Assembly (NCBI GenBank): GCA_023264975.1
Contig: JAHFUS010000037.1
Location: 1 to 40,634, forward strand
Direction: 5' to 3'
Origin: Actinomycetes bacterium
Lineage (GTDB): Bacteria; Actinomycetota; Acidimicrobiia; Acidimicrobiales; GCA-2861595
DNA: 40,634 nucleotides
In this document: piece by piece, positions 1 to 40,634 of the stretch
Position numbering within the stretch: position 1 is the first letter of the stretch
Layout: every line of letters starts with the position of its first letter
The notes under the pieces: model-generated
Seen by the model: only the letters and a program-made list of their open reading frames with translations
Told to the model about the DNA's origin: nothing
The model's database searches: none
Translations under genes and position numbers: made by a program

Positions 1-1
1 T

Positions 2-36
2 CCCCGACGCAATTATTGAACTTGTCGAGGCGTAGG
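2..36. repeat. Left copy of an imperfect direct repeat bracketing tetR-cupin
   Basis: This 35-nt stretch matches 1336-1371 over its whole length with one single-base indel and a few substitutions. Both copies begin CCCCGACGC and end TCGAGGCGTAGG. The left copy lies 17 nt beyond the tetR stop codon, and the right copy lies about 100 nt before ruvC. The two copies bracket exactly the TetR-cupin pair. No transposase or recombinase is visible, so an insertion footprint, an attachment site or a dispersed intergenic element are all possible. Confidence 0.55.
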
Positions 37-53
37 CCGCTCCCGCCGCCCCG

Positions 54-704
54 TCATGTGCGCTGCAACCGCTTTCGGCCCTTGCCAGGAGTCGGCGGCG
101 CGACGGTGGTGGCCTGTTGCAGGAGCGCCTGTGCGGACCAACGCATGAGAGCGACTGCGTCCTGTCTTGAGAGCCCGGCGACGTCGACGAGCCAGACGAG
201 CGCTTCGATCCCCGTGGCTGCGCGCACGCTCAAGACGAGGTGCTGGAGCTGCTCGTCGGTGAGGACGCAGCGCAGGCCGTCGACCGCTTCGGCGATCCAG
301 GCGATGGCCCGCCCCTGGCGAAGGGGGAGCGCCTTGCGTTCGGCGACATCCGACTCGAGGGAGAGGCGCAACATGGTGCGCTGCTGGGCCTCCGTGTCGA
401 GGATCATTGCCGTGAAGTTGCGGACGACCGCGTCAAGGCGGGCGGCGGGTTCCTCGGGTGGATCAGGCGGGAGCATCGACGTGGCGGCCACCTCCGGGTG
501 GGCCGCGATGAGCAGGGCCCGCTTGCTGGGGAAGTAGCGGTAGGCGGTGGTCCGCGAGATCGATGCGGCCGCGGCCGCATCCTCCACGGTCGGTGTGACT
601 CCAGCTGCGACCAACTCCCGGGCGGCGGCGACGAGAGCGTCACGCGTGCGGGCCTTCTGGGCCGAGCGTCCATCAGCCTCGTAGGGCGTTGACATCGGCT
701 TCAT
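54..704 (-). CDS. TetR/AcrR-family transcriptional regulator
   Basis: A 216-residue protein, a normal length for a TetR regulator. Residues about 15-65 form the N-terminal helix-turn-helix: a helix beginning AQKARTRDALVAAA, then the TVEDAAAAASISRTTAYRYF recognition segment and the usual FPSK turn. The rest is a variable helical ligand-binding and dimerisation domain, and nothing in it identifies a ligand. ATG at 704 is used; an in-frame ATG nine bases further in is an alternative. The gene is divergent from the cupin gene at 754, with 49 nt between the starts containing a clean inverted repeat (723-738). Regulation of itself and the cupin gene is therefore the natural inference. Assignment to the family is firm; the effector is unknown. 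Confidence 0.9.
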   Translation of the reverse strand: MKPMSTPYEADGRSAQKARTRDALVAAARELVAAGVTPTVEDAAAAASISRTTAYRYFPSKRALLIAAHPEVAATSMLPPDPPEEPAARLDAVVRNFTAMILDTEAQQRTMLRLSLESDVAERKALPLRQGRAIAWIAEAVDGLRCVLTDEQLQHLVLSVRAATGIEALVWLVDVAGLSRQDAVALMRWSAQALLQQATTVAPPTPGKGRKRLQRT

Positions 705-722
705 GGTATGCGACTGTCGTCA

Positions 723-738
723 TGGGACATGAGTCCCA
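723..738. promoter_or_regulatory. Inverted-repeat operator candidate between tetR and cupin gene
   Basis: TGGGAC-ATGA-GTCCCA is a perfect 6-bp inverted repeat with a 4-nt centre. It lies in the 49-nt divergent gap, 15 nt before the cupin start. TetR regulators usually bind such palindromes in the gap next to their own gene. Binding here is inferred from position and symmetry only. Confidence 0.5.
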
Positions 739-753
739 CGAAAGGCGGAAGTC

Positions 754-1272
754 ATGCAGACGGGTACGACGCGAGAGTCCCTTGTCCGGAGAACAGAGGA
801 CGGCGAGCGTCGCTGGTTCTTCGGCGGCGGCCTGCACATCTGGAAGGCGACGGCCGAGGAGACCGACGGAGCGTTCCTTCTTTTCGAGGACCGCATGGAC
901 CACGGCAAGGTCACGCCGCTGCACATTCACCCCGACTCCGACGAGACGATGATCGTGCTCGAGGGCGAGATCCGCATGCACCTCGACGGCGTCGAGCACA
1001 CAATCGGCGCCGGTGGCGTCGTGAGCGCACCCCGGGGCGTGCCGCATGCCTTCATGGTCTCCGGTGTCGACGGCGCCCGGCTCCTGTGCCTGCATACTCC
1101 GGGGTGTTGCCAGGCGTTCTACTGGGACGCGAGCGAACCGGTCGCGGCCGACGACGGCCGGGGTATCGAGGCCGGACCGGTGGACATACGCCGCGTGCAG
1201 GCGTCGGCCCAGAAGAACGGGGGCATCGAGATCGTTGGCCCGCCGCCGTTCGAACACGCCGCTCGTAGCTGA
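754..1272 (+). CDS. Cupin-domain protein
   Basis: A 172-residue protein with a single conserved cupin barrel, roughly residues 45-115. Cupin motif 1 is visible as HIHPDSDETMIVLEGEI, supplying two histidines and a glutamate for metal binding. Motif 2 is the later PRGVPHAFM stretch, with the fourth ligand His. This resembles quercetin-dioxygenase-like small cupins, which include dioxygenases, isomerases and non-catalytic binding proteins, so no reaction is assigned. A purine-rich ribosome-binding stretch lies just before the ATG. It is divergent from the TetR gene and probably controlled by it. Two consecutive cysteines (HTPGCCQAF) near residue 120 are an unusual local feature. Confidence 0.85.
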   Translation: MQTGTTRESLVRRTEDGERRWFFGGGLHIWKATAEETDGAFLLFEDRMDHGKVTPLHIHPDSDETMIVLEGEIRMHLDGVEHTIGAGGVVSAPRGVPHAFMVSGVDGARLLCLHTPGCCQAFYWDASEPVAADDGRGIEAGPVDIRRVQASAQKNGGIEIVGPPPFEHAARS

Positions 1273-1282
1273 TCGTCGTCAA

Positions 1283-1304
1283 CGGGCCTGCCCGGACGGG
1301 CCCG
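1283..1304 (+). terminator. Possible terminator hairpin after the cupin gene
   Basis: CGGGCC and GGCCCG form a 6-bp GC stem around a 10-nt loop, 10 nt after the cupin stop codon. There is no run of T after it, so it is only a candidate. The remainder of the 217-nt gap up to ruvC holds the right-hand direct repeat (1336-1371) and the ruvC -10 element; no gene is visible there. Confidence 0.3.
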
Positions 1305-1335
1305 GGCGCGGCTGAGCCAACCTCGTTGTGACGGC

Positions 1336-1371
1336 CCCCGACGCCGTAATTGGAACTCGTCGAGGCGTAGG
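1336..1371. repeat. Right copy of the imperfect direct repeat bracketing tetR-cupin
   Basis: A 36-nt partner of the element at 2-36, in the same orientation. It differs by a one-base insertion and a few substitutions. CGACG near its start is complementary to CGTCG in its second half, so it could form a weak hairpin. It lies between the cupin gene and the ruvC promoter. Confidence 0.55.
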
Positions 1372-1476
1372 GGGGCGCCGTGACACTCTGAGACCGAGGA
1401 CTGGCGCAGCAGCGGAAGCTGTGTCGCTACCGGCGCCCCGGCGTGCGGTATCCACCGCTGGGCGCCGCCCGTCGAC

Positions 1477-1482
1477 TATTCT
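1477..1482 (+). promoter_or_regulatory. -10 element of ruvC, probably leaderless
   Basis: TATTCT fits the actinobacterial TAnnnT -10 hexamer and lies 7 nt before the ruvC GTG. Transcription would therefore begin at or next to the start codon. No ribosome-binding sequence precedes the GTG, which agrees with a leaderless message. Confidence 0.55.
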
Positions 1483-1489
1483 CGAACGG

Positions 1490-2056
1490 GTGTTCGCACT
1501 GGGCATCGACCCCGGGGTGTCGCGCTGCGGCTACGGCCTCGTGGAGCGGGACGCGTCCGGCTACCGGGCGGTGGTGGCCGGCGTGATCACCACGCCGCCG
1601 GCCGACCCGCTGCCTGGCCGCCTGGCCACGCTCCTGCGCGAGCTCACCGAGCTCATTGCCCGGCACCGGCCCGATGTGGTGGTGGTGGAGCGGGTGTTCT
1701 TTCAGACCAACGTGCGCACGGCGATGTCGGTGGGCCAGGCCAGCGGTCTGGCCCTGGCGGTGGCCTCCGCCGCCGGCTGCGAGATCGTCCAGTACACGGC
1801 CAACGAGGTGAAGGCGTCGGTCACCGGCTACGGAGCCGCCAGCAAGGAACAGGTGCAGCGCATGATCCAGTCCCTCCTGTCCCTGCCGGCCGTGCCTAAG
1901 CCGCCCGACGTGGCCGACGCCCTGGCCCTCGCCCTGTGCCACCTCGCCGTGGCCCCCCGGCTGGCCCGCATCGCCCAGGCCGGAGGCGCCCGGAGGCCGG
2001 CCCGGGAGGCCGGTCCATCAGGATCTCGCGTCCTCCCCGTCCCGAAGGGACGGTGA
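1490..2056 (+). CDS. ruvC: RuvC, crossover junction endodeoxyribonuclease
   Basis: RuvC resolves Holliday junctions by symmetric nicking, working with the RuvAB branch-migration motor. The 188-residue product has the RNase H-like fold: the first catalytic Asp is in GIDPGVSRCGYG (residue 6), the Glu is in VVVERVFF, and the C-terminal Asp cluster is PPDVADALALALCH. The reading frame is open further upstream, but homology begins at the GTG at 1490, 7 nt after a -10 hexamer. The last 20 or so residues (after the ARIAQAGG stretch) are low in homology and are encoded by a copy of the repeat that also occurs after tgt. The natural C-terminus may thus have been extended by repeat insertion. ruvA follows after 4 nt. 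Confidence 0.96.
   Translation: MFALGIDPGVSRCGYGLVERDASGYRAVVAGVITTPPADPLPGRLATLLRELTELIARHRPDVVVVERVFFQTNVRTAMSVGQASGLALAVASAAGCEIVQYTANEVKASVTGYGAASKEQVQRMIQSLLSLPAVPKPPDVADALALALCHLAVAPRLARIAQAGGARRPAREAGPSGSRVLPVPKGR
1999..2055 (+). repeat. Hairpin-bearing repeat, copy 1 (inside ruvC 3' end)
   Basis: The left part, from GGCCCGGGAGG to GGTCCATCA, is almost identical to the left parts of the units at 5907 and 5977. The right part shares the TCCGAAGGGA-type core. Here that core is a perfect hairpin, CCGTCCC-GAA-GGGACGG (2037-2053). The middle differs between copies. This copy runs in frame through the last codons of ruvC and ends at its stop codon, in the ruvC-ruvA junction. Confidence 0.6.
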
Positions 2057-2060
2057 GCGG

Positions 2061-2648
2061 ATGATCGGGTCGTTGCGGGGCGTCGTGCTCGACCGGCTGG
2101 CGCCCGCCGAGCTGCTGCTCGAGGTCGGGGGCGTTGGGTACCGAATCACCGTCACCCCGGCCACGCTGGCTACCGGCACACCGGGCCAGCCGCTGTTCGT
2201 GCACGTCCACACCCATGTCCGGGAGGACGCCATCGTCCTGTACGGCTTTTCCACCGCCGACGAGCGGCGCTGTTTCGAGGCACTGCTCGGCGCCCACGGC
2301 GTGGGCCCCGGCCTGGCCGTTGCCATCCTGTCGGCCCTGTCGCCCCAGGCCCTGCGCCGGGCAGTGGCCACCGAGGACGCCGACGCACTCGTCGCCGTGC
2401 CCGGCGTCGGGCGCAAGACGGCCGCCCGCCTGCTGCTCGAGCTCCAGTCCCGCCTCGACCTGCCGCTCGACGAGATGCCAACCGGGGGCGCCCCGGCCGG
2501 CGACGCCCACGCCGAGGTGAGGGCCGCGCTGGCCGGCCTCGGCTACGGGCCCGACGAGGTCCGCTCCGCCGTTCGTGCGCTGCCAGCCGACGGCAGCGTG
2601 CAGGATCTGCTCACGTCCGCACTGCGCCAGATGGCGGGCGCCCGATGA
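2061..2648 (+). CDS. ruvA: RuvA, Holliday junction branch-migration subunit
   Basis: RuvA binds four-way junctions as a tetramer and loads the RuvB motor. The 195-residue product has the three usual domains. The N-terminal OB fold begins [15 protein letters not shown] and contains the conserved [16 protein letters not shown] helix-hairpin-helix segment follows ([14 protein letters not shown] and [16 protein letters not shown]). The small C-terminal domain is the RuvB contact ([17 protein letters not shown]). The start is an ATG 4 nt after the ruvC stop. Length and order are standard, and ruvB begins 10 nt downstream, so ruvC, ruvA and ruvB form one transcription unit. Confidence 0.97.
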
Positions 2649-2658
2649 CGGGACGCAG

Positions 2659-3690
2659 ATGACGAGGGAAGAGGCGCTGGCCGCCGTCACCACCGACCCC
2701 GTCGAGGCAGCGGAGGAGGCCACCCTGCGGCCCCGCCGGCTGGACGAGTTCGTGGGCCAGGCGCAGCTGAAGGAGCACCTGGAGATCGTCCTCGAGGCGG
2801 CCCGGCGGCGCGGCCAGTCCGTCGACCACCTGCTGTTCGCCGGCCCGCCCGGGTTGGGCAAGACATCGCTGTCGGGCATCGTGGCGGCCGAGATGGGGGT
2901 GGGCCTGCGGGTCACGTCGGGGCCGGCGCTCATGCGGGCCGGCGACCTGGCCGCCCTCCTCACCGACCTGCACGACGGCGACGTGCTGTTCATCGACGAG
3001 ATCCACCGCCTCGGCCGCCAGGTCGAGGAGGTCCTCTACCCGGCCATGGAGGACTTCCAGCTCGACATCGTGCTGGGCAAGGGCCCTGCTGCCCGCTCCA
3101 TCCGCCTCGACCTGCCCCGCTTCACCCTGGTGGGCGCCACCACCCGCACCGGCCTTCTCACCGGCCCCCTGCGCGACCGCTTCGGCCTGGTGGCCCGCCT
3201 CGACCACTACCCCGTCGCCGACCTGGTGGAGATCGTGGAGCGGGCCGCCCGCATCCTCGGCGTGCCGCTGGAGGCGGGCGGCGCCCACGAGGTCGCCCAC
3301 CGGTCCCGCGGCACCCCCCGCATCGCCAACCGCCTTCTCAAGCGGGTGCGCGACTTCGCCGAGGTCCGGGGCGACGGCACCGTCACCCAGGCCACAGCCG
3401 CCGCCGGCCTGGCGCTGTTCGGTGTCGACGACCTCGGGCTCGACAAGGTCGACCGCTCGGTGCTGTCCGCCCTGTGCTCCCGCTTCGGCGGCGGCCCGGT
3501 CGGCCTCTCCACCCTGGCCGTGAGCATCGGCGAGGAGACCGAGACGTTGGAGGACGTCTACGAGCCCTTCCTCCTCCAGCTCGGCATGCTGAAGCGCACG
3601 CCCCGCGGGCGAGTCGCCATGCCCGCCGCATGGCAGCATCTCGGCCTGGCCGCCCCCCAGGCGGCCGCCGTCCTCTTCGACGACCAGTAG
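2659..3690 (+). CDS. ruvB: RuvB, Holliday junction DNA helicase motor
   Basis: RuvB is the AAA+ ring ATPase that drives branch migration on RuvA-bound junctions. The 343-residue product has [11 protein letters not shown] at the N-terminus, Walker [11 protein letters not shown] (about residue 65), Walker [10 protein letters not shown], sensor-1 region [20 protein letters not shown] and the C-terminal winged helix with the [20 protein letters not shown] signature. The frame is open upstream through the end of ruvA, but homology and length favour the ATG at 2659, 10 nt after the ruvA stop. The 113 nt after the gene hold no gene, only a short hairpin (GGGCAC/GTGCCC around 3774-3791) and the queA promoter. 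Confidence 0.97.
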
Positions 3691-3791
3691 GCGACCGGCT
3701 GATCGTTCCTGGCGGCTTCAACGCCGGATACCGGTGAAAGTCCGTCAAGAAAAGGCAGTGCACGACAGGCCGGGGCACGCCGGAGTGCCCG

Positions 3792-3797
3792 TACGCT
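3792..3797 (+). promoter_or_regulatory. -10 element of queA, probably leaderless
   Basis: TACGCT lies 6 nt before the queA GTG, with no ribosome-binding sequence between them. The same arrangement is seen before ruvC, apt, hisS, rarA and the AbrB gene, which supports a leaderless start. Confidence 0.5.
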
Positions 3798-3803
3798 GCG
3801 ATC

Positions 3804-4811
3804 GTGGTGGACACGGCGACGTTCGACTACCCGCTGCCCGCTGCGGCCATCGCCCAGGTCCCGGCCGAGCCCCGGGAAGCGGCCCGTCTCCTCGCCGCCC
3901 TCGACGCCCAAGCGCCGCCCTCGCACCTCCGGGTGAGCGACCTGCCCGACCTGCTCGGGCGCGGCGATGTGTTGGTGGTGAACGAGACTCGGGTGCGACC
4001 CTCCCGGCTGTGCCTGCACAAGGCCACCGGCGGGCGGGTCGAGGTCCTCCTGCTGGAGCCGTCCGACGGCGGTCCGGGCGATGGGTGGGAGGCGATGGTG
4101 CGCCCCGCCCGGCGCACGCCGCCCGGCACCCTCTTGTCGGCCGAGCCCGGTGCCCCGCCGCTCGTGGAGGTGGGCGAGCCCCGGGGCGACGGCACTTTCG
4201 GCGTGCGGGTGCTGGGCGACGTGGGGCGCCACGCGGCGGTGGCCCTGCCGCCCTACATCACCGCCGGCCTGGCCGACCCCGAGCGCTACCAGACCGTCTA
4301 CGCCCGCACGCCGGGCTCGGTGGCGGCGCCCACCGCCGGCCTGCACCTCAGCGGGCAGGTGCTCGACCGGTGCCGGGAGCGGGGAGTGGAAATCCACACC
4401 ATCGACCTGGCCGTGGGGATGGCCACCTTCCGCCCCCTCCAGGTCGACGCCGTGGAGGACCACGTCATGCACGCCGAGCGCTACGACGTGCCCGGCGCAA
4501 CCATCGAGGCGTGCGAGCGGGCTACACGCGTCGTGGCTGTGGGCACCACGACCGTGCGCGCCCTGGAGTCGGCGGCCGCCACCGGCGAGTTGTCCGGGCG
4601 CACCACGCTCTTCATCGCCGGCGACTACCCGTTCCGCGTGGTCGACGTCCTGCTCACCAACTTCCATCAGCCCCGGTCGTCGCTGCTGGTGCTGCTGGCC
4701 GCCTTCGCCGGGGACGGCTGGCGGCGCCTCTACGACACCGCCCTGGCCGAGGGCTACCGGTTCCTCTCCTTCGGCGACGCCATGCTCGTTGCCCGGCGCC
4801 CGGTCGCTTGA
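3804..4811 (+). CDS. queA: QueA, S-adenosylmethionine:tRNA ribosyltransferase-isomerase
   Basis: QueA transfers the ribose of S-adenosylmethionine to the 7-aminomethyl-7-deazaguanine base in tRNA, giving epoxyqueuosine. The 335-residue product starts DTATFDYPLPAAAIAQVPAE, matching the family N-terminus (FDY.LP...IAQ.P). It also has the conserved DVLVVNETRVRPSRL, VAAPTAGLHL and the C-terminal TNFHQPRSSLLVLLAAFAG. GTG at 3804 is chosen over a second GTG at 3807 because of -10 spacing. Its stop overlaps the tgt start (TTGA), so the two queuosine genes are translationally coupled. Length is normal. Confidence 0.96.
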   Translation: MVDTATFDYPLPAAAIAQVPAEPREAARLLAALDAQAPPSHLRVSDLPDLLGRGDVLVVNETRVRPSRLCLHKATGGRVEVLLLEPSDGGPGDGWEAMVRPARRTPPGTLLSAEPGAPPLVEVGEPRGDGTFGVRVLGDVGRHAAVALPPYITAGLADPERYQTVYARTPGSVAAPTAGLHLSGQVLDRCRERGVEIHTIDLAVGMATFRPLQVDAVEDHVMHAERYDVPGATIEACERATRVVAVGTTTVRALESAAATGELSGRTTLFIAGDYPFRVVDVLLTNFHQPRSSLLVLLAAFAGDGWRRLYDTALAEGYRFLSFGDAMLVARRPVA

Positions 4812-5905
4812 CCCTCCGCATCGATCTCGACGGCACGGACGGCGCCGCCAGGGCCGGCGTCGTCACCACCGCCCGGGGCACCTTCCGTACCCCCTGCTTC
4901 ATGCCGGTGGGCACCCGGGGCGCGGTGCGGGCGGTCTCGTCCGCCGACCTCGAGGACCTGGGCGCCGAGATCGTGCTCGCCAACACGTACCACCTGATGC
5001 TGCGCCCCGGCGCCGACGTGGTGGACGAGCTCGGCGGCATCCACGGCTTCGCCTCCTGGCCTGGGCACGTGCTCACCGACTCGGGTGGGTACCAGGTGTT
5101 CTCCCTGGCCCCGAAGGTGGACGACGACGGCGTCACCTTCCGGTCGACCTACGACGGGTCCACCCACCGCCTCACCCCCGAGGCGGCGGTTGCCGTCCAG
5201 GGCCTGTTGGGCGCCGACATCGCCATGGTGCTCGACGTGTGCCCGCCACTGCCCTCGTCGCCCGAGGTCCTCCGCTCGGCGGTGGAGCGCACCGCCTCCT
5301 GGGCGGCTCGCTCCCGGGCCGTGCACCGGCGTGAGGGCCAGGCCCTGTTCGGGATCGTGCAGGGGGGCGTCGACGACGCCCTACGGGCGGAGAGCGCACA
5401 GCGCACGGCGGCGATCGGTTTCGACGGCTACGCCGTGGGCGGACTGTCGGTGGGGGAGAGCCGGCCGGAGATGCTGGACGCCCTCGCCGCCGCCGTGGCC
5501 GGGCTGCCGGCGGACGCCCCGCGGTACCTGATGGGCGTCGGCGACCCGGTGGGTCTGGTCGAGGCCATCGCCCTCGGGATCGACATGTTCGACTGCGTGC
5601 TGCCGACCCGTCTGGCCCGCCACGGCACAGTGCTCACCTCGGCCGGCCGCCTCCGGCTCCGCAACGCCGCCTTCGCCCGGGATGGCGGGCCGCTCGACGC
5701 CGGGTGCCCCTGTGCGGTGTGCGCCCGTTGGTCACGGGCCTACCTGCGGCACCTGCTGCGTATGGCCGATCCGGGCGCAGCCCGGCTTCTTACCCTCCAC
5801 AACCTGGCGTGGACACTGGCACTCGTGGCACGCGCCCGGGCGGCCGTCGCTTCGGGCACCCTGGCCGCCGTGCGCACCGAAATAGCCTCCGCCTACGGCT
5901 CGTGA
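4808..5905 (+). CDS. tgt: Tgt, queuine tRNA-guanine transglycosylase
   Basis: Tgt exchanges the wobble guanine of tRNAs with GUN anticodons for preQ1, the step before QueA. The 365-residue product is a TIM barrel. Visible signatures are CFMPVGTRGAV, LANTYHLMLRPG, LTDSGGYQVFSL, the GIVQGGVDDALR motif, the catalytic segment FDCVLPTRLARHGT and the C-terminal zinc site CPCAVCARWSRAYLRHLL with a later LHN histidine. It starts with TTG at 4808, overlapping the queA stop. The reading frame stays open far upstream inside queA, but nothing there resembles Tgt. A tandem hairpin repeat begins at its stop codon. Confidence 0.96.
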   Translation: MTLRIDLDGTDGAARAGVVTTARGTFRTPCFMPVGTRGAVRAVSSADLEDLGAEIVLANTYHLMLRPGADVVDELGGIHGFASWPGHVLTDSGGYQVFSLAPKVDDDGVTFRSTYDGSTHRLTPEAAVAVQGLLGADIAMVLDVCPPLPSSPEVLRSAVERTASWAARSRAVHRREGQALFGIVQGGVDDALRAESAQRTAAIGFDGYAVGGLSVGESRPEMLDALAAAVAGLPADAPRYLMGVGDPVGLVEAIALGIDMFDCVLPTRLARHGTVLTSAGRLRLRNAAFARDGGPLDAGCPCAVCARWSRAYLRHLLRMADPGAARLLTLHNLAWTLALVARARAAVASGTLAAVRTEIASAYGS

Positions 5906-6039
5906 CCGGCCCGGGAGGACGGTCCATCAAGCAACTCACTGGTGCGACATCCGAAGGGATGGTGCACCGGTGACCGGGCCCGGGAGGGACGGTACATCAA
6001 GCAACTCACTGGTGCGACATCCGAAGGGATGGTGCACCA
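5902..6039 (+). repeat. Tandem pair of hairpin-bearing repeats (copies 2 and 3)
   Basis: Two head-to-tail units, 5902-5969 (68 nt) and 5970-6039 (70 nt), are nearly identical. Both carry a shared block from CATCAAGC to GTGCACC. Each can fold as GGTGC-GA-CATCC-GAAG-GGATG-GT-GCACC, a two-part stem with a GAAG loop. The left ends match copy 1 in the ruvC 3' end. The pair fills most of the gap between tgt and yajC, begins on the tgt stop codon and could act as a transcriptional attenuator or mRNA 3'-end stabiliser. It is not a CRISPR: there are only two units and no spacer. Confidence 0.75.
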
Positions 6040-6066
6040 GTGACCACATGGGTGCGGTTCCCCCGC

Positions 6067-6072
6067 TACGCT
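6067..6072 (+). promoter_or_regulatory. -10 element candidate for yajC-secDF
   Basis: TACGCT matches the -10 hexamer seen before queA and pilD. It lies 34 nt before the yajC ATG, so this transcript would have a short leader, with an AAGG sequence at 6095-6098 as possible ribosome-binding site. Confidence 0.35.
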
Positions 6073-6106
6073 CCCTCCGCCCCAGTTACGAACCAAGGCG
6101 TGGTTG

Positions 6107-6415
6107 ATGCAAGCCCTCTTCCCACTGATTTTCCTGGCTCTCATGTGGTTCCTGCTCGTGAGGCCCCAGAAGGAGCGCGTGCGCCGCCAGCAGCAGCTCG
6201 TGGCGTCCCTCGAAGTGGGTGACGAGGTGGTCACCGCAGGCGGGATCGTGGGCCGGATCGTGTCCCTCGACGACGACGAGGCGCACATCGAAGTATCTCC
6301 CGGCGTGGTGATGCGGTTCCTGCGGCTGGCCGTGAACGCCCGGGTGGCCGAGGACGAGCCGGCGCCCGGCGCCCTCGGCCGGCCCGAGGGCGCCGACGAC
6401 CGGGGAGCCGAGTAG
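6107..6415 (+). CDS. yajC: YajC, Sec translocase accessory subunit
   Basis: YajC is a small single-pass inner-membrane protein of the SecDF-YajC complex, which aids late steps of protein export. The 102-residue product has one N-terminal transmembrane helix (LFPLIFLALMWFLLV), then the family motif RPQKERVRRQQQLVASLEVGDEVVTAGGIVG, and a cytosolic tail with a VVMRFLR strand. ATG at 6107 is preferred; a TTG one codon earlier is also possible. The acidic Pro/Gly-rich C-terminus is variable in actinobacteria. secD starts 3 nt after its stop. Confidence 0.93.
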   Translation: MQALFPLIFLALMWFLLVRPQKERVRRQQQLVASLEVGDEVVTAGGIVGRIVSLDDDEAHIEVSPGVVMRFLRLAVNARVAEDEPAPGALGRPEGADDRGAE

Positions 6416-6417
6416 CG

Positions 6418-8052
6418 GTGCGCCGCGGCCCTAGCACATCGCTGATCGTGGTCGTCGTCCTCGCGGTGGCGGCCCTCGGCGGCACGCTGGCGGCGGGGTA
6501 TTCGCCCCAGCTCGGCCTCGATCTCCAGGGCGGGGTGTCGGTCGTCCTCCGACCCCAGAAGGCGGTCTCCACGGGCGCCATCAACCAGGCCATCGAGATC
6601 ATCCGCAACCGGGTCGACGGCCTCGGCGTGGCCGAGCCCGACATCAGCCGGCAGGGAAGCAACATCATCGTCCAACTGCCCGGCGTGAAGGACCAGAAGC
6701 GGGCCCTCGAACTGGTCGGCCAGACGGCCGAGCTGCGGTTCCGGCCAGTGCTCGAGGCGGTGCCGCTGAGCGAGACCGAGGTGCCCACCACGGTCCCGCC
6801 TTCCGCCACCGACACCACCGCACCCGGCGCCTCACCCACCCCCGCCCCGGGCGCCGCCTCCACCACCGCCCCCGGCGCAGCGCCCACCCACCCCGCCCCG
6901 TCCACCACCGCAGCCCCCGCCACCCTTCGCCTGGCCGGGGGCGACCTGGCCACCGCCCGAGGCGCCACGACGACCACGGCCCCACCCGCCACCACCACCG
7001 TGCCGACCACGGCGCCCGCCGCCACGCCGGCGCCGGTCACTCCCACCGCCATCCCCACCACGAAGCGGGAGGAGGACAAGCCCGAGGCGATCGTGGTCCT
7101 CCCCCTTCAGGAGGGCGGCAAAACCACCGGCCGCTACCGTCTCGGCCCGTCCGAGCTCACAGGCAAGGCGGTCAAGAGCGCCAAGGCCCAGTTCGACCAG
7201 ACCGGCAGCGCCTGGGAGGTCGCCTTCACCCTGACCAAGACGGGTTCCAAGGACTTCGACGCCCTTGCCGCCCGCAACGTCGGCAAGCAGGTGGCCATCG
7301 TCCTCGACGGAGTGGTGAAGTCGGCGCCCACGATCCAGCAGGCCGAGTTCAACGGCCGGGGCCAGATCAGCGGCAGCTTCACCGAGAAGGAGGCGAAGGA
7401 CCTGGCTCTGGTGCTGCGCTACGGGTCGCTTCCCGTCGAGCTGAAGCCGGAGACGGTGCAGACGGTGTCCGCCAGCCTGGGCAAGGACTCGTTGCACGCA
7501 GGCGTGCTGGCCGGTCTGCTCGGTCTCGGCCTGGTGCTGCTCTACATGATCCTGTACTACCGGGCGCTCGGGATCGTGGTGCTGCTCGGGCTCATCGTGT
7601 CAGGCATGCTCATGTACTCGATCATCTCGTTCCTCGGGGAGCGCAGTGGCCTCGCCCTCAGCCTGGCTGGCGCCGTCGGCATCATCGTGTCGGTGGGCGT
7701 CACGGTGGACTCGTACGTCGTGTACTTCGAGCGCCTGAAGGACGAGATACGGGCGGGCAAGACGATCCGCTCGTCGGTCGACCGGGGCTTCGCCCGGGCC
7801 TATCGCACCATCCTGGCGGCCGACACGGCGTCGCTCATAGGCGCCGCCCTGCTCTACTTCCTCACCGTGGGGTCGGTCCGCGGGTTCGCATTCTTCCTCG
7901 GACTGTCCACCCTGCTCGACATGATCATCGCCTACACGTTCACCCGGCCCATGGTGATCCTCCTCGGACGCAACCGGGTGTTCACCGAAGCCAGGTGGCT
8001 CGGTGTGGCCCGGGGCTTGGCCGCTCCCGCCCCCGCCGGGAGTGCATCGTGA
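6418..8052 (+). CDS. secD: SecD, protein-export membrane protein
   Basis: SecD uses the proton gradient to help pull preproteins through SecYEG. The 544-residue product has an N-terminal membrane anchor, the LGLDLQGGVSVVL motif, and a C-terminal block of about five membrane helices that includes AGAVGIIVSVGVTVDSYVVYFERLKDEI and TILAADTASLIGAALLYFLTVGSVRGFAFFLGLSTLLDM. Between the two halves of the periplasmic P1 domain (about residues 120-220) is a long Ala/Pro/Thr-rich linker, typical in kind for actinobacterial SecD but long and repetitive here. It starts with GTG 3 nt after yajC and its stop overlaps the secF start (GTGA). Confidence 0.95.
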   Translation: MRRGPSTSLIVVVVLAVAALGGTLAAGYSPQLGLDLQGGVSVVLRPQKAVSTGAINQAIEIIRNRVDGLGVAEPDISRQGSNIIVQLPGVKDQKRALELVGQTAELRFRPVLEAVPLSETEVPTTVPPSATDTTAPGASPTPAPGAASTTAPGAAPTHPAPSTTAAPATLRLAGGDLATARGATTTTAPPATTTVPTTAPAATPAPVTPTAIPTTKREEDKPEAIVVLPLQEGGKTTGRYRLGPSELTGKAVKSAKAQFDQTGSAWEVAFTLTKTGSKDFDALAARNVGKQVAIVLDGVVKSAPTIQQAEFNGRGQISGSFTEKEAKDLALVLRYGSLPVELKPETVQTVSASLGKDSLHAGVLAGLLGLGLVLLYMILYYRALGIVVLLGLIVSGMLMYSIISFLGERSGLALSLAGAVGIIVSVGVTVDSYVVYFERLKDEIRAGKTIRSSVDRGFARAYRTILAADTASLIGAALLYFLTVGSVRGFAFFLGLSTLLDMIIAYTFTRPMVILLGRNRVFTEARWLGVARGLAAPAPAGSAS

Positions 8053-9194
8053 GTGAGAAGCGTTCGTTGTGGCACCGCCTGTACCACGGGGAGACAGCCT
8101 TCAACTTCGTGGGCCGCAGGAACACCTGGTTCGCCGTGTCGGGGATCATCATCCTCATCGGCTTCGTGTCGTTGTTCGCGCGGGGTCTCAACTTCGGCAT
8201 CGACTTCGAGGGCGGGACGGCCTGGGAGGTCAAGGCGCCCACGGAGTCGGTGGCCGAGGCACGCGACGCCATCCGGCCCTTGGGCCTGGGCGACGCCAAG
8301 GTCCAGCAGCTGGGCGGTGACACGATCCGGGTGCAGAGCGGCGTGACGGGGACCGAGGCGGAGCGCGCGAAGCAGCGCGATGCCGTCAGCGCCGCCCTGG
8401 CCAAGGCCGGCGGCGTCAACGTCAACACCGTGAGCGTGAACGAGGTCGGCCCCTCATGGGGTGGCGAGGTCACCAAGAAGGCCGAGCGGGCGCTGGTGTT
8501 CTTCTTCCTCGCCATCACCTTGTACATCACCCTGCGCTTCGAGTGGAAGATGGCGCTCGCCGCGCTGGCGGCCGTGGTCCACGACATCGCCGTCACCGTC
8601 GGCATCTACTCGTTGTCGGGCTTCGAGGTCACCCCGGCCACGGTGATCGCCTTCCTCACCATCCTCGGCTACTCCCTCTACGACACGATCGTGGTCTTCG
8701 ACAAGGTCGAGGAGAACACCAAGGGTCTGGCCGCCTCCGGGCGTATGACCTACGGCGACACGGTGAACCTGTCCATGAACCAGGTGCTCATGCGATCGCT
8801 GAACACCTCACTGGTGGCCATCCTGCCGATCCTGTCGGTGCTGGTGGTCGGCTCGTTCATCCTTGGGGCGACCACCCTCGAGGACTTCGGCCTGGCACTG
8901 CTCATCGGTCTTCTCACCGGTGCGTATTCGTCGATCTTCATCGCCTCGCCCATCCTCGCCATCGTCAAGGAGCGCGAGCCCCGGTACGCCTCGATCAAGC
9001 AACGGATCCTCGCCAAGGGTGCTGTCACGCCGCTCACGCCCGCAGCCGCGGCGGCCGGCGGAGTCACCGTGGCGGCCGCTGCGGGCAGCCGTGACGGCGA
9101 GAACGTGGGCGCCGGCGCCGCCGCTCGGGTGCCCCCGCGGCCAGGTGGTACCCGCCCGCCGCCCCGGCCCCGGAAGAAGGGCAAGAAGCGCTAG
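8049..9194 (+). CDS. secF: SecF, protein-export membrane protein
   Basis: SecF is the partner of SecD in the proton-driven export motor. The 381-residue product shows the N-terminal helix and NFGIDFEGGTAWEV motif, a short periplasmic loop, and the conserved membrane block: LAALAAVVHDIAVTVGIYSL, the FLTILGYSLYDTIVVFDKVEEN motif, and the RSLNTSLVAILPILSVLVVG segment. The last 50 residues are a Pro/Arg/Lys-rich cytosolic tail. The start is GTG overlapping the secD stop, with no other good start nearby. Confidence 0.95.
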   Translation: MSEKRSLWHRLYHGETAFNFVGRRNTWFAVSGIIILIGFVSLFARGLNFGIDFEGGTAWEVKAPTESVAEARDAIRPLGLGDAKVQQLGGDTIRVQSGVTGTEAERAKQRDAVSAALAKAGGVNVNTVSVNEVGPSWGGEVTKKAERALVFFFLAITLYITLRFEWKMALAALAAVVHDIAVTVGIYSLSGFEVTPATVIAFLTILGYSLYDTIVVFDKVEENTKGLAASGRMTYGDTVNLSMNQVLMRSLNTSLVAILPILSVLVVGSFILGATTLEDFGLALLIGLLTGAYSSIFIASPILAIVKEREPRYASIKQRILAKGAVTPLTPAAAAAGGVTVAAAAGSRDGENVGAGAAARVPPRPGGTRPPPRPRKKGKKR

Positions 9195-9199
9195 CCAAG

Positions 9200-9205
9200 T
9201 AAGCT
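9200..9205 (+). promoter_or_regulatory. -10 element of apt, probably leaderless
   Basis: TAAGCT sits 6 nt before the apt ATG, in the 17-nt gap after secF. It suggests apt-relA has its own leaderless promoter in addition to any read-through from secF. Confidence 0.5.
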
Positions 9206-9211
9206 CGACGG

Positions 9212-9748
9212 ATGGTCTTTTCAGCCGACACCGGTTGGCTCAAGGACCACATCCGCGACATCCCCGATTTCCCTCTGCCGGGGGTGGTGTTCAAGGACAT
9301 CACGCCCCTTTTGGCCGACATCGAGGCCTTCCGCTCCACCATCGACGCCCTGGCCGCGCCCTTCTCGGACGCCGGCGTCGACAAGGTGCTGGCGGTCGAG
9401 GCCAGGGGCTTCATCGTGGGCGCACCGGTGGCGTACCGCTTCGGCGCCGGGTTCGTCCCCTGCCGAAAGGCGGGCAAGCTGCCCTGGCAGGTGGAGAAGG
9501 AGGAGTACGTCCTCGAGTACGGCAGCGACCTGCTGGAGATCCACCGGGACGCGATCGCACCCGGTGAGCGGGTCCTGGTGGTCGACGACGTCCTGGCCAC
9601 CGGCGGCACCGCGGCAGCGGCCGCCACCCTGGTGGAGCGCCTCGGGGGCGTGGTCGTGGGGTTCGCGTTCGTGATCGAGCTGGCCTTCCTCGGCGGCCGA
9701 TCGAAGCTCGGCGGGCGGGAGCTGGTCTCCTTGCTCACCTACGGGTAG
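9212..9748 (+). CDS. apt: Apt, adenine phosphoribosyltransferase
   Basis: Apt salvages adenine by joining it to PRPP to give AMP. The 178-residue product starts WLKDHIRDIPDFPLPGVVFKDITPLL, a hallmark of the family. It has the EARGFIVGAPVAYRFGAGFVPCRKAGKLPW segment that contacts the base, and the PRPP-binding loop VLVVDDVLATGGTAAAA. Length is normal. It lies between secF and relA; the secDF-apt-relA order is widespread in actinobacteria and gives the assignment further support. Confidence 0.96.
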   Translation: MVFSADTGWLKDHIRDIPDFPLPGVVFKDITPLLADIEAFRSTIDALAAPFSDAGVDKVLAVEARGFIVGAPVAYRFGAGFVPCRKAGKLPWQVEKEEYVLEYGSDLLEIHRDAIAPGERVLVVDDVLATGGTAAAAATLVERLGGVVVGFAFVIELAFLGGRSKLGGRELVSLLTYG

Positions 9749-9754
9749 GGCCGG

Positions 9755-11974
9755 ATGCCGAGCGTCGACCGGGCCCGGGTGCTGCCCTGGCGGCGCCAGT
9801 TCGCGCCCGCTGCGCCCGACGCGCTCGGCCCTCTTGTCGCCGCCTACCGCGTACGCCGCCCCAAGGCCGACCTGGGCCTGATCCAGAGGGCCTACGAGGC
9901 GGCCGAGAAGGCCCACAGCACCCAGGTGCGCAAGTCGGGCGAGGCCTACATCCACCACCCAGTGGCCGTCGCCACCATCGTGGCCGAGCTGGGCCTTGAC
10001 GACGTCACCATCGCCTCCGCCCTCCTGCACGACGCGGTGGAGGACACCGGCGTCACGCTCGAGGACGTCAGCCGCGACTTCGGGGCCGAGGTGGCGGCCA
10101 TCGTGGACGGCGTCACCAAGCTCGAGCGGGTGCGCTTCGACTCCCGCGAGGCGCAGCAGGCCGCCTCCATGCGCAAGATGCTCGTGGCCATGGCCAAGGA
10201 CTGGCGGGTCCTGATCATCAAGCTGGCCGACCGTCTCCACAACATGCGCACGATCGCCGCCATGCCGGACTTCAAGCAGAAGCGCACGGCCCAGGAGACG
10301 CTCGACATCTACGCCCCCCTGGCCCACCGCCTCGGCATCCAGGAGATCAAATGGCAGCTGGAGGACCTGGCTTTCGCCACGCTCCACCCCAAGCCCTATG
10401 CCGAGATCGAGCAGATGGTGGCCCTGCGTGCGCCCGAGCGGGAGATCTACCTCACCCAGGTGCTGGAGGAGGTGCGGGGCCAGCTGGCCCAGAACCGCAT
10501 CGACGCCGAGGTCACCGGCCGGCCCAAGCCCTTGTGGTCCATCTACGAGAAGATGGTGGTGCGGGGTAAGGAGTTCGACGAGATCTTCGATCTGGTGGGC
10601 ATCCGGGTGCTGGTCGACTCGGTGAAGGACTGTTACGCCGCGTTGGGGTCCATCCACGCCACGTGGAAGCCGGTGCAAGGCCGGTTCAAGGACTACATCG
10701 CCATGCCCAAGTTCAACCTCTACCAGTCGCTCCACACGACGGTGATCGCGCCCCAGGGCAAGCCCCTCGAGGTCCAGATCCGCACGTGGGAGATGCACAA
10801 GCGCGCCGAGTTCGGCATCGCCGCCCACTGGGGCTACAAGGAGAAGGCGTCGGCGGGCGACATCGCCTGGCTGAACAGGATCGTCGACTGGGAGCGGGAG
10901 ACGTCCGACCCCGCCGAGTTCATGAAGAACCTGAAACTCGACCTGGAGCAGGACGAGGTCTTCGTCTTCACGCCCAAGGGCCGGGTCGTCACCCTGCCCA
11001 ACGGGGCCACTTCCGTGGACTTCGCCTACGCCATCCACACCGAGGTCGGCCACCGCTGCATCGGCGCCAAGGTCAACGGCCGGCTCTCACCCCTCGACTC
11101 GTCGCTGCACTCGGGCGACACCGTCGAGATCTTCACGTCGAAGGTGGCCTCGGCGGGGCCCTCGCGGGACTGGTTGAAGCTCGCCGTCACGCCCAGGGCC
11201 CGCAACAAGATCCGCCAGTGGTTCTCCCGGGAGCGGCGCGAGGACGCCATCGACAACGGGCGCGAGGAGCTCACCAAGGCGCTGCGCAAGGAGGGCCTGC
11301 CGGTCCAGAAGGTGGCGGCGTCGCCGGCCCTGGTGTCCCTCGCCGCCACCATGAACTACCTCGACCTCGACGCCCTCCATGCCGCCATAGGTGACGGCCA
11401 CGTGTCGGCCCGCTCGGTGGCCCAGCGCCTGGCCCGGGAGCTGCGCGGGGGCGACCATGAGGAGCAGCTGCCGGCCACCGTCCGCCAGCCGCGCCGGCCG
11501 GGCAAGGACCAGTCGGCCGGCGTCCACGTCGAGGGCCTCGACGACGTGATGGTGCGCCTGTCGCGGTGCTGCACCCCGGTGCCGGGCGACGAGATCCTCG
11601 GCTTCGTGACCCGCGGGCGGGGCGTGTCGGTGCACCGCACCGACTGCGCCAACGCCGTGTCCTTGGCCAGCGGCCAGGTCGACCGGGTGATCGACGTCGA
11701 GTGGGACCGCGAGCGCCGCGGCACCTTCGTCGCCTCCATCGAGATCAAGGCCCTCGACCGTTCCGGCCTGCTGGCCGATGTCGCCCGCTCCCTGTCGGAG
11801 CACCATGTGAGCATCGTGGCCAGCTCGTCCCAGACCGGCGCCGACCGGGTGAGCAGCATGCGCTTCGACTTCGAGCTGGCCGACCCCGCCCACCTCACCT
11901 CCCTCCTCTCCTCGGTCAAACGCATCGACCACGTGTACGAGGCCTACCGGGTCCTCCCCGGCAAGGGCAACTAG
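9755..11974 (+). CDS. relA: Bifunctional (p)ppGpp synthetase/hydrolase, RelA/SpoT family
   Basis: This enzyme makes and degrades the stringent-response alarmone (p)ppGpp. The 739-residue product has the full Rel layout. The HD hydrolase domain shows HHPVAVATIVAELGLDD and ALLHDAVEDTG (about residues 65-95). The synthetase domain includes GRFKDYIAMPKFNLYQSLHT and EVQIRTWEMHKRAEFGIAAHWGYK. A TGS domain follows (VFVFTPKGRVVTLPNGATSVDFAYAIHTEVGHRC), then the C-terminal zinc-finger-like and ACT regions (LSRCCTPVPGDEILGFVTRGRGVSVHR). The intact HD motif and the RFKD synthetase motif indicate both activities. It starts at ATG 6 nt after apt and converges with the DUF559 gene, overlapping it by 4 nt. 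Confidence 0.95.
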   Translation: MPSVDRARVLPWRRQFAPAAPDALGPLVAAYRVRRPKADLGLIQRAYEAAEKAHSTQVRKSGEAYIHHPVAVATIVAELGLDDVTIASALLHDAVEDTGVTLEDVSRDFGAEVAAIVDGVTKLERVRFDSREAQQAASMRKMLVAMAKDWRVLIIKLADRLHNMRTIAAMPDFKQKRTAQETLDIYAPLAHRLGIQEIKWQLEDLAFATLHPKPYAEIEQMVALRAPEREIYLTQVLEEVRGQLAQNRIDAEVTGRPKPLWSIYEKMVVRGKEFDEIFDLVGIRVLVDSVKDCYAALGSIHATWKPVQGRFKDYIAMPKFNLYQSLHTTVIAPQGKPLEVQIRTWEMHKRAEFGIAAHWGYKEKASAGDIAWLNRIVDWERETSDPAEFMKNLKLDLEQDEVFVFTPKGRVVTLPNGATSVDFAYAIHTEVGHRCIGAKVNGRLSPLDSSLHSGDTVEIFTSKVASAGPSRDWLKLAVTPRARNKIRQWFSRERREDAIDNGREELTKALRKEGLPVQKVAASPALVSLAATMNYLDLDALHAAIGDGHVSARSVAQRLARELRGGDHEEQLPATVRQPRRPGKDQSAGVHVEGLDDVMVRLSRCCTPVPGDEILGFVTRGRGVSVHRTDCANAVSLASGQVDRVIDVEWDRERRGTFVASIEIKALDRSGLLADVARSLSEHHVSIVASSSQTGADRVSSMRFDFELADPAHLTSLLSSVKRIDHVYEAYRVLPGKGN

Positions 11975-12969
11975 TTCGAGCTGGCCATTCCGCTTCTGGT
12001 CCCGGAAATCGACCGCTGGCGGTCGCTTTCCGATACCAGTACGAAGGACAGCCGCCGGCGCTCCGCCCGAACACGCGCGACGGCCTCCTGTGGCCGCCGC
12101 CAGATCTCGTCTTCGCTGATCCGCAGCACCGCCGTCCACCCTGCCGCCAGTAGCGCAGCGTCCCGCTGGCGGTCGTGCGCTCGATCCATCGGGCTGGTGT
12201 GATGGAGGTCACTGTCCACCTCCACGACGAGGCCGAGGGCGCGGTCCAGGAAGTCGACGCGGCCCACCCACTCGTGCCCGCCGATGTCGACCTGCCGTTC
12301 CAAAGGTGCTTCGCCGGCCTCATCGAGCAAGCGCGCGAATCGTGCTTCGAGCCCGCTCGCCGTCGGCACGTAGCCCTCGGGTCGGGCGGCGAGGATCGGC
12401 CTCAGTGCGGCCACGCCCTCCCGCCCGTGCGTCTCCGTCTCCCATAGCATCGTCCTCAGGCTGGTGAGCACCGACGGGCTCTTGGAGGACACCGTGTCCA
12501 GCACGCGTTCCAACCGTGCGGGGTGCAGGGTCGGGGCGATGTCGAGCAGGGTTCTGGCCAGCGTGGTGACCGGCAGTCCGCTCCAGTCTGTGACGTGGGT
12601 GGCAGGCAGGAGGCGGGGTCGGTGGACCGACGCCGAAGGCCCCTTCCGGTGAGACAGGGCGCGGTGGCGGCTCACCTCGATGCGTCCGGAGCCGAAGCTG
12701 AAGCCGGGCAGTCGCCAAAGCGCTGCTGCGGACCGGTGCGACACCACGCTGCCCGCTCCGGCATCGAGCACCGCGATCATCAGGCGTTGCCGGGTCGAGG
12801 GGGCCGAGCCGGTGAGGCGCAGGACCCGCTTGGTCGGAGCGTCCCAATCCGGGCCCGCCAGGCGGTTCCGCAGCGCCGGCGTCGTCGCCCCCAGTGCTCG
12901 AGCCTGTTCGCGGGACACCACGGCGTACTGCACCGCGGCCAGCGCCCGCAGGTCGTCGTCCAGTGGCAT
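11971..12969 (-). CDS. Endonuclease-fold protein with AbiEi-like N-terminus and DUF559 domain
   Basis: A 332-residue protein of a kind common in actinobacteria. The N-terminal third looks like the AbiEi antitoxin winged-helix region (VVSREQARALGATTPALRNRL). The C-terminal part carries the DUF559 Vsr-like nuclease core: GRVDFLDRALGLVVEVDSDLHH, with acidic residues in the right order, then RDAALLAAGWTAVLRISEDEI. Substrate and role are unknown; a nucleic-acid function is inferred from the fold only. The last 20 or so residues, after the RLSFVLVSE stretch, are encoded by a palindromic repeat whose second copy lies just upstream of the gene (13030-13073). The original C-terminus may therefore have been replaced. 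It overlaps the relA stop by 4 nt in convergent orientation. Confidence 0.8.
   Translation of the reverse strand: MPLDDDLRALAAVQYAVVSREQARALGATTPALRNRLAGPDWDAPTKRVLRLTGSAPSTRQRLMIAVLDAGAGSVVSHRSAAALWRLPGFSFGSGRIEVSRHRALSHRKGPSASVHRPRLLPATHVTDWSGLPVTTLARTLLDIAPTLHPARLERVLDTVSSKSPSVLTSLRTMLWETETHGREGVAALRPILAARPEGYVPTASGLEARFARLLDEAGEAPLERQVDIGGHEWVGRVDFLDRALGLVVEVDSDLHHTSPMDRAHDRQRDAALLAAGWTAVLRISEDEIWRRPQEAVARVRAERRRLSFVLVSESDRQRSISGTRSGMASSN
11996..12039. repeat. 44-nt palindromic repeat, copy 1 (relA/DUF559 junction)
   Basis: Two 21-nt arms separated by TG match at 18 of 21 positions. The outer ends are CTGGT and ACCAG, and GGAAA and TTTCC lie further in. It occupies the 3' end of the minus-strand DUF559 gene, 22 nt past the relA stop, and could serve as a two-way terminator for the convergent pair. 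A second copy of identical length and design is at 13030-13073. Confidence 0.8.
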
Positions 12970-13029
12970 GGGCCACAGCCAACCAGCCGCGTGTGACAGT
13001 TGGCGTGGTCGCTACGCCACCCGCTCGTT

Positions 13030-13073
13030 CTGGTATCGGAAATCGACCGGTGGTGGTCGATTTCCGGTACCAG
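13030..13073. repeat. 44-nt palindromic repeat, copy 2 (upstream of DUF559 gene)
   Basis: The same design as copy 1: 21-nt arms around TG, 18 of 21 positions complementary, CTGGTATCGGAAATCGACC on the left arm. It lies in the 226-nt gap between the divergent DUF559 gene and hisS. Apart from this element and the hisS -10 hexamer, nothing else is visible in that gap. Confidence 0.8.
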
Positions 13074-13181
13074 AAGCCGGCACGGGGTTCAGGCGGGCGC
13101 CCTGAGCGCCCGATCACGGTCGGTCCGGCAACCGGTTGGCGGGGGCCGGAAAACGGCCCGGAGGGGGGCGACGGGCCCTAC

Positions 13182-13187
13182 TAGCCT
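13182..13187 (+). promoter_or_regulatory. -10 element of hisS, probably leaderless
   Basis: TAGCCT lies 8 nt before the hisS GTG. No ribosome-binding sequence is present between them. Confidence 0.45.
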
Positions 13188-13195
13188 CGGCGGTC

Positions 13196-14434
13196 GTGCC
13201 CACCTTCCAAGCCCCGAAGGGGACCTTCGACGTGCTGCCGCCGGCCTCGGCACGGTACGAGCGCCTGGTGAGCCGCTTCGCCGGGCTGGTCGGTCGGGCG
13301 GGCTACGGCCTGCTGGTGAGCCCCATGTTCGAGGACGTCGAGGTGTTCCGCCGCGTCGGGGAGAGCACCGACGTCGTCCGCAAGGAGATGTTCGACTTCG
13401 AGGACAAGGGCGGCCGCCACGTCGCCCTCCGGCCCGAGGGCACCGCATCGGTGGTGCGGGCCTACGTGGAGCACCGGCCCCAGGCCCCGTTCAAGGCCTG
13501 GTACGTGGCGCCCCACTTCCGTCACGAGCGGCCGCAGGCGGGCCGCTACCGCCAGCACCACCAGGTGGGCGTGGAGGCGCTCGGTTCGGCCGACGCCGAC
13601 CTCGACGTCGAAGTGATCGCCCTGCCCGCACAGCTGTTCCGGGAACTGGGGCTACAGCGCATCCGCCTCCGCCTCACCTCGCTGGGTGACGACACCTGCC
13701 GTCCCGCCTACCGCGAGGAGCTGCTCGCCTACCTGCGTGAGCGCCAGGACCAGTTGTGCGACGAGCATCAGGGCCGCATCGAGGACAATCCGTTGCGGGT
13801 CCTCGACTGCAAGCGTGAGGCCTGCCGTACGGCCACCAAGGACTCGCCCCGCATGCTCGACCGGTTGTGCGACGAGTGCGCCGCCCACTTCGACCGTGTG
13901 AAGGCCGGCCTCGACGCCCTCGGCGTCACCTACGACATCGACCCGACACTCGTGCGGGGGCTCGACTACTACACCCGCACAACCTTCGAGTTCGAGGCCC
14001 AGGCGCTGGATTCGTCGCAAAACGGCGCCGGCGGCGGCGGCCGGTACGACAGGCTGGCCGAGGCGATGGGCGGCCCGCCCACCCCGGGCATCGGCTTCGG
14101 TCTCGGCATCGAGCGCATCCTCCTGGCGTGCGACGCCGAGGGCGTGTTCGGTGTCCCCGAGACGACGCTCGACGTCTTCGTGATCGACACAACCGGGGGC
14201 GAGACGGCGCGGGATCTCACCGCTGCGCTCCGGGCCGCCGGCCTGCGGGCCGACCGGGCCTGGGACAACCGTTCGTGGAAGGCGCAGATGAAGGCTGCGA
14301 TGCACTCGACGGCGGCGCTGGCCGTGGTCGTCGAGCCTGAGCGGATCACCATCCGCACGTTGCGGGAGAAGGGCGAGGCCGAGACGGTGGACGGGGAGAA
14401 CGTGGTGGACCAAGTGCGCAAGAGGCTGGCCTGA
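13196..14434 (+). CDS. hisS: HisS, histidyl-tRNA synthetase
   Basis: A class II synthetase that charges tRNA-His. The 412-residue product shows FQAPKGTFDVLPP at the N-terminus, ALRPEGTASVVRAYVE, motif 2 HFRHERPQAGRYRQHHQVGVEALG, the histidine-specific motifs VRGLDYYTRTTFEF and GGGRYDRLAEAMGG, motif 3 PGIGFGLGIERILLA, and the C-terminal anticodon-binding domain. The frame is open further upstream, but the GTG at 13196 gives the family's usual N-terminus and sits 8 nt after a -10 hexamer. aspS begins 2 nt after the stop, the usual hisS-aspS pair. Confidence 0.96.
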   Translation: MPTFQAPKGTFDVLPPASARYERLVSRFAGLVGRAGYGLLVSPMFEDVEVFRRVGESTDVVRKEMFDFEDKGGRHVALRPEGTASVVRAYVEHRPQAPFKAWYVAPHFRHERPQAGRYRQHHQVGVEALGSADADLDVEVIALPAQLFRELGLQRIRLRLTSLGDDTCRPAYREELLAYLRERQDQLCDEHQGRIEDNPLRVLDCKREACRTATKDSPRMLDRLCDECAAHFDRVKAGLDALGVTYDIDPTLVRGLDYYTRTTFEFEAQALDSSQNGAGGGGRYDRLAEAMGGPPTPGIGFGLGIERILLACDAEGVFGVPETTLDVFVIDTTGGETARDLTAALRAAGLRADRAWDNRSWKAQMKAAMHSTAALAVVVEPERITIRTLREKGEAETVDGENVVDQVRKRLA

Positions 14435-14436
14435 CG

Positions 14437-16158
14437 ATGCTGCGATCTGACTACTGCGGCACCCTGACCGAGGGCGACGAAGGTCGGCTGGTCTCGGTGT
14501 GCGGCTGGGTGGCCAGCCGGCGTGAGCACGGTCAGCACCTGGCCTTCGTCGACCTGCGCGACCACACCGGCATCATCCAGTGCGTGGTCGACGGCGCCCA
14601 GGACCTGCGCCCGGAGTACGTGCTGCGCATAACGGGGCCGGTGCGCCGGCGCAAGGCGGGCACTGCCAACTCCGCCCTGGCGACCGGCGACGTGGAGCTG
14701 GGCGACTGCGAGGTCGAGGTGCTGTCTGTGGCCGAGCCGCCGCCGTTCCCCATCGGGGACCGAGTCGAAGCCGACGAGACCGTCCGCCTGCGCCACCGCT
14801 ACCTCGATCTGCGGCGCGACCGCATGCAGCGCAACCTACGCCTGCGGGCCCGGGTCAACAGCGCCCTGCGGCGGTCGATGGAGGCCCAGGGCTTCGTCGA
14901 GATCGAGACCCCGATGCTCATAGCGTCGACCCCCGAGGGGGCGCGTGACTTCGTGGTTCCCTCGCGCCTGCACCCCGGCTCCTTCTACGCCCTGCCCCAG
15001 AGCCCCCAGCTGTTCAAGCAGTTGTGCATGGTGGGCGGTTTCGACCGCTACTACCAGGTGGCCCGCTGCCTGAGGGACGAGGACTTGCGCGCCGACCGCC
15101 AGTTCGAGTTCCTCCAGCTCGACGTGGAGGCCTCGTTCGTCGATCAGGAGGACGTGCTCGGGTTCATCACCGTCGCCGTGGCGGCCGCCACCGAGGAGGC
15201 CACCGGCACCGCCCCGGCGCCGTTCGGCCGCATGACGTGGGCCGAGGCGTCCGAGCGCTACGGCACCGACAAGCCCGACGTGCGCTTCGGGATGGAGCTG
15301 GTCGACCTCACGCCCGTTTTCTCCGAGACGGGGTTCAACGCCTTCAAGGCGCCGGCGGTGAAGGGGATCCGGGTGCCCGGCGGGGGCGACACGACCCGCA
15401 ACCGACTCGACGCCCTCACCGACAAGGCCAAGCAGTTCGGCGCCAAGGGCCTGGTGTGGATGAGGGTGGGGCCGGACCGGGTGCTGGACTCCCCGGTGGC
15501 CAGGTTCGTCTCGGCAGACGAGCAGGCCTCACTTGCCGCCACCCTCGCCGCCGACCCGGGGGACCTGTTGTTGATCGTCGCCGACGAGCGGCCCAAGGTG
15601 AACCACGTACTCGGCCTCCTGCGCCTCGAGCTCGGCCGCCCGCCGGTCAACGATGGCGGCTTCAACTTTCTGTGGGTCACCGAGTTCCCGCTCTTCGAGG
15701 GACTGGGCGACGACGGCCGGCCCATCCCGGCCCACCACCCGTTCACCATGCCCCACCCCGACGACGTCCACCTGCTGGAGAGCGACCCGCTGGCCGTGCG
15801 GTCGCAGGCCTACGACCTCGTGCTCAACGGCTGGGAGCTCGGCTCGGGCAGCGTGCGGATCCACCGGCGCGATGTGCAGGAGCGGGTGCTCGGCCTGCTC
15901 GGCATCGGCCCCGAGGAGGCGCAGGCCCGCTTCGGCTTCCTGCTCGACGCCTTCCGCTACGGCGCCCCGCCCCACGCCGGCTTCGCCTTCGGCATCGACC
16001 GGCTGGTGGCGCTGCTGGCCGGCGAGGAGAACATCCGTGAGGTCATCGCCTTCCCGAAGACCCAGTCGGGCGCCGATCCCCTCACCCGCGCCCCTCAGCC
16101 CCTCGACCCCCTCCAGCTGGCGGAGCTGGGCATCCGGGTGCTCCCGCCGAAGGCGTAG
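14437..16158 (+). CDS. aspS: AspS, aspartyl-tRNA synthetase (bacterial type)
   Basis: A class II synthetase charging tRNA-Asp. The 573-residue product has the N-terminal OB-fold anticodon domain (VCGWVASRREHGQHLAFVDLRDHTGIIQCVV), RHRYLDLRRDRMQRNLRLRA, motif 1 FVEIETPML, STPEGARDFVVPSR, motif 2 RYYQVARCLRDEDLRADRQFEFLQLDVEAS, the bacterial-specific GAD insertion (about residues 290-420) and motif 3 GAPPHAGFAFGIDRLVALLAG. The usual RQPEFTQ reads RQFEFLQ here, a minor variation. Whether it also aspartylates tRNA-Asn cannot be told from sequence alone. It is followed after 9 nt by a convergent gene. Confidence 0.96.
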   Translation: MLRSDYCGTLTEGDEGRLVSVCGWVASRREHGQHLAFVDLRDHTGIIQCVVDGAQDLRPEYVLRITGPVRRRKAGTANSALATGDVELGDCEVEVLSVAEPPPFPIGDRVEADETVRLRHRYLDLRRDRMQRNLRLRARVNSALRRSMEAQGFVEIETPMLIASTPEGARDFVVPSRLHPGSFYALPQSPQLFKQLCMVGGFDRYYQVARCLRDEDLRADRQFEFLQLDVEASFVDQEDVLGFITVAVAAATEEATGTAPAPFGRMTWAEASERYGTDKPDVRFGMELVDLTPVFSETGFNAFKAPAVKGIRVPGGGDTTRNRLDALTDKAKQFGAKGLVWMRVGPDRVLDSPVARFVSADEQASLAATLAADPGDLLLIVADERPKVNHVLGLLRLELGRPPVNDGGFNFLWVTEFPLFEGLGDDGRPIPAHHPFTMPHPDDVHLLESDPLAVRSQAYDLVLNGWELGSGSVRIHRRDVQERVLGLLGIGPEEAQARFGFLLDAFRYGAPPHAGFAFGIDRLVALLAGEENIREVIAFPKTQSGADPLTRAPQPLDPLQLAELGIRVLPPKA

Positions 16159-16167
16159 CCGCAGCGG

Positions 16168-16764
16168 CTAGGGCGCATCCGGAACGGGCTCGTCCCAGCC
16201 GAGGGCGCCCTCCCGGAAGGGGAGGTCGTTGGCGGGGTCGAAGAACCCCACCGAGCCCTCCGGGTGCACCGTGTAGACGGTTCCGAAGACTTCCGAGCTG
16301 TACTGGGTCACCAACGTCGTCTGGTGTTTGTCGTAAACGAAGTCGAGGTTCACCGTGCGCACGTTGCACAGCTCGCCGGCGTCGTTGAGGACGTCGACGT
16401 CGGAGGCCAGCGCCAGCTCGATGGCCCGCCGGCCGGCCAGTTTGAGGGTCCTGGCCCGCACGGCGAGCACGACCTCCTCGAAGAACCGGTCCTCGTCGCC
16501 GACTGTCCAGGTACGCCAGAGCCGGGCCCCGAAGAACCGGTCGACGTAGCCCTCCACGTACCGAATCTCCGGCAGCTTCTTGTCGAGCAGCCACTCTCCT
16601 GGCACCGGCTCCGGGCGCTCCAGCCGAGCCGGCAAGAAGTAGTCGATCCACCGGTCCTCGACCGGGAACAGGTGGGTGAACACCAGAGGGTCGGCGTCGA
16701 AGTCGGCCAGCGAGTCTCGTCCGGTGTCGAAGACATGGTCGGTCCCGAGGGCGTGGACCGTCAC
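16168..16764 (-). CDS. Uncharacterised protein; reading frame probably extends upstream through a frameshift
   Basis: The intact frame gives 198 residues from a GTG at 16764; no family is recognised. It is rich in aromatic and acidic residues (DRWIDYFLPARLERPEPVPGEW) and lacks obvious membrane segments. Protein-like sequence continues in frame upstream of that GTG (EARRIAWTEQLRNDGFGTFY), but no ATG, GTG or TTG is available there. In the neighbouring frame, an ATG at 16999 begins a charged helical segment (MPPPKSKTSKAEEAARREAL onward) which runs to about 16840. A one-base shift near 16840 would join the two into a protein of about 275 residues. A real frameshift, a programmed shift or a sequence error are all possible. 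The gene converges on aspS. Confidence 0.55.
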   Translation of the reverse strand: MTVHALGTDHVFDTGRDSLADFDADPLVFTHLFPVEDRWIDYFLPARLERPEPVPGEWLLDKKLPEIRYVEGYVDRFFGARLWRTWTVGDEDRFFEEVVLAVRARTLKLAGRRAIELALASDVDVLNDAGELCNVRTVNLDFVYDKHQTTLVTQYSSEVFGTVYTVHPEGSVGFFDPANDLPFREGALGWDEPVPDAP

Positions 16765-16938
16765 CGGGTGGTCCCCGTAGAAGGTCCCGAAACCGTCGTT
16801 GCGAAGTTGCTCCGTCCATGCGATCCGTCGCGCTTCGTCCGGTCCCGGCGGAGTCCGCCGTCTCTGCCGCCTCTTGCGCCTTCCGGGCCTCCTCGGCGAC
16901 CCTCTCGGCCTCCGCCCGAGCCGACTCCGTCGCTGCCC

Positions 16939-17461
16939 TCAGTGCCTCGCGCCGCGCTGCCTCTTCGGCCTTCGACGTCTTGCTCTTCGGCGGCGGCATG
17001 GCGTCCTTAAGAGGCCTGGCCGGCCTTTGCCAGCCTGCTTTCCCTGCGCATCCAGCACCTTCTGTGCCGCGTCCTTCGCGGCCCGGGTTGTTTCGGGGTC
17101 GGCGACGACCGAGCGCGCCCGTTCGAGCTGCGCCGCGGCATACGTGAGCCTGAGCCGGCGTGAGCCGTGGGCCGCGCCGGCGAGCGGCGGCGGCCGCTCG
17201 TCGAAGTGGAGCCGCGGCTCGTCGCTCAGCTGGCGGGCCCGCCGGCGGACCTCCTCCGACTGGGTCTCCGCCCAGACCCGCGCCCGGGCCGCATGCCCGA
17301 CCGCTTCCACCCCCCCGGCCCACCGCGCCGGCGCCCCACTCGGCCTGCACCTGGAGCCGCCGGAGGTCGGCGGCGGCCTCCGCCAGCACCCGCGCCAGGT
17401 AAAGCATCTCCTCGGGCCTGCCGCCGACGTAGACCGCTTGCATCCCCTCAATGTATTCCAT
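16939..17461 (-). pseudogene. Uncharacterised helical protein gene, frame-broken at a run of seven C
   Basis: From the ATG at 17461 the frame reads a helical segment (GGRPEEMLYLARVLAEAAAD, then LRRLQVQAEWGAG) until about 17316. The protein-like sequence then moves to the next frame: VWAETQSEEVRRRARQL, then LTYAAAQLERARSVVADPET, ending at 16939. Removing one C from the homopolymer of seven at 17310-17316 joins the two frames. The result would be about 170 mostly helical residues with a W-x-G-like centre, reminiscent of WXG100 partners but too weak to assign. It overlaps the upstream start of the neighbouring broken gene by about 60 nt and is divergent from rarA. Confidence 0.45.
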
Positions 17462-17493
17462 ACAGACCGACGCCGCAATAACAGTTGCAGCCG

Positions 17494-17499
17494 TAGCCT
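17494..17499 (+). promoter_or_regulatory. -10 element of rarA, probably leaderless
   Basis: TAGCCT lies 7 nt before the rarA GTG in a 45-nt divergent gap. There is no ribosome-binding sequence. Confidence 0.5.
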
Positions 17500-17506
17500 C
17501 GCCCCG

Positions 17507-18814
17507 GTGCCCGCCCCCGGAGACGACCTGTTCACCGCCGCCCTCGAGGAGCGGCTCGCCCGCCAGGCGCCGCTGGCGGCACGGATGCGGCCGGCGTCGC
17601 TCGACGAGGTGGTCGGCCAGGACCACCTTCTCGGGCCTCGGGGTGCCCTGCGGGCCCTGGTGGACGCCCGCAAGCTCACCTCGGTCATCCTGTGGGGACC
17701 GGCGGGCACCGGCAAAACGACCATCGCCCGGTTGCTGGCCGACGCCGTCGGGGCCGCTTTCGAGTCGCTCAGCGCGGTCAGTGCAGGCGTGAAGGACGTG
17801 CGGGAGGCTGCCGGGCAGGCGAGACGGCGACTGGCCGAGAACGGCGTCTCGACGGTCCTGCTGCTCGACGAGGTCCACCGGTTCTCCAAGTCGCAGCAGG
17901 ACGCGCTGCTACCGAGCGTCGAGGACGGCACCCTCACGCTGGTGGGCGCCACTACCGAGAACCCGTTCTTCGAGGTGAACGGCCCGCTGCTCAGCCGCTC
18001 CACCCTGTTCCGCCTGGAGCCCCTCGACCGCCGTGCGCTGCGCACCTTGTTGGACCGGGGCCTGGCGGCCGAGGGCGGTACCATCGCCGAGGATGCCGCC
18101 GAGGCCATCGTCGACTCCGTCGACGGTGACGGCCGCGCCCTGCTCACCACCTTGGAGGTGGCGCTCGCCATCGCCGGGGAGAGCCTGTGCGTCACCCTCG
18201 ACGACGTCGAGCGGGCCCGGACCACCCGGGCCCTGACCTGGGGCCGCGACGACCACTACGACGTCATCAGTGCCTTCATCAAGTCCATCCGTGGCTCCGA
18301 TCCCGACGCCGGCCTGCACTGGCTGGCCCGCATGATCGTGGCCGGGGAGGACCCCCGCTACATCGCCAGGCGCCTGGTGGTCCTGGCCAGCGAGGACGTC
18401 GGCATGGCCGACCCGACCGCCCTGCTGGTCGCCACCGCCGCTGCCCACGCCGTCGAGTACGTCGGTCTGCCCGAGGCCCAGCTCAACCTGGCCCAGGCCG
18501 TCGTGCACCTGGCCACCGCTCCGAAGTCCAACCGCACCGCCCTCGGGATCTGGAAGGCCATCGACGACGTGCGCTCCCGCCCGGCCGGCCCGGTGCCGCC
18601 CCACCTGCGCGACAGCCACTACCGCAGCGCCGAGCGGATCGGCCACGGCGTCGGCTACCGCTACCCCCACGACGACCCCCGGGGCTGGGTCGAGCAGGAC
18701 TACTTACCCGAGCACCTGGCCGGGACCCGCTACTACCAGCCCTCCGAGCACGGCCGTGAGGCCGAGGTCGGCGAACGGTCGCAGCGCGGCCCCAAAACCC
18801 TGGAGGGATCGTGA
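17507..18814 (+). CDS. rarA: RarA/MgsA, replication-associated recombination AAA+ ATPase
   Basis: RarA is a clamp-loader-like ATPase acting at stalled replication forks and interacting with SSB. The 435-residue product has RMRPASLDEVVGQDHLLGP, Walker A LWGPAGTGKTTIARLLA, Walker B VLLLDEVHRFSKSQQDALLPSVE, sensor 1 LVGATTENPFFEVNGPLLSRS, and the C-terminal tetramerisation region (AFIKSIRGSDPDAGLHWLARM, then EDVGMADP and HLRDSHYRSAERIGHG). The frame is open for 700 nt upstream over the minus-strand genes, but homology and the -10 spacing fix the GTG at 17507. Its stop overlaps a decayed duplicate of its own 3' part. Confidence 0.95.
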   Translation: MPAPGDDLFTAALEERLARQAPLAARMRPASLDEVVGQDHLLGPRGALRALVDARKLTSVILWGPAGTGKTTIARLLADAVGAAFESLSAVSAGVKDVREAAGQARRRLAENGVSTVLLLDEVHRFSKSQQDALLPSVEDGTLTLVGATTENPFFEVNGPLLSRSTLFRLEPLDRRALRTLLDRGLAAEGGTIAEDAAEAIVDSVDGDGRALLTTLEVALAIAGESLCVTLDDVERARTTRALTWGRDDHYDVISAFIKSIRGSDPDAGLHWLARMIVAGEDPRYIARRLVVLASEDVGMADPTALLVATAAAHAVEYVGLPEAQLNLAQAVVHLATAPKSNRTALGIWKAIDDVRSRPAGPVPPHLRDSHYRSAERIGHGVGYRYPHDDPRGWVEQDYLPEHLAGTRYYQPSEHGREAEVGERSQRGPKTLEGS

Positions 18815-19343
18815 TCGCCCACAGGATGCGCGACCGTGCCTTTCGCCAGAGCATGGACGACCGATTGTGGGACCCGAATGTCCGCCCGCTGAACGAGCTG
18901 GTCGACCGCCGGCGCAACCTCGAGGACGTGGGCATGGCCGATCCTCGGAGCCTGCCCATCGCCGATGCGGCGGCCAGGGCGGTGGAGTTCGTCCGTCTGC
19001 CCGAAGCGCAGCTCAACCCGGCCCATGCGGTCGTGTGCCTGGCCACCGCCCCAAATCGAACCGGGTGACGGCCGCCCTGGGCGCCCCCCAGGCGGATGTC
19101 CGGGACCGCCCGTCCGGGTCGGTGCCCGCCCATCTGCGTGACTCCCACTGCAAGAGTGCCGGGTCCATCGGCCACGGGGTCGGCTACGACTATCCTCACG
19201 ACGATCCGCGAGGTCGGGCTCCCCAGGAGCACCAACCCCCGAAGACCGCAGGTCGCGTGTACTACCAGCCGTCCACCCACGGCGAGGAACCAAGGATCGA
19301 GGAGCGCATGCGGGCGATGCGGACGGAAGGGGGCGGCGAATGA
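18811..19343 (+). pseudogene. Decayed partial duplicate of the rarA 3' end
   Basis: Frame 1 (GTG 18811 to 19068) carries EDVGMADP, AVEFVRLPEAQLNPAHAVV and CLATAP, matching EDVGMADP, AVEYVGLPEAQLNLAQAVV and HLATAP in RarA. After a frame change near 19065, a second frame continues SVPAHLRDSHCKSAGSIGHG, then VGYDYPHDDPRG and VYYQPSTHGEE, again matching RarA in order. The segment thus copies about 390 nt of the rarA 3' end (from 18392), shifted by about 530 nt, with an internal deletion and frame change. The stop at 19343 overlaps the next gene's ATG at 19340. Confidence 0.75.
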
Positions 19344-19699
19344 CCACCGGCGAGGTCGCCGCCCTCATCGCCGCCCTGTCGGCGCTCGTGCTCGCCGTCG
19401 GCTTCCTGTTCGCCCTCTCGTCGCTCAGCCGCACGCTGCGGTCGGTGCGGGGGGCGGTGGAGGAGCTTCGCCGGGAGACGGTGCCGCTGCTCGGGAACCT
19501 GCGCGCTGCGGTCGACCAGGCCAACGCCGAGCTCGTGCGGGTCGACGGGGTGATCGAGCGGGCCGAGAGCATCGGCTCCACCGTCGACTCGGCGTCGAGG
19601 CTCGCCTACCTGGCCTTCGGCAACCCGGTCATCAAGGCCATGGCCATCGCCGCCGGCACGGGCCGGGCGGCCCGCCGACTGCGCCGCCGGAACGACTGA
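19340..19699 (+). CDS. DUF948 family membrane protein
   Basis: A 119-residue protein with one N-terminal transmembrane helix (VAALIAALSALVLAVGFLFA), then an amphipathic helical region with evenly spaced charged residues (TLRSVRGAVEELRRETVPLL, ANAELVRVDGVIERAES) ending in a basic tail RAARRLRRRND. This is the DUF948 pattern. In actinobacteria a gene of this kind regularly lies just before a DUF6167 gene and alaS, as here. Function is unknown; a membrane-bound scaffold at the cell surface or septum is only a guess. The ATG overlaps the stop of the rarA remnant (ATGA). Confidence 0.75.
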   Translation: MTTGEVAALIAALSALVLAVGFLFALSSLSRTLRSVRGAVEELRRETVPLLGNLRAAVDQANAELVRVDGVIERAESIGSTVDSASRLAYLAFGNPVIKAMAIAAGTGRAARRLRRRND

Positions 19700-19705
19700 C
19701 GAGCC

Positions 19706-19951
19706 ATGCTGAAGCGCCTCTTCTGGCTCGTGGCGGGCGCCGGCTTCGGGTTCGGCATGAGCTTCTGGATCACCCGGGCGGTGCGGGGGAAGGTGGCGAG
19801 GTTCTCGCCCGAGAACATCTCGGCCGAGCTGGCCAAGGCGATGCGCGACCTGGGCAAGGAAGTGCGGGCGGCCATCTCAGAGGGCGTGGAGGGTCTGCGG
19901 GACCGGGAGGCCGAGCTGCGTGAAGCGGTGGAATCCAGCCGCCGTAGCTGA
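19706..19951 (+). CDS. Small membrane protein, DUF6167-like
   Basis: An 81-residue protein with a single N-terminal hydrophobic helix (LFWLVAGAGFGFGMSFWI) and a charged helical tail (LAKAMRDLGKEVRAAISEGV, then REAELREAVE). Size, layout and position between the DUF948 gene and alaS match the actinobacterial DUF6167 family. Its role is unknown. It starts 6 nt after the DUF948 gene and the two are surely co-transcribed. Confidence 0.7.
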   Translation: MLKRLFWLVAGAGFGFGMSFWITRAVRGKVARFSPENISAELAKAMRDLGKEVRAAISEGVEGLRDREAELREAVESSRRS

Positions 19952-19962
19952 CCGGCCACTTG

Positions 19963-19968
19963 TAGGCT
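19963..19968 (+). promoter_or_regulatory. -10 element candidate for alaS
   Basis: TAGGCT lies 11 nt before the alaS ATG, so the transcript would have at most a few leader bases. Spacing is slightly longer than in the other leaderless starts here. Confidence 0.4.
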
Positions 19969-19979
19969 CGTCCTCCGAC

Positions 19980-22553
19980 ATGGACGCCGAATCGCTCCGC
20001 ACGGTCTTCACGGGCTACTTCGTCGAGCGCGGCCACACGCTGGTGCCGTCGGCCGGGCTGGTGCCGCACCATCCCCGTGCCCCCCTGTTCACCAACGCCG
20101 GCATGAACCAGTTCCTCCCCGTCTTCCTGGGTGAGGAGCCGACGCCCTTTCCCCGGGCCACATCCGTCCAGAAGTGCGTTCGCATCATGGGCAAGCACGA
20201 CGACATCGAGAACATCGGGATCAGCACCCGCCACGTCACGTTCTTCGAGATGCTGGGCAACTTCAGCTTCGGCGACTACTTCAAGTCCGAGGCCATCCCC
20301 TTCGCCTGGGAGCTGGTCACCAAGGGGCTCGGGCTGGGCCCGGAACGGTTGTGGGTCACCGTCCACGTCGACGACGACGAGGCGGCCGACATCTGGCGCG
20401 ACACCGTCGGCCTGCCGGCCGAGCGCATCCAGCGCCTGGGCGCCGACAACTTCTGGGAGATGGGCGAGACGGGACCGTGCGGGCCGTGCTCGGAGATCTT
20501 CTACGACAAGGGCGAGGCGTACGGGCCCCCGGGTGGCCCCGCCCACGGCGGGGAGGAGCGCTTCGTCGAGTTCTGGAACCTGGTGTTCATGCAGTACGAC
20601 CGCCAGCCGGACGGCACCCTGCTCGACCTTCCCCGCCGCAACATCGACACCGGGCTCGGCTTCGAGCGCACCCTGTGCATCCTCCAGGGTGTCGACTCGG
20701 TGTTCGACACCGACGTGCTCAAGCCGCTGGTGCAGGCGGCCGCCCGCGTCACCGGTCGCACCTACGGCGAGGACGAGCGCACCGACATCTCCCTGCGCAT
20801 CCTGGCCGACCACTCGCGCACCATGAGCTTCCTGGTGGGTGACGGCGTGCAGCCCTCCAACGAAGGCCGTGGCTACGTGCTGCGCCGCATCATCCGCCGG
20901 GCCGTGCGCCAGGCGTTCCAGCTGGGCGTGGAGCAGCTGGTCACGCCGGCCATGGTGGAGGCCACCGTCGCCGTCATGGGTGGGGCCTACCCCGAACTGG
21001 CCCGCAACGCGGCCGCCGTCTCCGACATCGTCGGTCGGGAGGAGGTCCGCTTTCGGGAGACGCTCAAGCGCGGCATGGCCGCCCTCGACGCCGCCCTGGA
21101 CGGGTCCACCGAGGTGCCCGGCGCGGTGGCGTTCCAGCTCCACGACACCTTCGGCTTCCCCATCGAGCTCATCCGTGAGATCGCCGCCGAGCGGGGTGCC
21201 ACCGTCGACGAGACCGGCTTCCAGGCGGCCATGGACAGCCAGCGCCGCCGGGCCCGGGCCAGCCGCGGCGCGACAGCGGTGTCCGACGGCGCCGGCGCCG
21301 CCTACCGCGACGTTCTCGACCGCTTCGGCACCACCGAGTTCGTCGGCTACGCCACCTCGGAGAGCGCGGGCAAGGTCGTGGCCGTGCTGCCCGTCGACGA
21401 CGGCACGGTCGAGATATTCCTCGACCGCACGCCCTTCTACGCCGAAAGCGGCGGCCAGGTGGGTGACCAGGGCACCATCGTCACCACCGGCGGCCAGGCC
21501 GTGGTGCTCGACACCACCGCGCCCCTGCCGGGCCTGCACCGCCACCTGGCCCGGGTCGTGGAGGGCACGGTCGAGGCGGGTCAGGAGGCAGCCGCCACCG
21601 TCGACCACAACCGCCGGGACGCCATCCGCCGCAACCACACCGGCACCCACCTCCTCCACTGGGGCCTGCGAGACGCGCTCGGCGTGCATGTGCAGCAGCA
21701 GGGGTCCCTCGTCGGCCCCGACTACCTGCGATTCGACTTCAGCAACCCCGGCCCGGTCGACGCGGCCAAGCTGGCCCAGGTCGAGGAGTTGGTCAACGAG
21801 CAGATCCTGGCCAACGACCCGGTGCGCACCTACGAGACGTCGAAGGCCAACGCCGAGAAGCTCGGCGCCATCGCCTTCTTCGGCGACAAGTACGGCGAGT
21901 ACGTGCGGGTGGTGGAGGCCGGCACCCGGTCCATGGAGCTGTGTGGGGGTACGCACGTGGGCGCCCTGGGAATGATCGGTCCGGTGAAGGTCCTCTCGGA
22001 GAGCTCCATCGGTTCCAATCTGCGCCGAATCACCGCCGTCACCGGCGCCGGCACCCTCCAGCGCATCCGCGAGGACGAGCGCCTGCTGGCCCGCGCCGCC
22101 GAACTGCTGCGCTCCGAGCCGGGCGAGGTGCCCACCGCCCTGGAGCGGGTGCTCGAGCACCAAAAGGCGTTGGAGAACGAGCTCAAGGCGCTGCGGGGCC
22201 GGGCGGCGGCCGGCGACGCCGATGCGCTGGTGTCCACTGCGGTGGCGGGCGTGGTGGTGGCCCGCCGCGACGGTCTGTCCCCCGACCAGCTGCGGGAGCT
22301 GGCGCTGGCGGTACGCAGCGGGGCCGGCATCCGGGCGGTCGCCGTGGCGGGCACGCCCGACGGTGCCAAGGTCGCCCTCATCGTGGCGGTGGCGCCCGGC
22401 TCGGGCCTGGAGGCGCCCGCCCTCGTGGGCGAGGCGGCCAAGCTGGTCGGCGGTGGCGGCGGCGGCAAGGGCGACGTGGCCATGGCCGGGGGCCGTGACC
22501 CGTCCGGCATCGACAACGCCCTCGACGTCCTCCGTGCCCGCCTCGGCACGTGA
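19980..22553 (+). CDS. alaS: AlaS, alanyl-tRNA synthetase
   Basis: A class II synthetase with a separate editing domain that removes mischarged Ser and Gly. The 857-residue product shows the N-terminal catalytic core (FTGYFVERGHTLVPSAGLVP, LFTNAGMNQFLPVF, RHVTFFEMLGNFSFGDYFK, FWEMGETGPCGPCSEIFYD, WNLVFMQYDR), the editing-site zinc motif RNHTGTHLLHWGLRDALG with the distant CGGTH, a coiled-coil linker and the C-terminal DHHA1 domain (GGGGGKGDVAMAGGRD). ATG at 19980 gives the standard start. Length is slightly below the usual 870-880. ruvX follows about 25 nt downstream. Confidence 0.97.
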   Translation: MDAESLRTVFTGYFVERGHTLVPSAGLVPHHPRAPLFTNAGMNQFLPVFLGEEPTPFPRATSVQKCVRIMGKHDDIENIGISTRHVTFFEMLGNFSFGDYFKSEAIPFAWELVTKGLGLGPERLWVTVHVDDDEAADIWRDTVGLPAERIQRLGADNFWEMGETGPCGPCSEIFYDKGEAYGPPGGPAHGGEERFVEFWNLVFMQYDRQPDGTLLDLPRRNIDTGLGFERTLCILQGVDSVFDTDVLKPLVQAAARVTGRTYGEDERTDISLRILADHSRTMSFLVGDGVQPSNEGRGYVLRRIIRRAVRQAFQLGVEQLVTPAMVEATVAVMGGAYPELARNAAAVSDIVGREEVRFRETLKRGMAALDAALDGSTEVPGAVAFQLHDTFGFPIELIREIAAERGATVDETGFQAAMDSQRRRARASRGATAVSDGAGAAYRDVLDRFGTTEFVGYATSESAGKVVAVLPVDDGTVEIFLDRTPFYAESGGQVGDQGTIVTTGGQAVVLDTTAPLPGLHRHLARVVEGTVEAGQEAAATVDHNRRDAIRRNHTGTHLLHWGLRDALGVHVQQQGSLVGPDYLRFDFSNPGPVDAAKLAQVEELVNEQILANDPVRTYETSKANAEKLGAIAFFGDKYGEYVRVVEAGTRSMELCGGTHVGALGMIGPVKVLSESSIGSNLRRITAVTGAGTLQRIREDERLLARAAELLRSEPGEVPTALERVLEHQKALENELKALRGRAAAGDADALVSTAVAGVVVARRDGLSPDQLRELALAVRSGAGIRAVAVAGTPDGAKVALIVAVAPGSGLEAPALVGEAAKLVGGGGGGKGDVAMAGGRDPSGIDNALDVLRARLGT

Positions 22554-22578
22554 CGCGGCCGGGCAGAAGGTAGTGAGG

Positions 22579-22989
22579 GTGGTTGGGATCGACCTGGGGA
22601 GCCGTCGTATCGGTGTCGCTGTGAGCGACGCCACCGGCACGCTCGCCTCACCGCACACCACCGTCGACCGCAGCGGCGACGTGGCGGCCGACCACCTGCG
22701 CCTAGCCGCCATCGTGGCCGACGTCGGCGCCGGGCGGGTCGTGGTGGGCATGCCGCTCTCCCTCGACGGGAGGGCCGGTGCGGCCGCCCAGGCCGCCGCC
22801 GCCGAGGCGGACGCACTGGCGGCTGTGGTCGGCGTACCGGTGGAGACCTACGACGAGCGCCTCACCACAGTGTCGGCGCAGCGGGCGCTGCGGGCGGGGG
22901 GCACCGGGGCGCGCAAGCAGCGAGGTGTGATCGACAAGGCGGCCGCCGCCGTGCTGTTGCAGGCGTGGCTGGACGGGAGGAGCCGGTGA
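22579..22989 (+). CDS. ruvX: RuvX/YqgF family RNase H-fold nuclease
   Basis: YqgF/RuvX proteins have the RNase H-like fold; they are linked to 5' maturation of 16S rRNA and, in mycobacteria, to Holliday-junction resolution. The 136-residue product shows the N-terminal IDLGSRRIGVAVSDATG strand pair with catalytic Asp, VVGMPLSLDGRAG, the YDERLTTVSA motif with its acidic residue, and the C-terminal VIDKAAAAVLLQAWLD with the last Asp. GTG at 22579 is chosen because AGAAGG at 22565-22570 lies 8 nt before it; a GTG at 22573 is also possible. It overlaps mltG (GTGA). Confidence 0.92.
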   Translation: MVGIDLGSRRIGVAVSDATGTLASPHTTVDRSGDVAADHLRLAAIVADVGAGRVVVGMPLSLDGRAGAAAQAAAAEADALAAVVGVPVETYDERLTTVSAQRALRAGGTGARKQRGVIDKAAAAVLLQAWLDGRSR

Positions 22990-24056
22990 GCATCCAGTAC
23001 GAGGCCATGCCCAACCGTCCGGGGCGGTGGGGGAAGCCCATCGCCATCGGCCTCGGCGTCCTGGTCCTGCTCCTCGTCGTCGTCGGCGGCCTCACCCTGC
23101 TGTACGTCCGGAGCCAGGTGAACCCCGGTGGCCCGGCCGGGCCCAAGGTTGCGGTGGACATCCCGCTTGGCTCGTCGACCCAGGGCATCGCCTCGCTGCT
23201 CGAGGACAAGGGCGTGGTGAAGAACGCCCGCAACTTCCGGCTCTACGTCCGGGTGAAGAGCGCCGGCCCGTTCCAGGCCGGCGCCTACGAGCTGCGCAGG
23301 AACGCGTCGTTCGACGACCTCATCAGCGCGCTGAAGAAGGGCCCGGAGCTCACCTTCGAGGACCTCACCGTCCCCGAGGGCCTCACCATCAAGCAGGTCG
23401 CCGACCTGGTGGGGAGGATGCCGGGCCGCTCAGCCGAGAAGTTCCTGGCCGCCACTACCGACGGCACGGTGAAGTCGAAGTACCAGCCCACCGGGAGCAC
23501 GAACCTCGAGGGCCTGCTCTTCCCCGACACCTACAAGTTCGAGGCCAAGGACGACGAGCGCGCCATCCTGCAGCGCATGGTGTCGGCCTTCGAGGCCAAC
23601 GCCGCCCGGGCCGGCATCGACGACGTGGGCCAGGGCGGGCTGGTCGACCCGTACAAGGCCATCGTGGTCGCCTCCCTGATCGAGCGGGAGGCGAGGGTGG
23701 ACGACGACCGGGGCATGGTGTCGCGAGTGATCTACAACCGGCTCCAGAAGAAGATGCTCCTCCAGGTCGACGCCACCGTGATCTACGCCCTGGGGAAGAC
23801 GGGGGAGAAGAACCTGCGGGTCCTCTTCGAGGACCTCGAGGTCGACTCGCCCTACAACACCTACAAGAACCCGGGCCTGCCGCCGGCACCAATCGCTTCT
23901 CCCGGCGCAGCATCCCTGCGTGCCGCGGTGGCGCCCACGGACGGACCGTGGCTGTACTACGTGGTGATCGACGCCGAGGGCCGCCACGCCTTCGCCACCA
24001 CCCTCGCCGAGCACAACAGGAACATTGCCGCCGCATCGGCGGCGGGCGTCCGCTGA
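22986..24056 (+). CDS. mltG: MltG, endolytic peptidoglycan transglycosylase
   Basis: MltG cleaves nascent glycan strands and is thought to set their length. The 356-residue product has a short cytosolic N-terminus, one transmembrane helix (IAIGLGVLVLLLVVVGGLTLLYV), an N-terminal LysM-like region, and the YceG catalytic domain with the glutamate in VVASLIEREARVDDDRGMVSRVIYNRL and the downstream NTYKNPGLPPAPIASPG motif. GTG at 22986 has a GGGAGG ribosome-binding site 5 nt upstream and overlaps the ruvX stop. The alaS-ruvX-mltG-aroE order is standard in actinobacteria. Confidence 0.94.
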   Translation: MSIQYEAMPNRPGRWGKPIAIGLGVLVLLLVVVGGLTLLYVRSQVNPGGPAGPKVAVDIPLGSSTQGIASLLEDKGVVKNARNFRLYVRVKSAGPFQAGAYELRRNASFDDLISALKKGPELTFEDLTVPEGLTIKQVADLVGRMPGRSAEKFLAATTDGTVKSKYQPTGSTNLEGLLFPDTYKFEAKDDERAILQRMVSAFEANAARAGIDDVGQGGLVDPYKAIVVASLIEREARVDDDRGMVSRVIYNRLQKKMLLQVDATVIYALGKTGEKNLRVLFEDLEVDSPYNTYKNPGLPPAPIASPGAASLRAAVAPTDGPWLYYVVIDAEGRHAFATTLAEHNRNIAAASAAGVR

Positions 24057-24913
24057 CCCCGAGGCGGGCCGCCGGGCCGGCCTGGCCCACCGCCGGCACG
24101 CGCCTGGCCGGCGTCATCGGCCACCCGATCGGCCACTCGCTGTCCCCGGTGCTCCACAACGCCGCCTTCGAGGCGGCCGGGCTGGACTGGGTCTACCTGG
24201 CCTTCGAGGTGCCGGCCGGCTCGGCCGGCGCCGCGCTGGAAGGCATGCGCGCCCTCGGCATCGCAGGCCTGTCCGTCACCACGCCCCACAAGGACGACGT
24301 GGCCCGCCTGGTGGACCGGCGTTCGCCGACGGCCGAGCGGCTGGGCGCGGTGAACACGGTGGTCAACCTCGGCCGCGAACTGGTGGGGGAGAGCACGGAC
24401 GGGCAGGGCTTCGTGGATGCAGTCCGCCTCGACCACGGCTTCGACCCGGCCGGCCGGCGCTGCGTCGTGCGGGGCTCGGGCGGCGCCGCCCGGGCGATCG
24501 TCCTGGCCCTGGCGGGCGCCGGCGCGGCCGACATCGTGGTGGTGCCCGGGCGCGATGGGGAGAAGGCGAAGGTGGCGGCGGCGCTGGCGGGCGCGGCCGG
24601 GCGGGTCGGCACCCCAGCCGAGGCGGCGGCCGCCGATCTGGTGGTGAACGCCACGACCCTGGGCATGGCCGCCGGCCTTGACGACCTCCCGCTCGACCCG
24701 TCGCTGCTCGGCCCGGGACAGCTGGTGGTCGACATCGTCTACCCGACGACCCCCTTCGTGAAGGCGGCGCTGGCCCGGGGCGCCGCCGCCTCCTCGGGCC
24801 TCGGGATGCTCCTGCACCAGGCGGCCGGCGCCTTCCGCCTCTGGACGGGCCAGGAACCGCCGTTGGCGGCCATGTCGGCTGCCGCCCTCGCCGCCCTGAG
24901 CCGCGGGCAGTAG
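24053..24913 (+). CDS. aroE: AroE, shikimate dehydrogenase, apparent CTG start
   Basis: AroE reduces 3-dehydroshikimate to shikimate with NADPH in aromatic amino acid synthesis. The 286-residue product has the shikimate-binding GHPIGHSLSPVLHNAAF, the catalytic lysine in SVTTPHKDDVA, the NTVV and ESTDGQGF motifs, a GSGGAARAIVLAL nucleotide-binding loop and the C-terminal GLGMLLHQAAGAFRLWTG. No ATG, GTG or TTG exists in frame between 23948 (deep inside mltG) and the middle of the conserved SLSPV motif. The CTG at 24053, overlapping the mltG stop as CTGA, is the best start and fits the overlap style of this operon. Confidence 0.88.
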   Translation: MTPRRAAGPAWPTAGTRLAGVIGHPIGHSLSPVLHNAAFEAAGLDWVYLAFEVPAGSAGAALEGMRALGIAGLSVTTPHKDDVARLVDRRSPTAERLGAVNTVVNLGRELVGESTDGQGFVDAVRLDHGFDPAGRRCVVRGSGGAARAIVLALAGAGAADIVVVPGRDGEKAKVAAALAGAAGRVGTPAEAAAADLVVNATTLGMAAGLDDLPLDPSLLGPGQLVVDIVYPTTPFVKAALARGAAASSGLGMLLHQAAGAFRLWTGQEPPLAAMSAAALAALSRGQ

Positions 24914-25024
24914 CACCGCCCCGCGGCCCGCCGGCGTCGTCGTCGCACCCCGGCGCCATAGTGACGGCTTCCTTGCGTGCTTCTCGTTTCACAGAACGGG
25001 GGAGGGTTGGCCCGAGACGGCCAC

Positions 25025-25052
25025 TGAAGTCGGCCGCATCGCATGCCGATAC
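25025..25052 (+). promoter_or_regulatory. Sigma-28/WhiG-like promoter before the DUF4388 gene
   Basis: TGAA, 16 nt, GCCGATAC. The -10 part matches the FliA/SigD/WhiG consensus GCCGATAA at seven of eight positions. It lies in the 172-nt gap after aroE, 33 nt before the DUF4388 start. Four other sites in this window share the 16-nt spacing, all next to pilus genes. Confidence 0.6.
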
Positions 25053-25085
25053 AGAGTCGTTCAACCAAATGAGTCGGAGGTCGAG

Positions 25086-26162
25086 GTGTCGCTGCAGGGA
25101 ACGCTGGAGACCATTCCGCTCCCGGATGTGCTGGCGCTTCTTGCTGCCACGAGGAAGACCGGTGAGCTGTGCATCTCGGGAGCCAGGGGTGACGGCCGAC
25201 TGTGGCTGGACGCCGGCAAGGTGGTGGGCGCCGACGTTCCACGCGCCGCCACGCCCGTCGACGCCCTGTTCGAGCTGCTGCGCCTGACCGCAGGGTCGTT
25301 CACCTTCGGCGCCGGCGCGCCGCCGGCCGGGCCCGGCGCCGCGTTCGCCGTCGACGCCCTCCTGGCCGAGGCGCAGGAGCGCCTGAGCGCATGGCAGGCG
25401 ATCGAGACGGTCGTCCCGTCGATGGAGTGCACGCTCCGCCTCATCCCCGAGCTGGGCCCGGACAGTGTGACCGTATCCCGCCAGCAGTGGAAGGAGCTGG
25501 TCGCCGTGGCGGCCGGCGGCGACATCAACGGCGCCATGAAGAACCTCTCCATCGGCGAGTTCGACGCCTGCCGCACCGTGAAGAACCTGGTCGACGCCGG
25601 CCTCGTCCAGGTGGGAAAGGCGCCGGCGCAGCCAGCGCCCGCCCCTGAGGCCTCCCGCCCGGCATCACCCGCCCCGACGCCTGCTGCGCCCGTCAAGGCG
25701 CACGAGCCCGCCGAGTCCCCCGAACCGGCCCCGCCGCGACGGCCGGCGCTGACCACCGGGCCCGTGCCCGACTCGCCGACCACTTCGCCCCGGCCGGCGC
25801 CGCGCCCCGCGCCGGTGCCCGGCCGTGCACCTGTCGCCGTCTCCGCTGCGCCCGCTCATGCCAGTGCCGCTCCTGCCCTCGTCGCCAACGGCGGCAGGAG
25901 TGCCGCACTTCGTCAAGAGCCCGAATCCGCAGCCAAGGGTGAGGCCGCAGAGGCACTGGTCCAGCATCTGACTACCCTGGGAAAGGCACACGCCAAGGCC
26001 GCACCTGATCGTGCCGGCTCCGCCTCCGCCAAGGGCGCAGCCGGTGACCAGCCGCCGGCCTCGAAGGCAGACCACGAGGTCGAGGGGAGTGTCGAGGGCA
26101 ACGGCGACGAACCTATCAACCGGGGCATGCTCCTCAAGTTCCTTTCGTCGGTCCGTCCGTAG
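25086..26162 (+). CDS. DUF4388 (PATAN-like) domain protein, first gene of the pilus locus
   Basis: A 358-residue protein. Residues 1 to about 95 match the DUF4388 domain: LQGTLETIPLPDVLALLAATRKTGELCIS, then LWLDAGKVVGADV and a phenylalanine strand TAGSFTFG. A second small helical segment (residues 135-180, IGEFDACRTVKNLVDAGLVQ) looks like a winged helix. The remainder is a long Pro/Ala-rich, probably disordered region ending in a short conserved-looking GMLLKFLSSVRP tail. DUF4388 proteins occur in two-component, gliding and pilus systems, so a regulatory or scaffold role in pilus assembly is inferred. GTG at 25086 has GGAGG 5 nt upstream and a sigma-28-like promoter before it. Confidence 0.78.
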   Translation: MSLQGTLETIPLPDVLALLAATRKTGELCISGARGDGRLWLDAGKVVGADVPRAATPVDALFELLRLTAGSFTFGAGAPPAGPGAAFAVDALLAEAQERLSAWQAIETVVPSMECTLRLIPELGPDSVTVSRQQWKELVAVAAGGDINGAMKNLSIGEFDACRTVKNLVDAGLVQVGKAPAQPAPAPEASRPASPAPTPAAPVKAHEPAESPEPAPPRRPALTTGPVPDSPTTSPRPAPRPAPVPGRAPVAVSAAPAHASAAPALVANGGRSAALRQEPESAAKGEAAEALVQHLTTLGKAHAKAAPDRAGSASAKGAAGDQPPASKADHEVEGSVEGNGDEPINRGMLLKFLSSVRP

Positions 26163-26222
26163 GGCGCCAGAGGCCGGTTCCGTCCCTTGTCGCGTCGCGA
26201 TTTCACCGGTGACGGCGCCTCG

Positions 26223-27923
26223 ATGACCATGGAACGAACCATGGGGAGGTCCGACGGCAACAGGCTTGGCGCCCTCCTCGTCCAAGCCGACCTGCTCACC
26301 CAGGCCCAGCTCGACCGGGCGCTGGCGGAGCAGGCCCAGACGCAGCGGTCTCTCGGCCGCATCCTGATCGACGACGGACTCGTCACCGAGGGCGACCTGG
26401 TGGCGATGCTGTCGCGCCAGATCGGCCTCGAGTTCGTCGACCTGGCCGACTTGACCATCGATCCGAGTGCGGCCGGACTGATCAGCGCGTCGCTGGCCAA
26501 GCGCTACCAGGCCCTCCCCCTCGGCTGGGACGAGGACCGCCTGGTGGTGGCCATGGCCGACCCGTCGAACGTGTTCGCCATCGACGACATCCGCACCATC
26601 ACCAAGCGGGAGCTGAAGGTGGTGGTGGGCACCAGCGCGGCGATCCTCGACGCCATCGAAAAGTACCACCGCATGGACGGCGAGGCCGAGAACATCTCGG
26701 CCCAGGCGGTCAGCGAGACGGTGGCCGAGGAGGACCTCGCCAACATCAGGGAGGTCACCGAGGACGCACCAATCGTGAAGCTGGTGAACATGCTCATCAG
26801 CCAGGCGGTGGCCGACCGGGCGTCCGACATCCACATCGAGCCCGGTGAGCGCGACCTGCGGATCCGCTACCGCATCGACGGCGTGCTCCACGAGGTGATG
26901 CGCCCCCCGAAGAGCATCCAGTCGGGGATCATCTCCCGGCTCAAGATCATGGCGGAGATCAACATCGCCGAGCGCCGCATCCCCCAGGACGGCCGGGTGA
27001 ACGTGAAGCTGGCCGGCAAGCCGGTGGACCTGCGCGTCGCCACCCTTCCCACCGTCTACGGCGAGAAGATCGTGATGCGCATCCTCGACAAGTCGACGGC
27101 CCTGCTCAAGCTGAGCGACCTCGGCTTCCTGCCGGACTCCATGGAGGCCTACGAGCGCTCCTACAAGAAGCCCTACGGCACGATCCTGGTGACCGGGCCC
27201 ACCGGATCGGGCAAGTCGACCACCCTCTACGCCACCTTGAACATCCTCAACGAGGACACCAAGAACATCATCACGGTGGAGGACCCGGTGGAGTACCGCC
27301 TGGCCGGGATCAACCAGGTCCAGACGAACAACAAGGCGGGCATGACCTTCGCCGCCGCCCTCCGCTCGATCCTGCGGTCCGACCCCGACATCGTGCTGGT
27401 GGGCGAGATCCGCGACAAAGAGACGGCCACGATCGCCATCGAAGCCGCCCTCACCGGCCACCTCGTGCTGTCCACGCTGCACACCAACGACGCCGCCACC
27501 ACGCCCACCCGGCTGATCGAGATGGGCGTGGAGCCGTTCCTCGTGGCCAGCGCCCTCGACTGCATCGTGGCCCAGCGCCTCGCCCGCCGGCTGTGCGACA
27601 AGTGCTCCGAGGGCTACGTGGCAACGACCGACGAGCTTGCCCACCTGGGCTGGGACGTCGAGTCGAACGAGGAGACGGTGGAGCTGTTCCGCCCCGTGGG
27701 TTGCACCTACTGCGGCAAGACTGGGTACCGGGGCCGTTTCGCCATCCACGAGGTGCTCACCGTGACCGAGGAGATCGAGCGCCTCATCGTGGACCGGGAG
27801 CACTCCGAGGACATCAAGAAGATGGCAGTGGCCCAGGGCATGCTCACCCTTCGCCAGGCCGGCCTCGTGCACGTCACCAAGGGCACCACGTCGATCGAGG
27901 AGATACTCAGGGTCGTTGCCTGA
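26223..27923 (+). CDS. pilB: PilB/GspE-type pilus assembly ATPase with N-terminal MshEN domain
   Basis: This hexameric ATPase powers pilus extension. The 566-residue product starts with an MshEN (T2SSE_N) module: RLGALLVQADLLTQAQLDRAL (split in two for clarity: RLGALLVQAD, LLTQAQLDRAL) and SLGRILIDDGLVTEGDLVAM. These fit the paired RLGxxLL..G motifs that bind cyclic di-GMP in MshE, although the first has Asp where Gly is usual. The ATPase domain has Walker A TGPTGSGKST (about residue 325), the Asp and His boxes, Walker B SDPDIVLVGEIRD, and a zinc finger CDKC...CTYC (about 457-498) typical of PilB and absent from PilT. ATG at 26223 is chosen; a TTG at 26187 is less likely, and no strong ribosome-binding site is seen. 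Confidence 0.93.
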   Translation: MTMERTMGRSDGNRLGALLVQADLLTQAQLDRALAEQAQTQRSLGRILIDDGLVTEGDLVAMLSRQIGLEFVDLADLTIDPSAAGLISASLAKRYQALPLGWDEDRLVVAMADPSNVFAIDDIRTITKRELKVVVGTSAAILDAIEKYHRMDGEAENISAQAVSETVAEEDLANIREVTEDAPIVKLVNMLISQAVADRASDIHIEPGERDLRIRYRIDGVLHEVMRPPKSIQSGIISRLKIMAEINIAERRIPQDGRVNVKLAGKPVDLRVATLPTVYGEKIVMRILDKSTALLKLSDLGFLPDSMEAYERSYKKPYGTILVTGPTGSGKSTTLYATLNILNEDTKNIITVEDPVEYRLAGINQVQTNNKAGMTFAAALRSILRSDPDIVLVGEIRDKETATIAIEAALTGHLVLSTLHTNDAATTPTRLIEMGVEPFLVASALDCIVAQRLARRLCDKCSEGYVATTDELAHLGWDVESNEETVELFRPVGCTYCGKTGYRGRFAIHEVLTVTEEIERLIVDREHSEDIKKMAVAQGMLTLRQAGLVHVTKGTTSIEEILRVVA

Positions 27924-27934
27924 AACGCCGATAC
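27907..27934 (+). promoter_or_regulatory. Sigma-28/WhiG-like promoter before pilT
   Basis: TCAG, 16 nt, GCCGATAC, overlapping the end of pilB. The -10 ends 6 nt before the pilT ATG, so a transcript from here would be essentially leaderless. It could provide extra pilT expression independent of pilB. Confidence 0.5.
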
Positions 27935-27940
27935 GGAGTC

Positions 27941-29530
27941 ATGCAGGCTGCATCGCGACGTCTCGGTGAGTTCCTGGTCGACCGGAAGGTGCTCTCGAGA
28001 GATGCCCTCGAGAGCCTCCTGATCCGGGAGGCGAACGACGGCGTGTCGTTGTCGAAGATGCTCCTCGCCGAGGGGGTGGTCGCTGAGAAGGACCTGGTGG
28101 CGGCTGTCGCCTCACAGGTAGGCATCGCCTTCATCGACTTCGATCACATCGCCGTCAACCCGGCGCTCGACCGCCTCGTCCCCGTCGAACTGGCCCGCCG
28201 GCACCTCGCCATCGCCGTCGACTTCGAGGGCAGCGAGCTGGTGGTGGCCATGGTGGACCCGAGCGACCAGGACGCCGTCGGGGAGATCGAGACGGCCACC
28301 GCCTGGACCGTGCGCCCGGCCATCGCCGTGCGCAGCGAGCTGCTCCGCATCGTGTCGTCGATGTACGGGAGCGCCGAGGACGGCTCCAGCAATTCGCCGA
28401 CCGACGAGCAGGTCCCCATCGAGGCCGGGGCGGAGATGACCGACCTCGGCCTCCCGGAGGCGGAGCTGCACGTGAACGACCTGCTCGAGCGGGTCGTCGA
28501 CCTCGGCGGTTCCGACCTCCACCTCACCTCCGGCATCCCTCCCGCCGTGCGCGTCCACGGAGACATCACCTCGCTCACCGAGTTCCCGTCGATGACGGCG
28601 TCGGAGATCCGTCGGATGATCTACGCCATCCTCACCCAGAAGCAGCGGGAGCGCTTCGAGAACGACCTCGAGCTCGACACGTCGCACTCGGTCCCCAACC
28701 TGGGCCGCTTCCGTGTGAACGTGTTCCTCCAGCGCGACGCCGTGGGCGCCGTCATGCGTGTGATCCCGTTCAACGTGGTGCCGTTCGACAAGCTCGGCCT
28801 GCCGCAATCGGTGCTGCAGTTCGCCCATCTGCCCCGTGGCCTCGTGCTCGTGACCGGGCCGACTGGATCGGGTAAGTCGACGAGCCTCGCCTCCATGGTC
28901 GACATCATCAACGCCTCCAAGCCCGTCCACATCATGACGGTCGAGGACCCCATCGAGTTCCTCCACCAGCACAAGATGGCGGTGGTGAACCAGCGTGAGG
29001 TCGGCGAGGACACCTACTCCTTCGCAAACGCCCTGAAGCACGTCCTGCGCCAGGACCCCGATGTGATCCTGGTCGGTGAGATGCGCGACCTCGAGACGAT
29101 CCACACCGCCCTGACGGCGGCGGAGACCGGCCACCTCGTCTTCGCCACCCTGCACACGCAGGACGCGCCGCAGTCGATCGACCGCATCATCGACGTCTTC
29201 CCGCCCCACCAGCAGCAGCAGGTGCGTACCCAGCTGGCCTCCGCCCTCCAGGGCATCGTCACCCAGCAGCTGCTCCCCACCAGCGACGGGCGGGGACGTG
29301 CGGTGGCGGCCGAGGTGCTCGTGGCCACGCCGGCGGTGCGCAACCTCATCCGTGAGGGCAAGACCCACCAGATCTACTCGGCCATGCAGGCCGGCGGGAA
29401 GTTCGGGATGCAGACGATGGACATGTCGCTGGCCGGACTGGTGAAGAAGGGCGCCATCACCATGGAGATCGCCCTCGAGCGGTGCGCCAACGAACCGGAC
29501 TTCCGTCGCATGTGCGGCGGCGGGTCATAA
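27941..29530 (+). CDS. pilT: PilT-type ATPase with an N-terminal MshEN domain
   Basis: PilT ATPases depolymerise the pilus and drive retraction. The 529-residue product is about 150-180 residues longer than classical PilT. The additional N-terminal part is an MshEN-like module (RLGEFLVDRKVLSRDALESL and SLSKMLLAEGVVAEKDL, then VGIAFIDFD). The rest is PilT: residues about 180-200 with GGSDLHLTSGIPPAVRVHG, Walker A TGPTGSGKSTSLASM (about 305), the AIRAGGE-like region, Walker B QDPDVILVGEMRDLETI and the HTALTAAETGHLVFATLHTQ His box. No PilB-type zinc finger is present. It starts 17 nt after pilB. Whether it retracts pili or acts as a second extension motor cannot be settled by sequence. Confidence 0.88.
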   Translation: MQAASRRLGEFLVDRKVLSRDALESLLIREANDGVSLSKMLLAEGVVAEKDLVAAVASQVGIAFIDFDHIAVNPALDRLVPVELARRHLAIAVDFEGSELVVAMVDPSDQDAVGEIETATAWTVRPAIAVRSELLRIVSSMYGSAEDGSSNSPTDEQVPIEAGAEMTDLGLPEAELHVNDLLERVVDLGGSDLHLTSGIPPAVRVHGDITSLTEFPSMTASEIRRMIYAILTQKQRERFENDLELDTSHSVPNLGRFRVNVFLQRDAVGAVMRVIPFNVVPFDKLGLPQSVLQFAHLPRGLVLVTGPTGSGKSTSLASMVDIINASKPVHIMTVEDPIEFLHQHKMAVVNQREVGEDTYSFANALKHVLRQDPDVILVGEMRDLETIHTALTAAETGHLVFATLHTQDAPQSIDRIIDVFPPHQQQQVRTQLASALQGIVTQQLLPTSDGRGRAVAAEVLVATPAVRNLIREGKTHQIYSAMQAGGKFGMQTMDMSLAGLVKKGAITMEIALERCANEPDFRRMCGGGS

Positions 29531-29551
29531 GCCGGAAAGGGAACGGGAACG

Positions 29552-30766
29552 ATGTCCGACACCTACACCTACAAGGTCCGGGACAAGCAGGGCAAGGTCC
29601 TGCAGGGCTCGCTGGACGCCGACAGCACCACGCTGGTCGCCAACAAGCTGCGCCAGATGGGCTACGTGCCGCTCGCCATCGACAAGAAGTCGGCCGGCAT
29701 GAAGACCGAGATCAAGCTCCCCGGAGCCGGCAAGCCCAAGATCAAGGACATTGCCGTCTTCAGCCGCCAGTTCGCGGTGATGATCGACTCCGGCCTGTCC
29801 CTCCTGCGCGCGCTGTACATCCTGGAGGACCAGACCGAGAACAAGGTCCTGGCCGGGATTATCGCCGAGGTGCGCCAGGACATTGAGAAGGGCACCTCCC
29901 TCTCCCAGGCCCTGGGACGGCACCCCAAGACGTTCAACCGCCTCTACGTCTCCATGGTCCGTTCCGGGGAAACGGGCGGCAACCTCGACTCCGTGCTGGT
30001 CCAGCTGGCCGACGTCATCGAGAAGCAGGTCGAGCTGCGCCAGAAGATCAAGTCGGCCATGACCTACCCGGTCGCCGTCCTGTGCCTGGTGGTCCTCATC
30101 CTGGTCGCCATGCTCATCTTCATCGTGCCCACCTTCAAGGGCCTGTACGACGACCTCGGCGGCACCCTGCCGCTGCCCACGCGGGTCCTCCTGGTGGTGT
30201 CATCGCTCATGGTGAAGGGCCTGCCCGTGGTGATCCTCGGCACCGTCGGGTTCATGTGGGGCTTCAAGCGCTGGATCCAGAGCGACAAGGGCCGTGGCCA
30301 CTGGGACACGTTCAAGCTGAAGGTGCCGGTGTTCGGCAAGCTCGTCCGCCTGATCGCCCTTACCCGGTTCTCCAAGACCCTGGCCTCACTGCTCCGCAGC
30401 GGCGTGCCCATCCTGGAGTCGCTGGAGATCACGTCGGACACCGTGGGCAACACGGTGGTGGCCAAGGCGGTGAAGGACGTCCAGGACGGCGTGAAGCAGG
30501 GCGAGCCCATCGCCAAACGGCTGGAGAACCACCCGGTCTTCCCCCCCATGGTGGTGCAGATGCTGGCTGTGGGCGAGGAGACCGGCGCCGTCGACACCAT
30601 GCTCGAGAAGGTGGGTGACTTCTACGAGCGGGAGGTGGAGGCGACGGTGGACGCCCTCACGTCGCTCCTCGAGCCCTTGCTTATCTGCGTCCTCGGCGGC
30701 ACCGTCGGCGCCATGGTGGTCTCCCTCTACATGCCGATGTTCAACATCATCAAGCTCATCAAGTAG
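29552..30766 (+). CDS. pilC: PilC/GspF-type inner-membrane pilus platform protein
   Basis: PilC is the membrane platform on which PilB and PilT act. The 404-residue product has the N-terminal YKVRDKQGKVLQGSLDADS strand region and two GspF domains, first ...IAVFSRQFAVMIDSGLSLLR and second LIALTRFSKTLASLLRSGVPILESL, each with the GE.TG signature (SGETGGNLD and GEETGAVD). Three membrane helices are visible around residues 170-195, 215-240 and 375-400, and the end is MYMPMFNIIKLIK-like (LYMPMFNIIKLIK). Length is standard. It starts 21 nt after pilT with a purine-rich site upstream and is followed by a strong hairpin. Confidence 0.95.
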   Translation: MSDTYTYKVRDKQGKVLQGSLDADSTTLVANKLRQMGYVPLAIDKKSAGMKTEIKLPGAGKPKIKDIAVFSRQFAVMIDSGLSLLRALYILEDQTENKVLAGIIAEVRQDIEKGTSLSQALGRHPKTFNRLYVSMVRSGETGGNLDSVLVQLADVIEKQVELRQKIKSAMTYPVAVLCLVVLILVAMLIFIVPTFKGLYDDLGGTLPLPTRVLLVVSSLMVKGLPVVILGTVGFMWGFKRWIQSDKGRGHWDTFKLKVPVFGKLVRLIALTRFSKTLASLLRSGVPILESLEITSDTVGNTVVAKAVKDVQDGVKQGEPIAKRLENHPVFPPMVVQMLAVGEETGAVDTMLEKVGDFYEREVEATVDALTSLLEPLLICVLGGTVGAMVVSLYMPMFNIIKLIK

Positions 30767-30781
30767 TACCTCGCAGGTCCG

Positions 30782-30813
30782 GGAGGGACGTCACGCTGTC
30801 GTGGCGTCCCTCC
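30782..30813 (+). terminator. Strong hairpin terminator after pilC
   Basis: GGAGGGACG pairs perfectly with CGTCCCTCC, and TCAC with GTGG inside it, around a GCTGTC loop: a 13-bp stem with one G-T pair. It begins 15 nt after the pilC stop. There is no T-run, as is common in high-GC actinobacteria. It would separate the pilBTC message from the pilin message. Confidence 0.7.
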
Positions 30814-30866
30814 TCGCGCGTCCGGGTGCCGGTAGAGGTTTCCTGCTGCAGTTCCCTAAATCGGCC

Positions 30867-30894
30867 TCAAGGAATGGTCGGCAAGAGGCGATAG
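30867..30894 (+). promoter_or_regulatory. Sigma-28/WhiG-like promoter of the riboswitch-pilin unit
   Basis: TCAA, 16 nt, GGCGATAG: six of eight -10 positions match GCCGATAA. Transcription would begin near 30900, immediately before the cyclic-di-GMP aptamer, which strengthens the assignment. Confidence 0.6.
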
Positions 30895-30904
30895 TCATGG
30901 TGCG

Positions 30905-31012
30905 AGCTACTCCTGAGAAAGGCAAACCCGCCGAGAGGCGGGGGCGCAAAGCCACGGAACCGACCCTCACAACGGCGTGAGGAAGGAAAGCCGAGCTGCC
31001 TGGATGGTCGCC
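30905..31012 (+). promoter_or_regulatory. Cyclic-di-GMP-I (GEMM) riboswitch upstream of the first pilin
   Basis: The stretch contains the GEMM-I core in order: GGCAAACC (30921-30928), a CCGCC-GAGA-GGCGG stem with GNRA tetraloop, CGCAAAGCC (about 30945-30953), ACGG, a second hairpin (CCCTCAC...GTGAGG, about 30964-30982) and the closing AAGCCGAGCTGCC segment. These are the defining conserved parts of the family that binds cyclic di-GMP between the two stems. The exact outer ends (P1) are uncertain. It lies in the 331-nt gap between pilC and the first pilin, behind a sigma-28-like promoter, and is not repeated before the second pilin. It probably controls pilin expression by cyclic di-GMP. Confidence 0.88.
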
Positions 31013-31029
31013 ACCGGTGGTTGCCGGAG

Positions 31030-31057
31030 GCGGGCCGAGAGGGTGGGACCGGCCCGC
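31030..31057 (+). promoter_or_regulatory. Hairpin between riboswitch and pilin: expression-platform candidate
   Basis: GCGGGCC and GGCCCGC form a 7-bp GC stem around a 14-nt loop, starting about 18 nt after the aptamer and ending 40 nt before the pilin start. No T-run follows. It may be the switch's terminator or attenuator arm; how it exchanges with the aptamer was not worked out. Confidence 0.4.
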
Positions 31058-31097
31058 ACATCCATTGACATCCACTTGAACCAAGGAGATTCCCAGA

Positions 31098-31601
31098 ATG
31101 CTCGACATGCTCCGCAAGCGCCAGGAGGACGAAGAGGGCTTCACCCTCATCGAGCTCATGGTCGTCGTCCTCATCATCGCCATCCTGCTGGCGATCGCCA
31201 TCCCGACCTTCCTCGGCGCCCGTGAGCGTGCCCAGGACCGGGCCGCCCAGTCCAACCTCCGCAACGCCCTCACGGCTGAGAAGGTCTTCTACACCGACGC
31301 CCAGGCATACACCACCGACAGCGGCGCCGGCGCCATCAAGGGCATCGAGCCCTCGCTGACCTTCGCCGCCGCCGCCGCCCCCGCCACCGTCGGCACCATC
31401 TACATCGACGTCGTTGCCAACGGCACCACGGCCGATGCCATCGTGACCCTCGGTGCCAAGAGCGCCTCCGGCAAGTGCTACTACCTCAAGGACGTCGCCA
31501 CGGTCGGTACCACCGCCACTATCGCCGGCACCTTCTACGGCGGCGGCACCACCACGTGCGCCGCAGTCGCTCCGGCTCAGGCCACGGGTGCCAAGTGGTA
31601 G
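31098..31601 (+). CDS. pilA: Type IV pilin, copy 1
   Basis: A 167-residue prepilin. The 14-residue leader (RKRQEDEEG end) is cut after Gly14, giving mature Phe1 and the essential Glu5 (FTLIELMVVVLIIAILLAIA). The helix continues through ARERAQDRAAQSNLRNALTAEKVFYTDAQ, typical of actinobacterial and clostridial pilins. The globular part is rich in Ala, Thr and Gly, with only two cysteines (127 and 154), which probably form the C-terminal disulfide loop. AAGGAG at 31083-31088 lies 9 nt before the ATG. Expression is likely governed by the upstream riboswitch. It differs from the second copy at only five positions: D11, V63, S86, K121 and I142 here. Confidence 0.95.
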   Translation: MLDMLRKRQEDEEGFTLIELMVVVLIIAILLAIAIPTFLGARERAQDRAAQSNLRNALTAEKVFYTDAQAYTTDSGAGAIKGIEPSLTFAAAAAPATVGTIYIDVVANGTTADAIVTLGAKSASGKCYYLKDVATVGTTATIAGTFYGGGTTTCAAVAPAQATGAKW

Positions 31602-31630
31602 TCGGTTGAACCTCAGCGTCTGACGTAGGA

Positions 31631-31658
31631 AACGGGAGCGGCCTCGGCCGCTCCCGTT
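31631..31658 (+). terminator. Terminator hairpin after pilin copy 1
   Basis: AACGGGAGCGGCC pairs perfectly with GGCCGCTCCCGTT (13 bp) around TC, followed by TTC. It begins 29 nt after the stop. The following 204 nt up to the second pilin hold no gene; only the last 35 nt or so repeat the leader of the first copy. Confidence 0.8.
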
Positions 31659-31862
31659 TCGCGGCCGGGTCGTGCCACCTGTTCGGACTGCGGCCCGCGA
31701 TCCCCGACGAACGCTCAACCCAAGTTCCTTTGTACCGAGAACGTCAGAGCAACTGCGTGTTGGTCGTCCTCGTCCCGCACTAACTGAGGAATTCCAGAGG
31801 TCTGATCCAGCTCGACGGGATTGCTATCCATCGATATCCATTGAACCAAGGAGAACTTCCGA

Positions 31863-32366
31863 ATGCTCGACATGCTGCGAAAGCGCCAGGAGAACGAAGA
31901 GGGCTTCACCCTCATCGAGCTCATGGTCGTCGTCCTCATCATCGCCATCCTTCTGGCCATCGCCATCCCGACCTTCCTCGGCGCCCGTGAGCGTGCCCAG
32001 GACCGGGCCGCCCAGTCCAACCTCCGCAACGCCCTCACGGCTGAGAAGATCTTCTACACCGACGCCCAGGCCTATACCACCGACAGCGGCGCCGGCGCCA
32101 TCAAGGGCATCGAGCCTGCGCTGACCTTCGCCGCCGCCGCCGCTCCCGCCACCGTCGGCACCATCTACATCGACGTCGTTGCCAACGGCACCACGGCCGA
32201 TGCCATCGTGACCCTCGGTGCCCAGAGCGCCTCCGGCAAGTGCTACTACCTCAAGGACGTCGCCACGGTCGGTACCACCGCCACCGCCGCCGGCACCTTC
32301 TACGGCGGCGGCACCACCACGTGCGCCGCAGTCGCTCCGGCTCAGGCCACAGGTGCCAAGTGGTAG
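31863..32366 (+). CDS. pilA: Type IV pilin, copy 2
   Basis: A 167-residue prepilin identical to the first copy except for D11N, V63I, S86A, K121Q and I142A. Leader, Glu5, helix and the two cysteines are conserved. A CCAAGGAGA ribosome-binding site precedes the ATG, and the CATCGATATCC-TTGAACC leader bases are close to those of copy 1, but the riboswitch is absent. Its promoter is unclear: TCAA, 15 nt, ACCGAGAA (about 31714) is a weak sigma-28-like match. It may provide a cyclic-di-GMP-independent pilin supply. The near identity, including the downstream terminator, indicates recent duplication or ongoing gene conversion. Confidence 0.95.
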   Translation: MLDMLRKRQENEEGFTLIELMVVVLIIAILLAIAIPTFLGARERAQDRAAQSNLRNALTAEKIFYTDAQAYTTDSGAGAIKGIEPALTFAAAAAPATVGTIYIDVVANGTTADAIVTLGAQSASGKCYYLKDVATVGTTATAAGTFYGGGTTTCAAVAPAQATGAKW

Positions 32367-32395
32367 TCGGTTGAACCTCAGCGTCTGACGTAGGA

Positions 32396-32423
32396 AACGG
32401 GAGCGGCCTCGGCCGCTCCTGTT
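32396..32423 (+). terminator. Terminator hairpin after pilin copy 2
   Basis: The same 13-bp hairpin as after copy 1, with one C-to-T change producing a G-T pair. The 50 or so bases between stop and hairpin are also identical to those after copy 1. Confidence 0.8.
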
Positions 32424-32450
32424 GCGCGATACGCCTGCAGCCCGTCCCCC

Positions 32451-34319
32451 TCAACCGGACCGTTCGGCGACGAGCGCGGCAACGACCTCGGGGCTCAGCA
32501 CCTGCTCGGCGCGGGCAATGAGCGGTCTGGCGGTCGCTTCGTCGCCGTGACGGACGGCGATGGCGGCGAGGGCTGTGAGGGCCCGAGCCGACCACGGGTT
32601 CCGTTCCAGCGCCTGCTCGAACGCCCGTCTCGCCCCGTCTTCCCGGCCGAGCACCAGCTCCACGTCACCGAGGTTGTTCCAGTTCGTTGCAATCGCCGGG
32701 TCGCGATCCACCGCCTCGGCTAGCCGGGAGAGGGACTGGCGCTGCAGCTCCTGGCGGTGAGCGGCATTGGCCTCCATGCTTGCGCGGAAGAAGAGGATCT
32801 GCCCGAGTTTGGACACCGGCTCCGGCCAGGGGGAGAGGTCGTCGGCTGCTGCACGCCCCTGCGCGATGGAGAAGTCGAGGTTCGCCTGGTCAAGACGGAA
32901 GTCACCCACCACGAGCCGGCCAGCGCCCAGCAGCGCCAGAAAGACGAGGACGCCCGTCGCCGGTAGAAGCGCCAAGCGCCGCCGCCGCGTGCCGTGCAGG
33001 GGCCCGGCTGCTCCCAGGGCGAGGAAGGCGAGGGGTGTGGTGCCGAACGACTGGGGTTGCATTATGTGCAGGGCCAGGATGCCGACGGCGCACCACAGGA
33101 GCGGCCCTCGGGCCCGCCGGAGGGCGAGGAGGAGGAACCCTGACAGGGTCACGAGCCCCAACGGTCCGGTCGTCACGGCGTACTCGACGAACAGGTTGTG
33201 GGCGTCGAGGAAGACGGTCTCGGGATCGCCACTGGCCATCCGGGCGGTCCGGCGGGGGCTGGTCGCCTCGACGAAGCGGCCTGGCCCGTAGCCGAGGGCG
33301 GGACGGTCCGCCAGGGCATGGAGCCCGCTGCGCCAGTTCTGGGCCCGGTTGTACAGCTCGCCCTCGCTGGCCGACTGGAGCTTCTGCACCACGGTCGGAG
33401 AGTCGGTGTGTTCGGTGAGGAGGGGCCCGAGAACGAGGGCGCCGAGAAATCCGACGGTCAGGCAACCCATAAATGCGGCACTCGGAGCCCGTGGCCGCCG
33501 CCCCACGACGCATCCGGTCACCGCGACGAGCGCCAGGAGGCCGAAGCGGCTGCCCGAGAGCTGCAGGGCTGCCCCTACTGCTACAGCGGCGGATGCCCAT
33601 CGCCCCGGCCGGTCGAGGAACCGGGCGGCGATGATGGCGCTACCCCCCGCTAGAAGCGCTCCGAGGTGCACCGGGTTGCCCAGCAGCCCGTAGGCGCCCC
33701 GGACGGGAGACAACCCCAGCGATCGAAGGTCGAGTGCCTCCTGTGCCAGCGCGACCACGACGTTCACGAGCACGGCAGCGAGAATGCCCCGCTGGACATC
33801 GTCGCGTCCCTGCTGGTCAAGGGAGCGGCCAATGGCCCACGCTCCAGCCATGCCCGCGACCATGACCAGGCCTGCGCCGAAACCGTACGGACCGAACAGC
33901 GCCATCGACGGCTGGCGGGCAACGAGGGCGGACAAGCCCGCGACGCCGAGGAAGGCGGAAGCGAAGGCAGCGGCGCGGTCGTGCCGGAGGATTAGCGGCA
34001 CGAGGCGGGGTATGCCAACCGCGCTGAGGAGTAGCACGATTGCGAGCCGGGGGCTCCAGAACGGGGAATTGACGTTCGGCGAGTAGGCGATCGGCAGGAC
34101 GAAGGCCACCGTCGCGGCGAACAGGCCCAAGCCTGTCCGCGTGGGAGTTCTGGGGGTTGCAGCTTCCGACTCCGGCTCCGTGCGCGACTGATCGGCTCCG
34201 GCATCCACGCCCCCAGACCCTAGCCACGGTGGAAGGTCCCGAGGCCGTTGACGGGCGAGGCCCGCTTGCCTCTTGCCCGGTCCTCCGCCGGCAGTTCCAG
34301 GAGTCACGTGCGCGGTCAA
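32451..34319 (-). CDS. O-antigen-ligase-like membrane protein with C-terminal TPR; candidate pilin glycosyltransferase
   Basis: A 622-residue polytopic membrane protein of the Wzy/WaaL/PglL type. About a dozen hydrophobic segments span residues 65-460. The large periplasmic loop (residues about 300-370) contains NRAQNWRSGLHALADRPALGYGPGRF and FLDAHNLFVEYAVTTGPLGL, the family's conserved Arg-rich and HN..E motifs. Residues about 530-615 form a TPR-like pair (NWNNLGDVELVLGREDGARR). Enzymes of this fold either ligate O-antigen or transfer glycans to pilin Ser/Thr. Its place between pilin and prepilin peptidase genes favours pilin O-glycosylation, an inference. The start is uncertain: TTG at 34319 is used, with GTG at 34307 possible. 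It converges on pilin copy 2. Confidence 0.75.
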   Translation of the reverse strand: MTAHVTPGTAGGGPGKRQAGLARQRPRDLPPWLGSGGVDAGADQSRTEPESEAATPRTPTRTGLGLFAATVAFVLPIAYSPNVNSPFWSPRLAIVLLLSAVGIPRLVPLILRHDRAAAFASAFLGVAGLSALVARQPSMALFGPYGFGAGLVMVAGMAGAWAIGRSLDQQGRDDVQRGILAAVLVNVVVALAQEALDLRSLGLSPVRGAYGLLGNPVHLGALLAGGSAIIAARFLDRPGRWASAAVAVGAALQLSGSRFGLLALVAVTGCVVGRRPRAPSAAFMGCLTVGFLGALVLGPLLTEHTDSPTVVQKLQSASEGELYNRAQNWRSGLHALADRPALGYGPGRFVEATSPRRTARMASGDPETVFLDAHNLFVEYAVTTGPLGLVTLSGFLLLALRRARGPLLWCAVGILALHIMQPQSFGTTPLAFLALGAAGPLHGTRRRRLALLPATGVLVFLALLGAGRLVVGDFRLDQANLDFSIAQGRAAADDLSPWPEPVSKLGQILFFRASMEANAAHRQELQRQSLSRLAEAVDRDPAIATNWNNLGDVELVLGREDGARRAFEQALERNPWSARALTALAAIAVRHGDEATARPLIARAEQVLSPEVVAALVAERSG

Positions 34320-34413
34320 GGCCTGTTCGCAAACCGAACACCCGTCAAGTCAACGCAACCAGCTGGTAGTCAGCTGAGAAGTTGGCTGTAGCAAGAACGA
34401 AACTGTCGAGACT

Positions 34414-34433
34414 GGGGCCCTTCGGGGCGCCCC
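34414..34433. terminator. Hairpin with TTCG loop between the ligase gene and pilD
   Basis: GGGGCCC, TTCG and GGGC(G)CCCC form a compact stem with one bulged base, followed by CCTTCTT. It is in the 141-nt divergent gap, 13 nt before the pilD -10 element. It could stop read-through transcription entering from either side. Confidence 0.35.
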
Positions 34434-34445
34434 CTTCTTGCGTCC

Positions 34446-34451
34446 TACGCT
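34446..34451 (+). promoter_or_regulatory. -10 element of pilD, near-leaderless
   Basis: TACGCT lies 9 nt before the pilD ATG. This is the housekeeping-type hexamer also seen before queA, not the sigma-28-like type. Confidence 0.45.
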
Positions 34452-34460
34452 CACCGGATT

Positions 34461-35231
34461 ATGACCGCCTTTCTCGCCATCACCTGCGCCATCCTCGGGC
34501 TCGCCGTCGGGTCGTTCCTCAACGTCGTCATCGCCCGGGTCCCGAAGAAGGAGTCCGTGGTCACCCCGCGGTCCCGCTGTCCCGGGTGTGCAACCCCCAT
34601 CGCCCCGCGGGACAACGTGCCAGTCGTCTCCTGGCTCCTCCTGCGGGCGAAGTGCCGGACCTGCGGTGAGCCGATCTCGGCCCGCTACCCCCTCGTCGAG
34701 CTGGGCACCGCCGTGCTGTTCGGTGTGGTTGCCGCCCGGATCGGAGCGCATGCCGAACTCCCGGCGTTCCTGGTGGTCACCGCCGGCCTGGTGGCGATCT
34801 CGGCCGTGGACCTGGAAAAGTTCATCGTCCCGAACCGGATCCTCTACCCGACGCTGTTCATCGCCGCCCCGCTCCTGCTGGCGGCGGCAGTGATCGACGG
34901 CGACTGGTCCCAGGCGCGTACCGCAGCGATCGGCGGCGTGCTGGGATTCGGGCTGTTGCTGGTGATCCACCTGGTCAGCCCCGCCGGCATGGGGTTCGGT
35001 GACGTCCGCCTGGCCGGCCTCATCGGGATGACTGTCGGCTGGTTGTCGGTCGGTGAAGTCCTGGTGGCCCTGTTCCTCGCGTTCCTCCTCGCCGCTGTGG
35101 TGGGTGTCGGCCTGATCCTCGTCGGGGTCAAGGGCCGCAAGGACAAGGTCCCGTTCGGGCCGTTCCTCGCCGGCGGTGCTCTGCTCGCCGTGCTGTTCGG
35201 CGCCCAGATCCTGGACTGGTACCGCATCTGA
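34461..35231 (+). CDS. pilD: PilD, prepilin peptidase / N-methyltransferase
   Basis: PilD cuts the leader from prepilins after Gly and usually methylates the new N-terminal Phe. The 256-residue product is a polytopic membrane protein. The N-terminal loop has two CxxC pairs (CPGCATPI and CRTCGEPI) with RYPLVELGTAVLF. The two catalytic aspartates are in SAVDLEKFIVPN and GMGFGDVRLAGLIG, the family's hallmarks. About eight hydrophobic segments follow the loop. Its substrates here are the two pilins and the three downstream minor-pilin-type proteins. The start is the ATG at 34461. Confidence 0.95.
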   Translation: MTAFLAITCAILGLAVGSFLNVVIARVPKKESVVTPRSRCPGCATPIAPRDNVPVVSWLLLRAKCRTCGEPISARYPLVELGTAVLFGVVAARIGAHAELPAFLVVTAGLVAISAVDLEKFIVPNRILYPTLFIAAPLLLAAAVIDGDWSQARTAAIGGVLGFGLLLVIHLVSPAGMGFGDVRLAGLIGMTVGWLSVGEVLVALFLAFLLAAVVGVGLILVGVKGRKDKVPFGPFLAGGALLAVLFGAQILDWYRI

Positions 35232-35284
35232 ATCCCGGGATGGCATCGGGTGAAGGCGCCGGTTGCAAGTCGGGGGGAAGGCGC

Positions 35285-35312
35285 TCAATCTCGGTCTCGC
35301 AGCTGCCGATAC
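35285..35312 (+). promoter_or_regulatory. Sigma-28/WhiG-like promoter of the minor-pilin operon
   Basis: TCAA, 16 nt, GCCGATAC, in the 91-nt gap between pilD and the first minor-pilin gene. The -10 ends 10 nt before the ATG. GAGAGG lies between them, partly within the likely leader. Confidence 0.6.
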
Positions 35313-35322
35313 CCGAGAGGTC

Positions 35323-36615
35323 ATGCAGATCCGGAGCCATCGCCGGCGTCCCCGTTCTGACGAGGGCGGTTTCACCGTTCTCGAGCTGTCCGTCGCCCTC
35401 GGCCTCGCCGCCTTCGTGTTCGCCGCACTCGCCTCGCTGCTCGGCGCCAGCCTTCGCACGCTGGCTGTCCAGAAGGCAAGGACGCAGGGCAACGAGGTGG
35501 CCACCCAGGGCATCGAGGAACTTCAGCGGCTCGCCTATCCCTCGTTGGGAGTTTGCGCCAGCGCCCCGAACCCGCCGAGCGATTTCGCCCTTCGGGCCGC
35601 CCCGCTGAACTGCCCGAGCCCGGTTCCCTCCAACTACGGCGAGGATCCCTGCAACGTGACGGTCACCGGAGCCGGCGTTCCCAAGCCCGTCTACTCGTGC
35701 ATCCGGAACAACATCACGTACAACGTGCGCCGCTACGTCGCATGGGGAGACCCCGGTCAGACAACCAAGCGCATGGCCGTGTTCGTGGACTGGACCGACA
35801 CCGTGGGGCTGCACGAGGTGTCCCAGCAGAGTTCGCTGCGTTCGCCCGGTCAGTCGGACCTGTTCGGGCTCGAGCCGCCCAAGTTCAGCGGTATCCCGAC
35901 TGCGAACCCGTCGACCGTTAAAGTGAACCCTGACGGCACGCTTCAGGCGGGGGCGACCGTCTCGCTGGCCGCCACGACCTTGAACCTCGTCAGCACCGAC
36001 AAGGTCTTCGCAGTCTTCAACACCATCGATGCCGACGGCAGCGAGACTTCATCGTCGAAGATGCTCAGCTCGGGAGACGGCAACAACTGGACGGGCACCA
36101 TCGGCCCGTCGGACGGGTTCAAGTTCGGCCCCGGGACGATGTTCTACACGTTCACTGCCATCCGGGCGTCCGACGGTAAGGCCAACTCGACCTTCACCGA
36201 AGGGACGAACAAGTTCTGTTCTCCCCCGGACGAGACCTGCAGCGGCAGCCAGTACCCCAAACTCACTTCTGTGGCGGTCGCCCCCTCGTCGGCCGGCCCG
36301 AACGTCGGCGTCGACGCCGCCGGCACTCTGCAGCCCGATCGCATCGATTTCACGGCCACGACGACGAACACCTTGCCGTCGGACCGGGTGGGCGTGACGT
36401 TCCAGACATCGGCCGGCGCAGTCACCGCCCTGCTGCAGTCGACGTCGCCGACATGCGACGCCACCACGACCTGCACCTGGAGCGGGAGCGTCAGCAAGAA
36501 CTCGGGGTACGGCTTCGCCGCCGGAACCCGCAAGTTCTACTTCTCGGTGAACCAGGTCGCAGGCGGCGCCACCGCCACTCTCGCCTCCTCCGATGTGACC
36601 TTCGAGCTCCGATGA
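35323..36615 (+). CDS. Minor-pilin-type protein (PilV-like)
   Basis: A 430-residue protein with a class III signal: basic leader RSHRRRPRSDEGG, cut before FTVLELSVALGLAAFVFAALA, with Glu5 intact. The long hydrophobic helix is followed by a large extracellular part with four or more cysteines and two repeating Ig-like or beta-sandwich stretches (GTLQAGATVSLAATTLNLVS..., FYTFTAIRASDGKANSTF and DRIDFTATTTNTLPSDRVGV). It is probably a tip or adhesive minor pilin. ATG at 35323 is used; the frame is open 60 nt further upstream. It overlaps the next gene by 4 nt (ATGA). Confidence 0.82.
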   Translation: MQIRSHRRRPRSDEGGFTVLELSVALGLAAFVFAALASLLGASLRTLAVQKARTQGNEVATQGIEELQRLAYPSLGVCASAPNPPSDFALRAAPLNCPSPVPSNYGEDPCNVTVTGAGVPKPVYSCIRNNITYNVRRYVAWGDPGQTTKRMAVFVDWTDTVGLHEVSQQSSLRSPGQSDLFGLEPPKFSGIPTANPSTVKVNPDGTLQAGATVSLAATTLNLVSTDKVFAVFNTIDADGSETSSSKMLSSGDGNNWTGTIGPSDGFKFGPGTMFYTFTAIRASDGKANSTFTEGTNKFCSPPDETCSGSQYPKLTSVAVAPSSAGPNVGVDAAGTLQPDRIDFTATTTNTLPSDRVGVTFQTSAGAVTALLQSTSPTCDATTTCTWSGSVSKNSGYGFAAGTRKFYFSVNQVAGGATATLASSDVTFELR

Positions 36616-37238
36616 GGCGCGACGACGACGACGGCTTCACCCTCGTGGAGCTGGCGGTGGTGATGCTGCTCCTTTCGATCGTCACCGCGATGCTGTACGG
36701 CTTCCTCGACGGGACGTCGAACGCCACCGCTCGCATCGCCTTGCACACGCGGGCGCAACGCGACGCCGAGCTGGCGATGCGCACAATCACCCAGGACCTC
36801 AGGGCGGCGAGCCCCATCCTCAGCGCCCCCTGCGGTAGCTACGCCAACTGCATGACCTTCGAGGTGCAGCGGGCGGCCCAGACAGGCCACGCCTGCGAGA
36901 AGACGGTGATCGGGTATGCACTCGCCAGCGGCGCGCTGCAGCGCAGCCTCACGGAGAACACGTGGACCGGCGCGTCGTGCGCGGTCACCCGGACGGTCGA
37001 CAACCTTCCCATCCTGACGTCGGTGGTGAATGCCACCGTCGCCCCGACGACACCGTTGTTCGTCTACTACGACAACAAGGGTGTGGTGCTCGACCCCTCG
37101 ACGCAGGCCACGACGCTCGTCAAGAAGCCCTCGCAGGGCGGCACCGCGTCCATCAAGGTGAGCTTTGTGGTCCGCTACAAGAGCAACGCCCCGGTGCTGA
37201 CGCTGTCGAGCCTGGCGGCGCTGCGGAACAGTCGGTAG
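36612..37238 (+). CDS. Minor-pilin-type protein (PilW-like)
   Basis: A 208-residue protein with an acidic, very short leader MRRDDDDG before FTLVELAVVMLLLSIVTAML, Glu5 present. The domain after the helix has TRAQRDAELAMRTITQDLRAASP, a common feature in PilW/GspJ-type pseudopilins, and three or four cysteines (CGSYANC, HACEKT, GASCAV). It overlaps the preceding gene and is followed 8 nt later by the next, so all three are one operon. Likely part of the pilus-initiation complex. Confidence 0.82.
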   Translation: MRRDDDDGFTLVELAVVMLLLSIVTAMLYGFLDGTSNATARIALHTRAQRDAELAMRTITQDLRAASPILSAPCGSYANCMTFEVQRAAQTGHACEKTVIGYALASGALQRSLTENTWTGASCAVTRTVDNLPILTSVVNATVAPTTPLFVYYDNKGVVLDPSTQATTLVKKPSQGGTASIKVSFVVRYKSNAPVLTLSSLAALRNSR

Positions 37239-37246
37239 GAGACGTC

Positions 37247-38641
37247 ATGAGAACGTGGTCGAAGCAACGCGACGAGCGGGGCAGCATCCCGATCTTCCTC
37301 GGTGTGATGGTGGTGGCGACTGCGCTGATCTTCACTACTGTGGACGTCGTCCAGCTCGGCCTCCGGACGACCCGTCGGGCGGGTGACTCGGCCAACGCTC
37401 TGCAGGTCGCCGACGCCGGCGTGAATGACGCTATTCAGCAGGCGCCGACGGTGCCGAGGACGACGCTCACGTTCACCCGAAGCGGCACGCTCGGGACGAG
37501 CGGGTCGTACACCTACACGGCGTCGCGGGACCCGGCTCGGCGGGACCTGTGGCACATCGACGTTCTCGGTACGGACAGCACCGGGGTGCGCCGCCGGATA
37601 AAAGCAGATGCGCTTCCTTCCAGCCTGTTCAACTCCCCGCTGTTCGTGAACTCGACCCTCGACCTGTCGTCGGGCGTGTCGCTCGACAGCTTCACCAACG
37701 GTACGAGCAAGGCGGGCATGTGCACCGGCAAGGGAGTCATCGGCACAAATTCGCCGGCGACCATGACCTTCGGCAGCAACGGACAGGGCCAGGGCGTCAA
37801 CAACTGCCAGAAGCTGCTCGGCCTCAACCCCTTGTGGGACTACTCCATGGACGGGTGCACGTCGTTCGGCGACGGGAGCCAGGCGCTTCCGCCCATCGGC
37901 ACCGGCAAGTGCCCGCCGGCCCCCGACACGTTCAAGACGCCGCCGAAGCCGTTCACCCCGGCCACCGTGTACCCGCCCGGGACGGCGCTTACCAATCCGA
38001 AGCCGGCGGACTTCCTGGGAACCGCCAACCAGACCCTGGTCTGCGACCCGTTGCAGCTGCCTATCACGACCGCCAGCACGAAAAGCGTCCAGTCGCTTGT
38101 CGGCGGCAAGATCTACTACTTCAAGTCGATCGTCCTGAAGGACGGCTGCACCGTCAGCAGTCCCGTGCTCCTGCCGGCCGCAGCTGGTGGCGGCACGGAT
38201 CCCGAGAATCCCGTCATCCTCTATGCCGACACCCGGGTCGACATCGGCAACCCGAATGGGCAGGGCGGCTCCATCAACAAGCCGCCCGCCACCACAACGG
38301 CATGCGGCAACACGGCTGTGTCGACCGTCGTCGACGGCAAGGCCAACCCAGCGTACTACTACTGCCCCTTGTGGACGGCAGGTCTGCGTATCCGCATGAT
38401 CAGCGGCTCCTCCAACCTGGTGAACATCCGTTCCAGCGGCACCCAGTTCTGGGGTTCCATCGAGGTGCCGACGGGAACCATGACGCTCACCGGATCGCAG
38501 ATCGAGGTCTGGGGGGCGGCTGCTTCCAACACGGCGAGCTCCAACGCCCAGTTCACCTGGCACTTCGACGACGCGCTGACCGTGATTTCCAACGGCCAGT
38601 ATGGCCTCTCCGAGTGGCGGGAAGAGCCGCTGCCCGCCTGA
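37247..38641 (+). CDS. PilX-like pilus assembly protein with large C-terminal domain
   Basis: A 464-residue protein with a short basic N-terminus (MRTWSKQRDERG) and one hydrophobic helix (SIPIFLGVMVVATALIFTTV). It lacks Glu5 in the class III site, as PilX-like proteins often do. The helix continues ANALQVADAGVNDAIQQA, which is the PilX-type AxxxAExG.. stretch. The rest is a large Gly/Ser/Thr-rich beta region with several cysteines; its last third (WTAGLRIRMISGSSNLVNIR and FWGSIEVPTGTMTLTG) resembles the repeats seen in DUF7305-like surface proteins. An exported pilus-associated or tip protein is likely; the exact role is unknown. Confidence 0.72.
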   Translation: MRTWSKQRDERGSIPIFLGVMVVATALIFTTVDVVQLGLRTTRRAGDSANALQVADAGVNDAIQQAPTVPRTTLTFTRSGTLGTSGSYTYTASRDPARRDLWHIDVLGTDSTGVRRRIKADALPSSLFNSPLFVNSTLDLSSGVSLDSFTNGTSKAGMCTGKGVIGTNSPATMTFGSNGQGQGVNNCQKLLGLNPLWDYSMDGCTSFGDGSQALPPIGTGKCPPAPDTFKTPPKPFTPATVYPPGTALTNPKPADFLGTANQTLVCDPLQLPITTASTKSVQSLVGGKIYYFKSIVLKDGCTVSSPVLLPAAAGGGTDPENPVILYADTRVDIGNPNGQGGSINKPPATTTACGNTAVSTVVDGKANPAYYYCPLWTAGLRIRMISGSSNLVNIRSSGTQFWGSIEVPTGTMTLTGSQIEVWGAAASNTASSNAQFTWHFDDALTVISNGQYGLSEWREEPLPA

Positions 38642-38675
38642 CGAGGCTAGAAGTCCACGAGGGGGAGCGTGACGG

Positions 38676-38681
38676 TAGCGT
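38676..38681 (+). promoter_or_regulatory. -10 element of the AbrB-like antitoxin gene, leaderless
   Basis: TAGCGT lies 6 nt before the ATG at 38688, and no ribosome-binding sequence is present. Confidence 0.4.
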
Positions 38682-38687
38682 TCTGGT

Positions 38688-38921
38688 ATGAGAACTACCA
38701 TCGACAAGGCGGGTCGGGTGGTGCTGCCCCGGCGACTCCGCGACCAGTTGGGGCTGGAGGCGGGGCCGGCGGAAGTCACTGTCGATGGCGCCGGCCTGAG
38801 GATCGAAGCGGTGGCCGGCGACGGGTTGACCGAAGAGCAGGGACTGCTCGTCGTCCCGGCGGGGGGCGGCGTGCTCGCCGATGACCAGGTCCGGCGGCTC
38901 CGCCATGCCGACCAGGGCTGA
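38688..38921 (+). CDS. AbrB/SpoVT-type antitoxin
   Basis: A 77-residue protein with the swapped-hairpin AbrB domain at its start (MRTTIDKAGRVVLPRRLRDQ, then LGLEAGPAEVTVDGAGLRIEAV). This is the usual DNA-binding antitoxin partner of VapC toxins, and it normally represses its own operon. The C-terminal 30 residues should contact the toxin. The downstream toxin frame overlaps its stop but is truncated, so this is probably an orphan antitoxin. It sits between the minor-pilin operon and pilM, inside the pilus locus. Confidence 0.85.
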   Translation: MRTTIDKAGRVVLPRRLRDQLGLEAGPAEVTVDGAGLRIEAVAGDGLTEEQGLLVVPAGGGVLADDQVRRLRHADQG

Positions 38922-39060
38922 GTCGCAGCAGGCCGTCCTGGTCGACACCGGCGTGGCGGTGGCGGTGGCGGTGGCGGTGGCCGACCACGAGCACCACGCC
39001 GTTACCATGCGCTCCATGCGGGGCAGGGCCCTCGGCCTGGCCGGGCAGGGTGTCATGCCA
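38905..39060 (+). pseudogene. Truncated VapC/PIN-domain toxin remnant
   Basis: The ATG at 38905 overlaps the antitoxin stop. The first 45 or so codons resemble a VapC N-terminus: QAVLVDTGVAVAV with the first catalytic Asp, ADHEHHAVTMRSMRGRALGLAG. Homology then ends and the frame runs into the region antisense to the Uma2 gene, stopping at 39207. The other three acidic PIN residues are absent, so it should be inactive. The VAVAVAVAVA stretch comes from five tandem GTGGC(G/C) units. Confidence 0.7.
38953..38982 (+). repeat. Hexanucleotide run GTGGCG, five units
   Basis: Four GTGGCG units and a final GTGGCC, inside the vapC remnant. In frame they encode alternating Val and Ala. Slippage in such a run changes length by two residues and does not shift the frame. 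Confidence 0.85.
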
Positions 39061-39107
39061 GCCTGCGATCCCATGGCCACAGTTGTGCGCCACGGCCCGA
39101 TCCCGAG

Positions 39108-39674
39108 TCAGGCCGGTGGCAGGAGATCCTCGACGTCGATGACGATGTCCGGGAACGCTTCGGGCGCAACGCCGGCCCCAGGGCCGAACGAACGCCTGTC
39201 CGTATAGGCGCCGCCCTCCGGTCGCAGGCAGACCTCGACTGCGCCGGCGACCAGGTTGACCAGCCAAACCTCGCCCACGCCCGCCGCCGCGTAGAGCGGG
39301 AGCTTGTGCCGGGCGTCCCAGGCGGCGGTGGTGTCGCCGACCTCGACGAGGAGGAGGATATCGCCAGGCGTGGGATGGGCGCCCGCGTAGTCGTCGCGGC
39401 GCGGCCGGAGCAGGGCGATGTCGGGCTGCGGTTCGGACAGGTCGTCCAGCCGGACGGGGTTCTGCACCAGGACGATGGCCCGGGCACCGAGGCTCTGCTG
39501 GAACAGCCGGTCGAGACGCGTGACGCACGCCGCGTGGTGGGAGCCGATCGGCGCCATCTCGATGATCTTCCCCTGGAGCAGTTCGACCCGTTCGTCGGGG
39601 CCGAGTATCCCCGTGTCGGCCATCAGGTAGTAGTCCTCGACCGTGAAACGGTGGGCAACGGGCTGGACCGCCAT
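39108..39674 (-). CDS. Uma2 (DUF820) family endonuclease-fold protein, intact copy
   Basis: A 188-residue protein of the Uma2/DUF820 family, with a PD-(D/E)XK restriction-like fold of unknown cellular role. Visible are HRFTVEDYYLMADTGILGPDERVELLQGKIIEM, the QPDIALLRPR strand with Asp, ILLLVEVGDT with Glu, and the LYAAAGVGEVWLVNL segment with a Lys before it (RHKLPLY). The acidic and lysine residues are in the expected order, so it may be active. The start at 39674 has CGTGCCATGGC context. A truncated second copy at 39954-40274 shares both coding and upstream DNA. Confidence 0.87.
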   Translation of the reverse strand: MAVQPVAHRFTVEDYYLMADTGILGPDERVELLQGKIIEMAPIGSHHAACVTRLDRLFQQSLGARAIVLVQNPVRLDDLSEPQPDIALLRPRRDDYAGAHPTPGDILLLVEVGDTTAAWDARHKLPLYAAAGVGEVWLVNLVAGAVEVCLRPEGGAYTDRRSFGPGAGVAPEAFPDIVIDVEDLLPPA

Positions 39675-39796
39675 GGCACGACGATACCGCGAGGACTCGC
39701 GAGGACCGCCTCCGGAGAGCCCGGCCGTCCCCCCGCCCGCCCGTGTGTCGTCCTCCGCTCGGGGAGGCGTCCCCCCCTATCGAGCCGGGTGAGACA

Positions 39797-39952
39797 GTGA
39801 CCGACTGCCCGGACTACGAGGACAATCGGATCCTCGAGTGCGCCTCAGGCAGCGGATCCATGCTCATCGTCAGCGATGACGCAAACCTCACCTCGATGTC
39901 GCCGTGGCGCGGCACGCCCGTCGTCATTACCGGCGAGTTCGTCAAGAGGACT
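39797..39952 (+). pseudogene. C-terminal fragment of a PIN-family toxin
   Basis: About 50 codons read CPDYEDNRILECASGSGSML, then IVSDDANLTSMSPWRGTPVV and ITGEFV. This fits the last third of the COG1569/PIN_3 toxin family, with its (D)P.DN..L..A, (V)SGD.DLL and F(R)GI.I.TP.EFL order. The N-terminal part is missing, and the fragment ends abruptly at the junction with the truncated Uma2 copy. It is not expected to be functional. Confidence 0.5.
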
Positions 39953-39953
39953 G

Positions 39954-40274
39954 ATGCATGTCGCCAGGCCTGGGATGGGCGCTCGCGTAGTTGTCGTGGC
40001 GAGTACGGAGCAGGGCGACGTCGGGCTGCGGTTCGGACAGGTCGTCCAGGCGGACAGGGCCCTGCACTGAGACGATCGCTCGCCCGCCCAGCTGTTGGTG
40101 GAACAGCCGGCTCAGCTGTCTGACGCAGCCGGCGTGGTGGGAGCCGATGAGCGCCACCTCGATGATCTCCCCCTGGAGCAGTTCGACCCAATCGTCGGCA
40201 CCGAGGATCCCGGCGTCGGCCATCCGGTAGTAGTCCTCGACGGTGAAACGGTGGGCAACGGGCTGGGCCGCCAT
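39954..40274 (-). pseudogene. Truncated second Uma2 copy
   Basis: From an ATG at 40274 the frame gives about 105 residues matching the intact Uma2 protein (HRFTVEDYYRMADAGILGAD, then LLQGEIIEV and QPDVALLRTR). It stops at the position equivalent to 39359 in the intact gene, after the PRPGD residues, where the PIN fragment begins. The upstream 80 or so bases also match, so promoter and 5' half were copied together. The catalytic Glu and Lys strands are missing. About 218 nt separate it from pilM. Confidence 0.8.
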
Positions 40275-40379
40275 GGCACGAAGATCCCGCGAGGACCTGA
40301 GGGGACCGCCACCGCCGGCCCCGCCCGTCCGCCGTCCTCCGCTCCGGGAGGCGTGAAGCCGGCAACCGGAAAGTTGGGT

Positions 40380-40407
40380 TCAATGCGCCGCTCCGGCGTG
40401 CCGATGG
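40380..40407 (+). promoter_or_regulatory. Sigma-28/WhiG-like promoter before pilM
   Basis: TCAA, 16 nt, GCCGATGG, in the 218-nt gap between the truncated Uma2 copy and pilM, 85 nt before the pilM ATG. It is the fifth site with this spacing. The rest of the gap shows no gene. Confidence 0.55.
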
Positions 40408-40492
40408 TCTCTCCAATGGTTCGGTTCGGGGCGCACAGCGCCGGCACTCGGGAGGGTCACGTGAAGCACGACGAGGGACGAGGAGCGGTCTG

Positions 40493-40634
40493 ATGGCCAC
40501 GAGAGTCGTCGGCCTCGACCTCGGCAGCTACGGCGTAAGGGCCGTGGAGATGACGCTGGGCAACGGCGAGCCGACGCTCGAGCGCTTCGCCCAGATCACC
40601 CTGCCGCCCGGCGCCGTCCGCGACGGCGAGGTGG
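40493..40634 (+). CDS. pilM: PilM-type actin-like pilus assembly protein (5' end only)
   Basis: Only the first 47 codons lie in the window. They read MATRVVGLDLGSYGVRAVEM, the phosphate-1 loop of an actin/FtsA-like ATPase, followed by PTLERFAQITLPPGAVRDGEV, the usual PilM N-terminus. PilM works in the cytoplasm with PilN and PilO to align the pilus machine. AGGAG at 40481-40485 lies 7 nt before the ATG. The gene runs off the end of the window; pilN and pilO are expected next. Confidence 0.87.
   Translation, partial: MATRVVGLDLGSYGVRAVEMTLGNGEPTLERFAQITLPPGAVRDGEV

Follow-up and report, generated by a model that had tools for sequence, protein, structure and literature searches.

The best documented riboswitch upstream of a pilin gene is C. 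difficile Cdi-2-4, which precedes pilA1 and is a class II c-di-GMP riboswitch, not a GEMM-I (class I) one (PMC6366702). In Streptomyces and Rubrobacter, c-di-GMP-bound RsiG sequesters the sigma factor WhiG, and the RsiG-WhiG pair has been described as unique among sigma/anti-sigma systems in being a target of c-di-GMP (PMC8325347). The Rubrobacter study, which used a flagellar/WhiG consensus of -35 TAAA and -10 GCCGATAA, locates WhiG promoters within the pilus cluster and says nothing of riboswitches (PMC8325347). The MshEN domain of pilus ATPases is a c-di-GMP receptor (PMC5013675).

The 40,634 nucleotides analyzed here (the window) make up all of contig C133, one of 139 contigs in a genome of 3.78 Mb, and they carry a type IV pilus cluster (Table 1). 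The reading that we prefer, at a probability of roughly 0.6, is that this cluster belongs to a WhiG/RsiG regulon in which the first of two nearly identical major pilins, pilin 1, would carry an extra GEMM-I layer of control and pilin 2 would be its riboswitch-free daughter.

Elsewhere in the window, a 53-nt imperfect palindromic element occurs twice, at 11992-12044 and 13025-13077 (87% alike), and the two copies flank an ORF with a weak DUF559/REase-like match. Two Uma2-family genes (PF05685) are adjacent on the minus strand at 39108-39674 and 39942-40274, the second of them seemingly truncated.

Table 1. Features of the pilus cluster, in window coordinates
Feature	Position	Strand	Basis
Predicted WhiG-type promoter of the DUF4388-pilB-pilT-pilC operon, strongest in the window	25025..25052	+	PSSM 21.4, rank 1; strict pattern
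DUF4388 protein, encoded first in the pilus operon	25086..26162	+	PF14332
PilB-type assembly ATPase with MshEN (c-di-GMP-binding) domain	26187..27923	+	PF00437, PF05157
PilT-type ATPase with MshEN, start approximate	27887..29530	+	PF00437, PF05157 (59.2 bits)
PilC platform protein	29552..30766	+	PF00482
Predicted WhiG/FliA-type promoter of pilin 1, TCAA-N16-GGCGATAG, ~16 nt before the aptamer	30867..30894	+	PSSM, pattern, conservation in sister G001
c-di-GMP-I (GEMM-I) aptamer, RF01051	30911..31003	+	cmscan 60.8 bits, gathering score 35
Pilin 1 expression platform, with ribosome-binding site	31004..31097	+	sequence; alignment of ten pilin leaders
Pilin 1, the riboswitch-bearing type IV prepilin gene (N_methyl)	31098..31601	+	PF07963
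Hairpin after pilin 1, 15-bp perfect, possible terminator	31629..31660	.	repeat search
Candidate WhiG-type promoter of pilin 2 (weaker), TCAA-N15-ACCGAGAA	31715..31741	+	PSSM 11.4
Copy 2 leader end, duplicated, with ATCCAT element and Shine-Dalgarno sequence (31848-31853) and without aptamer	31826..31862	+	unit alignment; Rfam scan
Pilin 2, near-identical daughter without riboswitch	31863..32366	+	PF07963
Second copy of the post-pilin hairpin	32394..32423	.	repeat search
Predicted WhiG-type promoter before minor-pilin genes (ORF from 35323)	35285..35312	+	PSSM 20.3, rank 2

The riboswitch leader and the pilin pair

The original prediction put a GEMM-I aptamer before the first pilin and none before the second, and both halves are borne out. 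The match upstream of pilin 1 spans the full length of RF01051 (model positions 1-87, E 1.2e-9) and is the sole above-threshold Rfam match in the window, and the predicted stretch at 30905-31057 corresponds to this aptamer together with the platform hairpin after it. A permissive scan of 31602-31900, between the pilins, gives nothing GEMM-like at E<=10, which also rules out a degenerate aptamer upstream of copy 2. The pilin 1 aptamer has a G at the core position in GGCAAAC, which we take to indicate c-di-GMP rather than cGAMP as the ligand. Two other GEMM-I aptamers (G001:C79:31012-31085, locus L031/L185, and G003:C8:503-577, locus L182) have GAGCA in place of GGCA in their cores; this G-to-A change presumably falls at the position that separates cGAMP from c-di-GMP aptamers.

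The platform of pilin 1 contains a GC hairpin (31030-31057) and a ATCCATTG element (31060-31067), followed by the Shine-Dalgarno sequence AAGGAG at 31083-31088. We found no U-tract terminators on the plus strand of 30767-32450, the pilin 1 leader included; translational control is therefore favored, and the riboswitch probably acts on the initiation of translation. Shine-Dalgarno accessibility with P1 forced showed no consistent direction, in a comparison where the start codons of W1, G005 and G018 were wrongly chosen. In the ten aligned pilin leaders, TGCGAGC where the transcript begins could pair over a long range with GCTCGCA downstream of the platform. By eye this candidate helix is mostly kept, apart from G-U changes and a mismatch (W1, G001); two-sided changes were not seen among these ten leaders, and we do not claim the helix.

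Both pilins have a prepilin leader and N-methylation motif (PF07963 over its cutoff). They differ, just as predicted, at exactly five of 167 residues (D11N, V63I, S86A, K121Q and I142A), and their coding sequences differ at 16 of 504 nt. Since D11N precedes the processing site (...EEG^FTLIEL), four differences are left between the mature pilins. An assembly artefact is ruled out for the pair: a single contig holds both copies, their flanks differ, and so do 16 of their nucleotides.

The duplicated block comprises the leader end, the coding sequence and the 3' hairpin, and begins at ~31060 for copy 1 and ~31826 for copy 2, with 261 nt between the two genes. Its start in copy 2 corresponds to the point directly 3' of the riboswitch expression platform; because the tandem duplication began just after the riboswitch, copy 2 kept the ribosome-binding site and coding sequence and not the aptamer. 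In the sister species G001 the same place holds pilB-pilT-pilC, one aptamer and one pilin. The two copies are separated by a dS of 0.08 (0.081), against 0.44 to the sister species, and by a dN of 0.016. All four polarizable residue differences have the ancestral state in pilin 1 and the derived state in copy 2, and 8 of the 11 polarizable nucleotide changes are derived in copy 2, the other 3 in copy 1. Judged by the low dS and this polarity, copy 2 is a recent daughter of pilin 1. A transfer of the spacer between the pilins from another place was rejected, as it has no convincing homolog elsewhere in its own genome or in ten relatives. Among the top matches of a pilin-alignment search, the nearest named relatives come from MAGs assigned to Acidimicrobiaceae and to other Actinobacteria, most of the other matches being unrelated pilins.

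Copy 2 could also be a transient duplicate of no regulatory meaning that is heading for loss or for re-homogenisation by gene conversion, as its absence from the sister species and the concentration of changes in it would suggest. We find this somewhat unlikely, as the copy 2 ORF, Shine-Dalgarno sequence and hairpin are all intact, and another genome, G012, also has tandem major pilins, in that case each with its own aptamer.

GEMM-I aptamers occur at the pilin locus of eight genomes (G000, G001, G003, G005, G012, G014, G017 and G018), in which 10 of the 11 major-type pilins (assigned by eye from their N-terminal sequences) have an aptamer of their own; pilin 2 is the exception. Divergent minor pilins beside the GEMM-I major pilins in these genomes are without aptamers. 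The notion that GEMM riboswitches before pilins are known from elsewhere calls for some caution: the C. difficile pilA1 riboswitch belongs to class II. Within this order, GEMM-I before major pilins is common. At locus L065 (G012:C51:60191-63249), three tandem major pilins each have a GEMM-I aptamer and an adjoining fourth, divergent pilin has none. A further aptamer of that genome (L176, G012:C6:50749-50836) lies only ~12 nt upstream of a prepilin-like ORF whose ribosome-binding site falls within the probable 3' strand of P1, a placement that would suit an OFF switch.

Predicted WhiG-type promoters in the cluster and across the phylum

Promoters were sought with a strict pattern and with a PSSM trained without the window's genome. 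On the plus strand of the window the strict pattern matches only three times (~25025, 30867 and 35285), each time upstream of a pilus transcription unit. Within the 12 kb of sequence from the sister G001, its only matches are at the two orthologous sites covered; the G001 match orthologous to the 35285 promoter is at 8465. The predicted pilin 1 promoter agrees with the WhiG/FliA consensus (-35 TAAA, a spacer of 14-17 nt, -10 GCCGATAA, at most three mismatches) at 9 of 12 positions, and its PSSM score of 18.3 (rank 4 over both window strands) was reached by none of 2000 shuffles. The PSSM matches at ranks 1, 2 and 4 start at 25023, 35283 and 30865; rank 3 falls within pilC on the opposite, minus strand and is likely to be spurious. 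In the aligned pilin leaders, a conserved CTCAAGTCG-N-GGCGATA block that resembles the flagellar/WhiG consensus lies directly upstream of the aptamer. All of these promoters are predictions from a FliA-family consensus, which WhiG would share with any other sigma28-type factor.

For a wider survey, the published WhiG consensus was scored in the 90 nt upstream of each GEMM-I aptamer, with a threshold of at least 9 of 12 and with related sequences included in the counts. In this order 36 of 49 aptamers (16 genomes) reach the threshold, as against 1/49 on the reverse strand and 0/49 in the 90 nt downstream of the aptamer, and the mean score is 9.0 against 7.1 for dinucleotide shuffles. The cobalamin riboswitches of the same relatives provide a further control, with a WhiG-type site at 0/27 (Fisher p=8e-11). 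For GEMM-I loci from other parts of the phylum the figure is 19 of 27 (one a perfect 12 of 12; reverse strand 1/27), a rough fraction because these loci are the top-scoring RF01051 matches and include related genomes. Spacing between promoter and aptamer is tight, mostly 10-25 nt.

This genome's three remaining GEMM-I aptamers all stand before genes for secreted CAP-domain proteins (PF00188; L001 117-989 on the minus strand, L003 ~1571-2854 and L004 1650-2186 on the plus strand), and by eye many GEMM-I loci of the relatives and the wider phylum also seem to lie upstream of CAP-like proteins. These genes bear on whether the association follows merely from a shared gene class, that is, from motility and surface genes being served by a flagellar-type sigma factor anyway. 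GEMM genes are indeed known as motility and surface genes (PMC6366702), and WhiG-like sites are found at riboswitch-less pilins of relatives too (G017_a, G017_b, G001b and G022_b, the last with the promoter followed directly by an aptamer-free leader). Against this, many of the linked genes encode secreted CAP proteins, which are not motility genes, and the spacing to the aptamer is tight, so that we regard a mere sharing of gene class as rather doubtful. We put at about even odds the broad statement that the GEMM-I riboswitches of Actinomycetota are generally built onto WhiG-type promoters, c-di-GMP reading the same gene twice, at RsiG and the sigma factor and then in the RNA leader. The pairing would be a new arrangement of known parts: judged largely by titles, we found no published report joining RsiG-WhiG to GEMM-I riboswitches in the literature searched, a search that most subscription papers lay outside.

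Proposed control of the two pilins by c-di-GMP

The genome encodes a WhiG-family sigma factor (C41:19547-20221; TIGR02479, 270 bits against a curated cutoff of 189.6) and an RsiG protein with two RsiG domains (58.5 and 33.1 bits, 80.3 for the whole protein). Its motif 1, EGALSYLRRLVQVRLD, is an exact E-X3-S-X2-R-X3-Q-X3-D, and in motif 2 the Q is replaced by F. RsiG is found in 14 of the 16 GEMM-bearing genomes, the two without it being the MAGs G005 (85% complete) and G014 (70%); as it is also found in 29 of 43 genomes without GEMM-I, RsiG and GEMM-I are not strictly linked. In the pilus operon the PilT-type ATPase has an MshEN domain as PilB does, which may make retraction, like extension, responsive to c-di-GMP.

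In the preferred reading the pilus cluster would be a WhiG (sigma28-type) regulon, with RsiG holding the sigma factor at high c-di-GMP, and the major pilin would have an extra sensor, the GEMM-I riboswitch, right at the 5' end of its transcript. Expression of pilin 1 would then be gated twice by c-di-GMP, at transcription through RsiG-WhiG and in the leader through the riboswitch, and pilin assembly would form a third gate through MshEN. Because WhiG is shut off by c-di-GMP in Streptomyces and the riboswitch here stands behind a WhiG-like promoter, this one messenger probably acts on the riboswitch-bearing genes at two levels. Were this true of Actinomycetota GEMM-I leaders, a single second messenger would control both the synthesis and the use of the same transcript. 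The response would depend on the sign of the riboswitch: if c-di-GMP turns it OFF, the layers would agree and give a sharpened OFF switch, and if ON, they would oppose each other and give a band-pass response. CAP-domain secreted proteins and pili would be joined in one regulon, the narrow range of promoter-aptamer spacing would be explained, and there would be a testable prediction for many genomes, GEMM-I being present in 135 of 396 sampled.

Pilin 2, arising by duplication of the segment from just behind the riboswitch to the 3' hairpin, would probably be served by a weaker promoter of WhiG type that lies in the new spacer. The candidate listed in Table 1 is the best in the spacer and is suggestive only: its -10 element, ACCGAGAA, is weak, its shuffle p is 0.015, and its score is reached by 7 of 794 control tiles. 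Alternatively, pilin 2 may have no working promoter and be expressed only by read-through from pilin 1, in which case, with a translational riboswitch, it would be riboswitch-free on the same mRNA. The copies are close together, and the intergenic hairpin, which no U-tract follows, may be a poor terminator; that hairpin is nonetheless a perfect 15-bp one, and with a promoter-like site in the spacer as well, we think read-through as the sole source unlikely.

The original prediction had seen in the pair a switchable and a non-switchable source of essentially the same pilin, pilin 2 being constitutive with respect to c-di-GMP and setting a floor for pilus production at any level of it while pilin 1 is switched. 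Part of this stands, as the aptamer is found before copy 1 only, the proteins are nearly the same, the ORF and ribosome-binding site of copy 2 are intact, and dN between the pair is well below dS. Insensitivity of copy 2 to c-di-GMP does not follow, and a floor at any level is improbable: the spacer holds a candidate WhiG-type promoter, no sigma70-like promoters were found in 30767-32450, the genome has both WhiG and a twin-motif RsiG, and MshEN is present on PilB and PilT. Given that promoter, WhiG/RsiG and MshEN, pilin 2 would escape the riboswitch layer only, and it is probably not c-di-GMP-blind. On the preferred reading the window holds a ready-made natural comparison: a major pilin that would have both layers lies beside a near-identical one that would have the sigma layer only.

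Comparison with described systems

The pilin 1 aptamer is an ordinary member of RF01051, with a full-length match over the gathering score and a place in a pilin 5' leader. Its setting differs from that of ordinary members in three respects: the aptamer is 16 nt behind a predicted WhiG/FliA-type promoter, the platform is long (94 nt) and without a terminator, and a near-identical pilin without an aptamer adjoins. Like C. difficile Cdi-2-4, it belongs to a predicted c-di-GMP riboswitch upstream of a major type IV pilin, whereas Cdi-2-4 is a class II, transcription-terminating ON switch from another phylum, and neither a pilin duplicate nor a WhiG/RsiG layer is described for pilA1 in that account (PMC6366702). 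As in the described MshEN pilus ATPases, PilB has the domain; here, unlike there, the PilT-type ATPase has it too (PMC5013675). With the Rubrobacter RsiG-WhiG system the cluster shares WhiG-type promoters in a type IV pilus cluster and an RsiG in the genome, and it differs in that RsiG is of the twin-motif form with one motif residue altered and in that a GEMM-I riboswitch is stacked behind the predicted WhiG-type promoter (PMC8325347).
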